IMG/VR virus record: IMGVR_UViG_3300006868_000023
Coordinates: 1-55,840 of that record
Origin: a virus
Length of the DNA stretch: 55,840 nt
Direction: 5' to 3' (one strand)
In this document: positions 1 to 55,840 of the stretch, piece by piece
Layout of the letters: every line of letters starts with the position of its first letter
How positions within the stretch are numbered: position 1 is the stretch's first letter
The notes under the pieces: model-generated
Databases searched by the model: none
The model's input: only the letters and a program-made list of their open reading frames with translations
Told to the model about the DNA's origin: nothing
Program-made: the position numbers and the translations under genes

Positions 1-21
1 AGTAACCAAACTGGAGTATAA

Positions 22-519
22 ATGAAAATTTTAACATTAGAAAATGAGGCATATGATTTAGATAGTGTGCCTAACGAAGTAGACGATTTAAGATACTGCG
101 TCTTTGATGCAGGTGATACAGAATTTCAAGACTATTATTGGTTACCATTAATTTTCTTAGAAAGTTTCCATGCTCCGGCAATCTGTTTAAACATTGGAGA
201 ACACACTTTACAAATGCCAATGGATTGGAGCATTGTAACAAGTGATGAGGATTTTGGTGGTCTAGAAGTTATCCCTTTAGCAAGTTTAAACAATAGAGGA
301 TTTGTTACACCTATCTTTAATCCAATGAAGAGTTGGATGCCACAAGCGGCAGAAATACAAATAACAAATGTATTCCAGGACGTTAAATGGTTTTTTCCAA
401 AACTTAAAAACGGACACTTATTAGTTGTACCACTAGAAGACAAACCAGAACCTAAATGTGCAATGTTTGTAAAAGAAACAAATAAAGTAAAAGATATGGA
501 TATAGCAGATATGCTATAG
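22..519 (+). CDS. hypothetical protein, 165 aa
   Basis: Not recognised. The protein is soluble and mildly acidic, with an aromatic-rich N-terminal half and no signal peptide or membrane segment. The ATG follows a GGAG ribosome site at about 12-15. It ends 9 bases before the groES-like gene, which has its own GGAG, so the two are probably co-transcribed. Codon use matches the neighbouring phage genes. No function is proposed. Confidence 0.75.
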   Translation: MKILTLENEAYDLDSVPNEVDDLRYCVFDAGDTEFQDYYWLPLIFLESFHAPAICLNIGEHTLQMPMDWSIVTSDEDFGGLEVIPLASLNNRGFVTPIFNPMKSWMPQAAEIQITNVFQDVKWFFPKLKNGHLLVVPLEDKPEPKCAMFVKETNKVKDMDIADML

Positions 520-528
520 GAGTAAAAT

Positions 529-822
529 ATGAATATAAGACCAATGAATGATCACATAGTAATTATACCGGAAGAAATTGATAATGTTTCTGCAGGTGGA
601 ATTGTTATAGCAACTACTGAGAAAGCAGAGCCGGTAAAAGGCACAGTGATAGCAGTAGGCCCCGGCAAACTTAATAGCAAGGGCGACAGAAAACCTTTAG
701 GTATAGAGGTAGGAGATAAAATTATTTTTGTTAAAGGAACAGGTAATGAGATGGAACTAGAAGGAACAAAATATGTTTTTCTTTTAGCAGAACATATCAT
801 TGCTTTAGAAAAAGGAGAATAA
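529..822 (+). CDS. groES: GroES-like co-chaperonin (Cpn10)
   Basis: This 97-residue protein has the length and order of a bacterial Cpn10: an N-terminal IRPMNDH strand, a mobile loop with SAGGIV (about residues 22-27) that docks on GroEL, a VGPGK turn, and a GDKIIF strand near the C-terminus. It would cap host GroEL, or alter its client range, for folding phage proteins. The same window holds a second, divergent gp31-like co-chaperonin at 12147, so the phage appears to carry two. It is the second gene of a tight operon and overlaps nothing. The family is clear; whether it replaces or supplements host GroES is inference. Confidence 0.92.
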   Translation: MNIRPMNDHIVIIPEEIDNVSAGGIVIATTEKAEPVKGTVIAVGPGKLNSKGDRKPLGIEVGDKIIFVKGTGNEMELEGTKYVFLLAEHIIALEKGE

Positions 823-823
823 T

Positions 824-1522
824 ATGGCAAAATATAGATATAGAATTGAAGCAGGTAACTACGGTGGTGAACTCACTATCGGTGAAGTATCTGCAGACTT
901 TGTAGAGTATTGGAAACATGAGGAACAAGAAGACCTCATTGACCAAGTAACATCATTTGATGAATGGGAAGAATCTGATACTCCAGACGATGCATTAGAA
1001 GATCCTGATGCACCACCAGTATTAGAAAGTTATTGGCACGACATTGATGACTTAGAGCATCAAAACGGTTGCTATACAGACGGCACGTGGACTGTTACAC
1101 CTGTTCCAGCAGACGGTTCTGATGATTGGGCATACGATGATTCGTTTGAAGTTGAACCAACACACATGTACAGTAGAGAATGTTATAGTTCAGATGAGAT
1201 CGATGAAGAGTATGAGGATCAAACTGTACCTGTGTTAGCATTCCACAGTTCAGAGAAAGGTTCATTTGCATGTTGGTTTTTAGATACTGATGAAGAGTTT
1301 GATGCAGAGAAATTGAGATTTGGCAGTTGCGAAAGTGATCTTGCTGATCTTGTTGAAACTGTTTACTACGGTAAAGAAGAACTTGAATCAAACTATGATT
1401 ACAACGACACAACAGGCAAGGCATACTATGCTCGTGTTGGTTACGTCAATAGAAAGTGGCATGACCAATTGAGTTATTACACTGTTGAGCAATTAGAAGA
1501 AGATGGATACTTTGACGAGTGA
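824..1522 (+). CDS. highly acidic hypothetical protein, 232 aa
   Basis: Unknown function. The protein is strongly acidic, with dense Asp/Glu from about residue 30 to 160, many Tyr/Trp, and no signal peptide or membrane segment. It begins one base after the groES stop with GGAG upstream and overlaps the next gene by 4 bases, so translation is probably coupled. Acidic phage proteins of this kind are sometimes DNA mimics, but nothing here proves that. It could equally be a structural or regulatory protein. Confidence 0.75.
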   Translation: MAKYRYRIEAGNYGGELTIGEVSADFVEYWKHEEQEDLIDQVTSFDEWEESDTPDDALEDPDAPPVLESYWHDIDDLEHQNGCYTDGTWTVTPVPADGSDDWAYDDSFEVEPTHMYSRECYSSDEIDEEYEDQTVPVLAFHSSEKGSFACWFLDTDEEFDAEKLRFGSCESDLADLVETVYYGKEELESNYDYNDTTGKAYYARVGYVNRKWHDQLSYYTVEQLEEDGYFDE

Positions 1523-1788
1523 CGTCAATGTACGGCCATCCGGCTTACACCAGGTACCCACATTTGAAACCAGGACCAACAGATGCCAAGTATACCAAGT
1601 GGAAAAAGAAATTTGCTTGGCGACCCATTAAAACTCTAGGTGGCGAAACAGTATGGCTTAAATACGTATACAAGAGACACAGGATAGTAGAGTGGACGCC
1701 ACCACAGTTTCCACCAAAGGCATTTGACACTATTCAATACGAAACCATAGAAAACATAATAGAACGCAAATTAACAGGTAAAGATTGA
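1519..1788 (+). CDS. hypothetical basic protein, 89 aa
   Basis: Unrecognised small protein rich in Lys, Trp, Tyr and Pro. The motif KYTKWKKKFAW lies near residues 25-35. Its ATG overlaps the stop of the acidic protein by four bases (ATGA) and its stop overlaps the next start, so it sits inside a translationally coupled run. Charge is opposite to the preceding acidic protein; whether the two interact is only speculation. Confidence 0.65.
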   Translation: MTSMYGHPAYTRYPHLKPGPTDAKYTKWKKKFAWRPIKTLGGETVWLKYVYKRHRIVEWTPPQFPPKAFDTIQYETIENIIERKLTGKD

Positions 1789-2819
1789 TGCTTAGTAAAG
1801 CACAAAAAGTTTTAGACACAATACAAGTAAATCACAACAAAGACAAATTAAAACTGTGTATATATGGAGACAGTTTTGCTGATCCAACAAACACAGAAAT
1901 GTGCGATCCAGACCACATAGGGCACGAACCATGGCCTTCATTAGTAGCAGAATATTTCTTATCCCTAAGCGGAGAAATACTTAGTGAACAAGGTCATGAA
2001 GATTTACTGAGGGGCCACTTACATAAAGGTCCTGTTGAAATCAAAGGTCGTGGCGGCACAAACTTATGGTGGTCATTGAAAAATCTTGTCAGTGATATTA
2101 ATGCTTCTAAATCAATTGAAAATGTTGTTTTTGTCCACACAAATCCTCAAAGAATTCTTTCTCTGTTAGAACCTGATGAAACCAAGGCTTTTCTTAGTCC
2201 AGATTTTTCAGCACTGGAAGAAGAATTAAGTGACGCCAAACAAGATTCAGACGAACTACAACAGTTTGTAAATTTATATTACAAGTACAGTCACGATGAA
2301 CTACTTAATGATATGTTTGGACAAATGGTGTTTGATACTGTACAAGACTTGGCTAGAAAACATAAATTCAAATTGATAAACATTATGCCATTTAGAAATT
2401 CTGGAGGTACTATACCAGGTCTACCAGATGTACCTATAGTGGATGTTTCTGAGAGAGCAGGTCCTGTGATATCAGGTTTGCAAAATGTATGTTTTGCAGA
2501 ATCAGGTTCTCCAAGTAGATATCTACATAGAAATGATTTCCATGACACGTGGCAGGGCTCTTATAAAGATGCTAGAAATCCTAATTGGGCTAGTGAAGAT
2601 GCAAACAGAGATCTTCGTTTGTGCCATATGAATGTAGATAACAACTGTTTGGTAGCACAAACTATCATAGACATGTTTTCACACTTAAATGAAGTTGATC
2701 CTAAGCATGGTGGAAGTTTGATTGTAGATTTGTATCATGAGGGTAAATTTATGAGCAGTCCAAAAAAATGGAGTTATTATAACTCAGCAGAATGGAGCAA
2801 TAAGCATTATGCGGATTGA
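1788..2819 (+). CDS. SGNH/GDSL-hydrolase-like protein, 343 aa
   Basis: Starts at the ATG overlapping the previous stop (ATG at 1788; a TTG one codon earlier is less likely). Near residue 28 it has [10 protein letters not shown], matching block I (GDS) of SGNH hydrolases, with the Ser as nucleophile candidate. Later segments contain the GGT/Asn and His blocks expected of the fold (for example RGGTNLWW around residue 86), but the C-terminal DxxH is not canonical. SGNH enzymes remove acyl or acetyl groups from sugars and lipids; the substrate here is unknown. The start of guaC overlaps its last 11 bases. Confidence 0.5.
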
Positions 2820-3927
2820 ACGTGATGTAAAATTAGATTACAGTGATGTGCTGTTTAGACCTAAACGTAGCGAAATTGGCAGTCGCAAAGATGTTGATTT
2901 ACATCGAACATACACTTTTAGAAACAGTGGTAAAACATACAGTGGTGTACCTATCATGGCCGCTAACATGGATGGTGTTGGCACATTTGAAATGGCACTA
3001 CCACTTGCAAAAAAAGGTATGTTTACTTGTTTAGCAAAAAGTTATGACCCAGCAGACATTTGGGATTGGCTAAACAACAATCCATACAAAGATGATCTAT
3101 GTAAAACTATTGCTGTAAGCACTGGTATCACAGACTTTGATTTAGAACGTGTAACAAAAACACTTAAATTAAGCAGAAGCATTGACTTTGTTTGCATTGA
3201 TGTAGCAAATGGATATTCGGAAAGGTTCATAGACTTTGTTAAAAAGTTTAGAGAAAATAATCCAAACGTAACAATTATTGCAGGTAATGTTGTAACACCT
3301 GATATCACAGAGGAGTTGATACTAAATGGAGCAGATATCGTTAAAGTTGGTATTGGGCCTGGCAGTGTTTGTACTACTAGGATTAAGACTGGTGTTGGGT
3401 ACCCGCAGTTATCCGCAGTCATTGAGTGTGCTGACGCCGCTCACGGTCTTGGTGGACACATCATTGCTGATGGCGGTTGTAGTAGTCCTGGAGATGTAGC
3501 CAAAGCATTTGGAGCAGGTGCCGATTTTGTAATGCTGGGTGGTATGTTAGCAGGTACAGATGAAGGCGGAGGCAAAGTTACCACTAAATATTATTACACT
3601 GATGAGAAAAATACCGGTGCGGCAAGTGGTAGCAGACAAACCGTAGAAAAAAGTTTTGTAGAATTCTATGGCATGAGTTCTACATCAGCACAGGAGAAAC
3701 ATGGTGGAACAAAAGAGTACAGAGCAAGTGAAGGTAGAGTTGTACGAGTACCTTACAAAGGTCCTATTGAACCCGTTATCGGAGACATACTTGGTGGTCT
3801 CCGCAGTACTTGTACTTATGTTGGTGCAAAGAGTCTAAAAGAATTAAGTAAACGCACAACTTTTGTGCAGGTTAATAACGGAAAGCAGTTTAATACAACT
3901 TACGAACCATTTACTGTAGGTGAATAA
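2809..3927 (+). CDS. guaC: GMP reductase (IMPDH/GMPR family)
   Basis: A 372-residue TIM-barrel enzyme converting GMP to IMP and ammonia with NADPH. The catalytic loop [13 protein letters not shown] is intact with the nucleophilic Cys near residue 188, followed by KTGVGYPQ, which is typical of GMP reductase. IADGG and [11 protein letters not shown], which bind the phosphate, follow. There are no CBS domains and length is near that of GuaC rather than IMPDH (about 490). It sits directly before nadE, suggesting a purine and NAD salvage block. A TATAAATA-like box follows its stop codon. Confidence 0.88.
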
Positions 3928-3930
3928 ATA
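3923..3930 (+). promoter_or_regulatory. late-type promoter box before nadE
   Basis: AATAAATA overlaps the guaC stop region and lies 25 bases before the nadE ATG; a second overlapping match occurs at 3937-3945. It resembles the T4 late promoter TATAAATA with one change. Confidence 0.5.
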
Positions 3931-3955
3931 CTGTTTTAATAAATATAATTAAATT

Positions 3956-4864
3956 ATGAGCATACAAGAAAATATATTAAGGTATAACAGGCAACCTGAA
4001 TTATCACCTTGGTTTCAAGACAAACTTACAGAATTAATTTCTTTCGGAGTCTATCATAACAATATCGCTGAACTCAGCAGATCAATTGTTAGCGAACTTG
4101 CAAAATACAAACTAAAATACAATATTGAAAATGTTGTTATCGGTATCAGCGGTGGTATTGACAGTGCTGTTACTGCCGCACTTTTCAAGAATGCAGGTTG
4201 GACTGTAACAGGCGTATTGATGCCTATACACCAAAACCCGGAAGAAACTGCCAGAGGAAAAGAACTTTGTGAAGCATTAGGTATCAATCATTTAGAAAAA
4301 GATCTCACAGAAATTTTTGATTATGTAAGCAATAATATTTACAACTTTGGAGAAGACGACAAGATTAGACTAGGTAATATCAGGGCAAGACTGAGAATGA
4401 TTACCCTATATGATTTAGCAAGTGCTAAAGGTGGCCTTGTAGCCAGCACAGATAACTTTAGTGAACTTGCCGCAGGTTTTTGGACATTGCATGGTGACGT
4501 TGGTGACGTCTCACCTATCCAAGCAATGACAAAAAGTTGGGAGATTCCTGCATTAGCAGAATATCTCAATGTACCACAATCAATTGTGGAGGCGGTGCCT
4601 ACAGACGGTTTAGGTATTGCCAATGGTGACGAAGACCAATTTGGTTTCAGTTACTTGGAGTTCGATATTGCACTGTTCACTCTTATGAGAGGCGGTGTTA
4701 ATATGGAAAAACTAAATGAGCAAGATAAAGCGATTGTTCAGGCTGTCGCTGACAGAGTGAGGAGTACTACTTACAAACGAGCAAATCCTTTCAATCTTGT
4801 ACACCCGTTCGATGGTTCACGTTATGAGGACCTAGAACAATTAGATATATATCTTAGGAGTTAA
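3956..4864 (+). CDS. nadE: NH3-dependent NAD+ synthetase
   Basis: A 302-residue N-type ATP pyrophosphatase that amidates nicotinic acid adenine dinucleotide to NAD+. The P-loop SGGIDS is at about residues 65-70, LGNIRARLRM (NaAD/ATP contact) in the middle, and STDNFSELAAGFWTLHGDVGD matches the NadE signature region. Length fits the short, ammonia-using form without a glutaminase domain. It follows guaC after 28 bases and a late-type box. Ammonia dependence links it to nitrogen status, as does the glutamine riboswitch at 37.9 kb. QueC was considered because it shares the fold, but the NadE motifs and the absence of QueC cysteines argue against it. Confidence 0.85.
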   Translation: MSIQENILRYNRQPELSPWFQDKLTELISFGVYHNNIAELSRSIVSELAKYKLKYNIENVVIGISGGIDSAVTAALFKNAGWTVTGVLMPIHQNPEETARGKELCEALGINHLEKDLTEIFDYVSNNIYNFGEDDKIRLGNIRARLRMITLYDLASAKGGLVASTDNFSELAAGFWTLHGDVGDVSPIQAMTKSWEIPALAEYLNVPQSIVEAVPTDGLGIANGDEDQFGFSYLEFDIALFTLMRGGVNMEKLNEQDKAIVQAVADRVRSTTYKRANPFNLVHPFDGSRYEDLEQLDIYLRS

Positions 4865-4867
4865 ATT

Positions 4868-5179
4868 ATGGAAATTGTATTCATTATTGGTCTCTTAGTA
4901 TTGGGTGGCGTTGTTTGGTACTTTAATAAAGACAAAGGTCTTGACGTTAACAATGACGGCAAGGTTGATGTTAAAGATATTAAAGAAGCAGTTGACAATG
5001 CTAAAGCAGGTGTTAAAGAAGAAATTAAAAAACTTCCTTCACTTGCTAAATTAAAAGCACAAACCAAAGCACAACTCGAAGAGTTAGGCAGAGAGTTTGG
5101 TGTTGAACTCGATAAGAGAAAAAACAAAGATACAATGATTGCCGATCTTAAAAAAGGCATCAAATCTCAGAAGAAGTAA
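4868..5179 (+). CDS. membrane-anchored protein with EF-hand-like loop and SAP/HeH-like tail, 103 aa
   Basis: Residues 2-18 form one hydrophobic segment. A calcium-loop motif DVNNDGKVD lies near 26-34. The C-terminal part (LEELGREFGVELDKRKNKDTMI) looks like the small helix-extended-helix/SAP fold that phages use to bind nucleic acid or proteins. The gene starts 3 bases after nadE with GGAG at its end, and is followed by a strong terminator. Function unknown. Confidence 0.7.
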   Translation: MEIVFIIGLLVLGGVVWYFNKDKGLDVNNDGKVDVKDIKEAVDNAKAGVKEEIKKLPSLAKLKAQTKAQLEELGREFGVELDKRKNKDTMIADLKKGIKSQKK

Positions 5180-5202
5180 ATTCTTTTGTTTGCAAACATA
5201 AG

Positions 5203-5232
5203 AAGCCAGCCTATGTGCTGGCTTTTTATTTT
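5203..5232 (+). terminator. rho-independent terminator after the guaC-nadE block
   Basis: An 8-bp stem AAGCCAGC/GCTGGCTT with a 6-base loop is followed by a T-rich run (TTTATTTT). Confidence 0.9.
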
Positions 5233-5236
5233 CTAA

Positions 5237-5244
5237 TATAAGTA
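5237..5244 (+). promoter_or_regulatory. late-type box with predicted +1 at a GTG start
   Basis: TATAAGTA ends exactly 5 bases before the GTG start codon at 5250. With T4 late spacing (box -13 to -6) the first base of GTG would be +1. Confidence 0.55.
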
Positions 5245-5249
5245 TACGT

Positions 5250-6716
5250 GTGAAAGTATTAATACTCAGTGAAAACACTGTAGGCGAAGGCCTGTATGTA
5301 AGTAACACTTATAGAAATATAGGTGCCACAGATGTTGCAAGACGTCTCGATCAACGTGGCATAGAAAACACAATTATCGATTGGTTCAGTAGATGGCCAC
5401 ATGATACACTGCTAGAATGTATAATATCTTACCTTAAGGATTCTAAAGACCCAATTATTGCAATTAGTACGCCATTTAGTAACAACGTTACATATGAAAT
5501 TGAGGACGTTTTATTGCAAGTTAAGCAAGAATTACCATATGTCAAAACCATACTAGGTGGTAATAGATTCTTTGAAAAAGGACTCTCAAATGTTGTAGAT
5601 TACTTTTTTATTGGACGCAGTATGGAGATATTTGAAACGTGGTTAGATGGTGGTGACATGATAAAGTATGCTACCAAATACCCTAATGTATTCTTAAATC
5701 GCAATGTAGATGTAAACATAGAAAAGCCTGTGATAGGCTATTTCAGAGACAGTGACTTTATTACCAGTAAAGATATTGTGGGTTTTGAAATAGGATTAGG
5801 CTGTAAGTTTAATTGCAGTTTTTGCAGTTTTGATTTACGCAATACCAAAAATCCATTATTGCAAGAATCAAAATACATTGCACAGTTTATGGAACACATG
5901 AACAAAAAATATGGCACAGAACATTTTTATCTTGCTGACGATACGTGTAATGAAGACACAAAAAAATTACAAATACTACTAGATGCACAAAATGCTGTTG
6001 ACTTTGATCCAAAGATGGCAGGCTTTTTTAGAGTTGAGTTGTTTGGTATGCAAGAGCAACAAGAACTATGGGAACAATTAAAGATATCGGGCGTGAGTTT
6101 TGGCATAGAAACACTAGAAAGTTCTAGTTCTAAGTTTGCAAACAAAAGTGGCAACACTGAGAAAACTGTAGACATACTGAAAAAATTAAAAAAACTGTCA
6201 CCTAACACACTGATCACCAGTGGCATTATTGTTGGCTTGCAAGGCGAAACCGAAGCCACCTTTCAAACCAACATTAGAAGAATTGTAGATGAAAAGTTAT
6301 TAGACGGTATGTTCCTCAGCATACTGCAACTAGATAAACCCAACAGCGATGTATATGATGACAACTATATTAGTGCATTGAGTGCTAATCCTGAGAAGTA
6401 TGGTTATGAGATCATAGGTTCAGAAATATACAGAGGCAGTATGGAATTACTGCATTGGAAAAATAATTGGACTGATTTTAACAGTGCATTCAAAATCAGA
6501 GACAGAGCTCAAGCATACATGACAGCACACCATGTTCCTATGATAAGTGCATTCGAGTATCTCAACTTTATGGCACACGGAATAACAACCAATGTACCTG
6601 AGTATCTGGCATCACACAAAATTATTGAAACAAGATCTATCACAGTTGCTACTAAAGTCAGAAGGGACTACATTGATAAAAAAACTGAATGGTTCAAAAA
6701 TTACCATAAAACTTAA
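5250..6716 (+). CDS. B12-binding-like radical SAM protein, 488 aa
   Basis: The radical SAM cluster motif C-x3-C-x2-C is present in GLGCKFNCSFCSFDLR (about residues 189-198). The N-terminal 160 residues look like the Rossmann-type domain seen before B12-dependent radical SAM enzymes, including ILGGNRFFEKG. It starts with GTG directly downstream of a late box, with no ribosome site. A paralogue at 16664 shares layout and motif. The substrate cannot be read from sequence; methylthiolation, methylation or peptide modification are all possible. It sits between a terminator and a long noncoding leader, so it may be a monocistronic unit. Confidence 0.8.
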   Translation: MKVLILSENTVGEGLYVSNTYRNIGATDVARRLDQRGIENTIIDWFSRWPHDTLLECIISYLKDSKDPIIAISTPFSNNVTYEIEDVLLQVKQELPYVKTILGGNRFFEKGLSNVVDYFFIGRSMEIFETWLDGGDMIKYATKYPNVFLNRNVDVNIEKPVIGYFRDSDFITSKDIVGFEIGLGCKFNCSFCSFDLRNTKNPLLQESKYIAQFMEHMNKKYGTEHFYLADDTCNEDTKKLQILLDAQNAVDFDPKMAGFFRVELFGMQEQQELWEQLKISGVSFGIETLESSSSKFANKSGNTEKTVDILKKLKKLSPNTLITSGIIVGLQGETEATFQTNIRRIVDEKLLDGMFLSILQLDKPNSDVYDDNYISALSANPEKYGYEIIGSEIYRGSMELLHWKNNWTDFNSAFKIRDRAQAYMTAHHVPMISAFEYLNFMAHGITTNVPEYLASHKIIETRSITVATKVRRDYIDKKTEWFKNYHKT

Positions 6717-6733
6717 CTGATGTTTTAACTATT

Positions 6734-6741
6734 GATAAATA
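6734..6741 (+). promoter_or_regulatory. late-type promoter box GATAAATA
   Basis: GATAAATA lies 17 bases after the radical SAM stop and about 185 bases before the next ORF, so it would transcribe the noncoding leader 6747-6926. Confidence 0.6.
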
Positions 6742-6746
6742 TCCAT

Positions 6747-6926
6747 TGGAAGGTAGGGCACTTCCCTTCCACAACAATGTAAATGCTGATGCTTCGGGCC
6801 CTTGAGCCTACACTATGTATGTGTATGAAGGTCAACAAAAGTTAAGGAACTTTTTTTACACTGAGCTGTGCTCGTAAGAGGCAGTGAACGAAGTTGCTAA
6901 ATTTAATTTAGGACTGGAGAATACAC
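6747..6926 (+). other. noncoding, potentially structured leader
   Basis: No convincing ORF. Short hairpins are visible: GGAAGG/CCTTCC at the 5' end, TACAC/GTGTA near 6810-6830, and AAAGTT/AACTTT followed by Ts (6838-6857), which looks like a weak terminator or attenuator. CACTG/CAGTG follows. The whole stretch lies directly downstream of a late-type box and ends at a good ribosome site for the 53-aa ORF. It may be a regulatory leader or small RNA; no known family is recognised. Confidence 0.45.
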
Positions 6927-7088
6927 ATGACGACCTTAACCAAGGTTGCTTCATCACTCTTCGACTCTGTGAACACTATTAAAGAACGCATCTGCAACGA
7001 TGGACAATTTTGTGACGACCTTGCAATGGCTTTTCTTTCTGCTGTAACAGTGTGGATGATGGTGGTGGCAATGCAACCGCTAATCTAA
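6927..7088 (+). CDS. small protein with hydrophobic C-terminus, 53 aa
   Basis: Starts with ATG after GGACTGGAG. The N-terminal 30 residues are polar and include two Cys; residues 33-53 (AMAFLSAVTVWMMVVAMQPL) form a plausible membrane segment. It is preceded by a structured leader and followed by a hairpin at 7096. It could be a small membrane toxin, holin-like or superinfection protein, but nothing decides between these. Confidence 0.5.
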   Translation: MTTLTKVASSLFDSVNTIKERICNDGQFCDDLAMAFLSAVTVWMMVVAMQPLI

Positions 7089-7095
7089 AAGACAC

Positions 7096-7119
7096 TGAGG
7101 CTCACATTAGTGGGCCTCA
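7096..7119 (+). terminator. hairpin after the small ORF
   Basis: A 10-bp stem TGAGGC-T-CAC/GTG-G-GCCTCA (one T-G wobble) with an ATTA loop. It lacks a clear T-run, so it may be a weak terminator or an RNA-processing or stability hairpin. Confidence 0.5.
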
Positions 7120-7132
7120 TCCTTATGTAGGA

Positions 7133-7140
7133 TATAAATA
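7133..7140 (+). promoter_or_regulatory. perfect TATAAATA late box with predicted +1 at an ATG
   Basis: TATAAATA is followed by exactly 5 bases and the ATG at 7146, placing the predicted +1 on the start codon. Confidence 0.65.
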
Positions 7141-7145
7141 TCAGT

Positions 7146-7538
7146 ATGTCAGACTTACAAGAATACACAAAACAAGCAATGCCAATTACTAATCCTACTG
7201 AATACGTAGAATGGCTCAATTCAATTGCTCCTGATACAAGAGTATTATCAGAAGAAAGAGTTGATACTGCATTTGTAGCAGGGTGCAGTGCGCCTGTATG
7301 GATAGCAGGTAACTTAAATGCTGACAGGAAATTGGAATTTACATTTGCCTGTGACAGTAGATTTGTGAGAGGCCTAGGTAAGATACTTACTGATGTCTAT
7401 AGCAATAAAACCAAAGAAGAAGTCTTACAAATAAAGTTTAGAGATTTTGAACACGTAACAAAATTTTTATTATTTGAAAGAAAAAGATCATTTCAAAAAT
7501 TTATTAATAAGATTTACAGTATTGCATTAAGTTCTTGA
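7146..7538 (+). CDS. hypothetical protein, 130 aa, probably leaderless
   Basis: Unrecognised soluble protein with no signal or membrane segment. There is no ribosome site; instead a perfect TATAAATA lies 5 bases before the ATG, predicting an mRNA beginning at the start codon. A later Met near residue 15 is the alternative start. A sigma70-type promoter for clpP begins near its stop codon. Confidence 0.7.
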   Translation: MSDLQEYTKQAMPITNPTEYVEWLNSIAPDTRVLSEERVDTAFVAGCSAPVWIAGNLNADRKLEFTFACDSRFVRGLGKILTDVYSNKTKEEVLQIKFRDFEHVTKFLLFERKRSFQKFINKIYSIALSS

Positions 7539-7563
7539 CATAATTAATAAACTGTTATACAAT
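7535..7563 (+). promoter_or_regulatory. sigma70-type promoter of clpP
   Basis: TTGACA (7535-7540), 17-bp spacer, TACAAT (7558-7563). It leaves a leader of about 20 bases with AGG before the clpP ATG. Confidence 0.75.
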
Positions 7564-7589
7564 TAACATTTAACACACAGGTAATATAA

Positions 7590-8177
7590 ATGAATTTTGT
7601 TCCATACGTAATCGAAAAAACATCGGCAGGCGAACGTAGTTATGATATCTACAGTCGTCTATTAAAAGAAAGAATTGTTTTCTTAAATGGAGAAGTTAAT
7701 GACGCAGTGTCAAATAGCATTTGTGCTCAGTTACTTTTCCTAGAAGCAGATGACCCTGATACTGATATTAACTTTTATATCAACTCACCAGGAGGTGTTG
7801 TAACAGCAGGCATGGCCATGTACGACACAATGCAATACATCAAGCCAGAAGTATCAACTATTGTAATGGGACAAGCGGCCAGCATGGGTTCATTTCTTGC
7901 TAACGCAGGTGCACCAGGTAAACGTTTTATGTTGCCAGGAGCAAGACACATGATTCATCAACCACTAGGTGGTGCTCAAGGACAAGCCAGCGACATCCAA
8001 ATTCGTGCAAATGAAATTATGCGTATTAAACGTGAGCTCACAGAAGCATACGTTAAACACAATACCAAGGGAAAAACATACGAAGAGTTCGAATCAGCAA
8101 TGGATCGTGATAACTTTATGAATGCTCAAGAGGCATTAGACTTTGGCTTAGTTGACGAAATTATCACAAGTCGTTGA
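7590..8177 (+). CDS. clpP: ATP-dependent Clp protease proteolytic subunit
   Basis: A 195-residue serine protease that forms tetradecameric chambers fed by AAA+ unfoldases. The full triad is visible: Ser in GQAASMGS (about residue 98), His in MIHQP (about 123) and Asp in the MDRDNF segment (about 174). [17 protein letters not shown] matches the conserved substrate-groove region. The pro-peptide is short. It has its own early promoter, separate from clpA at 24571. A Clp unfoldase with a ClpP-docking loop in the same phage suggests a dedicated protease, although mixing with host ClpP or host ClpX/A is equally possible. Confidence 0.93.
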
Positions 8178-8210
8178 TATCACATACTACTTAAACAATG
8201 CATTTATTTG

Positions 8211-8218
8211 GTTAAATA
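8211..8218 (+). promoter_or_regulatory. late-like box with predicted +1 at an ATG
   Basis: GTTAAATA is followed by GTAGT and the ATG at 8224. The same TAAATAGTAGTATG string occurs on the minus strand at 39197-39182. Confidence 0.5.
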
Positions 8219-8223
8219 GTAGT

Positions 8224-8589
8224 ATGGAAGTGAAAACATTTAACCCAAAGCAAGATCTTGTAACCTTAACAGAAAGTGCCCAGCGACATTTTCTTATTCA
8301 AACTGAAGAAGCAGATGCTATAGGTATTAAGTTAAGTTTAACTGGTGGCGGTTGTGCAGGATTTATGTATGACTGGAAGTTAGTCAAAGACATATCTGAT
8401 ATAAATTTAACTGACTACAGCAAAGAATACACTGGTTGGACATTTTATCTAGATACTTTGAGCAAAGAATATCTAGCAGGTAGTACCATTGAATTGGTTA
8501 CTGGCATTGCTGGACAACACATAGAAATAAAGGCTCCACTTGCGGACAGTGCATGTGGTTGTGGTGAATCAGTAACATTTAAGATATGA
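8224..8589 (+). CDS. A-type iron-sulfur carrier (HesB/IscA/ErpA family)
   Basis: This 121-residue protein has the three ligand cysteines of A-type carriers: Cys in GGGCAGF (about residue 44) and the CGCG pair near 111 and 113. It would bind and pass on an Fe-S cluster or iron. The start is the ATG at 8224, not the upstream TTG inside clpP; no ribosome site precedes it and it follows a late-like box by 5 bases. Clients in this window could be the two radical SAM proteins and the 7Fe ferredoxin. A-type carriers are known from marine myophages. Confidence 0.88.
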   Translation: MEVKTFNPKQDLVTLTESAQRHFLIQTEEADAIGIKLSLTGGGCAGFMYDWKLVKDISDINLTDYSKEYTGWTFYLDTLSKEYLAGSTIELVTGIAGQHIEIKAPLADSACGCGESVTFKI

Positions 8590-9434
8590 CATCAGAATAC
8601 GCATTTTTAGAATACACTTATAATCCTAATAGATATTCAGATGAATATATAGGAGAGCAACTTGCCGCTTTAGGTTTTCGTATGCGTACCTCAAGTGAGA
8701 CAAATAATGCTCAACTGTGGACTCAAAAAAATGCAATCATACTGTTAAGTAGATCAGATAACGCAGAAAAGGATGGTATTTCTGGTATAGGCTTTGTTAC
8801 CACATTAGATGATATCAAACACTTACCTGTCAAATATGACGATGATTTAGCAATGTATATCCTCGATAATTCAACAGGATTTAGAAGTCTGTTTGTTGAT
8901 GAGGAAGAATATACAAAAATCAGAAATATATTGTCAAGACATAAAGTATATGACTTACCTTCTTTTTCTAAACCTGAGTTACAACGCATAACAGGCATTG
9001 TGTATAATCAACATCACAGACAGGTAATGGATCACTATCAAGACATAGGCTTCAAGTTTACCAAACAGGGAGAAGCATATAATACTTTGGTAAGCAACAA
9101 TAATAGATTTAGCATCATGATTGATAGATTAAAAGTTGACAATGAAGTTCCTGCAATAATTCTTGATACTAACGATGTTTTTTCTTCAACTGCTAGTTTT
9201 ATTGTTAACAGTCTTGATCTAAAAGATTATAAAAATGCACAAGTTGATAACTTTGGTAATATGAATTACAAAATTAATTCTTATAACTGCTTGGCGTTTG
9301 GTAATGAGAACTCTTACAGTATTGAAAATAAAGTTGTTAAACCATTGCCAAATTTAGACGTGATATTTAGACAGAGAAAACAAACTATACACATACTTGA
9401 AAACACAATTTTAACTCACTATGAGCGAAACTAA
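8586..9434 (+). CDS. possible tandem VOC-fold protein, 282 aa
   Basis: Two repeats share a similar pattern: GEQLAALGFRMRTSS...NAIILLSRS in the first 60 residues and DHYQDIGFKFTKQ...NNRFSIMID around residues 145-180. This resembles the beta-alpha-beta-beta-beta modules of the vicinal oxygen chelate (glyoxalase/HPPD) fold. Metal ligands cannot be assigned with certainty, so the call is tentative. The start overlaps the Fe-S carrier stop by 4 bases, suggesting coupled translation. Confidence 0.4.
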   Translation: MTSEYAFLEYTYNPNRYSDEYIGEQLAALGFRMRTSSETNNAQLWTQKNAIILLSRSDNAEKDGISGIGFVTTLDDIKHLPVKYDDDLAMYILDNSTGFRSLFVDEEEYTKIRNILSRHKVYDLPSFSKPELQRITGIVYNQHHRQVMDHYQDIGFKFTKQGEAYNTLVSNNNRFSIMIDRLKVDNEVPAIILDTNDVFSSTASFIVNSLDLKDYKNAQVDNFGNMNYKINSYNCLAFGNENSYSIENKVVKPLPNLDVIFRQRKQTIHILENTILTHYERN

Positions 9435-9744
9435 ACTTAAACGCAGTTCAACATATAACCGTATGTTCTCTGACGATAAGATGTTAGAGGCTTTTGGAAA
9501 ACTTAATCCTACTCTCACAGAACGCACAGCATACTTTGCAGAATGCTGGATTCAATGGCGGCCAAACAAGTATATGTTAATCAGAGGAAAGTCTGACAGA
9601 GAATTAAGAAAAATTTTGCTGGACTATGGATTACAAGATTTGTGGGACTTTCAATTAAAAAGCGGCCAGATTCGCTTTCGTTCATCCGACATGGCGGCGA
9701 TAAGTAAGTTAAGTATTGCAAAGGATTATATAAAAGATGTTTGA
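9421..9744 (+). CDS. hypothetical protein, 107 aa
   Basis: Unrecognised, basic, mostly helical-looking protein; residues 40-60 carry WIQWRPNKYMLIRGKSDRELR. The ATG overlaps the preceding gene by 14 bases and its end overlaps the next start by 8 bases, typical of a coupled phage operon. Confidence 0.65.
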   Translation: MSETKLKRSSTYNRMFSDDKMLEAFGKLNPTLTERTAYFAECWIQWRPNKYMLIRGKSDRELRKILLDYGLQDLWDFQLKSGQIRFRSSDMAAISKLSIAKDYIKDV

Positions 9745-10051
9745 TTATTATGATTACGTTAACAAATTATCAGAAGATAAGTTAGTAACAGAAATTGATA
9801 AAATAACAAAACGTTTGCTAAGTACATCACCTACATCTCCAGTTGCAGGACAACTACAAGGTATGCTAGATTTGGCTAACCAAGCATACCAAGATTCCCT
9901 TTTCAAATCAAGAGTAAAGAAGGAAGATACTGTTATAGACATTGGCGAAATGGAAAGTGTTGATTACATTCCTGATGAATACAGTAAAGATGAACTAATG
10001 ATAGAAATTGTGAGATCTTACTTAGGAAAGGATGATACCAATGGAAAATAG
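9737..10051 (+). CDS. hypothetical protein, 104 aa
   Basis: Unrecognised acidic protein. Residues 1-50 look helical, and a conserved-looking acidic segment (VIDIGEMESVDYIPDEYSKDELM) follows. It overlaps both neighbours (9421 and 10032 genes), which suggests translational coupling. Confidence 0.65.
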   Translation: MFDYYDYVNKLSEDKLVTEIDKITKRLLSTSPTSPVAGQLQGMLDLANQAYQDSLFKSRVKKEDTVIDIGEMESVDYIPDEYSKDELMIEIVRSYLGKDDTNGK

Positions 10052-10769
10052 ATTCACATTACAAAAAACAACACCACTGAAGTTTATACTATTAGACGAT
10101 TTAACAAAAACATTTGAAATAAATGAATACAATTTTTCATTCACAATGTATACAGGTGTGAACAACATGGACGATGAAAGTGTATTGTTTGCACAAAAGC
10201 AACAAAACGTTAGTTTTGCAAAAGCATTAACATTATTAGAAGGCGTTCTTAACAAAAGTGTTATTTACGTAATGAAGGATAATAAATTAGATGTTGATAA
10301 AATATTCAAAGGCATAGAAAACAATTTTATAGCATTACCAGATACATCAGAGCAAACATTGTGTGCAATGTTACACTGTAAACTAAACACAATTACTGGT
10401 ACTGATACTGTAATTGAAACGGTCAAATTAGAAGACATCAATGAGAACATGATGTATGAGTATAATCATGATAACAAAGAGGCATACATGGAGTTGCCGG
10501 CTATCAATGAATGGGTAACAGATAAAAGTTACTGGCAAGTTCCTTGGTGGTTTAGAAATGACATTAGTACTGCTGACAAAATTGCAGAAACTGATGAGGA
10601 ATACAAAGAGTGGCAAGAAAAATTTGATGAGGTTGAAAAACGTAACACTGAAACATTCAGAGAGATAGAAATAGAAATTTTAGAGGCTTGGCAAAAAGTA
10701 TCCAAGTCAGAACCAGGTGAATTAATCAAAGTTGATTTTAGCAAGAAAAAACCTGAAAAAAATGTTTGA
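10032..10769 (+). CDS. hypothetical protein, 245 aa
   Basis: Unrecognised. A mixed alpha/beta N-terminal part is followed by a charged helical C-terminal tail with Glu/Lys heptads from about residue 180. Either the ATG at 10032 (AGGA close by) or the one at 10041 could start it. It is the last gene before a sigma70-type promoter, whose -35 lies inside the end of this gene. Confidence 0.65.
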   Translation: MIPMENRFTLQKTTPLKFILLDDLTKTFEINEYNFSFTMYTGVNNMDDESVLFAQKQQNVSFAKALTLLEGVLNKSVIYVMKDNKLDVDKIFKGIENNFIALPDTSEQTLCAMLHCKLNTITGTDTVIETVKLEDINENMMYEYNHDNKEAYMELPAINEWVTDKSYWQVPWWFRNDISTADKIAETDEEYKEWQEKFDEVEKRNTETFREIEIEILEAWQKVSKSEPGELIKVDFSKKKPEKNV

Positions 10770-10794
10770 CAAAAATAAATTTTTAAGTTAAAAT
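10766..10794 (+). promoter_or_regulatory. sigma70-type promoter with +1 at an ATG
   Basis: TTGACA (10766-10771), 17-bp spacer, TAAAAT (10789-10794), then 6 bases to the ATG at 10801. Confidence 0.7.
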
Positions 10795-10800
10795 AACATT

Positions 10801-11271
10801 ATGCATATTCTAAATGAAGAACAAGTAGGTATTGAATTATTGTATAGAAGTAAATCTATACAAGAAGTTCCTTTTTTAGAAGATGTTGTAAATAATTATA
10901 ACAGTATCTGCGAAGAACTTAACATCATGCCAATTAGCAAAGATGGCAATTGGAGTAAAGAGTTTAACATTCCTAGTTACTATAAAGAGTTAGACATAGA
11001 ACAACATATAAAGAACTTGATTCCAGAGTCAGGACAAGACTTAAAAATCATAACCGCCAGAGTAGATATGGAATTAGGTGAATTTAAGGCCAGGAACCTA
11101 TATCCTGTACTGCAACTTTTGATATATATTATAGACACAATGCGTAAGAACAACCTTGTTTGGGGTGTTGGCAGAGGCAGTAGTGTTGCAAGTTATGTGC
11201 TGTTTTTACTAGGTATACATAAAGTAGACAGTATAAAATATAACTTAGATTTAAGAGAGTTTTTGAAATAA
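10801..11271 (+). CDS. short protein resembling a fragment of bacterial DNA polymerase III alpha, 156 aa
   Basis: The C-terminal 40 residues (VWGVGRGSSVASYVLFLLGI, then KVDSIKYNLDLREFL) closely match the GRGSGAGS-x-V-x-YxLGIT-x-VDPIKYNL-x-FERFL motif of the DnaE/PolC palm. The catalytic Asp-x-Asp region that follows in DnaE is absent because the protein ends there. The N-terminal 115 residues are not recognised. It may be a remnant, or a repurposed domain that competes with or docks to host Pol III. The gene follows a promoter so closely that the mRNA should be leaderless. It overlaps the next ATG by one base. Confidence 0.6.
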   Translation: MHILNEEQVGIELLYRSKSIQEVPFLEDVVNNYNSICEELNIMPISKDGNWSKEFNIPSYYKELDIEQHIKNLIPESGQDLKIITARVDMELGEFKARNLYPVLQLLIYIIDTMRKNNLVWGVGRGSSVASYVLFLLGIHKVDSIKYNLDLREFLK

Positions 11272-11795
11272 TGGTAACAAGAAAAACTAACAGAGGTGCA
11301 CCAATTGACTTTGATGCACTTATGGCACAACAAAACCCAAGTAGCCGAGCATTAGGTAACATGGGTGTGAATGCCAAAGGTGATAAGTTAGGCGACAGAA
11401 ATCAGATAGTTCAATCTGCTGAAGATAGAGTGCGTTCAACTTATGCTAAAACAGAAACTGTTAGTAGTGACAAAGTCAGTCTAAAGGGAGAGTCTAAAAA
11501 ACTATCACCTGATACTGATCCAGCAATGAATGATGTTAAAACTGCAAAAACAGCATCAGAAAATGTTCGTACTTCTACTGAGCCATCTGTTACAGAAACA
11601 GTTCAAGAAGTATTCAACGATGCCAGTGCAGGTTTTGACAACAAAGATGAACATGACACAGAATCATTTGATGAACCAACTCCACCTGAAGGCGAGGACT
11701 TCGACGAGCAACAACCTCTGGGTTATAAGGAAGTAGAATTACCTAACGGTGACATAGAAATGGTTCCTTACTACCGAGAGGAAGACGCACCTTGA
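11271..11795 (+). CDS. low-complexity, probably disordered protein, 174 aa
   Basis: Rich in Thr, Ser, Glu, Lys and Asp, with no hydrophobic core over residues 30-150 and a short conserved-looking end (GYKEVELPNGDIEMVPYYREED). Its start overlaps the DnaE-like gene stop and its end overlaps the next start. Probably a disordered adaptor or virion-associated protein; function unknown. Confidence 0.6.
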   Translation: MVTRKTNRGAPIDFDALMAQQNPSSRALGNMGVNAKGDKLGDRNQIVQSAEDRVRSTYAKTETVSSDKVSLKGESKKLSPDTDPAMNDVKTAKTASENVRTSTEPSVTETVQEVFNDASAGFDNKDEHDTESFDEPTPPEGEDFDEQQPLGYKEVELPNGDIEMVPYYREEDAP

Positions 11796-12166
11796 GCAAA
11801 CAACTAGACTTAGAATTTGAAAACCCTATCACTATTACCGATTATGAAGATACCTTCACAATCAGTACACCTATCGATATGTGCGACAGCGAATATTATT
11901 CGTACAGCACCGGAGACAATATCACAGTTACAACCACTAATGATTCATTTGACCCATTAGGATTTTCTTACAAGGACATTAATATCAATACCGACAACTT
12001 ATTTGAAGACTTGCCAGTTAAAATAGGCAAGTATGAGTTGACCGAAAAAACTATTGAAAAAGTTCTTGCAGTGCTAGATATATTTGAGAATGATGAAGAT
12101 CTTAAAGATGTTCTCAAATCACAAATGGCACTTAACAGGATAAAGAATGAAAATAAGAGCAATTAA
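11792..12166 (+). CDS. hypothetical acidic protein, 124 aa (TTG start)
   Basis: Unrecognised. It starts at TTG overlapping the previous stop, with GAGG upstream. The first 65 residues are acidic and beta-prone; the last 50 form a helical tail (EKTIEKVLAVLDIFENDEDLKDVL is the helical core). The gp31-like gene starts 20 bases before its stop. Confidence 0.6.
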   Translation: MSKQLDLEFENPITITDYEDTFTISTPIDMCDSEYYSYSTGDNITVTTTNDSFDPLGFSYKDININTDNLFEDLPVKIGKYELTEKTIEKVLAVLDIFENDEDLKDVLKSQMALNRIKNENKSN

Positions 12167-12515
12167 CGATAACATACTTTGTGTTGACGGCGACTTTGGT
12201 GAGCAAGTTACCCAGGGTGGAATCATTATTCAAAACACTAGTGGCAAAGAGGAAGGTATTGTTCCTAGATGGTTCAAAGTATTTGAAGTAGGTCCAGACA
12301 TAGATTGGATAACACCAGGACAATGGGTGTATGTTGAATATGGACGTTGGACTGAGGCAATGAAGTTGAAAGACGACAGATTTGAAAGTGATGACAACCA
12401 AGCAGAAGTATGGAAAGTAGACCCAAAAGGCTGTTTAGCAGTATCTGATGATAAACCTAATACATTAAATGTTGCCGAAGTAGTTGGTGATGTTTACCGC
12501 AAACAGAGAGATTAA
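12147..12515 (+). CDS. gp31/GroES-like co-chaperonin, second copy
   Basis: This 122-residue protein begins MKIRAINDNILCVDG and continues with a Gly-rich loop (VTQGGIIIQN) at the position of the GroES mobile loop, then VGPD and a long insert. Like T4 gp31 it is longer and more divergent than bacterial GroES. gp31 replaces GroES so that host GroEL can fold the large T4 capsid protein; that role is inferred here. The true GroES-like protein is at 529. It ends in a one-base overlap (TAATG) with the next gene. Confidence 0.7.
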   Translation: MKIRAINDNILCVDGDFGEQVTQGGIIIQNTSGKEEGIVPRWFKVFEVGPDIDWITPGQWVYVEYGRWTEAMKLKDDRFESDDNQAEVWKVDPKGCLAVSDDKPNTLNVAEVVGDVYRKQRD

Positions 12516-12679
12516 TGAGGATACCAACAGAAAATAGAATTGGTTTAAGTTCAACTGGTGTAACTGGCAATTTAATTATAGCAGGAGTCATATTTGGATT
12601 TATAAGTCCATGGTGGCTAATACTAGGTGGAGTATTAGTACTCAGTGCAGTAGGCATTGAGGTAGGAAAGAATAGATAA
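12515..12679 (+). CDS. small membrane protein, 54 aa
   Basis: ATG overlaps the preceding stop (TAATG). Residues 18-48 are hydrophobic with a turn at SPWW, giving one long or two short membrane spans. Its stop again overlaps the following ATG by one base. Function unknown; holin-like roles are possible but unsupported. Confidence 0.6.
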   Translation: MRIPTENRIGLSSTGVTGNLIIAGVIFGFISPWWLILGGVLVLSAVGIEVGKNR

Positions 12680-12918
12680 TGCCATATATTGAAAAAACAG
12701 GTGTTGGCAAAATTAAAGAACAACTGTGGCAATGGGATGGTGTAATGCACGATCCAAACATTGACGGTTTCAATGGTTGGGGTTGTAAACAAAAAATTTA
12801 CGAAGTGCTATTTCAGTGTCAAGAATACATTGAAAAGGCTCCTACATATCATGGCGAAGAAGAATGGTTACAAGAAAAGAAGGATGAAAAAGCCTTCAAA
12901 AAATTAGGGGGAGGATAA
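12679..12918 (+). CDS. hypothetical protein, 79 aa
   Basis: Unrecognised small protein with several Trp, two Cys and a Lys/Glu-rich end. Start and stop both overlap neighbours by one base. The preceding membrane protein and following lipoprotein suggest an envelope-related operon. Confidence 0.6.
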   Translation: MPYIEKTGVGKIKEQLWQWDGVMHDPNIDGFNGWGCKQKIYEVLFQCQEYIEKAPTYHGEEEWLQEKKDEKAFKKLGGG

Positions 12919-13301
12919 TGAATAAATTAGCGATAGGGATAGTTTCTATATTATTAATTACAGGATGTTCTAGCATAGGCAAATGGATACCCAGTGATTT
13001 TGATAATGTTGAATTTGGTAAGTTAGCAGAACTGCATGTATTAGCATCAGAACCACTAGATGGTGTAAACTGGTGTGGTCGTGCAGACATTGGCATGATG
13101 CATCATCATGCTAGAATTTTATCAGTATACAGCGAACACAGATTGAACGACAACATCACAAACATTTACACAGCAATACAAGACTTAACACAAGAACTCA
13201 AAGACAGAAAAGATCCTAGCGAAGGATATTGTAAAATCAAAAGACAGGGTATTGCAAACATTTCAGAACAAGCCTTGGCAACATTTGGAGATAGAAAATG
13301 A
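12918..13301 (+). CDS. predicted lipoprotein, 127 aa
   Basis: A type II signal peptide is clear: MNKLAIGIVSILLITGC, lipobox LITGC, with Cys 17 as the lipidated residue, followed by SS, which favours outer-membrane sorting. Two further Cys (CGRAD, GYCKIK) could form a disulfide. The mature part is helical and unrecognised. Candidate roles include superinfection exclusion or lysis. GGAGG precedes the ATG. Confidence 0.75.
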   Translation: MNKLAIGIVSILLITGCSSIGKWIPSDFDNVEFGKLAELHVLASEPLDGVNWCGRADIGMMHHHARILSVYSEHRLNDNITNIYTAIQDLTQELKDRKDPSEGYCKIKRQGIANISEQALATFGDRK

Positions 13302-13513
13302 ATGTAGAACAATGGCAAACCAGCAAAGAAAAAGAAGTCAGAGAACTAAAGAACTTGTGGGAAAGTGGTGGTATATCTGAAAGCGAGTACAAAGAACTTG
13401 TGGAAGATATCATAGACATTGCTAAAATACAAGAAGACTTAAACACAGAAGATCTCAAAAACAAAGCAGTTAAAGCAATTGACGCAATCAAGGTAGTGGC
13501 AGGCTTATTATAA
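13298..13513 (+). CDS. small protein with SHOCT-like helix pair, 71 aa
   Basis: Residues 16-36 (ELKNLWESGGISESEYKEL) follow the pattern of a SHOCT-type short C-terminal motif (L-x2-L-x4-GxIs-x2-EY). The rest is helical. The start overlaps the lipoprotein stop by four bases. Function unknown. Confidence 0.55.
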   Translation: MNVEQWQTSKEKEVRELKNLWESGGISESEYKELVEDIIDIAKIQEDLNTEDLKNKAVKAIDAIKVVAGLL

Positions 13514-14335
13514 ATGAACTTGAAACTAGGCATCATTGGTGCCGGCTTTGTAGGCGGTTCGGTAATAGAAGGATTTGATACTGACACCGTAGACCAGTTT
13601 GTGGTGGATCCACTATATAACGACAACACAATTGATGACCTTGTCAAATATGATCCGCCACTCCTTTTTGTTTGTGTACCTACGCCAGAAGCAGTAGGTG
13701 ACAGTGGTGATGTAGATGTTAGCATTGCTAGACAAACACTAAGCGATCTTGCTGACAGATGCTATAAAGGTATTGTGGTAATCAAAAGCACAATAACACC
13801 TAAGCATTTGATAAAAATGAAAAAGGATTTCAAACTGAATCTAGTTTACAATCCTGAATTTCTCACAGAAGCAAACGCACATCAAGACTTTATAAATCCT
13901 AACATGCAGGTATTAGGTGGCAGTTGGAAACACTGTGATAAAGTAGAGAAAGCATACGCAAGACACAGCAAAGTAAAAACAGTACCTACATTCAAAGTAG
14001 ATTTAATCACTGCTAGTTTAATCAAATACACAATTAACAGTTGGTTAGCAACCAAAGTTATTTTCATGAATGATCTACATAGTTTATTTCAACAAAGTGG
14101 ATCAAATTCAAGTTGGGAACAATTCACAGAAATATTACAAACTGATCCACGTATGGGAGACACTCACATGAATGTGCCAGGTCCAGATGGTAAGTTTGGT
14201 TTTGGTGGGCATTGTTTCCCCAAGGATACCAAAGCATTTCTGCACTATGCTAATAAATTACAAGCAGATTTAGGAGTGCTAAAAACTGCTGTAAAATTAA
14301 ATGACAAAGTGTACAGAAATGAAAACAGCAATTAG
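13514..14335 (+). CDS. short UDP-glucose/GDP-mannose dehydrogenase-family protein, 273 aa
   Basis: The NAD-binding GAGFVGGS (residues 9-16), the VPTPEAVGDSGDVD loop, NPEFLTEANAHQDF and the catalytic GGHCFPKD (Cys about 234) are all present. The family oxidises UDP-sugars to uronic acids. Bacterial members are about 390-440 residues; this one ends about 40 residues after the catalytic Cys and lacks the C-terminal nucleotide-sugar domain. It may be a compact phage form or partly impaired. It overlaps the following glycosyltransferase-like gene, suggesting sugar modification of phage DNA, virion or host surface. Confidence 0.75.
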   Translation: MNLKLGIIGAGFVGGSVIEGFDTDTVDQFVVDPLYNDNTIDDLVKYDPPLLFVCVPTPEAVGDSGDVDVSIARQTLSDLADRCYKGIVVIKSTITPKHLIKMKKDFKLNLVYNPEFLTEANAHQDFINPNMQVLGGSWKHCDKVEKAYARHSKVKTVPTFKVDLITASLIKYTINSWLATKVIFMNDLHSLFQQSGSNSSWEQFTEILQTDPRMGDTHMNVPGPDGKFGFGGHCFPKDTKAFLHYANKLQADLGVLKTAVKLNDKVYRNENSN

Positions 14336-15422
14336 AGTCAATGCTGGTAACATATACCATCTAAAACAAGAACCACCTTGGTGGTCTGCAATAAGTCATC
14401 TTGTTGAAAATAAATTCTGTTTATTATGCTATGGTGGCAAAGACCTGCTTAGTTGCAATTGGCAAAAGCACAACACAGATAATTTAGATATTGCTATTGT
14501 ACAATACAGTGAAGCATTCGAAGATGTAATGGATGCTATAGATAAATTAGAACTAAAAAACGTTACACTAATCACTAATAACATAGGTCTACAAAGCACA
14601 CAGAACGTCTCTAAGCACACTTATTTGTGGTTTGAACACATGCATACCTATCACAAAAAGAACTTTAATAAAACACGTTTTAATGAATATAAAGAAAGAT
14701 CTAAAAAGTTTATATCACTGAATGGCAGGCGTAATGTAACAAGACTGTTTATGATATTCTCAATGAAATATATGAACTTACTGCAACATGGTTATGTTAG
14801 TTTATTGCCAGTATCGTGGAAACCCACAAGTATAAACACATGGAGAACAGCATGTTTGGAAGTAGCAAAATTTTCAAACGATCCAAATATTATACCAGAT
14901 GATACAAAATTTTTAGATAATCTAGTGGTAGATAGAAACATGGAAGGGCAAGATTCTGCATCAAACATTATGTCCAATGTGTGGCTTAAAGATTGTAATG
15001 TATCTGATGTACTAGATGGTCCATGTCATTTTACTTTACAGCCTATGATTAATCAATCCTTCTTTACTGTGATCAACGAAACATTTACATGCAATGGTGA
15101 TCCAATGTTCTTTACTGAGAAGACATTTAAGCCTATGCAATATGGACACCCTTTTGTTTTATGTGGTGTGCCAGGTGCATTAGCAAAATTACGTGAGTTA
15201 GGATACAAAACGTTTCATCCCTACATTGATGAAAGTTATGATTTAGAGGTTGACGATTTAACAAGATATGTTAAAATACTAGAGCAGATTAAAATACTAT
15301 GCGAATTAGACAACCAACAACTTAAAACCTTTTTAAGTAACGTTCGACCCATCGCAGAGCATAACTATATGACACTAAGAGATAAAACAAACTGGATTTA
15401 TAATGAAAGAACTTTGGACTGA
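14319..15422 (+). CDS. glycosyltransferase-like protein, 367 aa
   Basis: The C-terminal third contains FFTEKTFKPMQYGHPFVLCG followed by GALAKLRELGYKTF. That matches the donor-binding region of fucosyltransferase-like (GT10-type) and related phage glycosyltransferases (F-x-EKxF-x2-xxxG-x-P). The N-terminal two thirds is not recognised. The ATG at 14319 is preferred; 14301 is also open. It overlaps the dehydrogenase upstream and gp44 downstream by about 20 bases. Acceptor unknown. Confidence 0.55.
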   Translation: MKTAIRVNAGNIYHLKQEPPWWSAISHLVENKFCLLCYGGKDLLSCNWQKHNTDNLDIAIVQYSEAFEDVMDAIDKLELKNVTLITNNIGLQSTQNVSKHTYLWFEHMHTYHKKNFNKTRFNEYKERSKKFISLNGRRNVTRLFMIFSMKYMNLLQHGYVSLLPVSWKPTSINTWRTACLEVAKFSNDPNIIPDDTKFLDNLVVDRNMEGQDSASNIMSNVWLKDCNVSDVLDGPCHFTLQPMINQSFFTVINETFTCNGDPMFFTEKTFKPMQYGHPFVLCGVPGALAKLRELGYKTFHPYIDESYDLEVDDLTRYVKILEQIKILCELDNQQLKTFLSNVRPIAEHNYMTLRDKTNWIYNERTLD

Positions 15423-16326
15423 AAAATATCGACCAAGCACAATTGACACGTATGTATTCCGTGATGATAACCAACGTAGGCAAGTTGCTGGTTGGGTGTC
15501 TGATGGAGCATTGCCTCACTTGCTGTTTAGCGGAGCACCAGGCACAGGTAAAACTACATTAGCAAAAGTATTGCTTAAAGAATTAGATGTAGCAGACATG
15601 GACATATTGGAAATTAATGCCAGTAACGAAAACAATGTCGATACAATCCGCAACAAGATTACAAACTTTAGTAGCACTATGCCGTTTGGTGATTTGAAAT
15701 ATGTGTTGCTAGATGAAGCAGATTACATTACTCCAAATGGACAAGCGGCATTGCGTGGTGTAATGGAAATGTATCACACCAGTTGTAGATTTATACTAAC
15801 ATGCAACTATCCACAACGTATTATTCCTGCACTACACAGTAGATGTCAAGGCTTCCACATTGAGAAACTTGATGTAAATGAGTTCACTGCTAGGATAGCA
15901 CAGATTTGTATTGGTGAAGGTGTTGATGTTGACTTAGACACATTGGATACTTATGTACAAGCAACATACCCTGACTTGCGTAAAAGCATTAATCTTGTGC
16001 AACAGAATGTTGTTGATGGTGTATTACAGAAGCCTCAAGAAGGCGACCAAAGTTCTAGTGAATGGATGTTGCAAGTAGTAGAAATGTTCAAAGCAGGACA
16101 GTACAAACCAGCACGTGAATTGATTGTTAGTCAAGCAAGACCCGAAGAGTATGATGATGTATACAAATTCATGTATCGTAATTTAGAACTTTGGGGTACC
16201 ACAGAGCAACAACAAGACCAAGCAGTTGTAATTATCAGAGATGGCATGGTCAAGAGTGTATCATGTGCTGATCCAGAAATAAATCTCAGTGCAACACTTA
16301 TTGAACTACACTTGAATAGTATGTAG
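15403..16326 (+). CDS. 44: clamp loader ATPase subunit (T4 gp44-like)
   Basis: A 307-residue AAA+ protein that opens the sliding clamp and loads it on DNA. Walker A GAPGTGKT is near residues 45-52, Walker B LLDEADYI near 101-108, and the arginine-finger region LHSRCQGF near 145-150, followed by a helical collar domain. Length and motif order match T4 gp44. The gene is about 33 kb from gp43/gp45 in this window. No gp62 is recognised next to it; the following 102-aa gene does not resemble it. Confidence 0.9.
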   Translation: MKELWTEKYRPSTIDTYVFRDDNQRRQVAGWVSDGALPHLLFSGAPGTGKTTLAKVLLKELDVADMDILEINASNENNVDTIRNKITNFSSTMPFGDLKYVLLDEADYITPNGQAALRGVMEMYHTSCRFILTCNYPQRIIPALHSRCQGFHIEKLDVNEFTARIAQICIGEGVDVDLDTLDTYVQATYPDLRKSINLVQQNVVDGVLQKPQEGDQSSSEWMLQVVEMFKAGQYKPARELIVSQARPEEYDDVYKFMYRNLELWGTTEQQQDQAVVIIRDGMVKSVSCADPEINLSATLIELHLNSM

Positions 16327-16328
16327 GC

Positions 16329-16336
16329 GATAAATA
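16329..16336 (+). promoter_or_regulatory. late-type promoter box GATAAATA
   Basis: Three bases after the gp44 stop and 19 before the next ATG; followed by ACAGGAG as ribosome site. Confidence 0.6.
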
Positions 16337-16355
16337 CTGTTACACAGGAGATTAC

Positions 16356-16664
16356 ATGGCCCCAGAGCAAAAAATAATCGAAGATCAAGAAGTTGTTATC
16401 AAGAAATTACCTTGGTATAAACGTCTATGGCAATGGTGGCTCAGTTTATTCAAAGAAGAATATGAACTTATTGTTTGGTTTCATTCAGAAACTATTGAGC
16501 ATCAAGACGGACTCAAAACAATCAGACGCAGTCAAAAGACATTTATGTTAAAAGATGTCTCAAAGAAAACATCTACACATATTGTTGGTAAGGACATTTT
16601 TAATAAGCCATTTGAAATTAAAACTGTTGAACCTTTTGATTATCAATTACGCAAATTAATGTAA
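16356..16664 (+). CDS. hypothetical protein, 102 aa
   Basis: Unrecognised basic protein. Residues 15-35 contain KKLPWYKRLWQWWLSLFKEE, an amphipathic, Trp-rich stretch that could lie on a membrane surface. It has a late box and AGGAG. The stop overlaps the ATG of the radical SAM gene (TAATG). Confidence 0.6.
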   Translation: MAPEQKIIEDQEVVIKKLPWYKRLWQWWLSLFKEEYELIVWFHSETIEHQDGLKTIRRSQKTFMLKDVSKKTSTHIVGKDIFNKPFEIKTVEPFDYQLRKLM

Positions 16665-18091
16665 TGAGGCCTAGCATAGACGGTGCATTTATACTTGAGT
16701 GTACTAACACTAACATTAGAGACGAATACAGAGCTCACACAATACGTCCACTTGCACCTTTTGCACTACATGAAGTATTTCATAAACGCAGTATACCTAG
16801 CACTGTAATTAATTACACAGACTTCTGGCATCCTGTTACCCTCATAGAAATGTTTGAAAAATGGGTTACACGAATGAGTGTAAAAAATCCTGTGATTGTT
16901 TGCAGTACACTGTTTAACAATTACATGCTGAGCGGTGATAACACAGTGACAGCATTTATAAAACATGTGAAAAAAGAACACAACATCAAACTCATTATTG
17001 GTGGACCAATTAATTTAATAGATTACAGTTTAGACAGTGTAATACCTGATGCTGTTTTTCAAGGTAGAAGTTTACATTTATTTGAACGTTGGCTGGATGG
17101 TGCAGAGCCTTTACCAGACACATTGACTACTATTAATGGCGTACAAAAATATCACAGTCAATCAAATGAAGTCACTGAAGACCCAATAATACCTGAATTA
17201 TATGATGACTTTTGCTTGTCTAAAAATGATATCATTAACTTTGAAACTAGGTTAGGATGTAAATTCAACTGCACCTTTTGTAACTTTGAATTTAGAAATG
17301 CTAAGAAAGTTAATGATGCCAGTGTTGCTAAATTAGAAAGATTTTTTAGAATTGCAAATGTACGATACGGTATAGATGTGTTTAGTTGTGTTGATGACAC
17401 ATTCAATGAAGACGATACCAAAATACAAACATTGCACACTGCCACAGGCATGTTAGATTACAAGCCTTGCATTGTGGGTTACAATCGCTTTGATATCATG
17501 ATGGCTAAACCTTACCAAGCAGAACTGTTAGATGAGTGTGGCTTTCATGGACATTACTTTGGGATTGAAACCTTAAACAGAGAGGCAAGTAAACTGATAC
17601 GCAAAGGTATTAGAAAAGAAAAAGCATATAACTTTATGCGTTTTATTAGAGACACGTTTCCACATTGGCATACTTGTGCAGGATATATTATGGGAATACC
17701 TGGGGAACCATTGGAAGAAGCAATAGAAACCATGACACACATTGCTGATAATAAATTACTCAAAAGTATTATTCCCAACAGTTTAGGCTTGTATCGTATA
17801 CCTGGTAACGAGCATAACTACAGCGAAATGAGCAAAGACCCAGAAAAGTATGGCATTAAACTAGGACACGAAACAACAGGCAATGATGTGTTCTGGACAT
17901 CTGCAACAACTGATAAAAGAACTGCTGATGTTGCCGCATTGAGAGCGGCAAGTATTTTAGGTAAGAAAAAATGTAAACCACTAGACCCATGGGAGTGGGC
18001 AAGTAGTCTTACAACTGGGCACGGTGAATCGGCGCATAATCATATACGCCGATACATATCACGTAAAGTTGATTATATAACTTGGTTATAA
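16664..18091 (+). CDS. B12-binding-like radical SAM protein, 475 aa (paralogue)
   Basis: Same architecture as the 5250 protein: Rossmann-like N-terminal half (LIIGGPINLIDYS), then the cluster motif GCKFNCTFCNFEFRNAKK near residues 191-205, and SAM-barrel motifs (GIETLNREASKLIRKG). The two paralogues share spacing around the Cys motif but differ widely elsewhere. Function is unknown. It lies in a two-gene late unit with the 102-aa protein. Its last 19 bases overlap the convergent phoH gene. Confidence 0.8.
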   Translation: MRPSIDGAFILECTNTNIRDEYRAHTIRPLAPFALHEVFHKRSIPSTVINYTDFWHPVTLIEMFEKWVTRMSVKNPVIVCSTLFNNYMLSGDNTVTAFIKHVKKEHNIKLIIGGPINLIDYSLDSVIPDAVFQGRSLHLFERWLDGAEPLPDTLTTINGVQKYHSQSNEVTEDPIIPELYDDFCLSKNDIINFETRLGCKFNCTFCNFEFRNAKKVNDASVAKLERFFRIANVRYGIDVFSCVDDTFNEDDTKIQTLHTATGMLDYKPCIVGYNRFDIMMAKPYQAELLDECGFHGHYFGIETLNREASKLIRKGIRKEKAYNFMRFIRDTFPHWHTCAGYIMGIPGEPLEEAIETMTHIADNKLLKSIIPNSLGLYRIPGNEHNYSEMSKDPEKYGIKLGHETTGNDVFWTSATTDKRTADVAALRAASILGKKKCKPLDPWEWASSLTTGHGESAHNHIRRYISRKVDYITWL

Positions 18092-18825
18092 ATCTCTAGC
18101 ACTTCGTCTACTACAGGATGTCTTTCAATATCTGTATTAGCAAACTCTACTACTTTGATTCTATCCGAAGCAATTCGTTGAAGTCTCTCAATAAACAGTT
18201 TCAAACCATTGGATTCATAACCTCTATCATGCTGAGCTAAGTCTCCTGTTACAACCAACTTACTGCCCTCACCAATTCTAGTAAGTAACATTTTCATTTG
18301 ATTGTCAGTAGCATTCTGCATTTCATCAGCAATGATATATGAATTCTTGAATGTTCTACCTCTCATATAAGCAAGTGGAGATATTTCAACCTTGTTATCA
18401 CTTAACATGTATTCAATTTGATCTGGCGTGTAGTATTCTTCAAACAGATCAAACACTGGTCTCGTCCATGGCGCCATCTTCTCTTGAAGTGTGCCTGGTA
18501 AAAATCCATGTTGTTCATCTACACTGACCGCAGGGCGTGTAACTACGAACTTGTCGATATCACCTCCTTTGAGTCCTTTGATTCCTGCGAGTGTTGAGAT
18601 TAGTGTTTTACCAGTTCCTGCTGGACCTATTGCAAACACTATGTTGACTTTTGGATTTTCTAGCAAACCTAACAGTTTGTCTTGGTTAAAATTTCTCGGT
18701 ACAATGTTTACTGTACTCTGTCTATTACGTTGGACGCCTCCTTGTATTACTCTCAAATAAGATTCTCCTTGATGTTGTTGTTTACGGTATTTGTTACATT
18801 TCTGCTTTCTTGCTTTTCTTGACAT
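18073..18825 (-). CDS. phoH: PhoH-like ATPase
   Basis: A P-loop ATPase/helicase-like protein common in marine phages. Walker A GPAGTGKT is about 65 residues from the start, followed by KFVVTRPAVSVDEQHGFLPGT and IIADEMQNA (Walker B-type) and VTGDLAQHD. The start at 18825 (MSRKARKQK) has GGGAGT upstream; the open frame extends further to 18906 but that part reads through a leader hairpin. Role in infection is still debated; despite its name it is not always phosphate-regulated. It is the only minus-strand gene in this part of the window. Confidence 0.93.
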   Translation of the reverse strand: MSRKARKQKCNKYRKQQHQGESYLRVIQGGVQRNRQSTVNIVPRNFNQDKLLGLLENPKVNIVFAIGPAGTGKTLISTLAGIKGLKGGDIDKFVVTRPAVSVDEQHGFLPGTLQEKMAPWTRPVFDLFEEYYTPDQIEYMLSDNKVEISPLAYMRGRTFKNSYIIADEMQNATDNQMKMLLTRIGEGSKLVVTGDLAQHDRGYESNGLKLFIERLQRIASDRIKVVEFANTDIERHPVVDEVLEIYNQVI

Positions 18826-18850
18826 TTGGGTACTCCCATATTTTTGCCAC

Positions 18851-18884
18851 AAAAAAACGAGTAGAAGGCGTACCCTGTACTCGT
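18851..18884 (-). terminator. terminator-like hairpin in the phoH leader
   Basis: Read on the minus strand, ACGAGTA (18884-18878) pairs with TACTCGT (18863-18857), followed by a run of Ts (18856-18851). It lies 26-60 bases upstream of the phoH ATG. An extended GCCAC/GTGGC pairing can form instead, so it may act as an attenuator. Confidence 0.5.
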
Positions 18885-18906
18885 GGCATTTTCTTGTGTC
18901 TTCCAA

Positions 18907-19094
18907 CTTTTTAGATGGTTGATTATCATCATATACTATTATTTAGCCGGAGAAATTACACAAAAACACAGTAGTTTATCATATAACACCCATGTTAAGT
19001 AGCCAAAATAAGAACATTTCTTATCTACATATACTAAATAAAAGTGGTTAGTATTTTATTAACCGTTTTGTTTATCTATATTTAGGAGTAACAT
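18907..19094. other. divergent intergenic region
   Basis: About 190 bases between the phoH leader and the plus-strand membrane gene. It is very AT-rich and contains promoter-like strings on both strands: CTAAATA (minus strand, about 18937-18946) and ACTAAATA (plus, 19033-19040). No ORF, tRNA or strong hairpin was seen. Confidence 0.5.
19033..19040 (+). promoter_or_regulatory. possible late-type box ACTAAATA
   Basis: Two mismatches from TATAAATA, 54 bases before the ATG at 19095. Confidence 0.3.
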
Positions 19095-19325
19095 ATGGAT
19101 AGTATATTAAAAATAGTAAACGACTTTGTCGGAGGCCTAAGTTCAATTTTTGTTGGACTATTAGGATTAGGAATTCTATCAGGATTATTATTCGGAGACG
19201 GATTCTTCCTCAGCAATGTTGTTTCAAACATCACAGCACTAGTTTCTAGTCTCGGTGATGCAGGATTAGTTGGACTAATTGTTGCCATTATCGTGCTACA
19301 TCTATTAGGAGTCAAATCTAAGTAG
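19095..19325 (+). CDS. small membrane protein, 76 aa
   Basis: Hydrophobic throughout, with two likely spans (residues 12-35 and 52-72) separated by a short Asn/Ser loop and ending in a basic KSK tail. AGGAG lies before the ATG. Holin-like topology is possible but not proven. The next gene encodes an exported outer-membrane barrel. Confidence 0.65.
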   Translation: MDSILKIVNDFVGGLSSIFVGLLGLGILSGLLFGDGFFLSNVVSNITALVSSLGDAGLVGLIVAIIVLHLLGVKSK

Positions 19326-19339
19326 ATTGAAACAGGGTT

Positions 19340-19359
19340 GGGGTGACCCTCATCACCCC
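19340..19359 (+). terminator. hairpin between two envelope genes
   Basis: GGGGTGA/TCACCCC 7-bp stem with a 6-base loop. There is no T-run, so it may stabilise or punctuate the mRNA rather than terminate it. Confidence 0.4.
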
Positions 19360-19390
19360 CTACAACTATAATAACGTTAAAGGAGAAAGT

Positions 19391-19999
19391 ATGAAGATTT
19401 TTCATATCTTTGCAATAGCACTTTTAGGTTTTTCTTTTAGTGCAAACGCAGTTGAGTTTGATGGCAAGGTTGGTATTGCTTCAGACAATTATTTCAGAGG
19501 CATCAACATGAGTGATGGTTTTGGATACTCTGCTCGTGGTTTATTAAATCATGACAGTGGTATCTGGGCTGGTGCAAGTGTTATGTCAATGGATGACAAT
19601 GAATATATGCACTCACTTGCAATTGGTTATAACTTTGATTTAGGTGGTAGCAATTTTAATGTTGCTTACTTTGATCGTGGTTTTAGCATGGACGGTGTAG
19701 ACGGATGGGAAGAAATTGGCATTACTGCTGACTTCGATCTATTCCAAGCAAGATACCACATTGGCCTCGATGATGCTGATGATTACTATGAGATAAGTTC
19801 AGGGATATTAAAGTATGTTGATGTTGCTTATGGCGACTGGGACAATGCTGGTTCATTCTGGAAAGTATCAAAAGGTTTTGATCTATTAGGTGGCGAAGTA
19901 GAAGTTGGTTACGTTGATCACGAAAACAACGAAGACGATTTTGCGGATAAAATCCAAGATTTTGACAACTTTTATGTAGGTTACAGTTATAGATTCTAA
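19391..19999 (+). CDS. exported outer-membrane beta-barrel-like protein, 202 aa
   Basis: A classic signal peptide (MKIFHIFAIALLGFSFSANA, cut after ANA) precedes VEFDGKVGIASDNYFRGI, which matches the N-terminus of the proteobacterial TIGR02001-type outer-membrane family (SxxVxxxSDYxFRG). Alternating beta-strands follow, and the chain ends YVGYSYRF, a C-terminal aromatic beta-signal for BAM-dependent insertion. ATG has AGGAGAAAG upstream. A strong UUCG terminator follows. Remodelling of the host outer membrane, for example nutrient entry or superinfection blocking, is inferred. Confidence 0.75.
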   Translation: MKIFHIFAIALLGFSFSANAVEFDGKVGIASDNYFRGINMSDGFGYSARGLLNHDSGIWAGASVMSMDDNEYMHSLAIGYNFDLGGSNFNVAYFDRGFSMDGVDGWEEIGITADFDLFQARYHIGLDDADDYYEISSGILKYVDVAYGDWDNAGSFWKVSKGFDLLGGEVEVGYVDHENNEDDFADKIQDFDNFYVGYSYRF

Positions 20000-20015
20000 T
20001 CTTTATGTAACAGGG

Positions 20016-20040
20016 AAAAGGCCTTCGGGCCTTTTTTCTT
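20016..20040 (+). terminator. rho-independent terminator
   Basis: AAAAGGCC-TTCG-GGCCTTTT stem with a UUCG tetraloop and a T-rich tail. The -35 of the next promoter begins at its end. Confidence 0.93.
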
Positions 20041-20066
20041 GACTTTTTGCTCAGATCTGCTATAAT
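20039..20066 (+). promoter_or_regulatory. sigma70-type promoter with +1 at an ATG
   Basis: TTGACT (20039-20044), 16-bp spacer, TATAAT (20061-20066), 6 bases, ATG at 20073. Confidence 0.75.
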
Positions 20067-20072
20067 AATAGT

Positions 20073-20273
20073 ATGATTAATTTAATACTGATTGCTATTA
20101 CAACATTCTTTTTAACCAGAGCACTTTGGTTAACCCTCAAAGGCTTTGCTGGGTATAACAGCAAAGGAGAATACAGTGGCTTTTCGTATGCCTTTTCATT
20201 CTTTCTAGCCATTATATTTTGGTGGACTGTGATTTGTGTTGTACTATGGTTGCTAGGGTTTGATACATTCTAA
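20073..20273 (+). CDS. small membrane protein, 66 aa, probably leaderless
   Basis: Two membrane spans (residues 2-22 and 41-64) around a short polar Gly/Tyr loop. There is no ribosome site; the -10 of a strong promoter ends 6 bases before the ATG, predicting a leaderless mRNA. Its stop overlaps the next ATG (TAATG). Function unknown. Confidence 0.65.
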   Translation: MINLILIAITTFFLTRALWLTLKGFAGYNSKGEYSGFSYAFSFFLAIIFWWTVICVVLWLLGFDTF

Positions 20274-20824
20274 TGATAACAAATTTAGACAACATATTAA
20301 AAGAGCATCTTGTATATCCTGAAAGCAAAAATCTTCAGCAAAGAGGTATTGCAGACAAGATAGAAGAACGTTGCAACTTAATCATAAAGCAGAACTTTCC
20401 TGATGTAGCAGATCCTAGAAGCAGACGAAGTATTGAGGATATCACAATAGGCGATACTTATGTAGATCACAAGAGTAGTGATGAAGCATTAGAATTCAAA
20501 ATGCCTAACTTGATCAGCATAGATAGGTTAATAAACTTAGATAAGCCATTAGTGTATAATTTTATTATATACAACAGCGAAAACAAAACTATAGTAAAAA
20601 ACTTTAGTCTAAGTGTATACGAACTTAATTGGGACCATCTCAGCATACAAAATTTAGGTAAAGGACAACTGCAAATCAAAAACATGAAAGAGTTTTTGAA
20701 AAATCCCAAGTCTTCCATGAGCAAAGATGCATGGCTACAAAGACTTAAAGCAGAGGCTATTGTGTTCTATGATAGGCTTATTAAAAAAACACAGGATCGC
20801 AAGAAGCTCTGGATGTCGCTCTAG
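20273..20824 (+). CDS. possible PD-(D/E)xK restriction-like nuclease, 183 aa
   Basis: Residues 55-85 read ITIGDTYVDHKSSDEALEFKMPNLISIDRL. The DxK core in VDHK and the following FKMPNLxSxxRL resemble type II restriction-fold phage nucleases of the HincII/HindII group. No other domain is seen and there is no partner methylase nearby. If active it could degrade host DNA, with phage DNA protected by modification (see the DpdA-like gene at 52254). It shares the leaderless promoter of the 66-aa gene through a one-base overlap. Confidence 0.45.
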   Translation: MITNLDNILKEHLVYPESKNLQQRGIADKIEERCNLIIKQNFPDVADPRSRRSIEDITIGDTYVDHKSSDEALEFKMPNLISIDRLINLDKPLVYNFIIYNSENKTIVKNFSLSVYELNWDHLSIQNLGKGQLQIKNMKEFLKNPKSSMSKDAWLQRLKAEAIVFYDRLIKKTQDRKKLWMSL

Positions 20825-20827
20825 TTT

Positions 20828-20835
20828 GATAAATA
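20828..20835 (+). promoter_or_regulatory. late-type promoter box GATAAATA
   Basis: Lies 22 bases before the ATG at 20858, followed by AACAGGAG; same layout as at 16329 and 27405. Confidence 0.6.
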
Positions 20836-20857
20836 GTTGTAACAGGAGTTGTGCGTT

Positions 20858-21427
20858 ATGACTATTGCATTAAAAATACTAAACGATCAAATTAAAAGAA
20901 TATCAGAGACTAATACTCTCTTAGATATGCTTTTGGAATTTGAAAAAGTTCTAGATGACGTAGATCTATACGCATACAAAAATTGGGGTCAAGGTGAATT
21001 ATTAGAAGGTCCTCATGTAGATAGACACTTTATCACAGTCAAGTTAATGTATCTAAATGAAGATATGCCTGATCCATATGGTGCAAAAAGATTATTTGCC
21101 AAGGATTGTTTAGTAAAGTTCTCTAAAGATACACTTATTCGTCCAGTCAAAGTAAAGAATTGGGATGATGTAACTACTGAGGCTAGACCAGACGGCAGTA
21201 TCAAAAAGAAAGCAAAAACCAAATCAGAGCCTGTATGGGTAGTTGAAATCAAAATGCCACGTAGATATGTTGACGAGTTTAGCTCAGAACGTATAGAAAT
21301 TGACAATGATAGTTATGTTGACTTAGACAGTTTAGATGCTGAAGTTCAACAAGAGCAAGAGGAAGACATGATGCAGTCCGATCCAAATATGGGAATGGAT
21401 ATGAGTATGCAACAGGGTACAATATAA
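20858..21427 (+). CDS. hypothetical late protein, 189 aa
   Basis: Unrecognised. The ATG at 20858 (MTIALKILNDQ) is preferred over an upstream TTG because AGGAG is correctly spaced. The fold looks mixed, and the last 30 residues are Gln/Met/Glu-rich and disordered. A late box and its position ahead of the fibre block suggest a virion or assembly role. It ends one base into the next ATG. Confidence 0.65.
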   Translation: MTIALKILNDQIKRISETNTLLDMLLEFEKVLDDVDLYAYKNWGQGELLEGPHVDRHFITVKLMYLNEDMPDPYGAKRLFAKDCLVKFSKDTLIRPVKVKNWDDVTTEARPDGSIKKKAKTKSEPVWVVEIKMPRRYVDEFSSERIEIDNDSYVDLDSLDAEVQQEQEEDMMQSDPNMGMDMSMQQGTI

Positions 21428-22191
21428 TGGGACTTAAACAAGCAGAATTAAGAGACACAATGCTGAGCAAGGTCAGCATTGATGAGTTTGAACCAAAGAC
21501 TGGTGATGTAGAAGATGTTATCACTGCAGGATTCTATGTAACAGAAAGCGAAGTAGGTAACGACTTATATAAATTTGTATCTAATTCTACTGCTGATGTC
21601 AGAGATGTTGAAGTTTCACCAAACCCAAATGCAGATGGTTATTACATGGTGTTTATTGAAATGGATCGTAACCCTGAAGCATTATCAAAGATCAGAGAAA
21701 TTTGCAAGGACATTGAAAATGTTGCAGGCAAATTAAAGTGGCAAGGTAAAACACATTTGATTGATGAGTATCATAATCTATATGAAGACGACATTGAAAA
21801 ATATGTAATACTGGAACCTGCAAAATATATGGACAAAGAAACATATGATCAAGCACAGCAGGCCGCACAAGAAGAAGCAGAAAAGCAAGACAATTCAAAT
21901 AAAATTTTAGAGTTTCTAAAAGACAGCAGTTTATTAGAAGCAGGATTAAACGACAATAAAATTGTCATGCGTGGAGCCAGAGATGTAGCACAATTAGAAA
22001 TTGTGAACTTTGGTCCAGCAAAAGACATTATGGCAGAAGTTGGTATAAACGAAAGTGCAATCAAGCCATTGGACAGTACACTTAGAAAGTTTAACAGTAT
22101 GTTAGGTGAGATGAGAGCCGTTCCAATTGACGAGTACATAGTAATTTTCCATCCAAGCCAAGATAACGTACTGGTAACAAAACAATGTTAG
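21427..22191 (+). CDS. hypothetical late protein, 254 aa
   Basis: Unrecognised. Motifs include an N-terminal LKQAELRDTMLSKVSIDEFEPK, a phage-like GFYVTES segment, a Glu/Gln-rich helical linker near residues 135-155 and a compact C-terminal domain. A similar protein is, to my memory, carried by other marine T4-like phages, without known function. It overlaps both neighbours. Confidence 0.65.
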   Translation: MGLKQAELRDTMLSKVSIDEFEPKTGDVEDVITAGFYVTESEVGNDLYKFVSNSTADVRDVEVSPNPNADGYYMVFIEMDRNPEALSKIREICKDIENVAGKLKWQGKTHLIDEYHNLYEDDIEKYVILEPAKYMDKETYDQAQQAAQEEAEKQDNSNKILEFLKDSSLLEAGLNDNKIVMRGARDVAQLEIVNFGPAKDIMAEVGINESAIKPLDSTLRKFNSMLGEMRAVPIDEYIVIFHPSQDNVLVTKQC

Positions 22192-22652
22192 GATTTATAA
22201 AAGCATTACCTCTTATCATAATCATACTTACAGCAGGATACGGTGCTCACAAGTTTATGATCAATGAGAAAGACAATCGTATCAATCAACTGCAATCGCA
22301 AGTTGATTATCTAAACACAGAAAATGTTGCACTGCAAACAGCGGCCGCAACCAACGAAGCAACTATTAGAAGTTTAGAACTCAATGCAAAGCAACAAGCA
22401 GAAGCAATGATGGGTCTAACAAATAGAAACAACGAACTAAATGCAGAACGTGACAGTTACATGAGAATATTTGCTGATCATGATTTAACAAAACTTGCAA
22501 GAGCAAGACCTGGTAGCATAGAACTTAGAGCAAACAGAGCAACAGCAGATGTATTTAGATCAGTTGAAGCAGACAGCAGAGAATTAGATAATGCAGATGG
22601 TGAAGAAGCATTTGACGATTTTACACTAAAGACAGAGAAAGACGATGGTTAA
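22185..22652 (+). CDS. i-spanin-like membrane coiled-coil protein, 155 aa
   Basis: One N-terminal membrane span (residues 3-20, N-in) is followed by a long periplasmic coiled coil (about 28-90, with repeated Asn/Leu heptads) and an acidic tail. The next gene encodes a lipoprotein starting inside this one. That pair is the signature of a two-component spanin, which fuses inner and outer membranes in the last step of lysis. No endolysin or holin is recognised beside it, so the call rests on topology and synteny. Confidence 0.55.
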   Translation: MLGFIKALPLIIIILTAGYGAHKFMINEKDNRINQLQSQVDYLNTENVALQTAAATNEATIRSLELNAKQQAEAMMGLTNRNNELNAERDSYMRIFADHDLTKLARARPGSIELRANRATADVFRSVEADSRELDNADGEEAFDDFTLKTEKDDG

Positions 22653-23385
22653 GAAAATTATAGATGTAGGTTTTATAGGATTAATTATTTTGGGACTATC
22701 TGCATGTAGCAGTATGCAAAGTGTTCCTTACCAAGCACCAAGTCAAGTTAAAGTATTCACCGAAGAAGTAAAACTTGAAATCTACCAACCTCCTCTTCCA
22801 CAAGAGATATCCATGCGTGATATTGAATGGTATGTGTTAACCACAACACCATGTAAGCCAGCAACAGGCGTAAATAAAAATCCTGAGTATTACACAACAG
22901 AACGTTTTGCCTATGAAGACTATACCAAAGAGGATGGTACTTCGGCAAGACGTGTCCAACGTGATGCTGAAGGTAACAGAATTGAACTACCACCACTTGA
23001 AGATGAAGATGGTAGAATCATAGAAGTATGTGGTAACATTGATCAAAAGATTGCAGAACTTGAAAAACGCATAGGTGGCGATTTTGTAATGATGGGTATC
23101 AGTGTTAAAGGCTATGAGAACATGGCTTACAACTTACAAGAGATTAAAAGATATCTTAATCAACAAAAAGAAATTATCTTATACTACCGTGAAGCAACAG
23201 GCGGGTTTGATAATGACAGCAAAGAAGATTGGTTAGATAAAAATAAAGATAACCAAGCGGACCAAGTTGAAGATGCAAAAAGAGATAACGAAGCACAAGC
23301 ATCAGAACTTGCACAACCAGAAAAAAAGAAATCAGGCTTTAATTTAAGCAATCTAATTCCAGGCTTACCTAACAGTAACGATTAA
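22645..23385 (+). CDS. o-spanin-like lipoprotein, 246 aa
   Basis: Type II signal peptide with lipobox LSAC (Cys 21, followed by SS). A Pro-rich stretch (QPPLPQ), a central domain and a charged coiled-coil-like C-terminus ending in Lys/Ser follow. It overlaps the i-spanin-like gene by 8 bases. At 246 residues it is much longer than most o-spanins, so it may be a multi-purpose envelope lipoprotein. Confidence 0.5.
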   Translation: MVKKIIDVGFIGLIILGLSACSSMQSVPYQAPSQVKVFTEEVKLEIYQPPLPQEISMRDIEWYVLTTTPCKPATGVNKNPEYYTTERFAYEDYTKEDGTSARRVQRDAEGNRIELPPLEDEDGRIIEVCGNIDQKIAELEKRIGGDFVMMGISVKGYENMAYNLQEIKRYLNQQKEIILYYREATGGFDNDSKEDWLDKNKDNQADQVEDAKRDNEAQASELAQPEKKKSGFNLSNLIPGLPNSND

Positions 23386-23387
23386 TT

Positions 23388-23609
23388 ATGAACTCCCAGG
23401 AAGATCTATTAAGGCTAATTAAAGTCGAGCATGGCTTCGACCTTTCTATGAAAGATGAGTTTGAAGCCATTAGTGGCTTTGACAGTTTAACCATTATTGA
23501 AATCATAATGAGTGTTGAACATGAATACGATATAGACATCGAAGACGAACTAATAGAAAAATTAGTAACGGTCCAAGATTTGTACGATTTAATCAATGAT
23601 TTAAGTTGA
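23388..23609 (+). CDS. acyl carrier protein-like, 73 aa
   Basis: The fold pattern and length match ACP: helix I, a GFDSLTIIEI segment with the phosphopantetheine Ser near residue 32, and the acidic helix II/III region VEHEYDIDIEDELIEKLVTVQDLYDLI. It would carry acyl groups on 4'-phosphopantetheine attached by host AcpS. No fatty-acid or polyketide enzyme is adjacent, so the acyl acceptor is unknown. The Ser sits in DSL as in canonical ACP. Confidence 0.75.
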   Translation: MNSQEDLLRLIKVEHGFDLSMKDEFEAISGFDSLTIIEIIMSVEHEYDIDIEDELIEKLVTVQDLYDLINDLS

Positions 23610-23633
23610 CATTTTTCTTATTGATGCTATAAT
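23606..23633 (+). promoter_or_regulatory. consensus sigma70 promoter with +1 at an ATG
   Basis: TTGACA (23606-23611), 16-bp spacer, TATAAT (23628-23633), 6 bases, ATG at 23640. Confidence 0.85.
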
Positions 23634-23639
23634 GTAAGC

Positions 23640-24440
23640 ATGGATCACTATCAAACACTCGGTGTGGCCAGAGAAGCCACAGATACCGAGATCAAAAAAG
23701 CATATCGCAAACTTGCTAGTAAGCATCACCCTGACAAGGGAGGTGACGCAGAAAAGTTTAAGGAAATTCAAAAAGCATACGAAACTCTCAGTGATCCAGA
23801 CAAGAGGGCACAGTATGATAATCCTAATCCTTTTGAACAATTTGGTGGTGATCCTTTTGGACAAGGCAGTCCTTTTGCTGACATATTTGGAGACGTATTT
23901 GGAGGCAGAGGGCGTAGAGCACAACCTACACGTAATCCAGACACTGTTACACAATTACGAATTGATCTAACAACTGCTTATTATGGCAGAAACATAATGG
24001 TTGATTTAGGGTACCTACGAGAATATATTGATATACCTGCAGGTATCAGAGATGGTTCCAGAATACGTTTAGCAAATAAAGGGCAAGTAAAATATAATGG
24101 ATTACCTCCAGGTGATCTACATATCAAAGTATTTGTAGATATGCCATATGGTATGGCACGTGACAATGATGATTTATATCAACGTGTATCAATTTCATCA
24201 CTAGATGCTATCACAGGCAGTATAATACAAATCGATAATGCTGTAGGCAAACCTTTAAGTGTAAAGATTCCTGCAGGAACACAACCTGGTGCTAAATTAA
24301 AACTATCTAATCAAGGAATGCCTAACCCTAACACAAAGGGATATGGTAATATGATTGTGATAGTTGAGATTACTACACCAATAGTAACCAATGAACAACA
24401 CCTTGAGTGGTTAAATAAAATAAAGAACAATGATTTATAA
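23640..24440 (+). CDS. dnaJ: DnaJ/CbpA-type J-domain co-chaperone
   Basis: Residues 1-60 form a J domain with the HPD motif (HHPDKGG) needed to stimulate DnaK. A Gly/Phe-rich linker (about 65-95) follows, then two beta-barrel substrate domains (GDLHIKV repeats). The Cys-rich zinc domain of DnaJ proper is absent, so it is CbpA-like; length is 266 residues, shorter than either host type (about 306-376). It is preceded by a consensus early promoter and predicted leaderless. A zinc-binding microprotein overlaps its end. Confidence 0.88.
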
Positions 24441-24564
24441 ATGTTATGTATGCGGATTAAGCCTAATGCTTGGTATGATAAAATATCATACGGCTGATAA
24501 GACAAAAGTTTTTTGTGGTGCAGAATGTAGTGTAAAATATCACAGAGAACAAAAGGAGAAATAA
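24430..24564 (+). CDS. zinc-finger-like microprotein, 44 aa
   Basis: Starts inside the last codons of dnaJ. Two metal-binding pairs are visible, CYVCG (residues 5-8) and CGAEC (29-33), giving a C-x2-C ... C-x3-C zinc ribbon/treble-clef pattern. It ends 6 bases before clpA with AGGAG inside its 3' end, so it is tightly placed between dnaJ and clpA. It may supply a zinc-binding surface the zinc-less DnaJ lacks, or act as a clamp on clpA expression; this is inference. Confidence 0.55.
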
Positions 24565-24570
24565 GAACAA

Positions 24571-26769
24571 ATGAGTAAAAGTCCTACAATAGAAGTAATA
24601 ATGCGTAATGCTATGAACAATGCATTAAAGCAAAAGCATGAATATGTGTGCTTAGAACATATCATGTATGTCTTACTTGATCAAGAGGATGTGATAGAAA
24701 TATGTGAAAAGAGTGAAATTGACAGAGATCAAATACTCACTGATTTATCAAACTATCTAAACGATTCAGAAGCAAATGGGTTGCTTAATCCAAACGGTAG
24801 TAAAGGTTCACCTAAAAAGACACAAGCAGTAGAGAGAGTTTTACAACGTGGATTAGCCAATGTTCTTTTTAACAACAGAGAATACTTTGTTCCATTAGAT
24901 CTACTTTTAAGTATCTTAGCAGAAGATCCTGCGCCTATGGCTAGATACCTTTGTGAGATAAATGGACTAACTGGTGAAGTTGTAAAACATCATGTTAGAA
25001 GTACAAGAAACACTGAAGAGAGCAAAGAACTGCTAGAAGAGTTTACAACAAACTTAAACGAAGAAGCACAAAATAGTAAAATAGATCCACTGATTGGTAG
25101 ACATGAAGAAGTAAGTGATCTAGTACACATATTGGCTAGACGTAAGAAAAATAATTGTGTAATGGTAGGTGAGCCAGGTACAGGTAAGACTGCTATTGCT
25201 GAAGGACTTGCTAAGAAAATTGTAGATGGTGAAGTACCTAAGACTTTGAAAAACAAAGTGGTATACAGTTTAGACTTGGGTGCAATGATAGCAGGTACAA
25301 GATACCGTGGTGATTTTGAAGAACGTATCAAAGGTGTATTAAGTGTGCTTGAAGCAGACCCTAATGCAATATTGTTCATCGATGAAATACACATGATTAT
25401 GGGTGCAGGTGCAGGTGGACAAGGTAATGTAGATGCCGCAAACTTGTTAAAGCCAGTATTAGGCAGAGGTACAATGTTAACAATTGGTGCAACTACTCCA
25501 GACGAATTTGCAGATACATTTGAAAAAGACAGAGCATTACTGAGACGTTTTGCAAGATTAGATATTGAAGAGACAAGTGTTGAAGACACAAAATTAATTG
25601 TGTTAGGATTGAAAAAATATTATGAGGATTTCCATTGCGTTTCATATGACAACGAATTATTAGAACGCAGTGTAGACTTAGTTGACAGATATGTTAAAAC
25701 AAAACACTTCCCTGACAAAGCAATTGATGTTGTTGATGCCGCAGGTGCCGCAGTAAAATTACGTGATGAGACTAATGTAGTAATGTCTGACTTTGTAAAA
25801 GTAATTGCTAAGGTTAGTAAAATTGGTGAAGATGTTATTGACACAGAAAGCACAAATGCATACAAAGATCTTGACCACAGAATTAAAACTACTGTTTATG
25901 GACAAGACGAGGCAGTAGACAAAATTGTAGAAGCCATTCTTGTAAGCAAATCAGGATTGCGTGAACCACACAAACCAATTGGTAGTTTCCTATTTGTAGG
26001 TCCAACTGGTACTGGTAAAACAGAAACAGCAAGAGCATTAGCAAAAGAACTACAAGCCAAACTTGTTAAGTTTGACATGAGTGAATATCAAGAACGTCAC
26101 AGTGTTGCTAAACTTATTGGTGCTCCTCCAGGTTATGTAGGACATGCTGAAGGCAAGATGGGACAAGGACAACTTATTGCCGCAGTAGAAGATTCGCCTA
26201 ACTGTGTGTTGCTGTTAGACGAAGTAGAGAAAGCCGCACCACAAGTGTTACAAGTATTATTACAAGTAATGGATGATGGTAAACTAACTGGTTCAATGGG
26301 CAAGGTAGTTGACTTTAGTAATGTTGTGTTACTGATGACTTCTAACTTAGGTGCTCAAGAAGCAGAAACTAAGAAAATTGGGTTTGGTGATCAAACAAAA
26401 GCAAAAGCAGTAGACAAAGCAGTTGAAAAATTCTTTACACCAGAATTTAGAAACAGACTAGATTCAGTTGTTAAATTTAACAAACTTGAACCAGAGCAAA
26501 TGTTACTGATTGTAGATAGATTACTAAAAGAGACTAACGAATTATTAAAAACAAACAATTCAACTGTGAATATTTCGTTAACAGAAAGTGCAAGACAACA
26601 ATTATCTCTCGATGGATACGAGCCAAGTATGGGTGCAAGACCATTAAAGAGAATTTTTGAAGAGAAAATTAAAAAGCCATTAAGTAAAAAGATATTGTTC
26701 GAAGACTTAGAAAACATCACTATCACAGTTGACTGGAATGAAAGTGAAACCTACTATTTCAATACATGA
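24571..26769 (+). CDS. clpA: ClpA-family AAA+ unfoldase, 732 aa
   Basis: Two AAA+ modules: Walker A GEPGTGKT (about 200-207) with Walker B ILFIDEIH, and GPTGTGKT (about 477-484) with LLLDEVEKA. The first 140 residues match the Clp N domain. There is no middle coiled-coil insertion of ClpB, so this is the ClpA type. Near residue 603, KKIGFGDQ carries the I-G-F/L tripeptide loop that docks into ClpP. It would unfold substrates and feed the ClpP encoded at 7590 or host ClpP. Length is close to bacterial ClpA (about 758). Confidence 0.93.
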   Translation: MSKSPTIEVIMRNAMNNALKQKHEYVCLEHIMYVLLDQEDVIEICEKSEIDRDQILTDLSNYLNDSEANGLLNPNGSKGSPKKTQAVERVLQRGLANVLFNNREYFVPLDLLLSILAEDPAPMARYLCEINGLTGEVVKHHVRSTRNTEESKELLEEFTTNLNEEAQNSKIDPLIGRHEEVSDLVHILARRKKNNCVMVGEPGTGKTAIAEGLAKKIVDGEVPKTLKNKVVYSLDLGAMIAGTRYRGDFEERIKGVLSVLEADPNAILFIDEIHMIMGAGAGGQGNVDAANLLKPVLGRGTMLTIGATTPDEFADTFEKDRALLRRFARLDIEETSVEDTKLIVLGLKKYYEDFHCVSYDNELLERSVDLVDRYVKTKHFPDKAIDVVDAAGAAVKLRDETNVVMSDFVKVIAKVSKIGEDVIDTESTNAYKDLDHRIKTTVYGQDEAVDKIVEAILVSKSGLREPHKPIGSFLFVGPTGTGKTETARALAKELQAKLVKFDMSEYQERHSVAKLIGAPPGYVGHAEGKMGQGQLIAAVEDSPNCVLLLDEVEKAAPQVLQVLLQVMDDGKLTGSMGKVVDFSNVVLLMTSNLGAQEAETKKIGFGDQTKAKAVDKAVEKFFTPEFRNRLDSVVKFNKLEPEQMLLIVDRLLKETNELLKTNNSTVNISLTESARQQLSLDGYEPSMGARPLKRIFEEKIKKPLSKKILFEDLENITITVDWNESETYYFNT

Positions 26770-27406
26770 TATTAAATTACTTGATAAGCCAAAGTATAAA
26801 AAATTTCCAATAGTACCTAGTGCCAAAGTTTTTTACGGAGATAGACCGTACAAAGTTTCTCTGAACATATTAAAAGAAGATGACAATCTAATAGGCGACA
26901 GCCAAAGGTACCACTGGTGGGCCTGGCAAGATCTACTGAAATTGGCATGTGCTGGGCAAAGTATATTTTTTAGAACACAGGGTCGATTCCCAAATATGTA
27001 CATGTTCTTTTATGAAAGAGAAGGTGTAGATTTACTAATAAAAAATTATCCTGATAGAATAAATTACATTAGTGGGCCAATACATCAAGAGCACTTAGAA
27101 AAAATATCAGGTAATAAAAATATATTAGTTAGAAAAAATTTATTCTACAATCAATATCTCACAAAGGTAGACTGCTTTGTTCCATGGCACGGGTACGGAA
27201 GTTATCAAAAAAGACAAAGTATAGTATCCGAAGTTAGAGAATACATACAAGACAATTTAGGCTCAGGCAGAATGTCAACTTGCAGGTGGAAAGCCTCATT
27301 CTTTGTTAACCAAGATGAGTTATCAGATATACTGCCATTCTTAAAATTACAGTGGCCTCAGTTACAAATAGACTATACAGAAATATATTATCCTGACTCT
27401 TTGTGA
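26738..27406 (+). CDS. hypothetical protein, 222 aa
   Basis: Unrecognised; basic and aromatic-rich, with RYHWWAWQDLLKLACAGQS near residue 55 and a Trp-rich central part. The in-frame ATG at 26738 (MKVKPTIS) lies within the last 11 codons of clpA; an upstream TTG is less likely. It is followed by a late-type box. Confidence 0.55.
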   Translation: MKVKPTISIHDIKLLDKPKYKKFPIVPSAKVFYGDRPYKVSLNILKEDDNLIGDSQRYHWWAWQDLLKLACAGQSIFFRTQGRFPNMYMFFYEREGVDLLIKNYPDRINYISGPIHQEHLEKISGNKNILVRKNLFYNQYLTKVDCFVPWHGYGSYQKRQSIVSEVREYIQDNLGSGRMSTCRWKASFFVNQDELSDILPFLKLQWPQLQIDYTEIYYPDSL

Positions 27407-27412
27407 TAAATA
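27405..27412 (+). promoter_or_regulatory. late-type promoter box GATAAATA
   Basis: Overlaps the previous stop codon; 18 bases before the ATG at 27431, with CAAGGAG between. Confidence 0.65.
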
Positions 27413-27430
27413 GTTACACAAGGAGACACA

Positions 27431-27595
27431 ATGGCAAAGATAGTTAGCGAAGCAGTTGTAATTGAAATCAGCAGAATTGCTAAAGATGATGAACAATTAG
27501 ATACTGCAATCAACAGTGAAATAACTGCTACAATTGAGCAAGTTGTACAACAACTTGTTGGCGAGAATGTAGTAGTAGAAGTTAAGAACGGATAA
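27431..27595 (+). CDS. small late protein, 54 aa
   Basis: Small helical protein (VVIEISRIAKDDEQLDTAI ...) with no signal or membrane segment. It has a late box and AAGGAG, and the next virion gene begins four bases after its stop. Likely a small structural or chaperone-type component of the fibre operon; unrecognised. Confidence 0.6.
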   Translation: MAKIVSEAVVIEISRIAKDDEQLDTAINSEITATIEQVVQQLVGENVVVEVKNG

Positions 27596-27598
27596 AAT

Positions 27599-28012
27599 AT
27601 GCCTATTAATAGAAGAAGTATTATATTGCTAAGTGCTACTGGCACAGATATGAATAAGTATTCAGACGAAGTTAAGGGTGACAGTTACTATGGTTACACT
27701 GACGGGTATCATACTGTACAAGTAACATATGAGCAATTTATAGGTAGAATGCGAATACAGGCTTCATTAGTGCTAGAGCCAACTTCAGATGATTGGTTTG
27801 ATATTGTGCCTTCAGAAACCACAGGTCAACGTTTTAACGATAACGGATACATTCAATTTAACGCAGATGACCCTGCAAGTAAGTCAGAAGCATATTCTTT
27901 CAAAGGAAATTTTGCTTGGATACGTCTTTACATGGACAGAGAACATGTAGGTGACGGTTCCACTTACGATAACTCATACGGACAAGTTAGTCGAGTAGTC
28001 TTATCTAGTTAA
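27599..28012 (+). CDS. virion-associated hypothetical protein, 137 aa
   Basis: Beta-rich protein with many Tyr and Thr (TGTDMNKYSDEVKGDSYYGYTDGYHTVQVTY is split by a Gly turn). No known domain is recognised. Short beta proteins before long fibres in T4-like phages are often fibre connectors or sheath accessories, so a structural role is likely. Confidence 0.6.
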   Translation: MPINRRSIILLSATGTDMNKYSDEVKGDSYYGYTDGYHTVQVTYEQFIGRMRIQASLVLEPTSDDWFDIVPSETTGQRFNDNGYIQFNADDPASKSEAYSFKGNFAWIRLYMDREHVGDGSTYDNSYGQVSRVVLSS

Positions 28013-28015
28013 AGT

Positions 28016-28023
28016 GATAAATA
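28016..28023 (+). promoter_or_regulatory. late-type promoter box GATAAATA
   Basis: Just after the preceding stop; 37 bases before the 28061 fibre ATG. Confidence 0.65.
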
Positions 28024-28060
28024 GTTGTAATATCACTTATAAACTGTAGATAGGACATAT

Positions 28061-31000
28061 ATGGCGGCTAACACTTTTGTAGAATTAAACGATACCCCCT
28101 CAAGTTATACCAGTCACGGTAATAAATTCCTTGTGGTAAGAGGTGACGAGAGTTCGCTTAACTTTACTAATATCTCAATGGAAAAACTCAGTGACGTTAA
28201 TGTTACTGGTGCTTATGTTCCTGTTGGTGGTCAAGTATTACAATACAGTTCAGGTGCTGGCGAATGGCGAGCAATGGACAATGACCCATACAGTTTTGGT
28301 GCAGGTCTAAATAAATCAGCAGGTACTATTGATGTAATTGCAAGTGGCGGCTTGGTTGCTAATGCTAGTGGCATTTATATTCAAGACATTGCAAACGTTG
28401 CAGGTGTGTACGGAAATGCAACACATGTTCCTCAATTTACAGTAAACAACAAAGGTCAAGTAGTTGATGTAGAGCATGTAGAGATAAGTGTTCCTAGTGC
28501 CGATGCACTCACAGCAGATTATGTAGGTAATGTAACCGGTACTGCAGGACAAATTACTGTAACAGGCGGAACAGGTAACAATTCAAATGCCGCACTTAAT
28601 CTTGTAGCAACAGGTGTAACTGCAGGTGTGTATGGTAATGCAACACATGCTCCTCAAATAACAGTTGACACTTACGGTAGATTACAAAACGTAGAACTTA
28701 TACAACTGTCAGCAGGTGACGGTGCCGCTAACAGTTCATTAGGATTTAGAAGTATTGCTATAAATGGTCAAACAACTGTTACGGCAGACCAAGTAGAAGA
28801 TGCATTGACATTTGTTGCAGGAGCAGGCGTTACATTAACAACAGATGCATCCAATGACAGTATCACATTTGGTATTGCTGGAAGTGCATTAGTATCAGAT
28901 GCAGACTTAGGTGACTTACAAAACGTTGATGTATCTGGTATTACAGATGGACAAGCAATTAGATGGGTAGCGGCTAACAGTCAATTCGAACCTTACACTA
29001 TTACCGATCAAGTAGGAATAGCATACACAGATTTAAGTGGTGCTAATGGCATTAGTTATAATAATACATCAGGCGAAATATCATTACCAGTATCGGGTGC
29101 AACAGCAGGTACATATGGTGATGCAGATACCGTTGCACAAGTTACAATCAATGACAGAGGTATTGTAACAAACGTAACCAATGTAAGCATTAGACCAGAT
29201 ACAGGCGTAACAGCAGGTACATATGGTAATGCTACAACAGTGCCAAGAATAACTGTTGGTGCTGACGGTAGAGTAACTAGCATTGTAGAAGAAAGCAGTG
29301 CTCAATATGTACAAAGTGTAAGTTGGAACAGTGCCACAAGCGAATTAAGTTTAAGTGGTGGTGGCAATACAATAAGTTTAGATTCTCTAAATCAAAACGG
29401 TTTTAGAACATTTGTTGTATCAGGTCAAGATAATATTATTGCTGACGAACCAGAGGATACAATTAATCTTGTTGCTGGTGCAGGTATCAGTATTACCACA
29501 GATGCAACAACAGACACTATCACAATTAGTAACACTGGTGGCGGTGGTGGCGGTGGTAACAGCAATGTTCAATTAAGCAGTTTCTCAGTTGCAACAGCCG
29601 CGGCAAGCGGAGGTGGTGCTCTTAGTTACAACAGCATAAACGGACAATTTACATTTACGCCAGCAGATTTAAGCAGTATTGTTGGTAGTCAAAATTTAAG
29701 TTGGGATTCAGGTACAAGCACATTAAGTATATCAAGTGGTAACAGTGTTGATCTTAGTTCTCTACTAGACAACGTAGATTCACAAGCAATCAGTTTATCA
29801 GGTAACATAATCAGCATTAGCGGTGATGCGTCAACCGTTGACTTAGGCCCATTACTTGGTAGTGTGGATAGCAACTACGGTGATGCCAATGTAGCAAGTT
29901 ATCTTTCAGCACAAGGTTACGCAACGCAGGCAACAATCGTTGCGGCGATAACAGATAGTGCTCCGGGTACATTAGATACCCTAAACGAATTAGCGGCGGC
30001 GTTAGGTGATGATCCTAACTTTGCCACAACAATGACAAATAGTCTAGCCCTTAAAGCCAACTCAGCAGACTTACATGCAGTTGCTACAAGCGGTGATTAT
30101 ACAGATTTAACAAATAGACCTACAATAGCATTAAGCGGTAGTGACTTATCATATGATGGTACTACATTAGACTTATCAGGTGTAGGCGCAGTAGGACCTC
30201 AAGGACCACAGGGTAATGTTGGTGCTACTGGTAATGGAATAACAAACGCAACTGTAAGCAGTGGCGAACTAATATTAACGTACAGCAATACTTCTGTACA
30301 AAACCTAGGCGATATTACTGGACCACAGGGTCCTCAGGGTAACGTAGGTTCACAGGGACCACAAGGTATTCAAGGTGCTACTGGACCTCAGGGTGCTACT
30401 GGTGATGCAGGTGCAGACGGAAGTGATGGTGTAGGTGTAACCAGTGTAAATTTAGTTGGTGGCAACCTAGTATTTGCTTATTCAAATACATCAACACAAG
30501 ATGTTGGCAACATACAAGGACCAACAGGTGCTCAAGGTATTCAGGGCGATACTGGTGCTACAGGCCCTCAGGGTGCTACTGGAGCAACAGGTGCTACCGG
30601 GCCGCAGGGTCCAGCAGGTAATGACGGTACTAATGTAACCAGTGGTACAGTAAACGGCTCGGGTAATTTAATACTCACATTAAGTGATGCTTCGACTATA
30701 GATGCTGGTAATGTACGCGGCGCAGACGGTGCTGTAGACCAAACATTAAGTTTAGGTGGTAATGTAATTACAATTAGTGGCAGTGGAAGCACAGTTGATT
30801 TAACCTCATTGTTGGGTGCTTATGTAAATACAGACTCACAAGCACTAACATTATCAGGAAACACTTTAAGTATCTCAGGTGGTAACAGTGTTGACCTAAG
30901 TAGTTTTGCAGGCGGTGGCGGTAGCAGTTATGCAGATTCTGATGTAGATACACATTTGAACAGCGGCTCTGCAAACACAAATGAAGTATTAAGTTGGAAT

Positions 31001-31627
31001 GGTTCAGACTATGACTGGGTTGCACAAAGCGGCGGCATAGCATTAACAGATTTAAGCGGAACAGATGGCGTAGAATATAGCAACACAACTGGTGTAATTA
31101 ATCTAACTGACACAGGTGTAAGTGCAGGCACTTACGGTAGCAGTACACTTGTACCACGTATAACAGTAGATGCCAAGGGTAGAGTCACATCAGTTTCCAC
31201 ACAAGCAGTAAGTGGTGGTGGTGGAGGTGGCGGATCGGGTGCCACCGTAGAAAGATTCAAACTCAACTACACATCTTCAGGCGCACTTGACAGTATCACA
31301 GATACTACAGGTGGTATTAGCAGTGTGAGCATTGACAGTGCCTCAGGTGGTGACGTAACTGTAACATTTACAGGATATAATTTCCCACCGGCTTCTATTA
31401 TGATATATGGTTATGTGTATGCAAGTAACAAATATCAAATTACTCCTTTAGAATCATCTATGGGTTTACGTGAAGTACCAGGCGGTGGCTCAGCAGGCGC
31501 ACCAAGTTTGTTCGGTGGGTCAGGAACACCAACTACCAAACTGAGATTACGTGAAGCAGAAACAGGTGCAAGTAGAAGTTTTGGTACTGTAACTCATGCA
31601 TGGGTACAGTTTGTAATGTATGATTAA
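28061..31627 (+). CDS. tail-fibre protein with collagen-like triple helix, 1188 aa
   Basis: A long repetitive virion protein. The N-terminal 450 residues hold several copies of a beta module of the form GVxAGTYGNATxVPxITVxxxGRVTxV (four or more). Then come beta-solenoid-like Ser/Asn repeats and a collagen-type Gly-X-Y segment (GPQGPQGNVGATG and relatives, about residues 715-865). The C-terminal 130 residues are a compact beta domain preceded by GGGGGGG. It is likely a trimeric adhesin that binds the host surface, expressed late from a GATAAATA promoter. The collagen part is GC-richer than the average of the window. Confidence 0.85.
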   Translation: MAANTFVELNDTPSSYTSHGNKFLVVRGDESSLNFTNISMEKLSDVNVTGAYVPVGGQVLQYSSGAGEWRAMDNDPYSFGAGLNKSAGTIDVIASGGLVANASGIYIQDIANVAGVYGNATHVPQFTVNNKGQVVDVEHVEISVPSADALTADYVGNVTGTAGQITVTGGTGNNSNAALNLVATGVTAGVYGNATHAPQITVDTYGRLQNVELIQLSAGDGAANSSLGFRSIAINGQTTVTADQVEDALTFVAGAGVTLTTDASNDSITFGIAGSALVSDADLGDLQNVDVSGITDGQAIRWVAANSQFEPYTITDQVGIAYTDLSGANGISYNNTSGEISLPVSGATAGTYGDADTVAQVTINDRGIVTNVTNVSIRPDTGVTAGTYGNATTVPRITVGADGRVTSIVEESSAQYVQSVSWNSATSELSLSGGGNTISLDSLNQNGFRTFVVSGQDNIIADEPEDTINLVAGAGISITTDATTDTITISNTGGGGGGGNSNVQLSSFSVATAAASGGGALSYNSINGQFTFTPADLSSIVGSQNLSWDSGTSTLSISSGNSVDLSSLLDNVDSQAISLSGNIISISGDASTVDLGPLLGSVDSNYGDANVASYLSAQGYATQATIVAAITDSAPGTLDTLNELAAALGDDPNFATTMTNSLALKANSADLHAVATSGDYTDLTNRPTIALSGSDLSYDGTTLDLSGVGAVGPQGPQGNVGATGNGITNATVSSGELILTYSNTSVQNLGDITGPQGPQGNVGSQGPQGIQGATGPQGATGDAGADGSDGVGVTSVNLVGGNLVFAYSNTSTQDVGNIQGPTGAQGIQGDTGATGPQGATGATGATGPQGPAGNDGTNVTSGTVNGSGNLILTLSDASTIDAGNVRGADGAVDQTLSLGGNVITISGSGSTVDLTSLLGAYVNTDSQALTLSGNTLSISGGNSVDLSSFAGGGGSSYADSDVDTHLNSGSANTNEVLSWNGSDYDWVAQSGGIALTDLSGTDGVEYSNTTGVINLTDTGVSAGTYGSSTLVPRITVDAKGRVTSVSTQAVSGGGGGGGSGATVERFKLNYTSSGALDSITDTTGGISSVSIDSASGGDVTVTFTGYNFPPASIMIYGYVYASNKYQITPLESSMGLREVPGGGSAGAPSLFGGSGTPTTKLRLREAETGASRSFGTVTHAWVQFVMYD

Positions 31628-31639
31628 TAGGAGACTTGC

Positions 31640-33673
31640 GTGGCTTTGATCAATTACAAGTCAAATCAAATCAAACTTAACTATCCTAATAAGGTATTAG
31701 CAGTGAACGTAACAAGTATCGCTGGTAGAGACTATTGGGAACACGCCAACGGCTCTAATGATCCTTGGTACTCAGGTTCAAGTTCTCCAAAATATTATCG
31801 TTGGGAAATCACATTTGATGTTACCGCACAAGGACATGGTTCACACTTAACCAGAGATGATAGAACTTACAATGGTTTAGACATTGTTGTAGGCGACTGG
31901 GTAGGCAGTGCAACAGCAGGTATATGCTGTAAAGTTGTAAGTATCACAAGCAAAACAGCAACAGCAGTTAGTTGTGTTGTAGAGGATTGGTTACGTTATA
32001 ATACATTTGCAAACTCAACTGGTAATGGTATATTTGGTTTAGGTTCTGCCGCAGTATTCTCATTAAATGAAAACGGCATACCAATGCTAGATCCTCTACC
32101 AACTACAGTTTCAAGTTCATTCTACGCAACAGTAATGAGTAGATTCCAATACCTAAATCCACAGACAAACTATGTGTTAGAACAAACAGCACATGGTTTT
32201 GACAGAGGTGATGTTGTGGTAGTTACCAGCAATGGTTTCACAAAAGCAAATAGTACAACACTTAGTAAAAGCATAGGCGTAGTAACAGAACCAGGTCCAG
32301 GACCAAATCAGTTTATGATATTGCCTAACAATAGAATCATAGACTTTGAACCACGCATACCAGGCGCACAAGGTGACCTTGTTTACGTAAGTACCACAGG
32401 TGAATTAAGCACAACAGAAAGTGATGCTCCAAAATTTTTAGTATTACAACCAGCAATAGAAACATTGTTAGAAGGTGATCAAGATGGCCCTGAAATACCA
32501 CATGGACATACTGTGACCTTTAATGGTTTTGACACAACAATATCAGCAACATCAGGTTCAGGTAATGCCAACGTAAGTGAAATTGTTACAAGTATTAATA
32601 GCCATACTGCAAATCACAATATAGTTGCAAGTACAGTTGCTACTAAAACTGTAATCAATTCTGATGCAAGTGGAACAGCATACGGATTAGTTGGAGGGTA
32701 TACACCTTTTAGTGCCGCAATAGACAGTGGCAGTGGTAATACAACAATAAGTTTTACAACTAATACCGCAGGTACAGCCGCATATGGTATAGCAGTTGCT
32801 ATTCCAGAAGATATGGCAACAGATATAAATGCCGCAGGAATAGCAAATTTAAGTGCATCATACAATTCAGGTACACTAACATTAACAGAACAAAATGGTA
32901 ATGCTGTAACTATAGTAAATCTTACTAATGATCTAAACAATAACCCATTTGTAGGTGCAGGTAATATATCAGGTTTGCCAGCAAGTGTAGCCGCACCTGG
33001 AACAGAACGTATTAATCTCACACGCAGTGACGGTGGTGAGATATTAATATTTGAAAGCACAGAATTCTTTAGAACTGCAACAGGTATTGCAAGTGGACAC
33101 ACAGGAATGTATCCATTAGCATTAAATGTTGAACAAGGTATTAGAGGTGGTACTGTTAAAGTTGTTGCAGACATTTCTGCAAGAAACGCATTAAACGCAC
33201 AAGTAGGCGACCAAGCACATGTATTAAGTGCAGACGATGGTGAATGGGCACTATATCTATATGATGGTTCAAGTTGGGTTAAGGTTGCAGACAGAGATAG
33301 CAGTACAACAGATGCCAGAACATTAACAACTACATTCACAATGCCAGTGGGTGGATTTGGTATTAGTTCAACAAATTTACTTGGTAACATATCACCAGGT
33401 GGTAAAATTGTTAGTGTTGCTGTAGAAATTAATACTACATTCTCAGGACACACTGGTGGTGATCCAAACATAGAAGTTGGTACTCTTGCTGACCCAGATG
33501 TATTTTGTGACTCTCCAAGTAATGACCTAACTGAAAGTACAGGTGATACTTTCTTATGCCAACCTGAGTATGTATATCCTGCAACAGAAACTCAAGATTT
33601 AGAAGTCAGAGCACGTTGTAATCACTATAATGCTACCGCTGGTAGTGTTACCGTCATATTAACATACGTTTAA
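31640..33673 (+). CDS. second tail-fibre/baseplate structural protein, 677 aa (GTG start)
   Basis: Starts with GTG after ATAGGAG, 12 bases after the previous stop. Beta-rich with low-complexity Ser/Thr/Asn segments near residues 290-450. The last 100 residues carry TFTMPVGGFG ... IVSVAVEINTTFSGHTGG and end VTVILTYV. The tail is similar in pattern to the end of the 33775 fibre (IVIKIGTAFSGG ... ISVHYNYV), so both probably share a trimerising receptor-binding cap. It has no late box of its own and is likely read through from the 28061 gene. Confidence 0.75.
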   Translation: MALINYKSNQIKLNYPNKVLAVNVTSIAGRDYWEHANGSNDPWYSGSSSPKYYRWEITFDVTAQGHGSHLTRDDRTYNGLDIVVGDWVGSATAGICCKVVSITSKTATAVSCVVEDWLRYNTFANSTGNGIFGLGSAAVFSLNENGIPMLDPLPTTVSSSFYATVMSRFQYLNPQTNYVLEQTAHGFDRGDVVVVTSNGFTKANSTTLSKSIGVVTEPGPGPNQFMILPNNRIIDFEPRIPGAQGDLVYVSTTGELSTTESDAPKFLVLQPAIETLLEGDQDGPEIPHGHTVTFNGFDTTISATSGSGNANVSEIVTSINSHTANHNIVASTVATKTVINSDASGTAYGLVGGYTPFSAAIDSGSGNTTISFTTNTAGTAAYGIAVAIPEDMATDINAAGIANLSASYNSGTLTLTEQNGNAVTIVNLTNDLNNNPFVGAGNISGLPASVAAPGTERINLTRSDGGEILIFESTEFFRTATGIASGHTGMYPLALNVEQGIRGGTVKVVADISARNALNAQVGDQAHVLSADDGEWALYLYDGSSWVKVADRDSSTTDARTLTTTFTMPVGGFGISSTNLLGNISPGGKIVSVAVEINTTFSGHTGGDPNIEVGTLADPDVFCDSPSNDLTESTGDTFLCQPEYVYPATETQDLEVRARCNHYNATAGSVTVILTYV

Positions 33674-33691
33674 TACTTTTCCTTAAAATTA

Positions 33692-33699
33692 GATAAATA
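33692..33699 (+). promoter_or_regulatory. late-type promoter box GATAAATA
   Basis: Lies 75 bases before the 33775 ATG; the leader between contains an inverted repeat-like ATAATACGTATTAT element (33750-33763) of unknown meaning and a TATAGGAG ribosome site. Confidence 0.6.
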
Positions 33700-33774
33700 T
33701 ACATAACGTTTAGCTCTTATGGCTAGATGTTATCGATAACACGCAAAATAATACGTATTATATAGGAGACATAA

Positions 33775-36700
33775 ATGGCTGACATTAAGAACTTTGGTAT
33801 AAAGGGTCTATCGTCAGACGTCCAGCTCGGCAAAGGCGGCGGTAAAGTCAAATATGATTCAAGTAACAATCGTTTCGATCTCACGCAATCAGATGGTTCT
33901 ACACTTGAAAACTTAAGACTTGGCGCAATCACGGCAGGTAGTTGGAACGGATCAGCAATTGGTTCACAATATGGTGGTTTAGGTGGAGACAATTCATCTA
34001 GCACAGGTATTGTTTCTTTCTCTTCAGGTACAGCAAGTGTTGCCGCTATTGATTTAAGCGACAGCAATTTGATTGACAGTTCAAGTCAACTTCCAGTAGC
34101 ACAAGGTGGTACTGGTGCAAGTACATCAGGTGGAGCAAGAACAAACTTAGGTTTGGGCTCAATTGCAACGCAAGACTCGAATAATGTTAGTATAACAGGC
34201 GGTACAGTTGACGGTGTAGTCATTGGTGGTAGTACAGCGGCGGCAGGTAGTTTTACAACTATTAACGCCAGTAGTACAATCACAGGTGACTTAACTGGTG
34301 ACGTTACAGGTACTGTTAGCGACATTAGCAACCACGACACTGACAGTTTAGGCGAAGGTAGTAGTAATCGTTACTTCACTAACGCAAGAGCTAGAAGTGC
34401 AATTTCAGTAACCGACTCAGGTGGTGACGGTAGTTTAGCATATAACTCTAGTACAGGTGTAATTACTTACACGGGTCCTAGTGCGGCTGAAGTACGTGCT
34501 CATTTCTCAGGCGGTACTGGTATAACAATTACAAGCGGTCAAATTGATTTAGATGATACTGCGGTAACACCAGCATCATACGGTAGCACAACTGCTATTC
34601 CGGTTATCACTGTTGACCAACAAGGTAGAATTACATCGGCTTCAACTGCTTCAATTAGCACTTCATTCACTATTAGTGATGGTTCTAATACAGAAACAGT
34701 TAACGGTGGTGATACATTAACATTCGCAGGTACAGCAAATGAAGTAGAAGTTGCAGTTAGTGCAACTGACACAGTTACAATTGGCTTACCAAGCGATGTA
34801 ACAGTAAGCAACAACTTAACAGTAAGTGGTTCATTCCTATCGGATGACATCACAGCATCAGCAGTTAGTATTGCAGGTGATGCTACAATTACTGGTAACT
34901 TAACAGTACAAGGAACGCAAACAACAGTTAACTCAACAACAGTTGAGACTGCTGATGCAATTTTCCGTGTAAACAGTAACGGTACAACAGGTACTGACGT
35001 TGGTTTTGAAGCAAACGTTGGTGGTACTGCTAAACAAATCGTTTACACAGGTGCAGGTAGCAAGTGGAGCGTAGGCTCTGAAACTTTTGTAGCGGCTACC
35101 TTTGAAGGTGACTTAACAGGTGACGTAACTGGTACAGTTAGTGACATCTCAAATCACGATACAGGTGATTTAGCAGAAGGTTCAAATCAGTATCACACAC
35201 CTGCTAGAGCACGTAGTGCTATTAGTGCAGGTGGTGATTTAAGTTACAACAGCAGTACTGGTGTAATGAGCTTCACTGAGCGTACTGACGCAGAAGTACG
35301 TGGTTTAATTTCTGTTACTGATGCAGGTGGCGATGGTTCACTAGCATACAACAGCTCAACTGGTGTAATTACTTACACTGGTCCAAGTGCGGCAGAAGTT
35401 AGAGCTCACTTCAGTGGTGGAACAGGCCTTACTATTACAAGTGGTCAAATTGACTTAGACGACACCGCAGTAACTCCAGGAAATTATGGTAGCTCAACTG
35501 CTATCCCTGTAATCACAGTTGACCAACAAGGTAGATTGACATCTGCTTCAACAGCAAGTATTTCTACAAGTTGGACATTAACTGGTGATTCAGGTAGTGA
35601 AGTTGTTAACGGTGGCGACACTGTATTAGTAGCAGGTGGTACTAACATTACTACAGCAGTAAGTGCAACTGATACTGTTACAGTTAACTTAGACAGTGAT
35701 ATTTCACTAACAAACGTTACTATAAGTGATACATTTACTGATGGTACATTAAGTATTGCAGGTGGTGAAATCACAGGTGCAGGTAATATCACAGCAAGTG
35801 GTGCAGTAACTGGTGGTAGTTTAACTGACGGTACAGCAACATTAAGTTCAGGTGCTTTAAGTGGAGCAACTACAGTTACAGCCAGTGGTGCAGTAACAGG
35901 TGGAAGTTTAACTGATGGTACTGCTACTTTAAGTAGTGGAGCATTAACAGGTGCAACTAACGGTACATTTAGTGGTACAGTAACTGGTGGTACATTAACT
36001 GACGGTACATTAAGTGCAAGTTCAGGTGCAATTACAGGTGCTACAAATATCACAGCAAGTGGTACTGTTCAGTATGGTTCATTAAGCGATGGTAGTATTA
36101 CAATTAATGGCTTTGTTGACGAAGACAACATGGCTAGTGATAGTGCTTCACTTGTTCCAACACAACAATCTGTTAAAGCATACGTTGATGCACAATTAAC
36201 TGCTCAAGACTTAGACTTCCAGGGCGATACAGGTGGTGCTCTAAGTATAGACTTAGATTCACAAACACTTGATATTGCTGGTGGTACAGGTATTGAAACT
36301 GCAGGTAGTGGTCAAACATTAACTGTTACATTAAGTGATACAGCAGTAACTCCAGGAAATTATGGTAGCTCAACTGCTATTCCAGTAATCACTGTAGATC
36401 AACAGGGTAGATTAACATCTGCTTCAACAGCAAGTATTTCTACTTCTTGGACATTAACAGATGGTTCTAACAGTGAAACAGTGAATGGTGGTGACACAGT
36501 TACTATCCAAGGTACTACTAACGAAGTTGATGTTGTAGTAGGTGCTACTGACACAGTAACAATTGGTTTACCAAATGATGTTACTATCGGTAATAACTTA
36601 ACAGTAACTGGTTCATTCTTATCGGATGACATTACATCTTCATCAATTAGTATTGCAGGTGATGCCACTATTACTGGTAACTTAACAGTACAAGGTACGC

Positions 36701-37635
36701 AGACTGTAATTGAATCAACAACTGTACAAACTGAAGATGCAATCTTCCGTGTAAACAGCAATGGTGCAAATACAGACGCTGGTTTCGAAGCAAACGCAAA
36801 TGGCACAATCAAGCAGATTCTTTATACATCTGTAGGCCAAGAGTGGGACTTCGGTTCAGAAAATGTTAAAGCAAGTACATTCGAAGGTGACTTAACTGGT
36901 GATGTAACTGGTAGTATCTCAGGTGCAACTGGTACATTTACAGGTGCAGTTACTGGTGGTTCATTAACTGATGGAACTGCTACATTAAGTAGTGGTGCAT
37001 TAAGTGGTGCAACAACTGGTGCATTCAGTGGTACAGTTACAGCAAATGCGTTTAGTGGTAACTTAACTGGTGATGTAACTGGTGACTTAACTGGTGATGT
37101 AACTGGTAATTTAACAGGTGACGTAAGTTTTGGTACATTAACAGACTCAGGTGAGAGCATTGCTATTACTAAGTTTGTTGATGAAGCAGATGGCATTGCA
37201 AGTAATGATAACGACACTAGCATTCCAACCTCAGCGGCAGTCATTGACTATGTTGAGAACAATGGTGGTGACGGCTTATTACTTAGACAAGCATTAACTA
37301 GCGGTAGTACAACTATCGATACTAGTGCTATGCCAAATATATCAAGCAGAACTTACTATGCACAGAAGATTGTAATCAAGATTGGAACAGCATTTAGTGG
37401 TGGTTCTTTCAACCATATTCTTGTTAAAGAGAATGCAGGTAGTGGAACAACATTAGTAGCGGCTGATGACGCTGATGCGGCAACAGCAGGTACTTACATC
37501 ATCGAATTAGATGGTGACGCAACACTAACTAAGAATGCGGCTGTACAAGTCCAGTTCATGCAGGCAGATGGTACAACACCAGCCACAACAAGTGGAGGAG
37601 CAGGTACAATCTCAGTACATTATAACTATGTCTAA
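33775..37635 (+). CDS. very long tail-fibre protein with internal repeats, 1286 aa
   Basis: A highly repetitive beta-structured fibre. A long module (SNRYFTNARARSAI ... STAIPVITVDQQGRxTSAS) occurs at three places, and shorter units such as TATLSSGALSGATT and GDVTGDLTGDVTGN repeat near residues 650-790 and 1060-1120. The repeats are also visible at DNA level, which can drive recombination and length variation. The C-terminal cap resembles that of the 31640 protein. Late expression; a bidirectional terminator follows. Likely a long tail fibre; the host receptor is unknown. Confidence 0.85.
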   Translation: MADIKNFGIKGLSSDVQLGKGGGKVKYDSSNNRFDLTQSDGSTLENLRLGAITAGSWNGSAIGSQYGGLGGDNSSSTGIVSFSSGTASVAAIDLSDSNLIDSSSQLPVAQGGTGASTSGGARTNLGLGSIATQDSNNVSITGGTVDGVVIGGSTAAAGSFTTINASSTITGDLTGDVTGTVSDISNHDTDSLGEGSSNRYFTNARARSAISVTDSGGDGSLAYNSSTGVITYTGPSAAEVRAHFSGGTGITITSGQIDLDDTAVTPASYGSTTAIPVITVDQQGRITSASTASISTSFTISDGSNTETVNGGDTLTFAGTANEVEVAVSATDTVTIGLPSDVTVSNNLTVSGSFLSDDITASAVSIAGDATITGNLTVQGTQTTVNSTTVETADAIFRVNSNGTTGTDVGFEANVGGTAKQIVYTGAGSKWSVGSETFVAATFEGDLTGDVTGTVSDISNHDTGDLAEGSNQYHTPARARSAISAGGDLSYNSSTGVMSFTERTDAEVRGLISVTDAGGDGSLAYNSSTGVITYTGPSAAEVRAHFSGGTGLTITSGQIDLDDTAVTPGNYGSSTAIPVITVDQQGRLTSASTASISTSWTLTGDSGSEVVNGGDTVLVAGGTNITTAVSATDTVTVNLDSDISLTNVTISDTFTDGTLSIAGGEITGAGNITASGAVTGGSLTDGTATLSSGALSGATTVTASGAVTGGSLTDGTATLSSGALTGATNGTFSGTVTGGTLTDGTLSASSGAITGATNITASGTVQYGSLSDGSITINGFVDEDNMASDSASLVPTQQSVKAYVDAQLTAQDLDFQGDTGGALSIDLDSQTLDIAGGTGIETAGSGQTLTVTLSDTAVTPGNYGSSTAIPVITVDQQGRLTSASTASISTSWTLTDGSNSETVNGGDTVTIQGTTNEVDVVVGATDTVTIGLPNDVTIGNNLTVTGSFLSDDITSSSISIAGDATITGNLTVQGTQTVIESTTVQTEDAIFRVNSNGANTDAGFEANANGTIKQILYTSVGQEWDFGSENVKASTFEGDLTGDVTGSISGATGTFTGAVTGGSLTDGTATLSSGALSGATTGAFSGTVTANAFSGNLTGDVTGDLTGDVTGNLTGDVSFGTLTDSGESIAITKFVDEADGIASNDNDTSIPTSAAVIDYVENNGGDGLLLRQALTSGSTTIDTSAMPNISSRTYYAQKIVIKIGTAFSGGSFNHILVKENAGSGTTLVAADDADAATAGTYIIELDGDATLTKNAAVQVQFMQADGTTPATTSGGAGTISVHYNYV
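35760..36060 (+). repeat. tandem intragenic repeats in the long fibre gene
   Basis: Repeats of about 80-90 bp encode GAVTGGSLTDGTATLSSGA-type units, copied several times in a row here and once more near 36950-37020. They are in frame with the fibre and not spaced like a CRISPR array. Confidence 0.7.
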
Positions 37636-37651
37636 TTAATTTTAGATAACT

Positions 37652-37681
37652 AAAAAGGGCAGTTTAACTGCCCTTTTTTTT
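37652..37681. terminator. bidirectional rho-independent terminator
   Basis: AAAAAGGGCAGT/ACTGCCCTTTTT with a short TTA loop: T-runs on both strands end the fibre operon (plus) and the riboswitch-controlled gene (minus). Confidence 0.93.
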
Positions 37682-37685
37682 GACC

Positions 37686-37850
37686 TTAATACCAAGGATT
37701 GTTAGTCACATACTTAGGTAAAAATCTTTCCTTTTCACTTGGACCAAAAGCCTTTGCTATACGGTGATTCTTTGCCTGTGGGCTTAACAATTCTTTAGTA
37801 AGATCACGTTTGACTGCACGTTTGAAACGAGCAACTTCGAATTTAGTCAT
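37686..37850 (-). CDS. riboswitch-controlled basic protein, 54 aa
   Basis: Begins MTKFEVARFKRAVKRDLTK and ends VTNNPWY; about a quarter of residues are Lys or Arg. AGGAG lies 7 bases upstream of the ATG. Two tandem glutamine riboswitches precede it and a bidirectional terminator follows it, so the whole unit is one gene. It has no known family. In cyanobacteria glutamine riboswitches control small basic proteins that inactivate glutamine synthetase, so a similar role is a reasonable hypothesis, but no sequence match to those factors is visible. Confidence 0.7.
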   Translation of the reverse strand: MTKFEVARFKRAVKRDLTKELLSPQAKNHRIAKAFGPSEKERFLPKYVTNNPWY

Positions 37851-37870
37851 GTCAATCTCCTAATGAAGAT

Positions 37871-37920
37871 TGCGTTCCTTCAGCACCATTGCCTACTTCC
37901 GTCCCAAAGGGATGAACGTA
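37871..37920 (-). promoter_or_regulatory. glutamine riboswitch (glnA RNA motif), copy 2 (proximal)
   Basis: Read on the minus strand: CGTTCATCC, a short hairpin (CCCTTTGGG), GGACGGAAGTAGG and GAAGGAACGC in order, the conserved blocks of the glnA/Downstream-peptide glutamine aptamer. CGTTC pairs with GAACG as the closing stem. It lies about 20 bases upstream of the 54-aa gene. Confidence 0.88.
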
Positions 37921-37925
37921 ACAAT

Positions 37926-37978
37926 GCGTTCCTTCGTCACAATTGACTACTTCCGTCCTATTGAATAGGATGAACGTA
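37926..37978 (-). promoter_or_regulatory. glutamine riboswitch (glnA RNA motif), copy 1 (distal)
   Basis: On the minus strand CGTTCATCC, TATTCAATA hairpin, GGACGGAAGTAG and GAAGGAACGC, in the same order as copy 2, which follows after a few bases. The two copies differ in loop sequence but keep the aptamer core. Confidence 0.88.
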
Positions 37979-37982
37979 ATAT

Positions 37983-37990
37983 TATTTATA
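37983..37990 (-). promoter_or_regulatory. perfect TATAAATA late box driving the riboswitch
   Basis: On the minus strand TATAAATA overlaps the stop codon of the upstream 70-aa gene. With T4 late spacing the RNA would begin about 37977, at the 5' end of the distal aptamer. Confidence 0.8.
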
Positions 37991-38198
37991 CTTTTTCGTT
38001 CACAAATGCGTACAGTTTTCGTGCTTCAGCAATTACATCTTCTGATGAAATTTCAATAACAGGTGCTTGTTGGCCTGCTCTTTCTTCATCACTTCTTGAG
38101 TAAAATGCGTTGGTTTGTTGGTCTCTGTTTTCTATTAAAATAGATTGAGCCATTCCTAAGATATCGGTTCGTAGTTCGAACCCACTTTTACTTGACAT
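37986..38198 (-). CDS. hypothetical protein, 70 aa
   Basis: Unrecognised acidic, helical protein (MSSKSGFELRTDILGMAQSIL). Similar short proteins are familiar from marine T4-like phages but have no function. AAGGAG precedes the ATG. Its stop overlaps the TATAAATA box of the riboswitch unit. Confidence 0.65.
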   Translation of the reverse strand: MSSKSGFELRTDILGMAQSILIENRDQQTNAFYSRSDEERAGQQAPVIEISSEDVIAEARKLYAFVNEKV

Positions 38199-38247
38199 AG
38201 TTTTCTCCTTGTGTGTCAGTGTGTGTATGTGCGTAATTGCACATTAA

Positions 38248-38255
38248 TATTTATT
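38248..38255 (-). promoter_or_regulatory. late-type box between fdxA and the 70-aa gene
   Basis: AATAAATA on the minus strand directly after the ferredoxin stop, giving a leader of about 50 bases. Confidence 0.5.
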
Positions 38256-38256
38256 G

Positions 38257-38583
38257 TTAGGATTCTAACTGTACAATTTTTATGGCTTCTTCTACAGAGT
38301 ATGGACTGGACTCTGCCATTGGTGGTTTGGTTTCATAGATATTCTCATACTTCTCAACCATGTCAGCATTGATTTGTATGAAAGGTTTTTCTGCTTCTGG
38401 TACATCTATCTCATCATAGATTGCATCTACTGGACATTCAGGTACACATAATCCACAATCAATACATTCGTCTGGATCTATAACCAACATGTTTGGTCCT
38501 TCATAAAAGCAATCCACAGGGCAAACCTGTACGCAATGTGTGTCCTTACAGCCGACACAAGCACTAGTAACTACAAAAGCCAT
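38257..38583 (-). CDS. fdxA: 7Fe (3Fe-4S/4Fe-4S) ferredoxin, FdxA type
   Basis: A 108-residue protein beginning MAFVVTSACVGCKDTHCVQVCPVDCFYEGPNMLVI (in two parts) with Cys at 9, 12, 17, 21, 25 and 40, 43, 46, 50, the pattern of Azotobacter FdI-like ferredoxins: one 3Fe-4S and one 4Fe-4S cluster. EGPNMLVIDPDECIDCG matches the family consensus. It is a low-potential electron carrier. The next gene upstream in the same unit is a 2OG-Fe(II) oxygenase-like protein; it could also serve the two radical SAM proteins. Clear proteobacterial flavour. Confidence 0.95.
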   Translation of the reverse strand: MAFVVTSACVGCKDTHCVQVCPVDCFYEGPNMLVIDPDECIDCGLCVPECPVDAIYDEIDVPEAEKPFIQINADMVEKYENIYETKPPMAESSPYSVEEAIKIVQLES

Positions 38584-38584
38584 T

Positions 38585-39184
38585 TTATCCTTTCTGAAAT
38601 TCTGGTTTTAATTCTATATGATATGTGCAACTAAATACCAGTGTTCTTCTGTTTGACAAGTTTGGTGTTAGCCCCCACGGTATATGGCTAGGCCAAAATA
38701 AAACTTTACCTGGTTTTCCATGCTTTACAATATTTGACTGAGACACCATAGGTGGTGTTGACCAACGTTTATCACCAAAGTGTTCAAAGTAAATACTGGA
38801 ACCTTTCTTTGCACTATCATCTATATCGAGGAACACCAATGCTGAATACCATCTGAGTCTTTCAGCACTTAGTGGAAAATTATGTTTAGGATTAACAGAT
38901 ATAAATTTACTATTTGCACATGTAACATCTATTTGTGCTGAATTTAATTTATAGTAATCAAAAACTTTTTGATGAAAAACATTACCAACAACCTGTATAA
39001 GTTTCTTGGTCTTGTCTAACGTACTATTCTCACCTGTAATGAATCCAAAGTTAGTCTCTACTATTGGAAGTTTATCAACCTCATCAACAATGTCATATAT
39101 CATGTCACTGTCTAATTCTAATTGTCCATCAAAAACTAAATCTGGAAACACAGGTGTAATATTCCAACCTAGTGATTTCCTCAT
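38585..39184 (-). CDS. 2OG-Fe(II) oxygenase-like protein, 199 aa
   Basis: Start at 39184 (MRKSLGWNITP), preceded by a late-like box at 5 bases; the open frame goes further upstream but through a promoter region. The double-stranded beta-helix pattern is visible: YSALVFLDIDD, GSSIYFEHFGD, GKVLFWPSHIPWGLTPNLSNRRTLVFSC, with W/P-S-x-x-x-H-G-like and R near the end as the 2-oxoglutarate ligand. The first His-x-Asp is not clear. Substrate unknown (nucleic acid, protein or sugar). Its stop is one base before the fdxA start. Confidence 0.6.
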   Translation of the reverse strand: MRKSLGWNITPVFPDLVFDGQLELDSDMIYDIVDEVDKLPIVETNFGFITGENSTLDKTKKLIQVVGNVFHQKVFDYYKLNSAQIDVTCANSKFISVNPKHNFPLSAERLRWYSALVFLDIDDSAKKGSSIYFEHFGDKRWSTPPMVSQSNIVKHGKPGKVLFWPSHIPWGLTPNLSNRRTLVFSCTYHIELKPEFQKG

Positions 39185-39189
39185 ACTAC

Positions 39190-39197
39190 TATTTACC
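39190..39197 (-). promoter_or_regulatory. late-like box with predicted +1 at an ATG
   Basis: GGTAAATA on the minus strand, 5 bases (GTAGT) and the ATG at 39184. Identical TAAATAGTAGTATG to the 8211 region. Confidence 0.5.
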
Positions 39198-39214
39198 CAT
39201 ATTGCAAATTGCAC

Positions 39215-39242
39215 TTGACATATAATGATTGTGCAGTATAAT
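39215..39242 (+). promoter_or_regulatory. consensus sigma70 promoter
   Basis: TTGACA (39215-39220), 16-bp spacer, TATAAT (39237-39242). It diverges from the minus-strand late box at 39190. Confidence 0.85.
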
Positions 39243-39269
39243 ATAGTTTTTATGAATAGTAGGTTAGTT

Positions 39270-40712
39270 ATGGACAACTTTTGGGCATTACTTTGTACAG
39301 TTTTAGTAGTTGGGTGTGGAGGCAGTGGAACATCACCTGCTGTTGGATTACAACCATTAAACCCAGCACCTCCTCCAGCAACACCACAATGGCAAGAACA
39401 ACCGGTTGTGTTGCCAAATCCAAATACTTATTTTGTTACAACGTGTATGGAACCTGTGATACAATTTGTGTTGCCTACAAAATTAAATGATGACGAACAC
39501 ACAGATTTTATTGTTCACTACTGGTGTGGCATACCGTACGGCGGACCTGTTGATCTTGTTGATCCTACTGATGATTTATTAGTAGCATGGGCAAGTGATG
39601 GACTAGGTTCATATAGTGTTGTAAATTACGAAGTGTTTGGAGATTCATATCCTGAACTGGGTTCTGCAAGTAGGAAGGTTGCTGTCAAAGACATTAACGA
39701 TGACGGTATGCCTGACTTTGCATTTGCAACAAACAGTGAGGATGGTAGACTTACTGGTGGTGCTGATGATCAAGATCAAGCATACGCAAACGGTGCCTAT
39801 CCTACTATACTTCTAAGTGGAGAAAATTTCACATACACAATCAACAACATAGGGATATGGGATTGGGGACATGCCGTAGACTTTGCTCCTAATGGTGATG
39901 CTGTGTTTGCTGGTTACTTGTGGACAGCAGACCAACAAGCATTTAGATTACAAGACAATGAATTTGTAGATGTATCAAACGAGTATCCATTAATACTTGC
40001 CAACGCATTTAGATTTGGAACAGAGTATCTTGTAAATGCAACTGTGCCTAACGGTATAAATGCAATTGAATTATGGCAAAACAAAACCTTAGTTGACGTG
40101 TGGTTACGTGAACCATTGTTTAGTGTTGATGTGTCAGGCGTATTAACACCAGTAGTAAACGTTAATGGCATGTTGGTGTATAATGGAGCAATAAACGATA
40201 TCTGTGTAATGGATATTAATGATGTAGAAACCTTTGTGTTTCACACCAGCACATATAGATTAAAAGATGGCAGTGATTTGCAAGAAGGATACAACTATAA
40301 CACAGATGATTTTTCAGAAGCAATTATGTTAGAGTTTTTTCAAGTTGAAAACAATGCATTAGTGCTAAAAGAAAATCCTTTAGAGCAAACATACGATGCA
40401 TCATTTAACTTCTTTACTTGCACAGACATAAACAATGATGGATTAGATGATATACAGATTCAAAAGTGGAGCGGTAGGCATGGAGAATCCAGAGAAACAG
40501 GTGGGATACCAGATGTTTTCCTACAACATTCCTCAGGTTTTGATAGATTAGATACATCAGACTGGCCTACATACAGCACATTACACGAAAGAACACAAAG
40601 AGTAGGCGATTTATACGACATAAACAGTGACGGATTTGCTGATTTGATACTGTATGAATCAGATGTTGCACTAGGTGATATTGAAATTTACTTAGGAAAC
40701 AAAGACTTATAA
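39270..40712 (+). CDS. lipoprotein with FG-GAP/VCBS-type calcium repeats, 480 aa
   Basis: N-terminus MDNFWALLCTVLVVGCGGSG has a lipobox (LVVGC). The upstream ATG at 39252 would give a longer signal peptide but lies only 9 bases from the -10 and has no ribosome site, so the ATG at 39270 after AGGTTAG is preferred. Asp-rich repeats (DINDDGMPDF, DINNDGLDDI, DINSDGFADL) mark calcium-binding FG-GAP/VCBS blades as in integrin-type propellers. It may decorate the host outer surface or the virion. Early promoter and terminal position are in keeping with a host-modifying protein. Confidence 0.75.
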   Translation: MDNFWALLCTVLVVGCGGSGTSPAVGLQPLNPAPPPATPQWQEQPVVLPNPNTYFVTTCMEPVIQFVLPTKLNDDEHTDFIVHYWCGIPYGGPVDLVDPTDDLLVAWASDGLGSYSVVNYEVFGDSYPELGSASRKVAVKDINDDGMPDFAFATNSEDGRLTGGADDQDQAYANGAYPTILLSGENFTYTINNIGIWDWGHAVDFAPNGDAVFAGYLWTADQQAFRLQDNEFVDVSNEYPLILANAFRFGTEYLVNATVPNGINAIELWQNKTLVDVWLREPLFSVDVSGVLTPVVNVNGMLVYNGAINDICVMDINDVETFVFHTSTYRLKDGSDLQEGYNYNTDDFSEAIMLEFFQVENNALVLKENPLEQTYDASFNFFTCTDINNDGLDDIQIQKWSGRHGESRETGGIPDVFLQHSSGFDRLDTSDWPTYSTLHERTQRVGDLYDINSDGFADLILYESDVALGDIEIYLGNKDL

Positions 40713-40717
40713 AAAGG

Positions 40718-40745
40718 TTGACAAATACTGTATTTTTGCTATACT
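40718..40745 (+). promoter_or_regulatory. sigma70 promoter, twin of 42056
   Basis: TTGACA (40718-40723), 16-bp spacer, TATACT (40740-40745). The leader from 40735 to about 40768 is nearly identical to that at 42073-42105. Confidence 0.8.
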
Positions 40746-40775
40746 ATATACATAGTTAGGAAAAAGGAGTTAGGT

Positions 40776-41093
40776 ATGTATATTTTAGAAAACAAAACAA
40801 ACGGTTCGGTCTTTGGTGCAAAGAGTTATTACATCAAGTCTGAATTTTCAACAGCGGCGGCGGCCAAAGCGGCAATGACTCGTTATGCCAAGAAGTTTGG
40901 TGAGAACGACTATGGTAGAACAGTATTCAATCCTGAGAACTACAAGGTAACTGCTTGGGCTGATTATAACGAGCCTCAAGTTACTAGAACTGCAAGGTTC
41001 CCAGGTACTGGTGAAGAGAAAACTTACACAATTGGTATCAACAGTGTTGGTACTTGTGTAGATCCAGCAACTGAAACTTACTGGAGTATGTAA
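40776..41093 (+). CDS. hypothetical early protein, 105 aa
   Basis: Unrecognised. Residues 24-40 are Ala-rich (STAAAAKAAMTRYAKKFG). No signal or membrane part. It has a consensus-like promoter and AAGGAG. A tRNA follows after 6 bases, probably processed from the same transcript. Confidence 0.65.
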   Translation: MYILENKTNGSVFGAKSYYIKSEFSTAAAAKAAMTRYAKKFGENDYGRTVFNPENYKVTAWADYNEPQVTRTARFPGTGEEKTYTIGINSVGTCVDPATETYWSM

Positions 41094-41099
41094 TCAAGA

Positions 41100-41176
41100 G
41101 CGGCTGTAGCTCAGTTGGATAGAGTATGTGGCTACGAACCACAAGGTCGGGAGTTCGAATCTTCCCAGCCGCGCCA
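41100..41176 (+). tRNA. tRNA-Arg (anticodon ACG)
   Basis: Complete cloverleaf: acceptor GCGGCTG/CAGCCGC, anticodon stem TGTGG/CCACA with loop CTACGAA, T-arm GGGAG/CTTCC, encoded CCA. Decodes CGN (CGU). Confidence 0.95.
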
Positions 41177-41187
41177 AGAGGAAATGC

Positions 41188-41805
41188 ATGGTAGTTAAAA
41201 ACAACAAAATTATTCTCACAGATTGTGATGGAGTCCTACTCGATTGGGAGGAGGGCTTCTCTGTTTGGATGGAACATCACGGACATGAAAAGGTAGATGG
41301 CTATCAATTCATGTACAACATCGGTGATAGGTATGGTATCACCCCAGAACAAGGCAAGAAGTCTATCAAGACATTCAATGAGAGTGCCGCCATTGGCTTC
41401 TTACCTCCCCTCAGAGATGCACAATACTATGTGAAGTTACTTGCTGAAAAACATCAGTATAGGTTTGTTGTACTCACAAGTCTCAGTTTAGATCCATATG
41501 CAAAAGAATTGAGAATCAGAAACTTAAACAAAATATTTGGCGACATATTCTTAGACGTCATTTGTTTAGATACAGGTGCAGACAAAGATGAAGCACTGGA
41601 CCAACTTGCTCAAAAGTACCAAGGTAACTATTGGGTTGAAGATAAACCTGAGAATGTTATGGCTGGTGTAGACAAAGGCTTTACAGGTATTCTCATAGAG
41701 CATGGACATAACATGGGTTGGGAAGATACCTTTGTTGCTAAGAAGTGGGAAGATATCTACAATCTTGTAACAAGGAATGAAAAGCAAGAAGACTATACTC
41801 GTTAA
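41188..41805 (+). CDS. HAD-family 5'(3')-deoxyribonucleotidase-like phosphatase, 205 aa
   Basis: HAD motif I DCDGVLLDW (near residue 11), motif II VLTS and motif IV VEDKPEN are present, matching NT5C-type nucleotidases that dephosphorylate deoxynucleoside monophosphates. The start is ATG at 41188 (AGAGGAAATGC before it); a frame reaching into the tRNA at 41128 is an artefact. Likely a nucleotide-pool enzyme in an early operon with the preceding tRNA. Confidence 0.75.
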   Translation: MVVKNNKIILTDCDGVLLDWEEGFSVWMEHHGHEKVDGYQFMYNIGDRYGITPEQGKKSIKTFNESAAIGFLPPLRDAQYYVKLLAEKHQYRFVVLTSLSLDPYAKELRIRNLNKIFGDIFLDVICLDTGADKDEALDQLAQKYQGNYWVEDKPENVMAGVDKGFTGILIEHGHNMGWEDTFVAKKWEDIYNLVTRNEKQEDYTR

Positions 41806-42034
41806 GTATCTCAAGTTTAGATTACCCACTGGAGGTGCAGGGTTACCAGCTCAAATGCACAAGAATAAGATAGCAAAATGTGTAAGAGGTTACGCAGAAC
41901 CAGTTGGTATTGATGTTAAATTTGAAACAGAAGGATACACATTAAACGTGTATTTTGAATCAAACACAGATTTAGCACAGTTTTTATTGCTATATAGCAA
42001 TGAATATGGCAAACCCAGTGTGCTAAGTTATTGA
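41777..42034 (+). CDS. hypothetical protein, 85 aa
   Basis: Unrecognised basic protein starting within the end of the HAD gene. It has an N-terminal Lys/Arg-rich helix and a beta-strand end (GYTLNVYFES). No partner known. The exact start is uncertain: a Met about 27 residues later is an alternative. Confidence 0.5.
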   Translation: MKSKKTILVKYLKFRLPTGGAGLPAQMHKNKIAKCVRGYAEPVGIDVKFETEGYTLNVYFESNTDLAQFLLLYSNEYGKPSVLSY

Positions 42035-42055
42035 TTTTATTAACAAAAATAGTGG

Positions 42056-42083
42056 TTGACAATATCACAAAATTTGCTATACT
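42056..42083 (+). promoter_or_regulatory. sigma70 promoter, twin of 40718
   Basis: TTGACA (42056-42061), 16-bp spacer, TATACT (42078-42083), followed by the shared leader and AAAAGGAG. Confidence 0.8.
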
Positions 42084-42112
42084 ATATACATAGTTAGGAA
42101 AAGGAGAGCAGA

Positions 42113-42775
42113 ATGCAGTTCAAATTCAAAGTAATCGACGTAATATCAGCCGCAGTTGCAATCAATAGATTCAACGGTGGTTTTGTTAAATCTTCAGATA
42201 TGTCATCTGATAAAAAGCCAAACAGCAAATTGCTGTATTCGTACTTTTTAGATTCTGCTAACAAACCTGACGTGGTTGTTACTAACGAAGATGTAAACTT
42301 TGCCATGGAGATCATCGAGTATCTCAAAGGTTTAGGGTTCAAAGCAATTGAGCGAAAGCTCACAGATTTTGAGAGTAATGTTCTCAAACTAATCACTGCT
42401 GAAGAAACAGGCAAGGATAAAATTGGTATTGCGGCAAGTCTGCCTAAAGTATACCAAAACAAAATCGATCAAGACAATTGGTCTACAAGGGAGAATGAAC
42501 TTGCTAGTAATAGCCAGTTTGAAGGTACCCTTCACAAGAGACACAACTTTGAACTCACAGTTGAAAATGTTAGATACATTGCAAGTGTTGGTAGTTCATT
42601 GTTTTGCACCAGTTCTGCAAATGGCAACATTGTTAAATTCTTTAACAACAATGATCACAACTTCAAAGTTGGTGACAAAATTAATGTCACTGGCTATGTT
42701 AAAAGTCAAGAGGAAAGCAAGTATCATGGTGGTAAAGAAACCATGATCAATCGCATAAAATATTGCGATAAGTAA
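42113..42775 (+). CDS. OB-fold-like protein, 220 aa
   Basis: The C-terminal 85 residues (FEGTLHKRHNFEL ... FKVGDKINVTGYVKSQ) resemble an OB fold, common in nucleic-acid-binding proteins. The N-terminal half is helical and unrecognised. It has its own early promoter. A role in RNA or DNA metabolism is likely but unproven. Confidence 0.5.
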   Translation: MQFKFKVIDVISAAVAINRFNGGFVKSSDMSSDKKPNSKLLYSYFLDSANKPDVVVTNEDVNFAMEIIEYLKGLGFKAIERKLTDFESNVLKLITAEETGKDKIGIAASLPKVYQNKIDQDNWSTRENELASNSQFEGTLHKRHNFELTVENVRYIASVGSSLFCTSSANGNIVKFFNNNDHNFKVGDKINVTGYVKSQEESKYHGGKETMINRIKYCDK

Positions 42776-42785
42776 AAAAATCCGG

Positions 42786-42813
42786 TTGACGCACAGTCTC
42801 ATTACTGTATAAT
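42786..42813 (+). promoter_or_regulatory. sigma70-type promoter
   Basis: TTGACG (42786-42791), 16-bp spacer, TATAAT (42808-42813), then GAGGAG before a TTG start. Confidence 0.75.
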
Positions 42814-42841
42814 TAACAAATATTCAAAGAGGAGTTCATCC

Positions 42842-43261
42842 TTGAACATTGGTATCGAAGGACCTAAAGGCGGTAAGTTAGATCTTGGTTTACAGGCGTA
42901 TGCAACTTTGGCTGTACGCAGTTTTGCCAAGCAACTAGGCATTAGCCGACTGCACACCAACATTGTTGTTCGTATGCATAGCAAAGTGCATGTTGGGGAG
43001 TTCGGTACAGAAGGTTTATGCGAACCAATTGATCGACGCAACTTTATCATCGACGTTGCATTGTACGGCAACTGGCTTAGCATTCTTGCACACGAAATGG
43101 TTCATGTCAAGCAGTTTGCCTTGGACGAAATGGATTTAGGTCTTAGTCGTTGGAAGAGCAACAAGTATTGTGAGAACATTGAGTATTGGGACCAGCCTTG
43201 GGAGAAAGAGGCTCGTAAACTGCAACATAAAATGGTTGCAGAATTTGATAAGTTGGATTAA
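42842..43261 (+). CDS. HExxH metalloprotease-like (SprT-like), 139 aa, TTG start
   Basis: LAHEMVHVKQ near residues 83-92 is an HExxH zinc-protease motif; GHE/LSxxW around it fits SprT-type minimal metalloproteases that clear DNA-protein adducts or process proteins. The start is TTG (TTGAACATTGG) with GAGGAG at 7 bases. A tRNA follows 6 bases after its stop. Substrate unknown. Confidence 0.65.
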   Translation: MNIGIEGPKGGKLDLGLQAYATLAVRSFAKQLGISRLHTNIVVRMHSKVHVGEFGTEGLCEPIDRRNFIIDVALYGNWLSILAHEMVHVKQFALDEMDLGLSRWKSNKYCENIEYWDQPWEKEARKLQHKMVAEFDKLD

Positions 43262-43267
43262 GTTTAT

Positions 43268-43344
43268 GCGCCTGTAGCTCAACCGGATAGAGCATCGGCC
43301 TTCTAAGCCGAGGGTTGCAAGTTCGAGTCTTGCCAGGCGTGCCA
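43268..43344 (+). tRNA. tRNA-Arg (anticodon TCT)
   Basis: Acceptor GCGCCTG/CAGGCGT (terminal G-T), anticodon stem TCGGC/GCCGA with loop CTTCTAA, encoded CCA. Decodes AGA, a codon frequent in this phage. Confidence 0.95.
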
Positions 43345-43395
43345 AAGAAGTAAATGCGTTGAAAACAGTAGACGCCATTTGCACAAGGAGTAGAG

Positions 43396-43557
43396 ATGAT
43401 GATTTTTATTTGGGAAATTTTTGTAAACGGTGAAAGCAAAGGGTATGTTCGATCAATGAGTGAGTACAGTGCTCGTGAGCAGTATTACATGAAGCATGGT
43501 GGTGCAAGTCGTTATTCGGGCATTGGTATGGACAGCATCAAGGCTGTTCGTGTATAA
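43396..43557 (+). CDS. hypothetical protein, 53 aa
   Basis: Starts after AAGGAGTAGAG. A short basic, aromatic protein with no membrane segment (VNGESKGYVRSMSEYSAREQ in the middle). Unrecognised; lies inside the tRNA cluster. Confidence 0.55.
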   Translation: MMIFIWEIFVNGESKGYVRSMSEYSAREQYYMKHGGASRYSGIGMDSIKAVRV

Positions 43558-43695
43558 AGTTAGCAGAGGGTAATAGTTAGAGGGCAAGAAAGGACGGCTG
43601 GTTGGCAGTGGCAAGCAAAGACCACAGGAGTTTAGAAACAGTCGTGATGTGCAATAACCTAACACACAGGTTGCGGGGTCCTTTCACATAGTTAT
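43558..43695 (+). ncRNA. structured noncoding region inside the tRNA cluster
   Basis: No ORF. AAAGGAC (43589-43595) pairs with GTCCTTT (43678-43684) as a 7-bp closing stem around about 80 bases. Inside are GTGG/CCAC (43608-43625) and AACCT/AGGTT with a 7-base loop (43656-43672). It is not a tRNA: no anticodon arm or CCA end. Marine phages carry RNA motifs such as manA and wcaG RNAs inside tRNA clusters, so this could be one of them or a new one. Confidence 0.5.
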
Positions 43696-43783
43696 GCCTG
43701 AGTGGTGAAATTGGTAGACACAAGGGACTTAAAATCCCTCGCCTGTAATGGGTGTGCCGGTTCGAGTCCGGCCTCAGGTACCA
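43696..43783 (+). tRNA. tRNA-Leu (anticodon TAA)
   Basis: Long variable arm as in tRNA-Leu; anticodon stem AGGGA/TCCCT with loop CTTAAAA; acceptor GCCTGAG/CTCAGGT; encoded CCA. Decodes TTA. Confidence 0.95.
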
Positions 43784-43828
43784 ATTCTGGTCAGGCTCTC
43801 CCAGGGTAAATTGAGAGCCAACAATTTA

Positions 43829-43905
43829 GGGCCTTTAGCTCAGTTGGTTAGAGCATCCGACTCATAATCGGCAGGTCGTAGGTTCAAGTCCTACAGGGCC
43901 CACCA
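43829..43905 (+). tRNA. tRNA-Met (anticodon CAT)
   Basis: Acceptor GGGCCTT/AGGGCCC, anticodon loop CTCATAA, encoded CCA. The G1-C72 pair rules out initiator tRNA; it may be elongator Met or, if its C34 is lysidinylated, tRNA-Ile reading ATA. Confidence 0.9.
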
Positions 43906-43919
43906 ATTTAGGAGAAGCA

Positions 43920-44111
43920 ATGAGTAAGTACACAGTAAAAGTCGAAAAAGATCCAGAAACTGGAGAACTGATTCTACCTATCCCAGATGAACTGTTACTA
44001 GAGATGGGCTGGAACCCGGGTGATGAATTGATATGGGAAGAAACTCTGATGTGTGAAGAACACGGAGAGTATCCTGGTTACACTTTGTCAAAGAAGCATA
44101 ACAATGAGTGA
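43920..44111 (+). CDS. AbrB/MazE-like DNA-binding domain protein, 63 aa
   Basis: Residues 1-45 (KVEKDPETGELILPIPDELLLEMGW with Gly-Asp-Glu next) match the swapped-hairpin AbrB/MazE fold used by antitoxins and transition-state regulators. No toxin gene is adjacent. It may act as a transcription factor. AGGAG lies before the ATG; it overlaps the next gene. Confidence 0.55.
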   Translation: MSKYTVKVEKDPETGELILPIPDELLLEMGWNPGDELIWEETLMCEEHGEYPGYTLSKKHNNE

Positions 44112-44436
44112 ATATAAACCAGACAACTGGGTTGTTCTGAAAATCAAAGAAGGTAAGTACGACCGTGGATTCTATAAAGTACTTGCTGGATGGAGCGGTG
44201 GTTATCTTAACGGCGACAGTTGGCGGATGAACAGCGGCATCACCCGTGTTGAAGAGAAGCCGCATCACTGGGAGTTCTATGGCGCAAGTGGATCAGTATA
44301 CAAGTGCTATCGCAAAGGTTATCGCTTGACAATGGCTAACAGTGGAGTGTATAATCAACTCAAAGAGAACGAAGCATTTGAAGGTCAAATTACACTGATG
44401 CCCGAAGATACCAATTGGATGGAGATTGAGTGGTGA
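44104..44436 (+). CDS. hypothetical protein, 110 aa
   Basis: Start at ATG 44104 (MSEYKPDNW). Beta-rich with several Trp/Tyr/Gly. Unrecognised. A consensus-like promoter (TTGACA 44326, TATAAT 44350, spacer 18) lies inside it and may drive the downstream genes. Confidence 0.65.
   Translation: MSEYKPDNWVVLKIKEGKYDRGFYKVLAGWSGGYLNGDSWRMNSGITRVEEKPHHWEFYGASGSVYKCYRKGYRLTMANSGVYNQLKENEAFEGQITLMPEDTNWMEIEW
44326..44355 (+). promoter_or_regulatory. possible internal sigma70 promoter
   Basis: TTGACA and TATAAT hexamers with an 18-bp spacer inside a coding region. Chance occurrence cannot be excluded. Confidence 0.4.
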
Positions 44437-44621
44437 CATTACCAACTGAAAGAACAAATGCAGTATTACGAACTGAACGGTTTCTAATTGATCTATTAGA
44501 TCCCAAAAAGACACCTAGAGTTCCACGAGCAATAAGACAAGAAGCAGGCAGACTGCTAAAGCACTACCCTACACAATACGATATGGAAGAAATGGAGGGA
44601 AGGTTTAGTTATGAAAAATAG
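44430..44621 (+). CDS. BPSL0761-family-like protein, 63 aa (GTG start)
   Basis: The sequence (ERTNAVLRTERFLIDLLDP ... TPRVPRAIRQEAGRLLKHYP) resembles short BPSL0761-type proteins of bacteria and phages, function unknown. GTG start, overlapping the previous gene by 7 bases. It overlaps the following gene too. Confidence 0.6.
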   Translation: MVTLPTERTNAVLRTERFLIDLLDPKKTPRVPRAIRQEAGRLLKHYPTQYDMEEMEGRFSYEK

Positions 44622-44901
44622 ATATGGTGATGAGTATCATTGGGAAAAACTTAATGACAAAGAGTACCGATTTCACATGACTGGTGACTCAATGAAGTAC
44701 TGTCGTTTCGGTGGTAAACACCTTGAGGAACATATTGACTATAGTGATCTTGGTATGTTTGACCCGAGCGGCGGGCCGTATGTTGGGATTGGTTCTAAGA
44801 TTTACTTTGATGAGATTCAAGGTGGTCAGAAGGGTGATGAACCTTTAATTGTTAAACGAATTCGTAGCACCGATGACGGTATCACTGTAGAGGTGCAGTG
44901 A
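44611..44901 (+). CDS. hypothetical protein, 96 aa
   Basis: Unrecognised; rich in Gly, Asp, Lys; beta-type pattern (YRFHMTGDSMKYCRFGG). Its start overlaps the previous stop region; the convergent FkbM gene ends two bases after it. Confidence 0.6.
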   Translation: MKNRYGDEYHWEKLNDKEYRFHMTGDSMKYCRFGGKHLEEHIDYSDLGMFDPSGGPYVGIGSKIYFDEIQGGQKGDEPLIVKRIRSTDDGITVEVQ

Positions 44902-44902
44902 T

Positions 44903-45505
44903 TTATTTAAGTGGTGTAAATTCTGGATTGGCAAAATCTAAATCACGTTGTTCTTGCCACTCTGCAAAACTTATAGGCTCAAAGTCTATATCTTCTTTTA
45001 CAAACCAAGTTTCAAACACACCAGGCTTTACTCCTTCTGGTATGTATCTAATTGGCACAACATCATAAACAGCAACCTTGTAGCCTCTAGCACACAAATA
45101 ATCCTCAACATCTTGCTTTGTAGAATCTTTGAATCTATAATGATCATGTTCAAATGTAATGCTGTCAAACGTACACCCTGCGTCTACAATGCTTTGTAAA
45201 GCATGTAACGTTGTTGTAGACCCCAATATGTCTATGCTTAAATAACCATAATGCTTTACATGTTTAGAGAAATCAAAATCAAATACATCAACGAAGTGTA
45301 TGTTTTTTCTATCGTGATATGCCCAATGTTTCCACCATTGAGCTCTGTCGATTTCAATACTGAATCCTTTCCAACCAAGCGACTCAAGTAGAAAAGTATT
45401 GTTACTGATTAACGGATGATATGCTCCTATTTCCATATAGGTTTTCTTTTGGCACGTTTCAAGTGCAAAAATATCCTGATACGACTGACTATAACTTCCG
45501 TACAT
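44903..45505 (-). CDS. FkbM-family SAM methyltransferase, 200 aa, probably leaderless
   Basis: The N-terminal part carries the FkbM signature SQSYQDIFALE ... KKTYMEIGAYHPLISNNTFLLESLGWKGF, with the SAM loop EIGAYH. The family O-methylates sugars or small molecules. A perfect TATAAATA lies 5 bases before the ATG at 45505. The divergent gene at 45570 has its own late box. It may methylate a sugar installed by the phage glycosyltransferase at 14319; this is inference. Confidence 0.75.
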   Translation of the reverse strand: MYGSYSQSYQDIFALETCQKKTYMEIGAYHPLISNNTFLLESLGWKGFSIEIDRAQWWKHWAYHDRKNIHFVDVFDFDFSKHVKHYGYLSIDILGSTTTLHALQSIVDAGCTFDSITFEHDHYRFKDSTKQDVEDYLCARGYKVAVYDVVPIRYIPEGVKPGVFETWFVKEDIDFEPISFAEWQEQRDLDFANPEFTPLK

Positions 45506-45510
45506 GCTTG

Positions 45511-45518
45511 TATTTATA
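45511..45518 (-). promoter_or_regulatory. perfect TATAAATA late box with predicted +1 at an ATG
   Basis: On the minus strand TATAAATA is followed by CAAGC and the FkbM ATG (45505). Confidence 0.7.
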
Positions 45519-45530
45519 ATCGCTGTTTAT

Positions 45531-45538
45531 GATAAATA
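45531..45538 (+). promoter_or_regulatory. late-type box GATAAATA (divergent)
   Basis: 31 bases before the 45570 ATG, back to back with the minus-strand box at 45511. Confidence 0.65.
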
Positions 45539-45569
45539 CTACAATAAGGTGTAGGTAAGGAGTAAACAC

Positions 45570-45902
45570 ATGGCAGAAGAAACAAACAGTAGCCCTAGCC
45601 AGTTTCATCCAGCGGATAGTAACGGTGATGGTAAAGTAAGTAAAGCAGAAGAAACAATGTACTTGGAATTCAGACGTAAAGAGTTAGAAGACCAAGACGC
45701 AATGAGAGATGCACAACGTCAAATGGCGTGGTTCTCATTGTACGGAATGTTAGCATACCCTGTGCTAGTCATCGGTTCAAATGTAGTTGGCTACGAAAAA
45801 GCCGCAGACATTTTAGGTGATATGGCAGGCGTATACTTCATTGCAGTTGCAGGTATTGTTGCCGCATTTTTTGGTGCCCAGGCTTGGACAGGTAAGAAGT
45901 AA
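45570..45902 (+). CDS. membrane protein with EF-hand-like loop, 110 aa
   Basis: A calcium-loop motif DSNGDGKVSKAE lies near residues 17-28; two membrane spans occupy about 52-70 and 83-105. Together with the 4868 protein, the phage has two EF-hand-type membrane proteins. AAGGAG and a late box precede it. Possible roles in the late envelope stage; unrecognised. Confidence 0.65.
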   Translation: MAEETNSSPSQFHPADSNGDGKVSKAEETMYLEFRRKELEDQDAMRDAQRQMAWFSLYGMLAYPVLVIGSNVVGYEKAADILGDMAGVYFIAVAGIVAAFFGAQAWTGKK

Positions 45903-45904
45903 AG

Positions 45905-46207
45905 ATGGATTTTATCAAACACTTTTGTAGATTGATTACTAAGGAAGAACTTAGTAATGATGATGTAGTGAACTATTTTGATATAGTTCAAAGTGTTTGT
46001 CCATCTAAAATTGTTAAAGCATACAGTAACAACGGAACACAAATAGAAGCCAACGTTACTGTATACGAAGCAGACAATGATAAACTTATCTATGAGATAG
46101 TTTTAGAACAGCAACTTGATATAAACGAAGGGGAAGACATAGCAGATGAGATTGCAGAAGAATTCCCTGATTTAGATTTTGAATACGAGACCAGTTTAGA
46201 GTTTTAA
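45905..46207 (+). CDS. hypothetical protein, 100 aa
   Basis: Starts 2 bases after the previous stop. Acidic; beta strand and helix mix, ends in an acidic helix. Unrecognised. Confidence 0.6.
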   Translation: MDFIKHFCRLITKEELSNDDVVNYFDIVQSVCPSKIVKAYSNNGTQIEANVTVYEADNDKLIYEIVLEQQLDINEGEDIADEIAEEFPDLDFEYETSLEF

Positions 46208-46208
46208 T

Positions 46209-46571
46209 ATGAGATTACAAGAATTATTTTTAACGCAAGAAGACAAAGTCAAGAAGGCAGAGCAAAAACTCAAAGGTCTTAGACGTGCAATCGAAGATGG
46301 TGATGCACCAGAGATTTACAATGCTGGTTACACTATACAAGGGCCTGCATGGGGAGACCTAGAGAAACTTGGTTATGCTGAAAAACATTCTGAGCCCAAA
46401 GGCGGTATGGAAATGGCTGATCGTTGGGTTTTACTTCCAAGTGCACCAGGACCTATAACACTGTTAACCAACTATGCAAAATCAACACCCAGCGGCACGG
46501 AACGTGGTGTTAACAAGAAAGTAATGCAACCAGGTGATGAAACAGACTGGTTTTACTACAGTGTCGATTAA
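46209..46571 (+). CDS. hypothetical protein, 120 aa
   Basis: Unrecognised. A charged N-terminal helix (QEDKVKKAEQKLKGLRRAIED) is followed by a Gly-rich C-terminal part (GYTIQGPAWGDLEKLGYAE). The ATG overlaps the region after the previous stop by one base. Likely a late small virion or assembly protein by position. Confidence 0.6.
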   Translation: MRLQELFLTQEDKVKKAEQKLKGLRRAIEDGDAPEIYNAGYTIQGPAWGDLEKLGYAEKHSEPKGGMEMADRWVLLPSAPGPITLLTNYAKSTPSGTERGVNKKVMQPGDETDWFYYSVD

Positions 46572-46582
46572 AGGAAAATAAT

Positions 46583-47929
46583 ATGGCATATAATCATCCA
46601 GTAACTGGTACAGGCGCTAACTGGCAATTAAACAATTTGCACACTGCAATGGACCGCAACAGTGCCGGTGAACCTATAATCAGAGTGGGGGCAGGCGGTA
46701 CGCCTGGTGTTAACACTGTTGAAATATCTGCAGGCGGCGTAGGCGGCGATGCGTTTGGTCGTTTGAGGGTATCACAACCATTCACACTGTTTGACAGTTC
46801 TCACAGATTCTCAGACAACGACTTGTGGGCAACCAGTAATACTGCACTGACATCGGTAGAGTTTATACAAAGTGAAGGACTGGTTAATCTAACAGTGCCT
46901 ACCACAACTGGTACTAATGTGCTCAGAGAAACAAAGAAAGTGTTTGCATACCAGCCAGGCAAAAGTTTATTAGTTATGAACACGTTTGCTATGGCTCCTG
47001 CTCAAACCAATCTTACTCAAAGAGTGGGATACTTTGGCACTGCAAATGGCATGTATGTGCAACTGCAAGACAGCACCGTGTCTTTTGTTGAAAGAAGCAG
47101 TGTAAGTGGCAGTATGACGGAAACAGTGGTCAACCAGGATAGTTGGAACATTGATAAAATGGATGGCACAGGCCCAAGTGGCATCACTTTAGACATCAGC
47201 AAAGCACAGATCCTGTGGTCAGACATCGAGTGGTTGGGATTGGGCACAGTCCGTATGGGATTTGTGATCAACGGCAAACTGGTCCCCTGTCACAGTTTTC
47301 ATCACGCAAACTTGATTACTTCAACCTACATCACCACAGCCAGCCTGCCACTTAGATATGAAATTGTCAATGATGGTGGTATCACATCACCTGCTACACT
47401 GAAGCAGGTTTGTAGCACAGTGATTTCAGAAGGCGGTATTGGTCTTTCAGGTAGACAACAAGCGGTTGGGGTTCCCATCACAGCTCCTAGAGATTTAGCA
47501 GATAAAGGCGTGTTCTATCCCATAGTCAGTATAAGATTAAAAACAACACCTAATCGACTGGATGCCATAGTGATTCCCACAGCGGCGTCCATTATGGGCG
47601 TGGGCAATGGTATTAACTTCAAATGGAGACTTATGGCCGGCGGAACAGTTACAGGCGACACCTGGCTGAGTGCTGGCGACAACAGTGCAGTGGAATACAA
47701 CATTACTGGCACAGCATACTCAGGTGGCAGGATACTGGCCAGTGGCTACTTGAACAGTAGTAATCAGGGCTCGCCAACCACAGACATTCTCAAAGAAGCA
47801 CTGTTCAAATTTCAGTTAGAAAGAAACACTTTTACTAATACACCAGAAGTATTCGTACTAGCAGTGACGGCTGCCACTGATGACGAACAGATGTATGGTT
47901 CTTTGGACTGGGAAGAAGTTACCAGGTAG
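46583..47929 (+). CDS. virion structural protein, 448 aa
   Basis: Beta-rich protein (FGRLRVSQPFTLFDSSHRF ... NDLWATSNT) with a compact C-terminal part; no enzyme motif. Similar structural proteins are known from marine T4-like phages. It appears slightly GC-richer than its neighbours, as in the fibre genes. Exact location on the virion is not known. Confidence 0.65.
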   Translation: MAYNHPVTGTGANWQLNNLHTAMDRNSAGEPIIRVGAGGTPGVNTVEISAGGVGGDAFGRLRVSQPFTLFDSSHRFSDNDLWATSNTALTSVEFIQSEGLVNLTVPTTTGTNVLRETKKVFAYQPGKSLLVMNTFAMAPAQTNLTQRVGYFGTANGMYVQLQDSTVSFVERSSVSGSMTETVVNQDSWNIDKMDGTGPSGITLDISKAQILWSDIEWLGLGTVRMGFVINGKLVPCHSFHHANLITSTYITTASLPLRYEIVNDGGITSPATLKQVCSTVISEGGIGLSGRQQAVGVPITAPRDLADKGVFYPIVSIRLKTTPNRLDAIVIPTAASIMGVGNGINFKWRLMAGGTVTGDTWLSAGDNSAVEYNITGTAYSGGRILASGYLNSSNQGSPTTDILKEALFKFQLERNTFTNTPEVFVLAVTAATDDEQMYGSLDWEEVTR

Positions 47930-47963
47930 CACATTCAATCTCATCCTCATCGACAACTAACGG

Positions 47964-47991
47964 TTGACAACAGCCAAAATCTTGCTATAAT
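47964..47991 (+). promoter_or_regulatory. sigma70 promoter before the DsbA-like gene
   Basis: TTGACA (47964-47969), 16-bp spacer, TATAAT (47986-47991). Confidence 0.85.
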
Positions 47992-48003
47992 AGATACTGT
48001 GGA

Positions 48004-48011
48004 CATAAATA
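48004..48011 (+). promoter_or_regulatory. late-type box CATAAATA
   Basis: Directly after the early promoter and 18 bases before the ATG at 48030, so this gene may be expressed both early and late. Confidence 0.5.
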
Positions 48012-48029
48012 TTAACACAGGAAAATAAT

Positions 48030-48293
48030 ATGGCATTCAACAGAACATTTAATCAAGAAGAAAAGGCTCGTCTTAAAAAGTTGATAGACGAGGGTATGCA
48101 AGTTACTTACGAAATTGAAAACCTCAAAGAAGGTCTACGTGATACTGTGAAAGCAATCGCAGAAGAAATGGACCTCAAACCAGGTGTGCTAAACAAAGCA
48201 ATTCGTATTGCACACAAAGCCAGTTTCCAAGAAGAATATGACAAGTTCGATGAACTAGAAACTATCCTTGAAACTGTTGGTAGAACACTTTAA
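48030..48293 (+). CDS. DsbA-like dsDNA-binding protein, 87 aa (tentative)
   Basis: A small, highly helical, charged protein; the C-terminal segment (LKPGVLNKAIRIAHKASFQEEY) is similar in length and pattern to T4 DsbA, which binds late promoters. The family call rests on weak resemblance. Position between virion genes and gene 43, and double early/late promoter, fit a regulator. Confidence 0.45.
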   Translation: MAFNRTFNQEEKARLKKLIDEGMQVTYEIENLKEGLRDTVKAIAEEMDLKPGVLNKAIRIAHKASFQEEYDKFDELETILETVGRTL

Positions 48294-48307
48294 TTGTATA
48301 AGTATAT

Positions 48308-48452
48308 CTGAACTGTTTACATAATAGGAATGGGACGTGAGCAGAGTAGAAATAAATTGCTTACAGTCAGTGGGAACTACTGAACCCCACCTTAACATTG
48401 GTAGTGCTTACACAATGTTATGCGACGAAAGGTAAACAGTTCAGTTTTTAAT
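48308..48452 (+). ncRNA. orphan structured RNA with long closing stem
   Basis: CTGAACTGTTTAC (48308-48320) pairs perfectly over 13 bases with GTAAACAGTTCAG (48432-48444), followed by TTTTTAATTT. Inside, TAACATTG/CAATGTTA (48393-48400 with 48413-48420) forms an 8-bp hairpin, and TCAGT-GGG-AACT-ACTGA-A-CCC can fold as an H-type pseudoknot. It sits between the DsbA-like gene and gene 43. It looks like a separate small RNA with its own terminator, or a gene 43 leader element. No known family is recognised. Confidence 0.65.
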
Positions 48453-48496
48453 TTGGTATTGCGTCAGCCACAAGTGATGCTCGGAGACAGACACAT

Positions 48497-51178
48497 ATGA
48501 GTTACGTAGATGCTTTCTATGATAAGCAAAAAGATCTAATTCGCGTAGTAGAGCGAGTAGATGGAAAGCGACATCTTATAGAGCACAAGCCAGAATACAA
48601 CTTTTATGTCTCAGATCCCAGAGGTTCCCACAGAAGCATATACGGCGAACCAGTTCAAGAAATACGTTGTAAAAATATCAAAGACTTTCGCAAGAATGTT
48701 GCTATCAATAAAACAAATAAAACATACGAAAGTGATATTAAACCACTGAACAAAACTATTGCGAAGCATTATCTAAATGCTGAGCCACCCAAACTGCACA
48801 CAGCCTTTTTTGATATCGAGGTAGACTTTGATCCTGATCGAGGATACAGTTCACCTGAAGATGCTTTCATGGAGATAACATCTGTTGGTGTATACTTGCA
48901 GTGGATGGATGCAATGGTGTGTTTAGCAGTACCACCTAAAACACTTAGTTGGGGTCAGGCACAGAACATTGCTAAAGAGCTACCTGAAGTAATACTGTTT
49001 AAGACCGAAAAAGAATTACTGCAAACATTCCTCAACCTTATTGAAGATGCAGACATACTAAGCGGATGGAACAGTGAGGGTTATGATATTCCTTACACCA
49101 TCAATCGTATTATCAAAGTGTTGGGCAAAAGTGAATTACGCAAACTATGTTTGTTTGATCAAATGCCAAGACAAAGAACCTATGAAGCATTTGGCAGTGA
49201 ACGTGAAACATATGACTTGATTGGTCGTGTACACTTAGACTATATGCAACTGTATCGCAAATACAACTATGAGGAACGACACAGTTACAGACTTGACTAC
49301 ATTGGTGAGATGGAAGTAGGTGAGAAGAAGGTAGCCTATGAAGGTAGTTTAGATAGACTTTACAATCATGACTTCCTCAAGTTCTTAGAATACAATATTC
49401 AAGACGTATTGTTGTTAGATAAGTTAGACAAGAAACTACAGTTTATTGATCTTGCTAACACTATTGCACATGATAATACTGTATTACTTCCAACTACAAT
49501 GGGTGCTGTAGCAACCACGGAACAAGCAATTATTAACGAAGCACACAGACGTGATTACATTGTGCCAGACAGAGACCGCAGTGAGAAAAAGAACACACAG
49601 GCGGCTGGTGCCTATGTTGCGTTCCCCAAGAAAGGTTATCATGAATGGGTAGGCAGTATGGACTTGAACAGTCTGTATCCTAGTGTGTTTAGAGCATTAA
49701 ACATGGCTCCTGAAACCATTGTTGGGCAACTACGCCAAGACTATACAGAAGAAGAAATTAACAATAAGATGACATTGGAGAAGAAGTCATTTGCAGATTC
49801 TTGGTTAGGTAAGTTTGGTAGCAATGAATATGAAATGGTTATGTCTAAAGACGTTAACCACACAATGCATTTAGATATGGAAGATGGCTCAACTGTAGAA
49901 GTTACAGGTGCCGATGTTTACAACTTAGTTTTTAATAGTGGGCAACCTTGGAATATCAGTGCCAATGGTACAATATTCAAAACAGACTTCCAAGGTATTG
50001 TTCCAGGCTTATTGGAGAGATGGTATGCAGAAAGAAAAGAGTTACAAGCAAACAAAAAGAAAGCAACCACAGATGCCGACATTGCATTTTGGGATAAGCG
50101 ACAGTTGGTCAAGAAGATTAATCTTAATAGTTTGTATGGTGCTATTCTCAATCCTGGTTGTAGATTCTTTGACAAGAGAATCGGTCAATCCACAACACTT
50201 ACTGGACGGGCCATTACAAAACACATGGGAGCAGAAACAAACAGAATGCTTACAGGAGTGTACGATCATACTGGCGACACTATAGTATATGGTGATACTG
50301 ACTCAGTGTACTTTACTGCAACTCCAGCATTAAAAGAAGGACAGACATTAGATATGGAGAGTGCAATTAATTTGTATGATCACATATCAGATACTGTGAG
50401 CTCAACATTCCCAAAAATGTTAAAGGAAAGTTTCAACGTACCAACTGACCAAGGTGCTGTTATGCAAGCCGGTAGAGAAGTAGTTGGTAGGTCAGGTTTG
50501 TTTATTACCAAGAAGCGATATGCAATCAAGTGTTTGGACATTGAAGGCTATCAACCAGAAGGTGGTAAACTAAAAATTATGGGCATGGATATCAAGCGAA
50601 GTGATACGCCTGAATTCATACAAGACTTCTTAGAAGAAGTATTAGATGATGCACTAGAAGGCAAAACTGAAAGCGAAGTTATAGCAAAGATCAGAGACTT
50701 CAAGAAGCACTTCCAAGGCCTAGAGCCGTGGTTAAAAGGTATGCCTAAACGTGTAAACAACTTGACAATGTATGGTGAGAAACTTGCCAAACAAAGACGT
50801 GTTGAAGCAAATAATTACAAACTAAAACGTCTCACAGACTTAGCACCTGAGAACACAATGATACCAGGGCATGTAAGAGCAAGTATTAATTGGAATGAAC
50901 TTAAACAGGCTCACGGAGACAACTACAGTATGACTATCATGGACGGACAAAAAGTAATTGTGTGCCGTCTTAAAAATAATCCGATGGGCTATTCCAGCAT
51001 TGCATATCCAACAGATGAATTGCATATTCCAGAATGGTTTAAGGAGTTGCCCTTTGATACTGAAGCAATGGAGCAGGCAGTATTGGATAAAAAGATTAGT
51101 AATGTTTTAGGTGCTATGAATTGGGACTTAAAGCGAATTAACGAGAGTGAGGCCTTACAAGCCTTCTTTGAATTTTAA
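48497..51178 (+). CDS. 43: family B DNA polymerase (T4 gp43-like)
   Basis: An 893-residue replicative polymerase. Exo I FFDIEVDFD (about residues 104-112) gives the 3'-5' exonuclease. Motif A DLNSLYPS (389-396), motif B KKINLNSLYG (539-548) and motif C YGDTDSVYF (598-606) give the polymerase site, with both catalytic aspartates. Length matches T4 gp43 (898). The C-terminus ends in EALQAFFEF, a hydrophobic tail of the type that docks the sliding clamp; the DpdA-like protein ends the same way (NEFFEF). Upstream lies the orphan RNA, possibly a control element. Confidence 0.97.
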   Translation: MSYVDAFYDKQKDLIRVVERVDGKRHLIEHKPEYNFYVSDPRGSHRSIYGEPVQEIRCKNIKDFRKNVAINKTNKTYESDIKPLNKTIAKHYLNAEPPKLHTAFFDIEVDFDPDRGYSSPEDAFMEITSVGVYLQWMDAMVCLAVPPKTLSWGQAQNIAKELPEVILFKTEKELLQTFLNLIEDADILSGWNSEGYDIPYTINRIIKVLGKSELRKLCLFDQMPRQRTYEAFGSERETYDLIGRVHLDYMQLYRKYNYEERHSYRLDYIGEMEVGEKKVAYEGSLDRLYNHDFLKFLEYNIQDVLLLDKLDKKLQFIDLANTIAHDNTVLLPTTMGAVATTEQAIINEAHRRDYIVPDRDRSEKKNTQAAGAYVAFPKKGYHEWVGSMDLNSLYPSVFRALNMAPETIVGQLRQDYTEEEINNKMTLEKKSFADSWLGKFGSNEYEMVMSKDVNHTMHLDMEDGSTVEVTGADVYNLVFNSGQPWNISANGTIFKTDFQGIVPGLLERWYAERKELQANKKKATTDADIAFWDKRQLVKKINLNSLYGAILNPGCRFFDKRIGQSTTLTGRAITKHMGAETNRMLTGVYDHTGDTIVYGDTDSVYFTATPALKEGQTLDMESAINLYDHISDTVSSTFPKMLKESFNVPTDQGAVMQAGREVVGRSGLFITKKRYAIKCLDIEGYQPEGGKLKIMGMDIKRSDTPEFIQDFLEEVLDDALEGKTESEVIAKIRDFKKHFQGLEPWLKGMPKRVNNLTMYGEKLAKQRRVEANNYKLKRLTDLAPENTMIPGHVRASINWNELKQAHGDNYSMTIMDGQKVIVCRLKNNPMGYSSIAYPTDELHIPEWFKELPFDTEAMEQAVLDKKISNVLGAMNWDLKRINESEALQAFFEF

Positions 51179-51202
51179 TCGAAAAAAATGGAAAACTTTT
51201 TC

Positions 51203-51230
51203 TTGACTTTTCTAAATAAGAGTGTACAAT
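51203..51230 (+). promoter_or_regulatory. sigma70-type promoter with +1 at an ATG
   Basis: TTGACT (51203-51208), 16-bp spacer, TACAAT (51225-51230), 6 bases, ATG at 51237. Confidence 0.7.
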
Positions 51231-51236
51231 AGATTT

Positions 51237-51485
51237 ATGCCAGAACATAAACAAATTAGACAAGCATTCTACGAAGCATTAACTGATACAGGTATTGCGG
51301 CTGTAGTTAACATACCACTTAACTTTGTGTTAGTATATTTGTGTATTGACGTATGGCAAGTAGGCACAATGTGGACTAGTGTTATAATGACAACTATATT
51401 CACAACGTATGCTATCGCACGTAAGACTGTAGTTAGATTATATTTTGAACGTGAAGCAATTAAAAAACAAGCCAAAGTAACTTAA
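51237..51485 (+). CDS. small membrane protein, 82 aa, probably leaderless
   Basis: The start is the ATG at 51237; the longer frame opens through the promoter -10. Two membrane spans (about residues 18-40 and 46-64) with a basic C-terminus (EREAIKKQAK). It sits between gene 43 and the gp45-like clamp, and its 3' end carries AAGGAG for the clamp. Function unknown. Confidence 0.6.
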   Translation: MPEHKQIRQAFYEALTDTGIAAVVNIPLNFVLVYLCIDVWQVGTMWTSVIMTTIFTTYAIARKTVVRLYFEREAIKKQAKVT

Positions 51486-51494
51486 GGAGATAAT

Positions 51495-52250
51495 ATGGCG
51501 GATAATTATATTAAGGACACATTGAAAGATGTGTTAAGACATACCCACAACTTGGGTATTTTTGAAATGGTAAAGATCAAAGGCACTGTTGAGTCTACTG
51601 ATATTGAAACCGTGGACGCAGAAAAAACTGTGATCTTGAAAGGTAACACAATTAATCCTGTGCCTGACTTTGTTGATGCAACAGTTGGACTAAGTAGAAT
51701 GGGTGTGTTAGATGGATACTTAAAGTTTCCAGGCTTTGATGATGAGAACGCAACCGTAAAAGTTGTTACACAAAATCGCAATGACGAAGACGTTCCTGTT
51801 GAAGTAGAGTTTGTTAGTGCTGAAGGTACTGATGCACACTATAGATTTATGTTAGCAGATGTTGTTAATCAGCAACTAAAAGACATTAAGTTTAAGGGTG
51901 CAGAGTTTGATGTAAACATTGTGCCTAGTGCTAAGATGCTAAAAGATCTCAGTTACTTTAACAGTGTAATTGGTGCATTCGAAACCAACTTCTCTCCACG
52001 TACAGAAGACAACAAACTGTATTTCTATATTGGTGATGAGGGCAGTGACAGAACTAAGGTACTTGTTGCTGAAGGTGTTGATGGCGAAATCAAACACGAC
52101 TTCCGTTGGAACTTAGACATTGTGCTAAAGATTTTACGTTTAGGTGACAACTCAAATGTAGTAATAAGTTTTAATGGACAAGGACTATGCCAAATTGTTG
52201 TTGACAGTGGCTTAGGTGTCTACACATATCTATTACCAGCAAGGAGTTAA
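51495..52250 (+). CDS. 45: sliding clamp (T4 gp45-like)
   Basis: A 251-residue protein with two-domain clamp pattern: an N-terminal DTLKDVLRHTHNLGIFEM helix and strands, and a C-terminal half ending GQGLCQIVVDSGLGVYTYLLPA, which matches the terminal strands of gp45/PCNA-type clamps. Neighbour genes 43 and loader 44 in the window support the call. It tethers the polymerase to DNA and, in T4, also activates late transcription from TATAAATA promoters. Confidence 0.75.
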   Translation: MADNYIKDTLKDVLRHTHNLGIFEMVKIKGTVESTDIETVDAEKTVILKGNTINPVPDFVDATVGLSRMGVLDGYLKFPGFDDENATVKVVTQNRNDEDVPVEVEFVSAEGTDAHYRFMLADVVNQQLKDIKFKGAEFDVNIVPSAKMLKDLSYFNSVIGAFETNFSPRTEDNKLYFYIGDEGSDRTKVLVAEGVDGEIKHDFRWNLDIVLKILRLGDNSNVVISFNGQGLCQIVVDSGLGVYTYLLPARS

Positions 52251-52253
52251 TGA

Positions 52254-53813
52254 ATGGATTTAGGCAAAAGACAACGAGACTATGCAGTATATCTCCCTGC
52301 AATTAGTAGTTTCTATGTAAAACAAGTTGACAAGATTATCAACAAAGTTCCTGCAGAAAGTAGAGTGCCTGCAGGATTTGAACATGGTAACGAAGGTCTC
52401 GATTTCCTAAAGTCTAAAGATACATATTATCATTACCCTTGGGGTCTTTACTCTGCAGGTCATGCTCACTTAGACATTAATAAAAGTCATGCTGATGAGC
52501 CAATGATCCAAGACAGAGATAGAAACACTACAATTATTTTAGGTGACAGTGGCGGTTTCCAAATTGCTACTGGCGTACTTAAACTAGACTGGGCTAACGC
52601 AAAGGATCCTAATGATCCTGCTCGAACTGCAATCTGCGAAAAAATACTGCGTTGGCTCGAGCATACAGCAGATTGGAGTATGACACTAGATATTCCGGCA
52701 TTTGCCGCAGTCGAGCCACTTAGCAGTAAAACTGGGCTTACATCTTTTGACGATACATTAGATATCAGTCTACTAAACTTGGACTACTTTGTTCGTAATC
52801 GAGTGCCAGGTGCAACCAAGTTCCTTAATGTAATTAGTGGTACAGATGAGGCCACAAGTAAAACTTGGTATGAAGCAGTTAAGAGCTTCAGTAAGCCACA
52901 GTTTACTGCAGAAGCATACGGTGATGCAAACAGAGCATTGGAAGGCTATGCCTTTGCTGGTATTAATATGAAAGACCTCAGTTGCGTCTTGAATAGGCTT
53001 TTAGATTTGCGTGAAGATGGATTACTAGAAGGCAAGGATTGGATACACTTCCTTGGTACTGGTAAACTACAATGGGCCTGTTTCCTAACCAGCATTCAAA
53101 GAATGTTACGCCAACATGATAACCCAAACATTACTTTGAGTTTCGATGCGGCATCACCGTTTGTGAATACAGCATATGGTCAAACCTATGCACACAATTT
53201 CTTTGAGCCAGGTAAGTTTGGTTACTTTATGGATCGTGCATTTGATCAACAACAATTTAAGGGCAGTGAGTTGCCAGCACCATTTGGACATTCACCTGTA
53301 ATGAGCAGACTCACAATGGGCGACCTGTGTCCATTAGAAGCAGGTGATACAGACAAAAACGGCAAGGCTAAACTTGCAGAAGGACAACCTATCTTAGACA
53401 AAGAAGGTAAGCCTAAACTGGATGCTGACGGTAATCCTATGGTAGCAGAACGTGATAGCACTAGTTGGGACACACAAAGTTATTTGTATTACATGGCTCA
53501 CAGTGTGTTTAATCACATTGATGCAGTACAAGAGGCAAACAGACTAGCAGACGTAGAACGTACTAGGGAACCTGTGCATTATTCACAGTGGAGAAAGCCT
53601 AGCAAGAAAAGTAGTAAGGCACAAGAAGTATCTCCATACGTACCAGTAAACTTGTTTTACTTTGATAGTTTTGCAAAGGAAGTATTAGATCCTGCTTGTG
53701 AAAACCCAAGAGGACTAATTAAGGACTACAAAGAAATGTTGGATTCATTCAGTGTAGGTGGTGAAGTAGAAGATACTAAAGAGGAAGTATTAAATGAGTT
53801 TTTTGAATTTTAA
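52254..53813 (+). CDS. DpdA/TGT-like base transglycosylase, 519 aa
   Basis: GDSGGFQIA (Asp 98) is the TGT general-acid motif. SMTLDIPA (Asp 146), GYAFAGIN, HFLGTGK (267-270) and SFDAASPF (Asp 298, nucleophile candidate) complete the TIM-barrel layout of DpdA proteins, which swap guanine in DNA for 7-deazaguanine bases. The tRNA TGT zinc motif is not seen. It is in the replication block (gp43, gp45, then this, then MazG) and ends NEFFEF, a clamp-binding-like tail also seen in gp43. No preQ0 synthesis genes (folE, queD/E/C) occur in the window. Confidence 0.7.
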   Translation: MDLGKRQRDYAVYLPAISSFYVKQVDKIINKVPAESRVPAGFEHGNEGLDFLKSKDTYYHYPWGLYSAGHAHLDINKSHADEPMIQDRDRNTTIILGDSGGFQIATGVLKLDWANAKDPNDPARTAICEKILRWLEHTADWSMTLDIPAFAAVEPLSSKTGLTSFDDTLDISLLNLDYFVRNRVPGATKFLNVISGTDEATSKTWYEAVKSFSKPQFTAEAYGDANRALEGYAFAGINMKDLSCVLNRLLDLREDGLLEGKDWIHFLGTGKLQWACFLTSIQRMLRQHDNPNITLSFDAASPFVNTAYGQTYAHNFFEPGKFGYFMDRAFDQQQFKGSELPAPFGHSPVMSRLTMGDLCPLEAGDTDKNGKAKLAEGQPILDKEGKPKLDADGNPMVAERDSTSWDTQSYLYYMAHSVFNHIDAVQEANRLADVERTREPVHYSQWRKPSKKSSKAQEVSPYVPVNLFYFDSFAKEVLDPACENPRGLIKDYKEMLDSFSVGGEVEDTKEEVLNEFFEF

Positions 53814-54162
53814 GATTAAGAATCCCTTTAAGAAAAACGTAAAGGTCAACGCCCTAAAAGGCGATGTTACAATGTTTGATAATGCTATTAGACAATGGCA
53901 TCACGATCGTAATTTAATTAATGGTAGCACTGATAAAGATCAAGTGCTAAAGTTAATGCAAGAACTAGGCGAACTCAGTGATAGTTGCTGTAAAGGCAAA
54001 GACATGAGAGACGACTTAGGCGACATGATGGTAGTTATGTTAAACATTATGGAACGCAACGGCTACTCATTAGAAGGCTGTCTTGCACAGGCATATGGCG
54101 ATATTAAAGATCGCAAAGGTAAAATGGTAGACGGTATTTTTGTTAAGGAAGGCGATCTCTAA
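53794..54162 (+). CDS. mazG: MazG-like nucleotide pyrophosphohydrolase, 122 aa
   Basis: LMQELGELSDSCC near residues 50-62 and RDDLGDMMVVMLNIMERNGYS near 70-90 are the E-x-E-L and D-x-x-D-x-x-D-like metal motifs of MazG-type all-alpha NTP pyrophosphatases. It may hydrolyse dNTPs or ppGpp-type signals, as proposed for marine phage MazG. The N-terminal 25 residues are basic. It overlaps the DpdA-like gene by 20 bases and the next gene by one. Confidence 0.8.
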   Translation: MSFLNFKIKNPFKKNVKVNALKGDVTMFDNAIRQWHHDRNLINGSTDKDQVLKLMQELGELSDSCCKGKDMRDDLGDMMVVMLNIMERNGYSLEGCLAQAYGDIKDRKGKMVDGIFVKEGDL

Positions 54163-54674
54163 TGGAAAGAGAAGGTTATACCATAGATACAAAGTTCTTT
54201 ATTGGCACTGAAGTAGAGCATAGTCCTGCACATGGTCAAAGAACATTGTTTGTTATCGGTACACAACCTTACAAAGAAGTTTTAGCAAGAGCACTTAATA
54301 ATAATTGTCCACACATTTATTTGGGTGCTAATCAAAGTTTCAGTGTTGACACAGAACATGAAAGTCAAGAATGGGATTTTATGTTAAACAAACTTGTAGT
54401 TGATACAGATATTTGGGTAACATTAGACTTTGATGTGAAGTATGCAGAGTGGGTACTGGAAAGTGGTATGACAGAGTATGACACTTTTATACCAATGGTT
54501 AGTGTCAAGTTACCTTACATCAATCAGTTCAACTATAATACCACTATCAAGTTAGACGACAAAAATTTCAAAGCAACAAATCCAGGCGTATGGTGTCACA
54601 GTTTACATGAACTGCAAACAAGAAAAACATTTACCGACTGGACCAAATACACCAAGGATGAGATTATAGACTAA
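54162..54674 (+). CDS. hypothetical protein, 170 aa
   Basis: Unrecognised; ATG overlaps the mazG stop (TAATG) and its stop overlaps the next gene. Contains HSPAHGQRTLFVIG and a Cys/Trp-containing C-terminal half. Position suggests nucleotide or DNA metabolism, but nothing more can be said. Confidence 0.65.
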   Translation: MEREGYTIDTKFFIGTEVEHSPAHGQRTLFVIGTQPYKEVLARALNNNCPHIYLGANQSFSVDTEHESQEWDFMLNKLVVDTDIWVTLDFDVKYAEWVLESGMTEYDTFIPMVSVKLPYINQFNYNTTIKLDDKNFKATNPGVWCHSLHELQTRKTFTDWTKYTKDEIID

Positions 54675-54838
54675 TGGAAGGATTTATATTAGCAGTAGGA
54701 ATTATTGCAAGTTTTTGGGCAATAGTATCTTTTTTAATTAGTGCAGAAGGTACAAAGGGTATTGCCGACAAACCGTACAAAACAAAAAGCGGAGTAACAC
54801 ACACTGCACGTAAAAGCAGAGAGAAACACATAGTATGA
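54674..54838 (+). CDS. small membrane protein, 54 aa
   Basis: Residues 3-22 form one membrane span; the rest is basic (TARKSREKH). Start overlaps the previous stop (TAATG). Function unknown. Confidence 0.6.
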   Translation: MEGFILAVGIIASFWAIVSFLISAEGTKGIADKPYKTKSGVTHTARKSREKHIV

Positions 54839-55062
54839 GACAGAACGAAAAACCACATCAAACATTAGCATGGTTTGCTACAGCAATGCTAGTATGTGCG
54901 GCATGTTTAGCAAGTTTTGTACCTGCTATGGAGTTGCATCATTATTTTTTTATAACTGCTAACAGTATTTGGACTGCTGTTGGTGTACTTTGGAAAGAAC
55001 AAACAGTTTGGGTATTAAATGCTAGTTTAACTTTTGTTTATATTTTAGGACTTTTATTATGA
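54835..55062 (+). CDS. small membrane protein, 75 aa
   Basis: Two spans (about 12-32 and 56-75) with aromatic residues between. Overlaps both neighbours by four bases (ATGA). It may form a complex with the PsiE-like protein that follows. Confidence 0.6.
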   Translation: MRQNEKPHQTLAWFATAMLVCAACLASFVPAMELHHYFFITANSIWTAVGVLWKEQTVWVLNASLTFVYILGLLL

Positions 55063-55454
55063 TGAAAAGCAAATTACATTGGACCACAGTGTTAACAGAA
55101 CGTGCAATTATTGCATTGATTGGCGTTTGTACTGTTTTTGCCATTGGCGATTACTTATTTGGTATGTGGTTAGCAAGATCTGTTGTGTTAGCAGATTTAT
55201 TTATGTTGTTTATTTTTGCAGAGGTTGTTGCAATGATAGGAGCATTTTATAACACAGAACGTATTCCTGTAACATTACCAATAATTATTGCAATTACTGC
55301 CTTGTGTAGATTAATAGTATTGCACAGTAAAGATATGGAACCCATTGGGCTATTTGCAGAAGCAGGTGCTATTTTAATTTTAGCAGGTGCGGCTTACTTA
55401 ATGAGTCTAAAAGATAAACTAAGTTTGGAAAAGTTAAAGGTTGACAAAGACTAA
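55059..55454 (+). CDS. PsiE-like phosphate-starvation membrane protein, 131 aa
   Basis: Three to four membrane spans with LFMLFIFAEVVAMIGAFYNTERIPVTLPIIIAITALCRLIVLHSKD, here split by a basic loop, resemble PsiE (phosphate-starvation-inducible). It is predicted to sit in the inner membrane. The window also has phoH. Function of PsiE in phages is unclear. A sigma70 promoter overlaps its end. Confidence 0.65.
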   Translation: MMKSKLHWTTVLTERAIIALIGVCTVFAIGDYLFGMWLARSVVLADLFMLFIFAEVVAMIGAFYNTERIPVTLPIIIAITALCRLIVLHSKDMEPIGLFAEAGAILILAGAAYLMSLKDKLSLEKLKVDKD

Positions 55455-55468
55455 TACTTATGTATAAT
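55441..55468 (+). promoter_or_regulatory. consensus sigma70 promoter with +1 near an ATG
   Basis: TTGACA (55441-55446), 16-bp spacer, TATAAT (55463-55468), 7 bases to the ATG at 55476. Confidence 0.8.
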
Positions 55469-55475
55469 ATAAATT

Positions 55476-55655
55476 ATGAATATTAATATATCGACATCTA
55501 AAGGCAGAACAAAGATAGCAACTGACATAGATTGCGACTTTGAGTCTGAACAAGACTGGCAAGACTTTATGCTAGAGTTGTTTAGTTTTTTACAAGCGGC
55601 AGGTGTTGACTTGCCAGAAGAAATTGAAACAGCCTTAGATGAGTTTTATGATTGA
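55476..55655 (+). CDS. small acidic protein, 59 aa
   Basis: Acidic protein (DFESEQDWQDFMLELFSFL) following a promoter by 7 bases, with no ribosome site, so probably leaderless. Unrecognised. AGGAGG at its end serves the next gene. Confidence 0.55.
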   Translation: MNINISTSKGRTKIATDIDCDFESEQDWQDFMLELFSFLQAAGVDLPEEIETALDEFYD

Positions 55656-55664
55656 GGAGGCGTA

Positions 55665-55840
55665 ATGGCAATATCAGATGAAATGAGAGAACAACTTGAA
55701 ATGGTTATCCAGTATGGAGACCAAATCAAGGCTATGTACAAAGAACAAGATGACGTTGATTATGAGATTGGTGACTATGATGAACCTATCACAGAACTGT
55801 TAGGTCATATGAATCAAGTGATGGAAGAAATTGACGGAGG
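55665..55840 (+). CDS. partial hypothetical protein, runs off the window
   Basis: Starts after AGGAGG and is open to the last base (MAISDEMREQLEMVIQYGDQ). Acidic and helical so far. The C-terminal end is missing, so no call is made. Confidence 0.55.
   Translation, partial: MAISDEMREQLEMVIQYGDQIKAMYKEQDDVDYEIGDYDEPITELLGHMNQVMEEIDG

Follow-up and report, generated by a model that had tools for sequence, protein, structure and literature searches.

Glutamine riboswitches are described as being tied mostly to DUF4278 proteins. They are also described as restricted to cyanobacteria (PMC6316151). The glnA and Downstream-peptide motifs, their tandem copies and the small ORFs behind the Downstream-peptide motif were reported by Weinberg 2010 (PMC2864571), glutamine riboswitches have been listed in cyanophages with no target assigned (PMC9964418, PMC9602691), and for the one found in the phage Melnitz a tmRNA was proposed as the target (PMC9004378). 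The presence of these RNAs in phages, the tandem copies and the small downstream ORFs are thus already known; new in the locus considered here are the protein family, referred to as family A, its probable link to SAR86, the promoter difference and the hairpin geometry.

The locus lies in a viral DNA fragment of 55,840 nt from IMG/VR (IMGVR_UViG_3300006868_000023; the whole fragment is referred to as the window). This 55.8-kb fragment encodes a T4-type clamp loader, a DNA polymerase and PhoH, the nearest polymerases being those of Rhizobiales jumbo phages (47%). The type 1 riboswitch, for example that of gifB of Synechocystis, agrees with the window unit in the sequence and structure of the aptamer and in the small basic protein encoded downstream, and some of its known instances are tandem (PMC2864571). 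The window unit differs from it in that it resides in a phage whose polymerase is not of the cyanophage type, stands behind a late promoter box, has a short expression platform with a hairpin starting at the predicted linchpin base, and has a target other than DUF4278. The Downstream-peptide riboswitch of marine picocyanobacteria resembles the window unit in that the aptamer is followed by short ORFs with no assigned function (17-100 aa, PMC2864571), but its aptamer belongs to a different family. In Melnitz, a marine T4-like myophage, the same aptamer also precedes a small ORF; there, however, the aptamer is single, the small protein is another one and a tmRNA lies upstream, whereas the window unit is tandem and has no tmRNA.

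The reading that we prefer, and regard as fairly probable, is that the unit is a cassette of a marine phage of the T4 superfamily, comprising a late promoter, two type-1 glutamine aptamers, an anti-Shine-Dalgarno (anti-SD) hairpin, a 54-aa basic protein and a terminator, which works as an ON switch and represents a captured SAR86 nitrogen-status gene.

Arrangement of the unit

The features of the unit, all on the minus strand, are listed in Table 1. In a scan of the whole window with Rfam models, RF01739 (glutamine, glnA) matched at 37978-37923 (56.8 bits, E 6.3e-10) and at 37920-37869 (55.5 bits, E 1.5e-9). Both matches are full-length (model positions 1-53 of 53) and exceed the gathering score of 35 bits, so that the tandem glnA-type aptamers named in the initial annotation stand. 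Of the two models suggested there for this region, the other, Downstream-peptide (type 2, RF01704), had no match in the same scan. No further glutamine aptamers were found in the fragment beyond this pair, and no tmRNA was found within the window.

Table 1. Features of the tandem glutamine aptamer unit and adjacent genes in the window
Feature	Position	Strand	Basis
TATAAATA, T4-type late promoter box, overlapping the stop codon of the upstream 70-aa ORF	37983..37990	-	sequence; position enriched in viral homologues
Glutamine aptamer 1; P1 CGTTC..GAACG; P3 GTCAATTGTGAC	37927..37976	-	RF01739, 56.8 bits; aptamer-1 class kept across family A
Linker CATTGTTA, 8 nt, between the aptamers	37919..37926	-	6-11 nt in 47 tandem viral loci
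Glutamine aptamer 2; P1 CGTTC..GAACG; P3 GGCAATGGTGCT	37873..37918	-	RF01739, 55.5 bits
C directly 3' of aptamer 2 P1; predicted linchpin C60 counterpart and first base of the anti-SD hairpin	37872	-	C in 131/131 viral loci with an ORF
Anti-Shine-Dalgarno hairpin CAATCTTC-ATTA-GGAGATTG, 8 bp, -8.4 kcal/mol	37853..37872	-	arms covary across loci
SD AGGAG, mostly within the 3' arm of the anti-SD hairpin	37861-37857	-	sequence
Family A ORF, 54 aa, Lys/Arg-rich, MTKFEVARFKRAVKRDL...LPKYVTNNPWY	37686..37850	-	relatives in IMG/VR and SAR86 chromosomes; pN/pS
Intrinsic terminator AAGGGCAGTT/AACTGCCCTT with a T-run	37651..37675	-	sequence
Upstream 70-aa ORF, no Pfam match, outside the unit	37986..38198	-	same strand
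Ferredoxin (4Fe-4S) gene, upstream, context only	38257..38583	-	same strand

The other elements of that annotation, namely AGGAG, the Lys/Arg-rich ORF of 54 residues and the terminator, are all present, and the comparative data given below strengthen them. The stretch between aptamer 2 and the ATG (37850) is 22 nt long and contains AGGAG. The terminator likely acts bidirectionally, as a convergent ORF on the plus strand ends at 37635; given its position, the 54-aa ORF is the only gene between the late box and the terminator. Between the aptamers, the 3' strand of the first P1, the linker and the 5' strand of the second P1 (GAACG-linker-CGTTC) could form a competing 5-bp hairpin (-3.5 kcal/mol). 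We regard the anatomy of the unit and the status of the 54-aa ORF as a gene as near certain. Directly upstream, on the minus strand, the genes for ferredoxin and a 2OG-Fe(II) oxygenase occupy 38257-39277 of the window.

Position of the probable late promoter box

In T4 late promoters TATAAATA lies about 10 nt ahead of the RNA start. The box in the window ends 6 nt upstream of the aptamers, and with a T4-type late start the 5' end of the RNA is predicted at about the first aptamer base (~37977); both the sequence of the box and its position relative to the predicted 5' end are like those of T4 late promoters. The initial annotation had taken the single box as a late promoter. The window is AT-rich, and TATAAATA occurs in it three times, compared to approximately 5.7 occurrences expected over both strands; being no more common than by chance, the box alone provides no evidence. 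What upholds the assignment is the fixed position in homologous viral loci: among 121 non-redundant viral aptamer loci, TAAATA ends 5-9 nt ahead of the aptamer in 64 (1.6 +- 1.3 in shuffles), and the exact TATAAATA is found at that spacing in 24 (0.3 in shuffles). Based on the consensus and the position, a late promoter at this unit is likely, and it would make the unit run late in infection.

The protein family and its RNA leader

A single-sequence search of IMG/VR yielded nine relatives of the 54-aa protein, and an alignment-based protein search, 45 family A loci. Since the scan used the protein only, it provides an unbiased test of the association with the aptamers. Among the distinct viral family A loci found in this way that had enough upstream DNA (n = 32, dereplicated), all have aptamers upstream, doubled in 28 of them, and a late-type box upstream. 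The family has conserved ends, MTKYQ..RAVK at the N-terminus and LPxYIxxNP[WF]Y at the C-terminus. The pN/pS ratio was 0.07-0.3 in several close pairs and 0.59 when pooled, the very closest pairs being uninformative or above 1. Close pairs of the family thus show purifying selection, and the 54-aa ORF is a real conserved gene.

The AlphaFold model of the protein is confident only for an N-terminal helix (residues 3-21; pTM 0.41). No relatives were found among cultured phages, and sequence searches of Pfam, PHROGs and PDB gave no meaningful match; a match to Slu7 (E 0.09) was dismissed as a short-motif coincidence. Like the window protein, IF7/IF17 and the DUF4278 proteins are small and basic, and IF17 is also under a glutamine riboswitch; unlike DUF4278/IF17, the window protein has no profile match to DUF4278 or to any PDB chain. 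Neither the window protein nor its relatives bearing YRG matched DUF4278 (Pfam PF14105, YRG repeats), and hhalign comparison of family A with DUF4278 gave no link except for the few YRG-bearing members, which had a 21-column YRG match. Homology of the whole family to DUF4278 was not supported by the profile comparison. In three family members (L063, L088, L147) a YRG motif of the DUF4278 type is inserted between the conserved ends, and these might be an evolutionary bridge to DUF4278.

Expression platform and proposed direction of the switch

A stem of five or more base pairs that encloses the ribosome-binding site begins at the first base after P1 in 82% of the 131 viral loci, compared to 5% of shuffled sequences. 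The arms of this hairpin vary yet stay complementary (CAATCT/AGATTG, CATCT/AGATG, CACTC/GAGTG, CACTT/AAGTG). At arm positions 3-5, the fraction of Watson-Crick pairs is 0.60, as against 0.40 +- 0.02 for arms exchanged at random between loci (highest value in 2000 shuffles, 0.49). The conserved platform, together with the two full-length Rfam matches and the obligate link to one protein family, argues against a chance or decayed aptamer-like sequence devoid of function, an explanation to which we give almost no weight.

All 131 viral loci that have an ORF carry C as the first base of the hairpin. In the window this base is C37872, which we take to be the counterpart of C60 because it directly follows P1. 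Withholding it costs 2.9 kcal/mol in the window hairpin (from -8.4 to -5.5 kcal/mol), and the median cost over all platforms is 2.5 kcal/mol. In the glutamine riboswitch whose structure has been solved, G23 enters P1 when the ligand binds and pairs there with C60, the linchpin (PMC11477058), and both cyanobacterial types of glutamine riboswitch activate on glutamine (PMC6316151). The weakening of the hairpin upon loss of the C, combined with the activation in both cyanobacterial types, favours an ON switch of translation, and we consider this polarity probable. At low glutamine, the C that follows P1 of aptamer 2 would close the hairpin hiding the ribosome-binding site; when glutamine is bound, the same C would be taken into the G23-C60 linchpin pair, leaving the hairpin weaker by approximately 3 kcal/mol, so that translation of the 54-aa protein would be turned on. 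As -5.5 kcal/mol remains in the 8-bp hairpin without C60, the opening upon ligand binding may be partial.

This residual stability makes an OFF switch by coaxial stacking the main rival to the ON switch. With the same anatomy, P1 stabilised by glutamine would stack on the anti-SD hairpin without a linker and shut the ribosome-binding site, the protein being made at low glutamine. The hairpin beginning exactly after P1 in 82% of the loci is a geometry that favours such stacking, many platform stems are marginal without help, and amtB and glutamine synthetase genes of marine bacteria, which are expected to be off at high glutamine, also stand behind tandem aptamers. These bacterial leaders, however, have different, longer platforms; moreover, activation is the known mode of both types of glutamine riboswitch (PMC6316151), and when the ligand binds, the base after P1 joins the linchpin pair, which removes the first pair of the hairpin (PMC11477058). 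We therefore consider the OFF switch unlikely, though a serious competitor to the ON switch. One more candidate interaction, an anti-anti-SD pairing of AUUG in the linker with CAAU, is present in the window and fails for other linkers on inspection.

Chromosomal relatives in SAR86

Of 199 genomes from the order to which a SAR86 single-cell genome belongs, 6 had a family A match; the 641 genomes of three other orders (136 + 162 + 343) had none. Five SAR86 copies were examined, four of them complete and one ending at the contig end; tandem aptamers followed by the same platform are present in each, and no TAAATA box was seen in the upstream DNA inspected. One copy resides on a contig of 312,820 bp, and in four genomes the family A gene adjoins the same gene for a 312-aa dehydrogenase-like protein, among ordinary chromosomal genes. 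Aptamers 1 and 2 form separate classes that are kept across phages and SAR86, and over 58 nt, aptamer 1 of SAR86 copies and that of the viral contigs L078 and L119 are identical. Given the two classes and this identity, the double unit is old.

On these sequence comparisons, the double unit has most likely been exchanged between phage and SAR86, and the SAR86 link of the phage unit is probable. The closest cellular relatives are SAR86 genes behind the same kind of double switch, which suggests that the virus has acquired a nitrogen-sensing gene unit from bacteria; we infer that the transfer proceeded from host to phage and that SAR86 is the host of this phage. The nearest relatives of the window polymerase, those of Rhizobiales jumbo phages (47%), count against this choice of host. 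Our best guess for the 54-aa protein, and the weakest link in the proposed scheme, is a nitrogen-control microprotein. With glutamine in good supply, it might bind and adjust a protein of host nitrogen assimilation, be it glutamine synthetase, an ammonium transporter or a regulator, in the way known for the DUF4278 protein IF17 of cyanobacteria.

Alternatively, the protein could serve a late phage function unrelated to nitrogen (virion, packaging, lysis or host shut-off), the riboswitch only timing it by a host metabolite. The late-promoter position and the lack of a recognisable nitrogen-metabolism domain in the 54-aa protein agree with this, but the SAR86 chromosomal homologues have the same switch without the late box, and bacterial tandem aptamers of the same class precede genes for ammonium transporters, glutamine synthetase and DUF4278 proteins; a purely late function thus appears doubtful compared with a role in nitrogen control. 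The unit would offer a concrete example of a phage that uses RNA to sense a nitrogen metabolite of its host.

A search for an infected SAR86 single cell carrying a close relative of the window yielded only one distant polymerase (30% identity). SAR86 has a second basic protein of 52-54 aa under tandem glutamine aptamers, ending with KKDVFFPYYL (L222, L242, L243, L253, L267, L279, L298). No support was found for homology between family A and these 54-aa FFPYYL proteins, and the genome of ARRL01000006 (L279) had no family A match.

The Melnitz locus

The proposed tmRNA target can be considered for phage glutamine riboswitches in general, the small ORF then being incidental. The proposal draws on the two-piece tmRNA located just upstream of the aptamer in Melnitz and a few relatives (PMC9004378), but a tmRNA occurs at only 6 of approximately 136 viral aptamer loci, none of them in family A. 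In the Melnitz-type loci examined, the two-piece tmRNA reported by ARAGORN ends exactly 91 nt after the tag; given this constant end, the overlap of tmRNA and aptamer is an artefact of a fixed extension. In addition, the Melnitz aptamer is directly followed by a ribosome-binding site and a conserved ORF. Hence, control of tmRNA is a very improbable general explanation, the published target in Melnitz is probably wrong, and the data suggest that the target should be the small ORF instead. This ORF of 32 aa is not annotated in Melnitz (L003, MZ577095) and occupies positions 3071-3169.

Glutamine aptamers in other phages and bacteria

About a dozen small-ORF families (28-78 aa, mostly basic), unrelated to one another, stand behind viral glutamine aptamers, DUF4278-like YRG proteins being a minority among them. 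Among the matches listed, tandem glutamine aptamers were found in genomes labelled SAR86, SAR116, Pelagibacterales, SAR92 and Betaproteobacteria; with tandem aptamers in proteobacterial genomes, the description of glutamine riboswitches as restricted to cyanobacteria (PMC6316151) no longer holds. Judged by eye, the bacterial targets among these matches comprise glutamine synthetase and amtB-like genes, genes for DUF4278-like proteins, and small ORFs, of which some belong to the same families as in phages. Leaders of the small ORFs are short, with the hairpin at C60, whereas those of amtB and synthetase genes are longer and different. A usually doubled glutamine RNA fronts an unrelated microprotein family common to marine phages and SAR86, and further small-ORF families stand behind the same RNA in SAR86, SAR116 and betaproteobacteria.

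A broader scheme may be put forward tentatively, and we hold it to be somewhat less probable than its negation. T4-like phages of SAR86 could have captured a chromosomal gene for a glutamine-responsive microprotein together with its tandem riboswitch and swapped in a late promoter, so that the product, made late and in response to glutamine, would inhibit nitrogen assimilation in the host or act on it as an adaptor. Marine phages and their proteobacterial hosts would then draw on a common pool of about a dozen riboswitch-controlled microproteins, unrelated to one another, which would form an unrecognised layer of nitrogen control outside cyanobacteria.

Several individual loci may be mentioned. 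Two of the viral small-ORF families also occur behind tandem aptamers in betaproteobacterial and SAR116 genomes, WTQYCRRQA (L229, L247, L272, L295) and MTYxxYQWK (L282, L294). In SAR86-type Gammaproteobacteria, tandem aptamers with a different, longer leader precede a glutamine synthetase that by eye is apparently of the GSII type (L234, L236, L255, L260, L271). In marine Alphaproteobacteria (L224, L227, L230, L245 and many others), the aptamers, mostly doubled, precede amtB-like transporters, and some amtB-like loci have two aptamer sites approximately 2 kb apart. Finally, SAR86-type genomes have three consecutive aptamers ahead of the gene for an outer-membrane-like protein of 200 aa (L225, L232, L257).

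Follow-up and report, generated by a model that had tools for sequence, protein, structure and literature searches.

The closest described system is DpdA of phages 9g and CAjan (phrog_887), an enzyme of the tRNA-guanine transglycosylase (TGT) type with a DSG(G/A)F motif, found in phages that also encode FolE, QueD, QueE and QueC. In CAjan, both modification and resistance disappear when dpdA is lost (PMC6884629). It is not settled how enzymes of the DpdA type locate phage DNA or at what point they act. The sliding clamp is not mentioned in the paper that characterised phage DpdA, and no literature linking DpdA with a clamp was found in the paper library that we searched. In phage T4, gp43, gp55 and gp33 bind the clamp gp45 through similar, interchangeable hydrophobic-acidic C-termini (PMC2988020). 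Similarly, T4 alpha-glucosyltransferase co-purifies with gp45, and clamp binding is not the main driver of its modification level (PMC13216743).

Here we analyzed a putative DNA-guanine transglycosylase gene in a 55,840-nt stretch of viral DNA (the window), which is the entire IMG/VR record IMGVR_UViG_3300006868_000023; the contig ends 2 kb downstream of the gene. The initial annotation had placed a TGT-fold enzyme directly after a gp45 clamp and before MazG. The relevant features are as follows:

48497..51178, + strand: family B DNA polymerase, gp43-like, 893 aa (Pfam PF00136, E 2e-37), ending in LQAFFEF
51155..51175, + strand: clamp-binding-like tail LQAFFEF of the polymerase, conserved in relatives
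51222..51485, + strand: small ORF between polymerase and clamp, 87 aa, DUF7220-like, just below the Pfam cut-off
51495..52250, + strand: sliding clamp of PCNA/gp45 fold, 251 aa (predicted fold)
52254..53813, + strand: TGT-fold putative DNA-guanine transglycosylase gene, ATG start, open ORF, 519 aa
52545..52562, + strand: DSGGFQ motif, residues 98-103, with Asp98 as the equivalent of the TGT general-acid/base Asp
53139..53147, + strand: SFD motif with Asp298, the putative nucleophile (assigned by motif order)
53790..53810, + strand: clamp-binding-like tail LNEFFEF of the TGT-fold protein, residues 513-519 (from the alignment of tails and statistics)
53794..54162, + strand: MazG-like pyrophosphatase (PHROG E 8e-36), overlapping the 3' end of the TGT-fold gene by 20 nt

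The fold proposed for the 519-aa product held up in an AlphaFold2 model (pLDDT 88.7, pTM 0.88). Among the VIA matches listed, 50/50 were tRNA-guanine transglycosylases (Z 18-19), the best solved match being 2ash (Z 19.4, 309 residues aligned, 4.6 Å), and the top Foldseek match was QTRT2, which is non-catalytic. At the level of this predicted model, the TGT (beta/alpha)8 fold is confirmed. No match was obtained for the protein in the Pfam sequence search, PF01702 included, at E up to 1, or in PHROGs, PADLOC and PDB sequence searches and a PDB profile search. The motifs named in the initial annotation were both recovered, with Asp298 sitting in SFDAASP. In an alignment of 33 relatives with identity down to ~30%, D98, S99, G100, G101 and Q103 were unchanged, as were S296 and D298; the family-wide pattern is DSGG(F/Y)Q, Asp146, HxLG and Asp298. 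Because both aspartates are invariant, 52254-53813 is, as far as an alignment can tell, a real and conserved gene. Asp298 occurs in the motif order expected of the nucleophile, with no residue-level superposition behind the assignment. The zinc motif CxCxxC of TGT, present in E. coli Tgt, was absent from 33/33 family members.

In viral contigs, 136 relatives of the protein were found, of which 80 were kept. Among named phages, homologues occur in Pseudomonas jumbo phages of the PA5oct/Paride group (11 records, 50% identity), in Sinorhizobium phage Phosso (31%) and in Vibrio phage 2.275.O (34% over part of the length). Comparison with DpdA gave no phrog_887 match and an hhalign probability of 0.3%, with no homology detectable beyond DSG(G/A)F. 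By sequence, then, the window protein is not a DpdA and belongs to a separate TGT-fold family beside DpdA and DpdA2, one that probably works like DpdA, its activity being inferred. Homologues without the clamp tail were also seen on bacterial chromosomes (L124-L153; Shinella, Sphingobium, Sulfitobacter, Azospirillum and others), often adjoining an unknown gene of 500-880 aa; an OGG-like glycosylase lies near one of them (L133) and a C5-cytosine methyltransferase near another (L132). PADLOC models matched no known defence system among these homologues, leaving no PADLOC support for reading them as one, and they may represent uncharacterised DNA-modification islands.

The genomic context claimed for the gene was likewise upheld. 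The product of 51495-52250 matches by sequence only a PHROG of unknown function, and its PA5oct orthologue is annotated merely as a structural protein. Its AF2 model (pLDDT 90) aligned with PCNA 8dr4 (Z 17.9, 227 residues, 3.1 Å; Foldseek E 2e-11), and on this structural prediction the gene preceding the TGT-fold gene encodes a sliding clamp. The order polymerase, clamp, TGT-fold gene is kept in nearly all relatives. In PA5oct, the polymerase gene lies in two ORFs, split around a Hef-like homing endonuclease (L082:5605-10831), and L042 and L066 likewise have it as two ORFs. Another PA5oct protein, of 288 aa, contains SSLFDID internally (L109:10869-11735, PA5oct 250869-251735), and its homologues lie near the TGT-fold gene in L046, L122, L071 and L073. 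Further along the window, positions 55059-55454 encode a PsiE (phosphate-starvation-inducible E) family protein (Pfam E 3e-19).

The C-terminal FFEF that the initial annotation had reported as common to the enzyme and gp43 is indeed present in both proteins, and among + strand genes of the window only these two end in this motif. The last 17 residues of the TGT-fold protein are predicted to be disordered (pLDDT <50). We could rule out that the tail is a peculiarity of the window's protein: tails diverge in sequence across the family alignment and still show, at about the same position, a hydrophobic-Phe-acidic motif, and [FLMI][FW][DEGN] was present in the tails of 29/33 relatives against 9.2 expected from shuffled tails. 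A stricter motif, hydrophobic-x-x-[FLM]-F-[DEGNST], was found in 24/38 clamp-linked homologues (3.8 expected by shuffling) as opposed to 2/34 homologues without a clamp gene, mostly from bacterial chromosomes (1.6 expected; Fisher 3e-7 between the two groups). On contigs binned as bacterial, six homologues adjoin a phage-type clamp and polymerase, and all of those with readable C-termini (5/5) carry an LF-type tail. The F/L variant was the same in the TGT-fold protein and in the polymerase of its own phage in 18/19 cases, FF going with FF and LF with LF; in Vibrio phage 2.275.O the two proteins end in DLFDW and DLFGW. Exceptions were observed, with MWG in L065, L067 and L071 and no tail motif in L073 and L075, and kinship among sequences inflates both the tail and the covariation counts.

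A parallel was found in canonical phage DpdAs. JenP2 has a DpdA identical to that of 9g; it ends in QDLFDE, and the genes after it encode a processivity factor and a family B polymerase. LF or LFS also closes the sequence of seven other DpdAs from named phages, Leu314 and Phe315 being the only invariant tail residues among the named-phage enzymes. Across 81 DpdA loci in viral contigs, representing 60 distinct 12-residue tails, an exact LF end, mostly QELF, was present in 50/60 distinct tails compared with 2/467 background genes, and the rest had close variants, QDLF and QELY among them, near the end. When the DpdAs were clustered at 70% identity, the loose motif was retained in 21/21 DpdAs and the exact LF end in 17/21. 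A clamp gene lay within 2.5 kb after DpdA in 69/74 loci with enough flank. No such tail was seen in the Mycobacterium Rosebush-type DpdA or in the DpdA2 of KVP40. Published consensus motifs are QL(S/D)LF for C-terminal beta-clamp binding and Qxx[I/L]xxFF for PCNA (PMC9690074). The clamp-binding-like motif of the window family matches its clamp type in the same sense, in the absence of binding data. By these consensus motifs, the window family and the DpdAs, whose sequences show no detectable relation apart from a few motifs, each bear a tail that fits their own type of clamp.

We also looked for the source of the modified base. The initial annotation was right that the window holds no preQ0 genes, but the reason is that the contig ends only 2 kb further on; FolE and QueE lie just past that end. 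A second contig, IMGVR_UViG_3300025653_000072 (L002), is 99.975% identical to the window's last 19,930 nt and continues for 22.5 kb. From L002:12378 on, it encodes a glycosyltransferase, GalE, a purine phosphoribosyltransferase, FolE, a 177-aa ORF, QueE and a 2OG-Fe(II) oxygenase, which puts FolE (E 3e-37) and QueE (phrog_2076, E 4e-49) 5.6-6.8 kb past the TGT-fold gene. The glycosyltransferase is GT-B-like (23/25 family members match Pfam Glycos_transf_1, best E 3e-5; best solved match WlaC, E 0.002), GalE was called by TIGR01179 above cut-off and the phosphoribosyltransferase by a PDB profile (E 1e-19). This gene order is kept in many relatives. In PA5oct, a glycosyltransferase homologue starts right on the stop codon of the TGT-fold gene, with QueE 2.8 kb further on. 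In Vibrio phage 2.275.O the genes after the homologue encode QueF, a YhhQ-type transporter for vitamin uptake, QueC and FolE.

Among 44 tested records, FolE and QueE were each found in 32, QueD in 5 (including PA5oct, Phosso and Vibrio 2.275.O) and a clear QueC in Vibrio 2.275.O only. Since most of these records are fragmentary, a gene missing from them says little, but PA5oct is complete and no QueC was found in its genome, which leaves the preQ0 route uncertain. Several candidates for the missing steps were discarded or remain weak. Window positions 3956-4864, considered as QueC, encode an NAD synthetase NadE (TIGR00552 above cut-off) carried by the phage, and a QueC-like match in contig G002 was likewise NadE; a divergent QueC-like gene was seen in contig G003 only (TIGR00364 E 6e-8, below cut-off). 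The 177-aa ORF between FolE and QueE, considered as a QueD substitute, matched no family or solved structure. The reliance on host precursors suggested by the initial annotation is thus unneeded for FolE and QueE, both phage-encoded, although QueD or QueC may still come from the host. From the distribution of the four genes we infer that the base is likely 7-carboxy-7-deazaguanine, or preQ0 with the help of host QueC, possibly further elaborated. The conserved downstream cluster suggests that the 7-deazaguanine bears a sugar or some other elaboration, or that released guanine is recycled.

Overall, the best reading of the locus is a clamp-tethered, replication-coupled insertion of 7-deazaguanine into the phage's own DNA, to which we assign a probability of about 75%. 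To break the glycosidic bond of guanines in phage DNA, the enzyme would form a covalent intermediate at Asp298 and use Asp98 as acid/base, and it would replace guanine by a 7-deazaguanine made via phage FolE and QueE, with QueD or QueC possibly supplied from elsewhere in the genome or by the host. The PIP-like motif of the disordered tail would dock on the neighbouring PCNA/gp45-type clamp, as the polymerase tail does, behind the polymerase, and docking there would couple modification to replication. The modified DNA would then resist host restriction, a protection inferred by analogy with CAjan. The clamp-recruited DNA 7-deazaguanine transglycosylase proposed earlier is therefore supported, because the fold, the conserved catalytic motifs, the syntenic place beside clamp and polymerase, FolE/QueE linkage and PIP-like tail agree; biochemical activity, DNA as substrate, clamp binding and timing are inferences. 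The lack of a sequence-level DpdA or TGT match, the missing CxCxxC, the failure to find QueC in PA5oct, the tail exceptions, the inflation of the tail counts by kinship and the minor part that clamp binding plays in the T4 alpha-glucosyltransferase modification level (PMC13216743) speak against it.

Other explanations can account for part of these observations. The protein could be a DNA 7-deazaguanine transglycosylase whose tail does not bind the clamp, acting on bulk phage DNA after replication. A hydrophobic-acidic tail might have another partner and some relatives lack it altogether, but we regard this option as unlikely, given that the motif goes with the presence of a clamp gene and varies as the motif of the polymerase does, and that a beta-clamp motif is independently present in canonical DpdAs. 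The substrate could also be RNA, with a phage TGT putting a queuosine precursor in phage or host tRNA and so helping translation: tRNA-guanine transglycosylases are the nearest match to the fold, and FolE and QueE would feed tRNA queuosine equally well. Against this stand the fixed place in the polymerase-clamp block, the clamp-like tail, the missing TGT zinc motif and the lack of any annotated QueA or QueG in the neighbourhoods read, and we consider a role on tRNA quite improbable. It is harder still to credit a catalytically retired TGT-fold subunit that serves the replisome as a scaffold or by binding DNA. Such a subunit would be comparable to the non-catalytic QTRT2 that tops the Foldseek matches, yet both putative catalytic aspartates have stayed invariant over 33 diverged members and the gene is linked to FolE and QueE.

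Clamp tethering, if true, would account for a modification that is both dense and selective for newly made phage DNA, which in our preferred reading, replication-coupled insertion, probably hides fresh phage DNA from bacterial defences, the resistance being inferred. It would also name a likely modification enzyme for jumbo phages PA5oct and Paride, where the protein is annotated as hypothetical, and it points to a possible sugar-decorated deazaguanine. More tentatively, and with considerable doubt, we suggest that the DNA-guanine transglycosylases of phages are, as a class, clients of the sliding clamp and so coupled to replication, with a PIP-like tail for PCNA/gp45 and QELF for beta, and that the base of the window family is elaborated, perhaps with sugar, by the conserved glycosyltransferase-GalE pair. 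The clamp-tethering prediction is directly testable in E. coli phages 9g and CAjan.

Compared with known systems, the window family shares with bacterial and archaeal tRNA-guanine transglycosylases the fold (Z ~19) and DSGGFQ, and differs by the lack of CxCxxC, its extra length, the tail motif and the absence of a Pfam match. T4 alpha-glucosyltransferase, which places glucose on hydroxymethylcytosine, differs in chemistry and is, to our knowledge, unrelated to TGT; the likeness lies in a DNA-modifying enzyme bound to a phage sliding clamp (PMC13216743). With DpdA2 of Vibrio phages nt-1 and KVP40 (phrog_10773), the motifs DSGGxQ, HxLGxG and SxD align in order; this match spans 175 columns (E 0.01) and rests on one DpdA2 sequence. 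On so weak a match DpdA2 is set apart as another sequence family only tentatively. KVP40.0122, identified as DpdA2 by position and motifs only, has no clamp-like tail, and a scan for DpdA2 relatives returned two near-identical loci only. Finally, phage DpdA differs from the window protein in size (317 aa vs 519 aa) and in having a beta-type instead of a PCNA-type clamp and motif. The two resemble each other in adjoining a clamp and a family B polymerase, in a C-terminal clamp-binding-like tail and in linkage to 7-deazaguanine synthesis, FolE and QueE lying less than 8 kb away both in contig L002 and in relatives, as for 9g-type DpdA.
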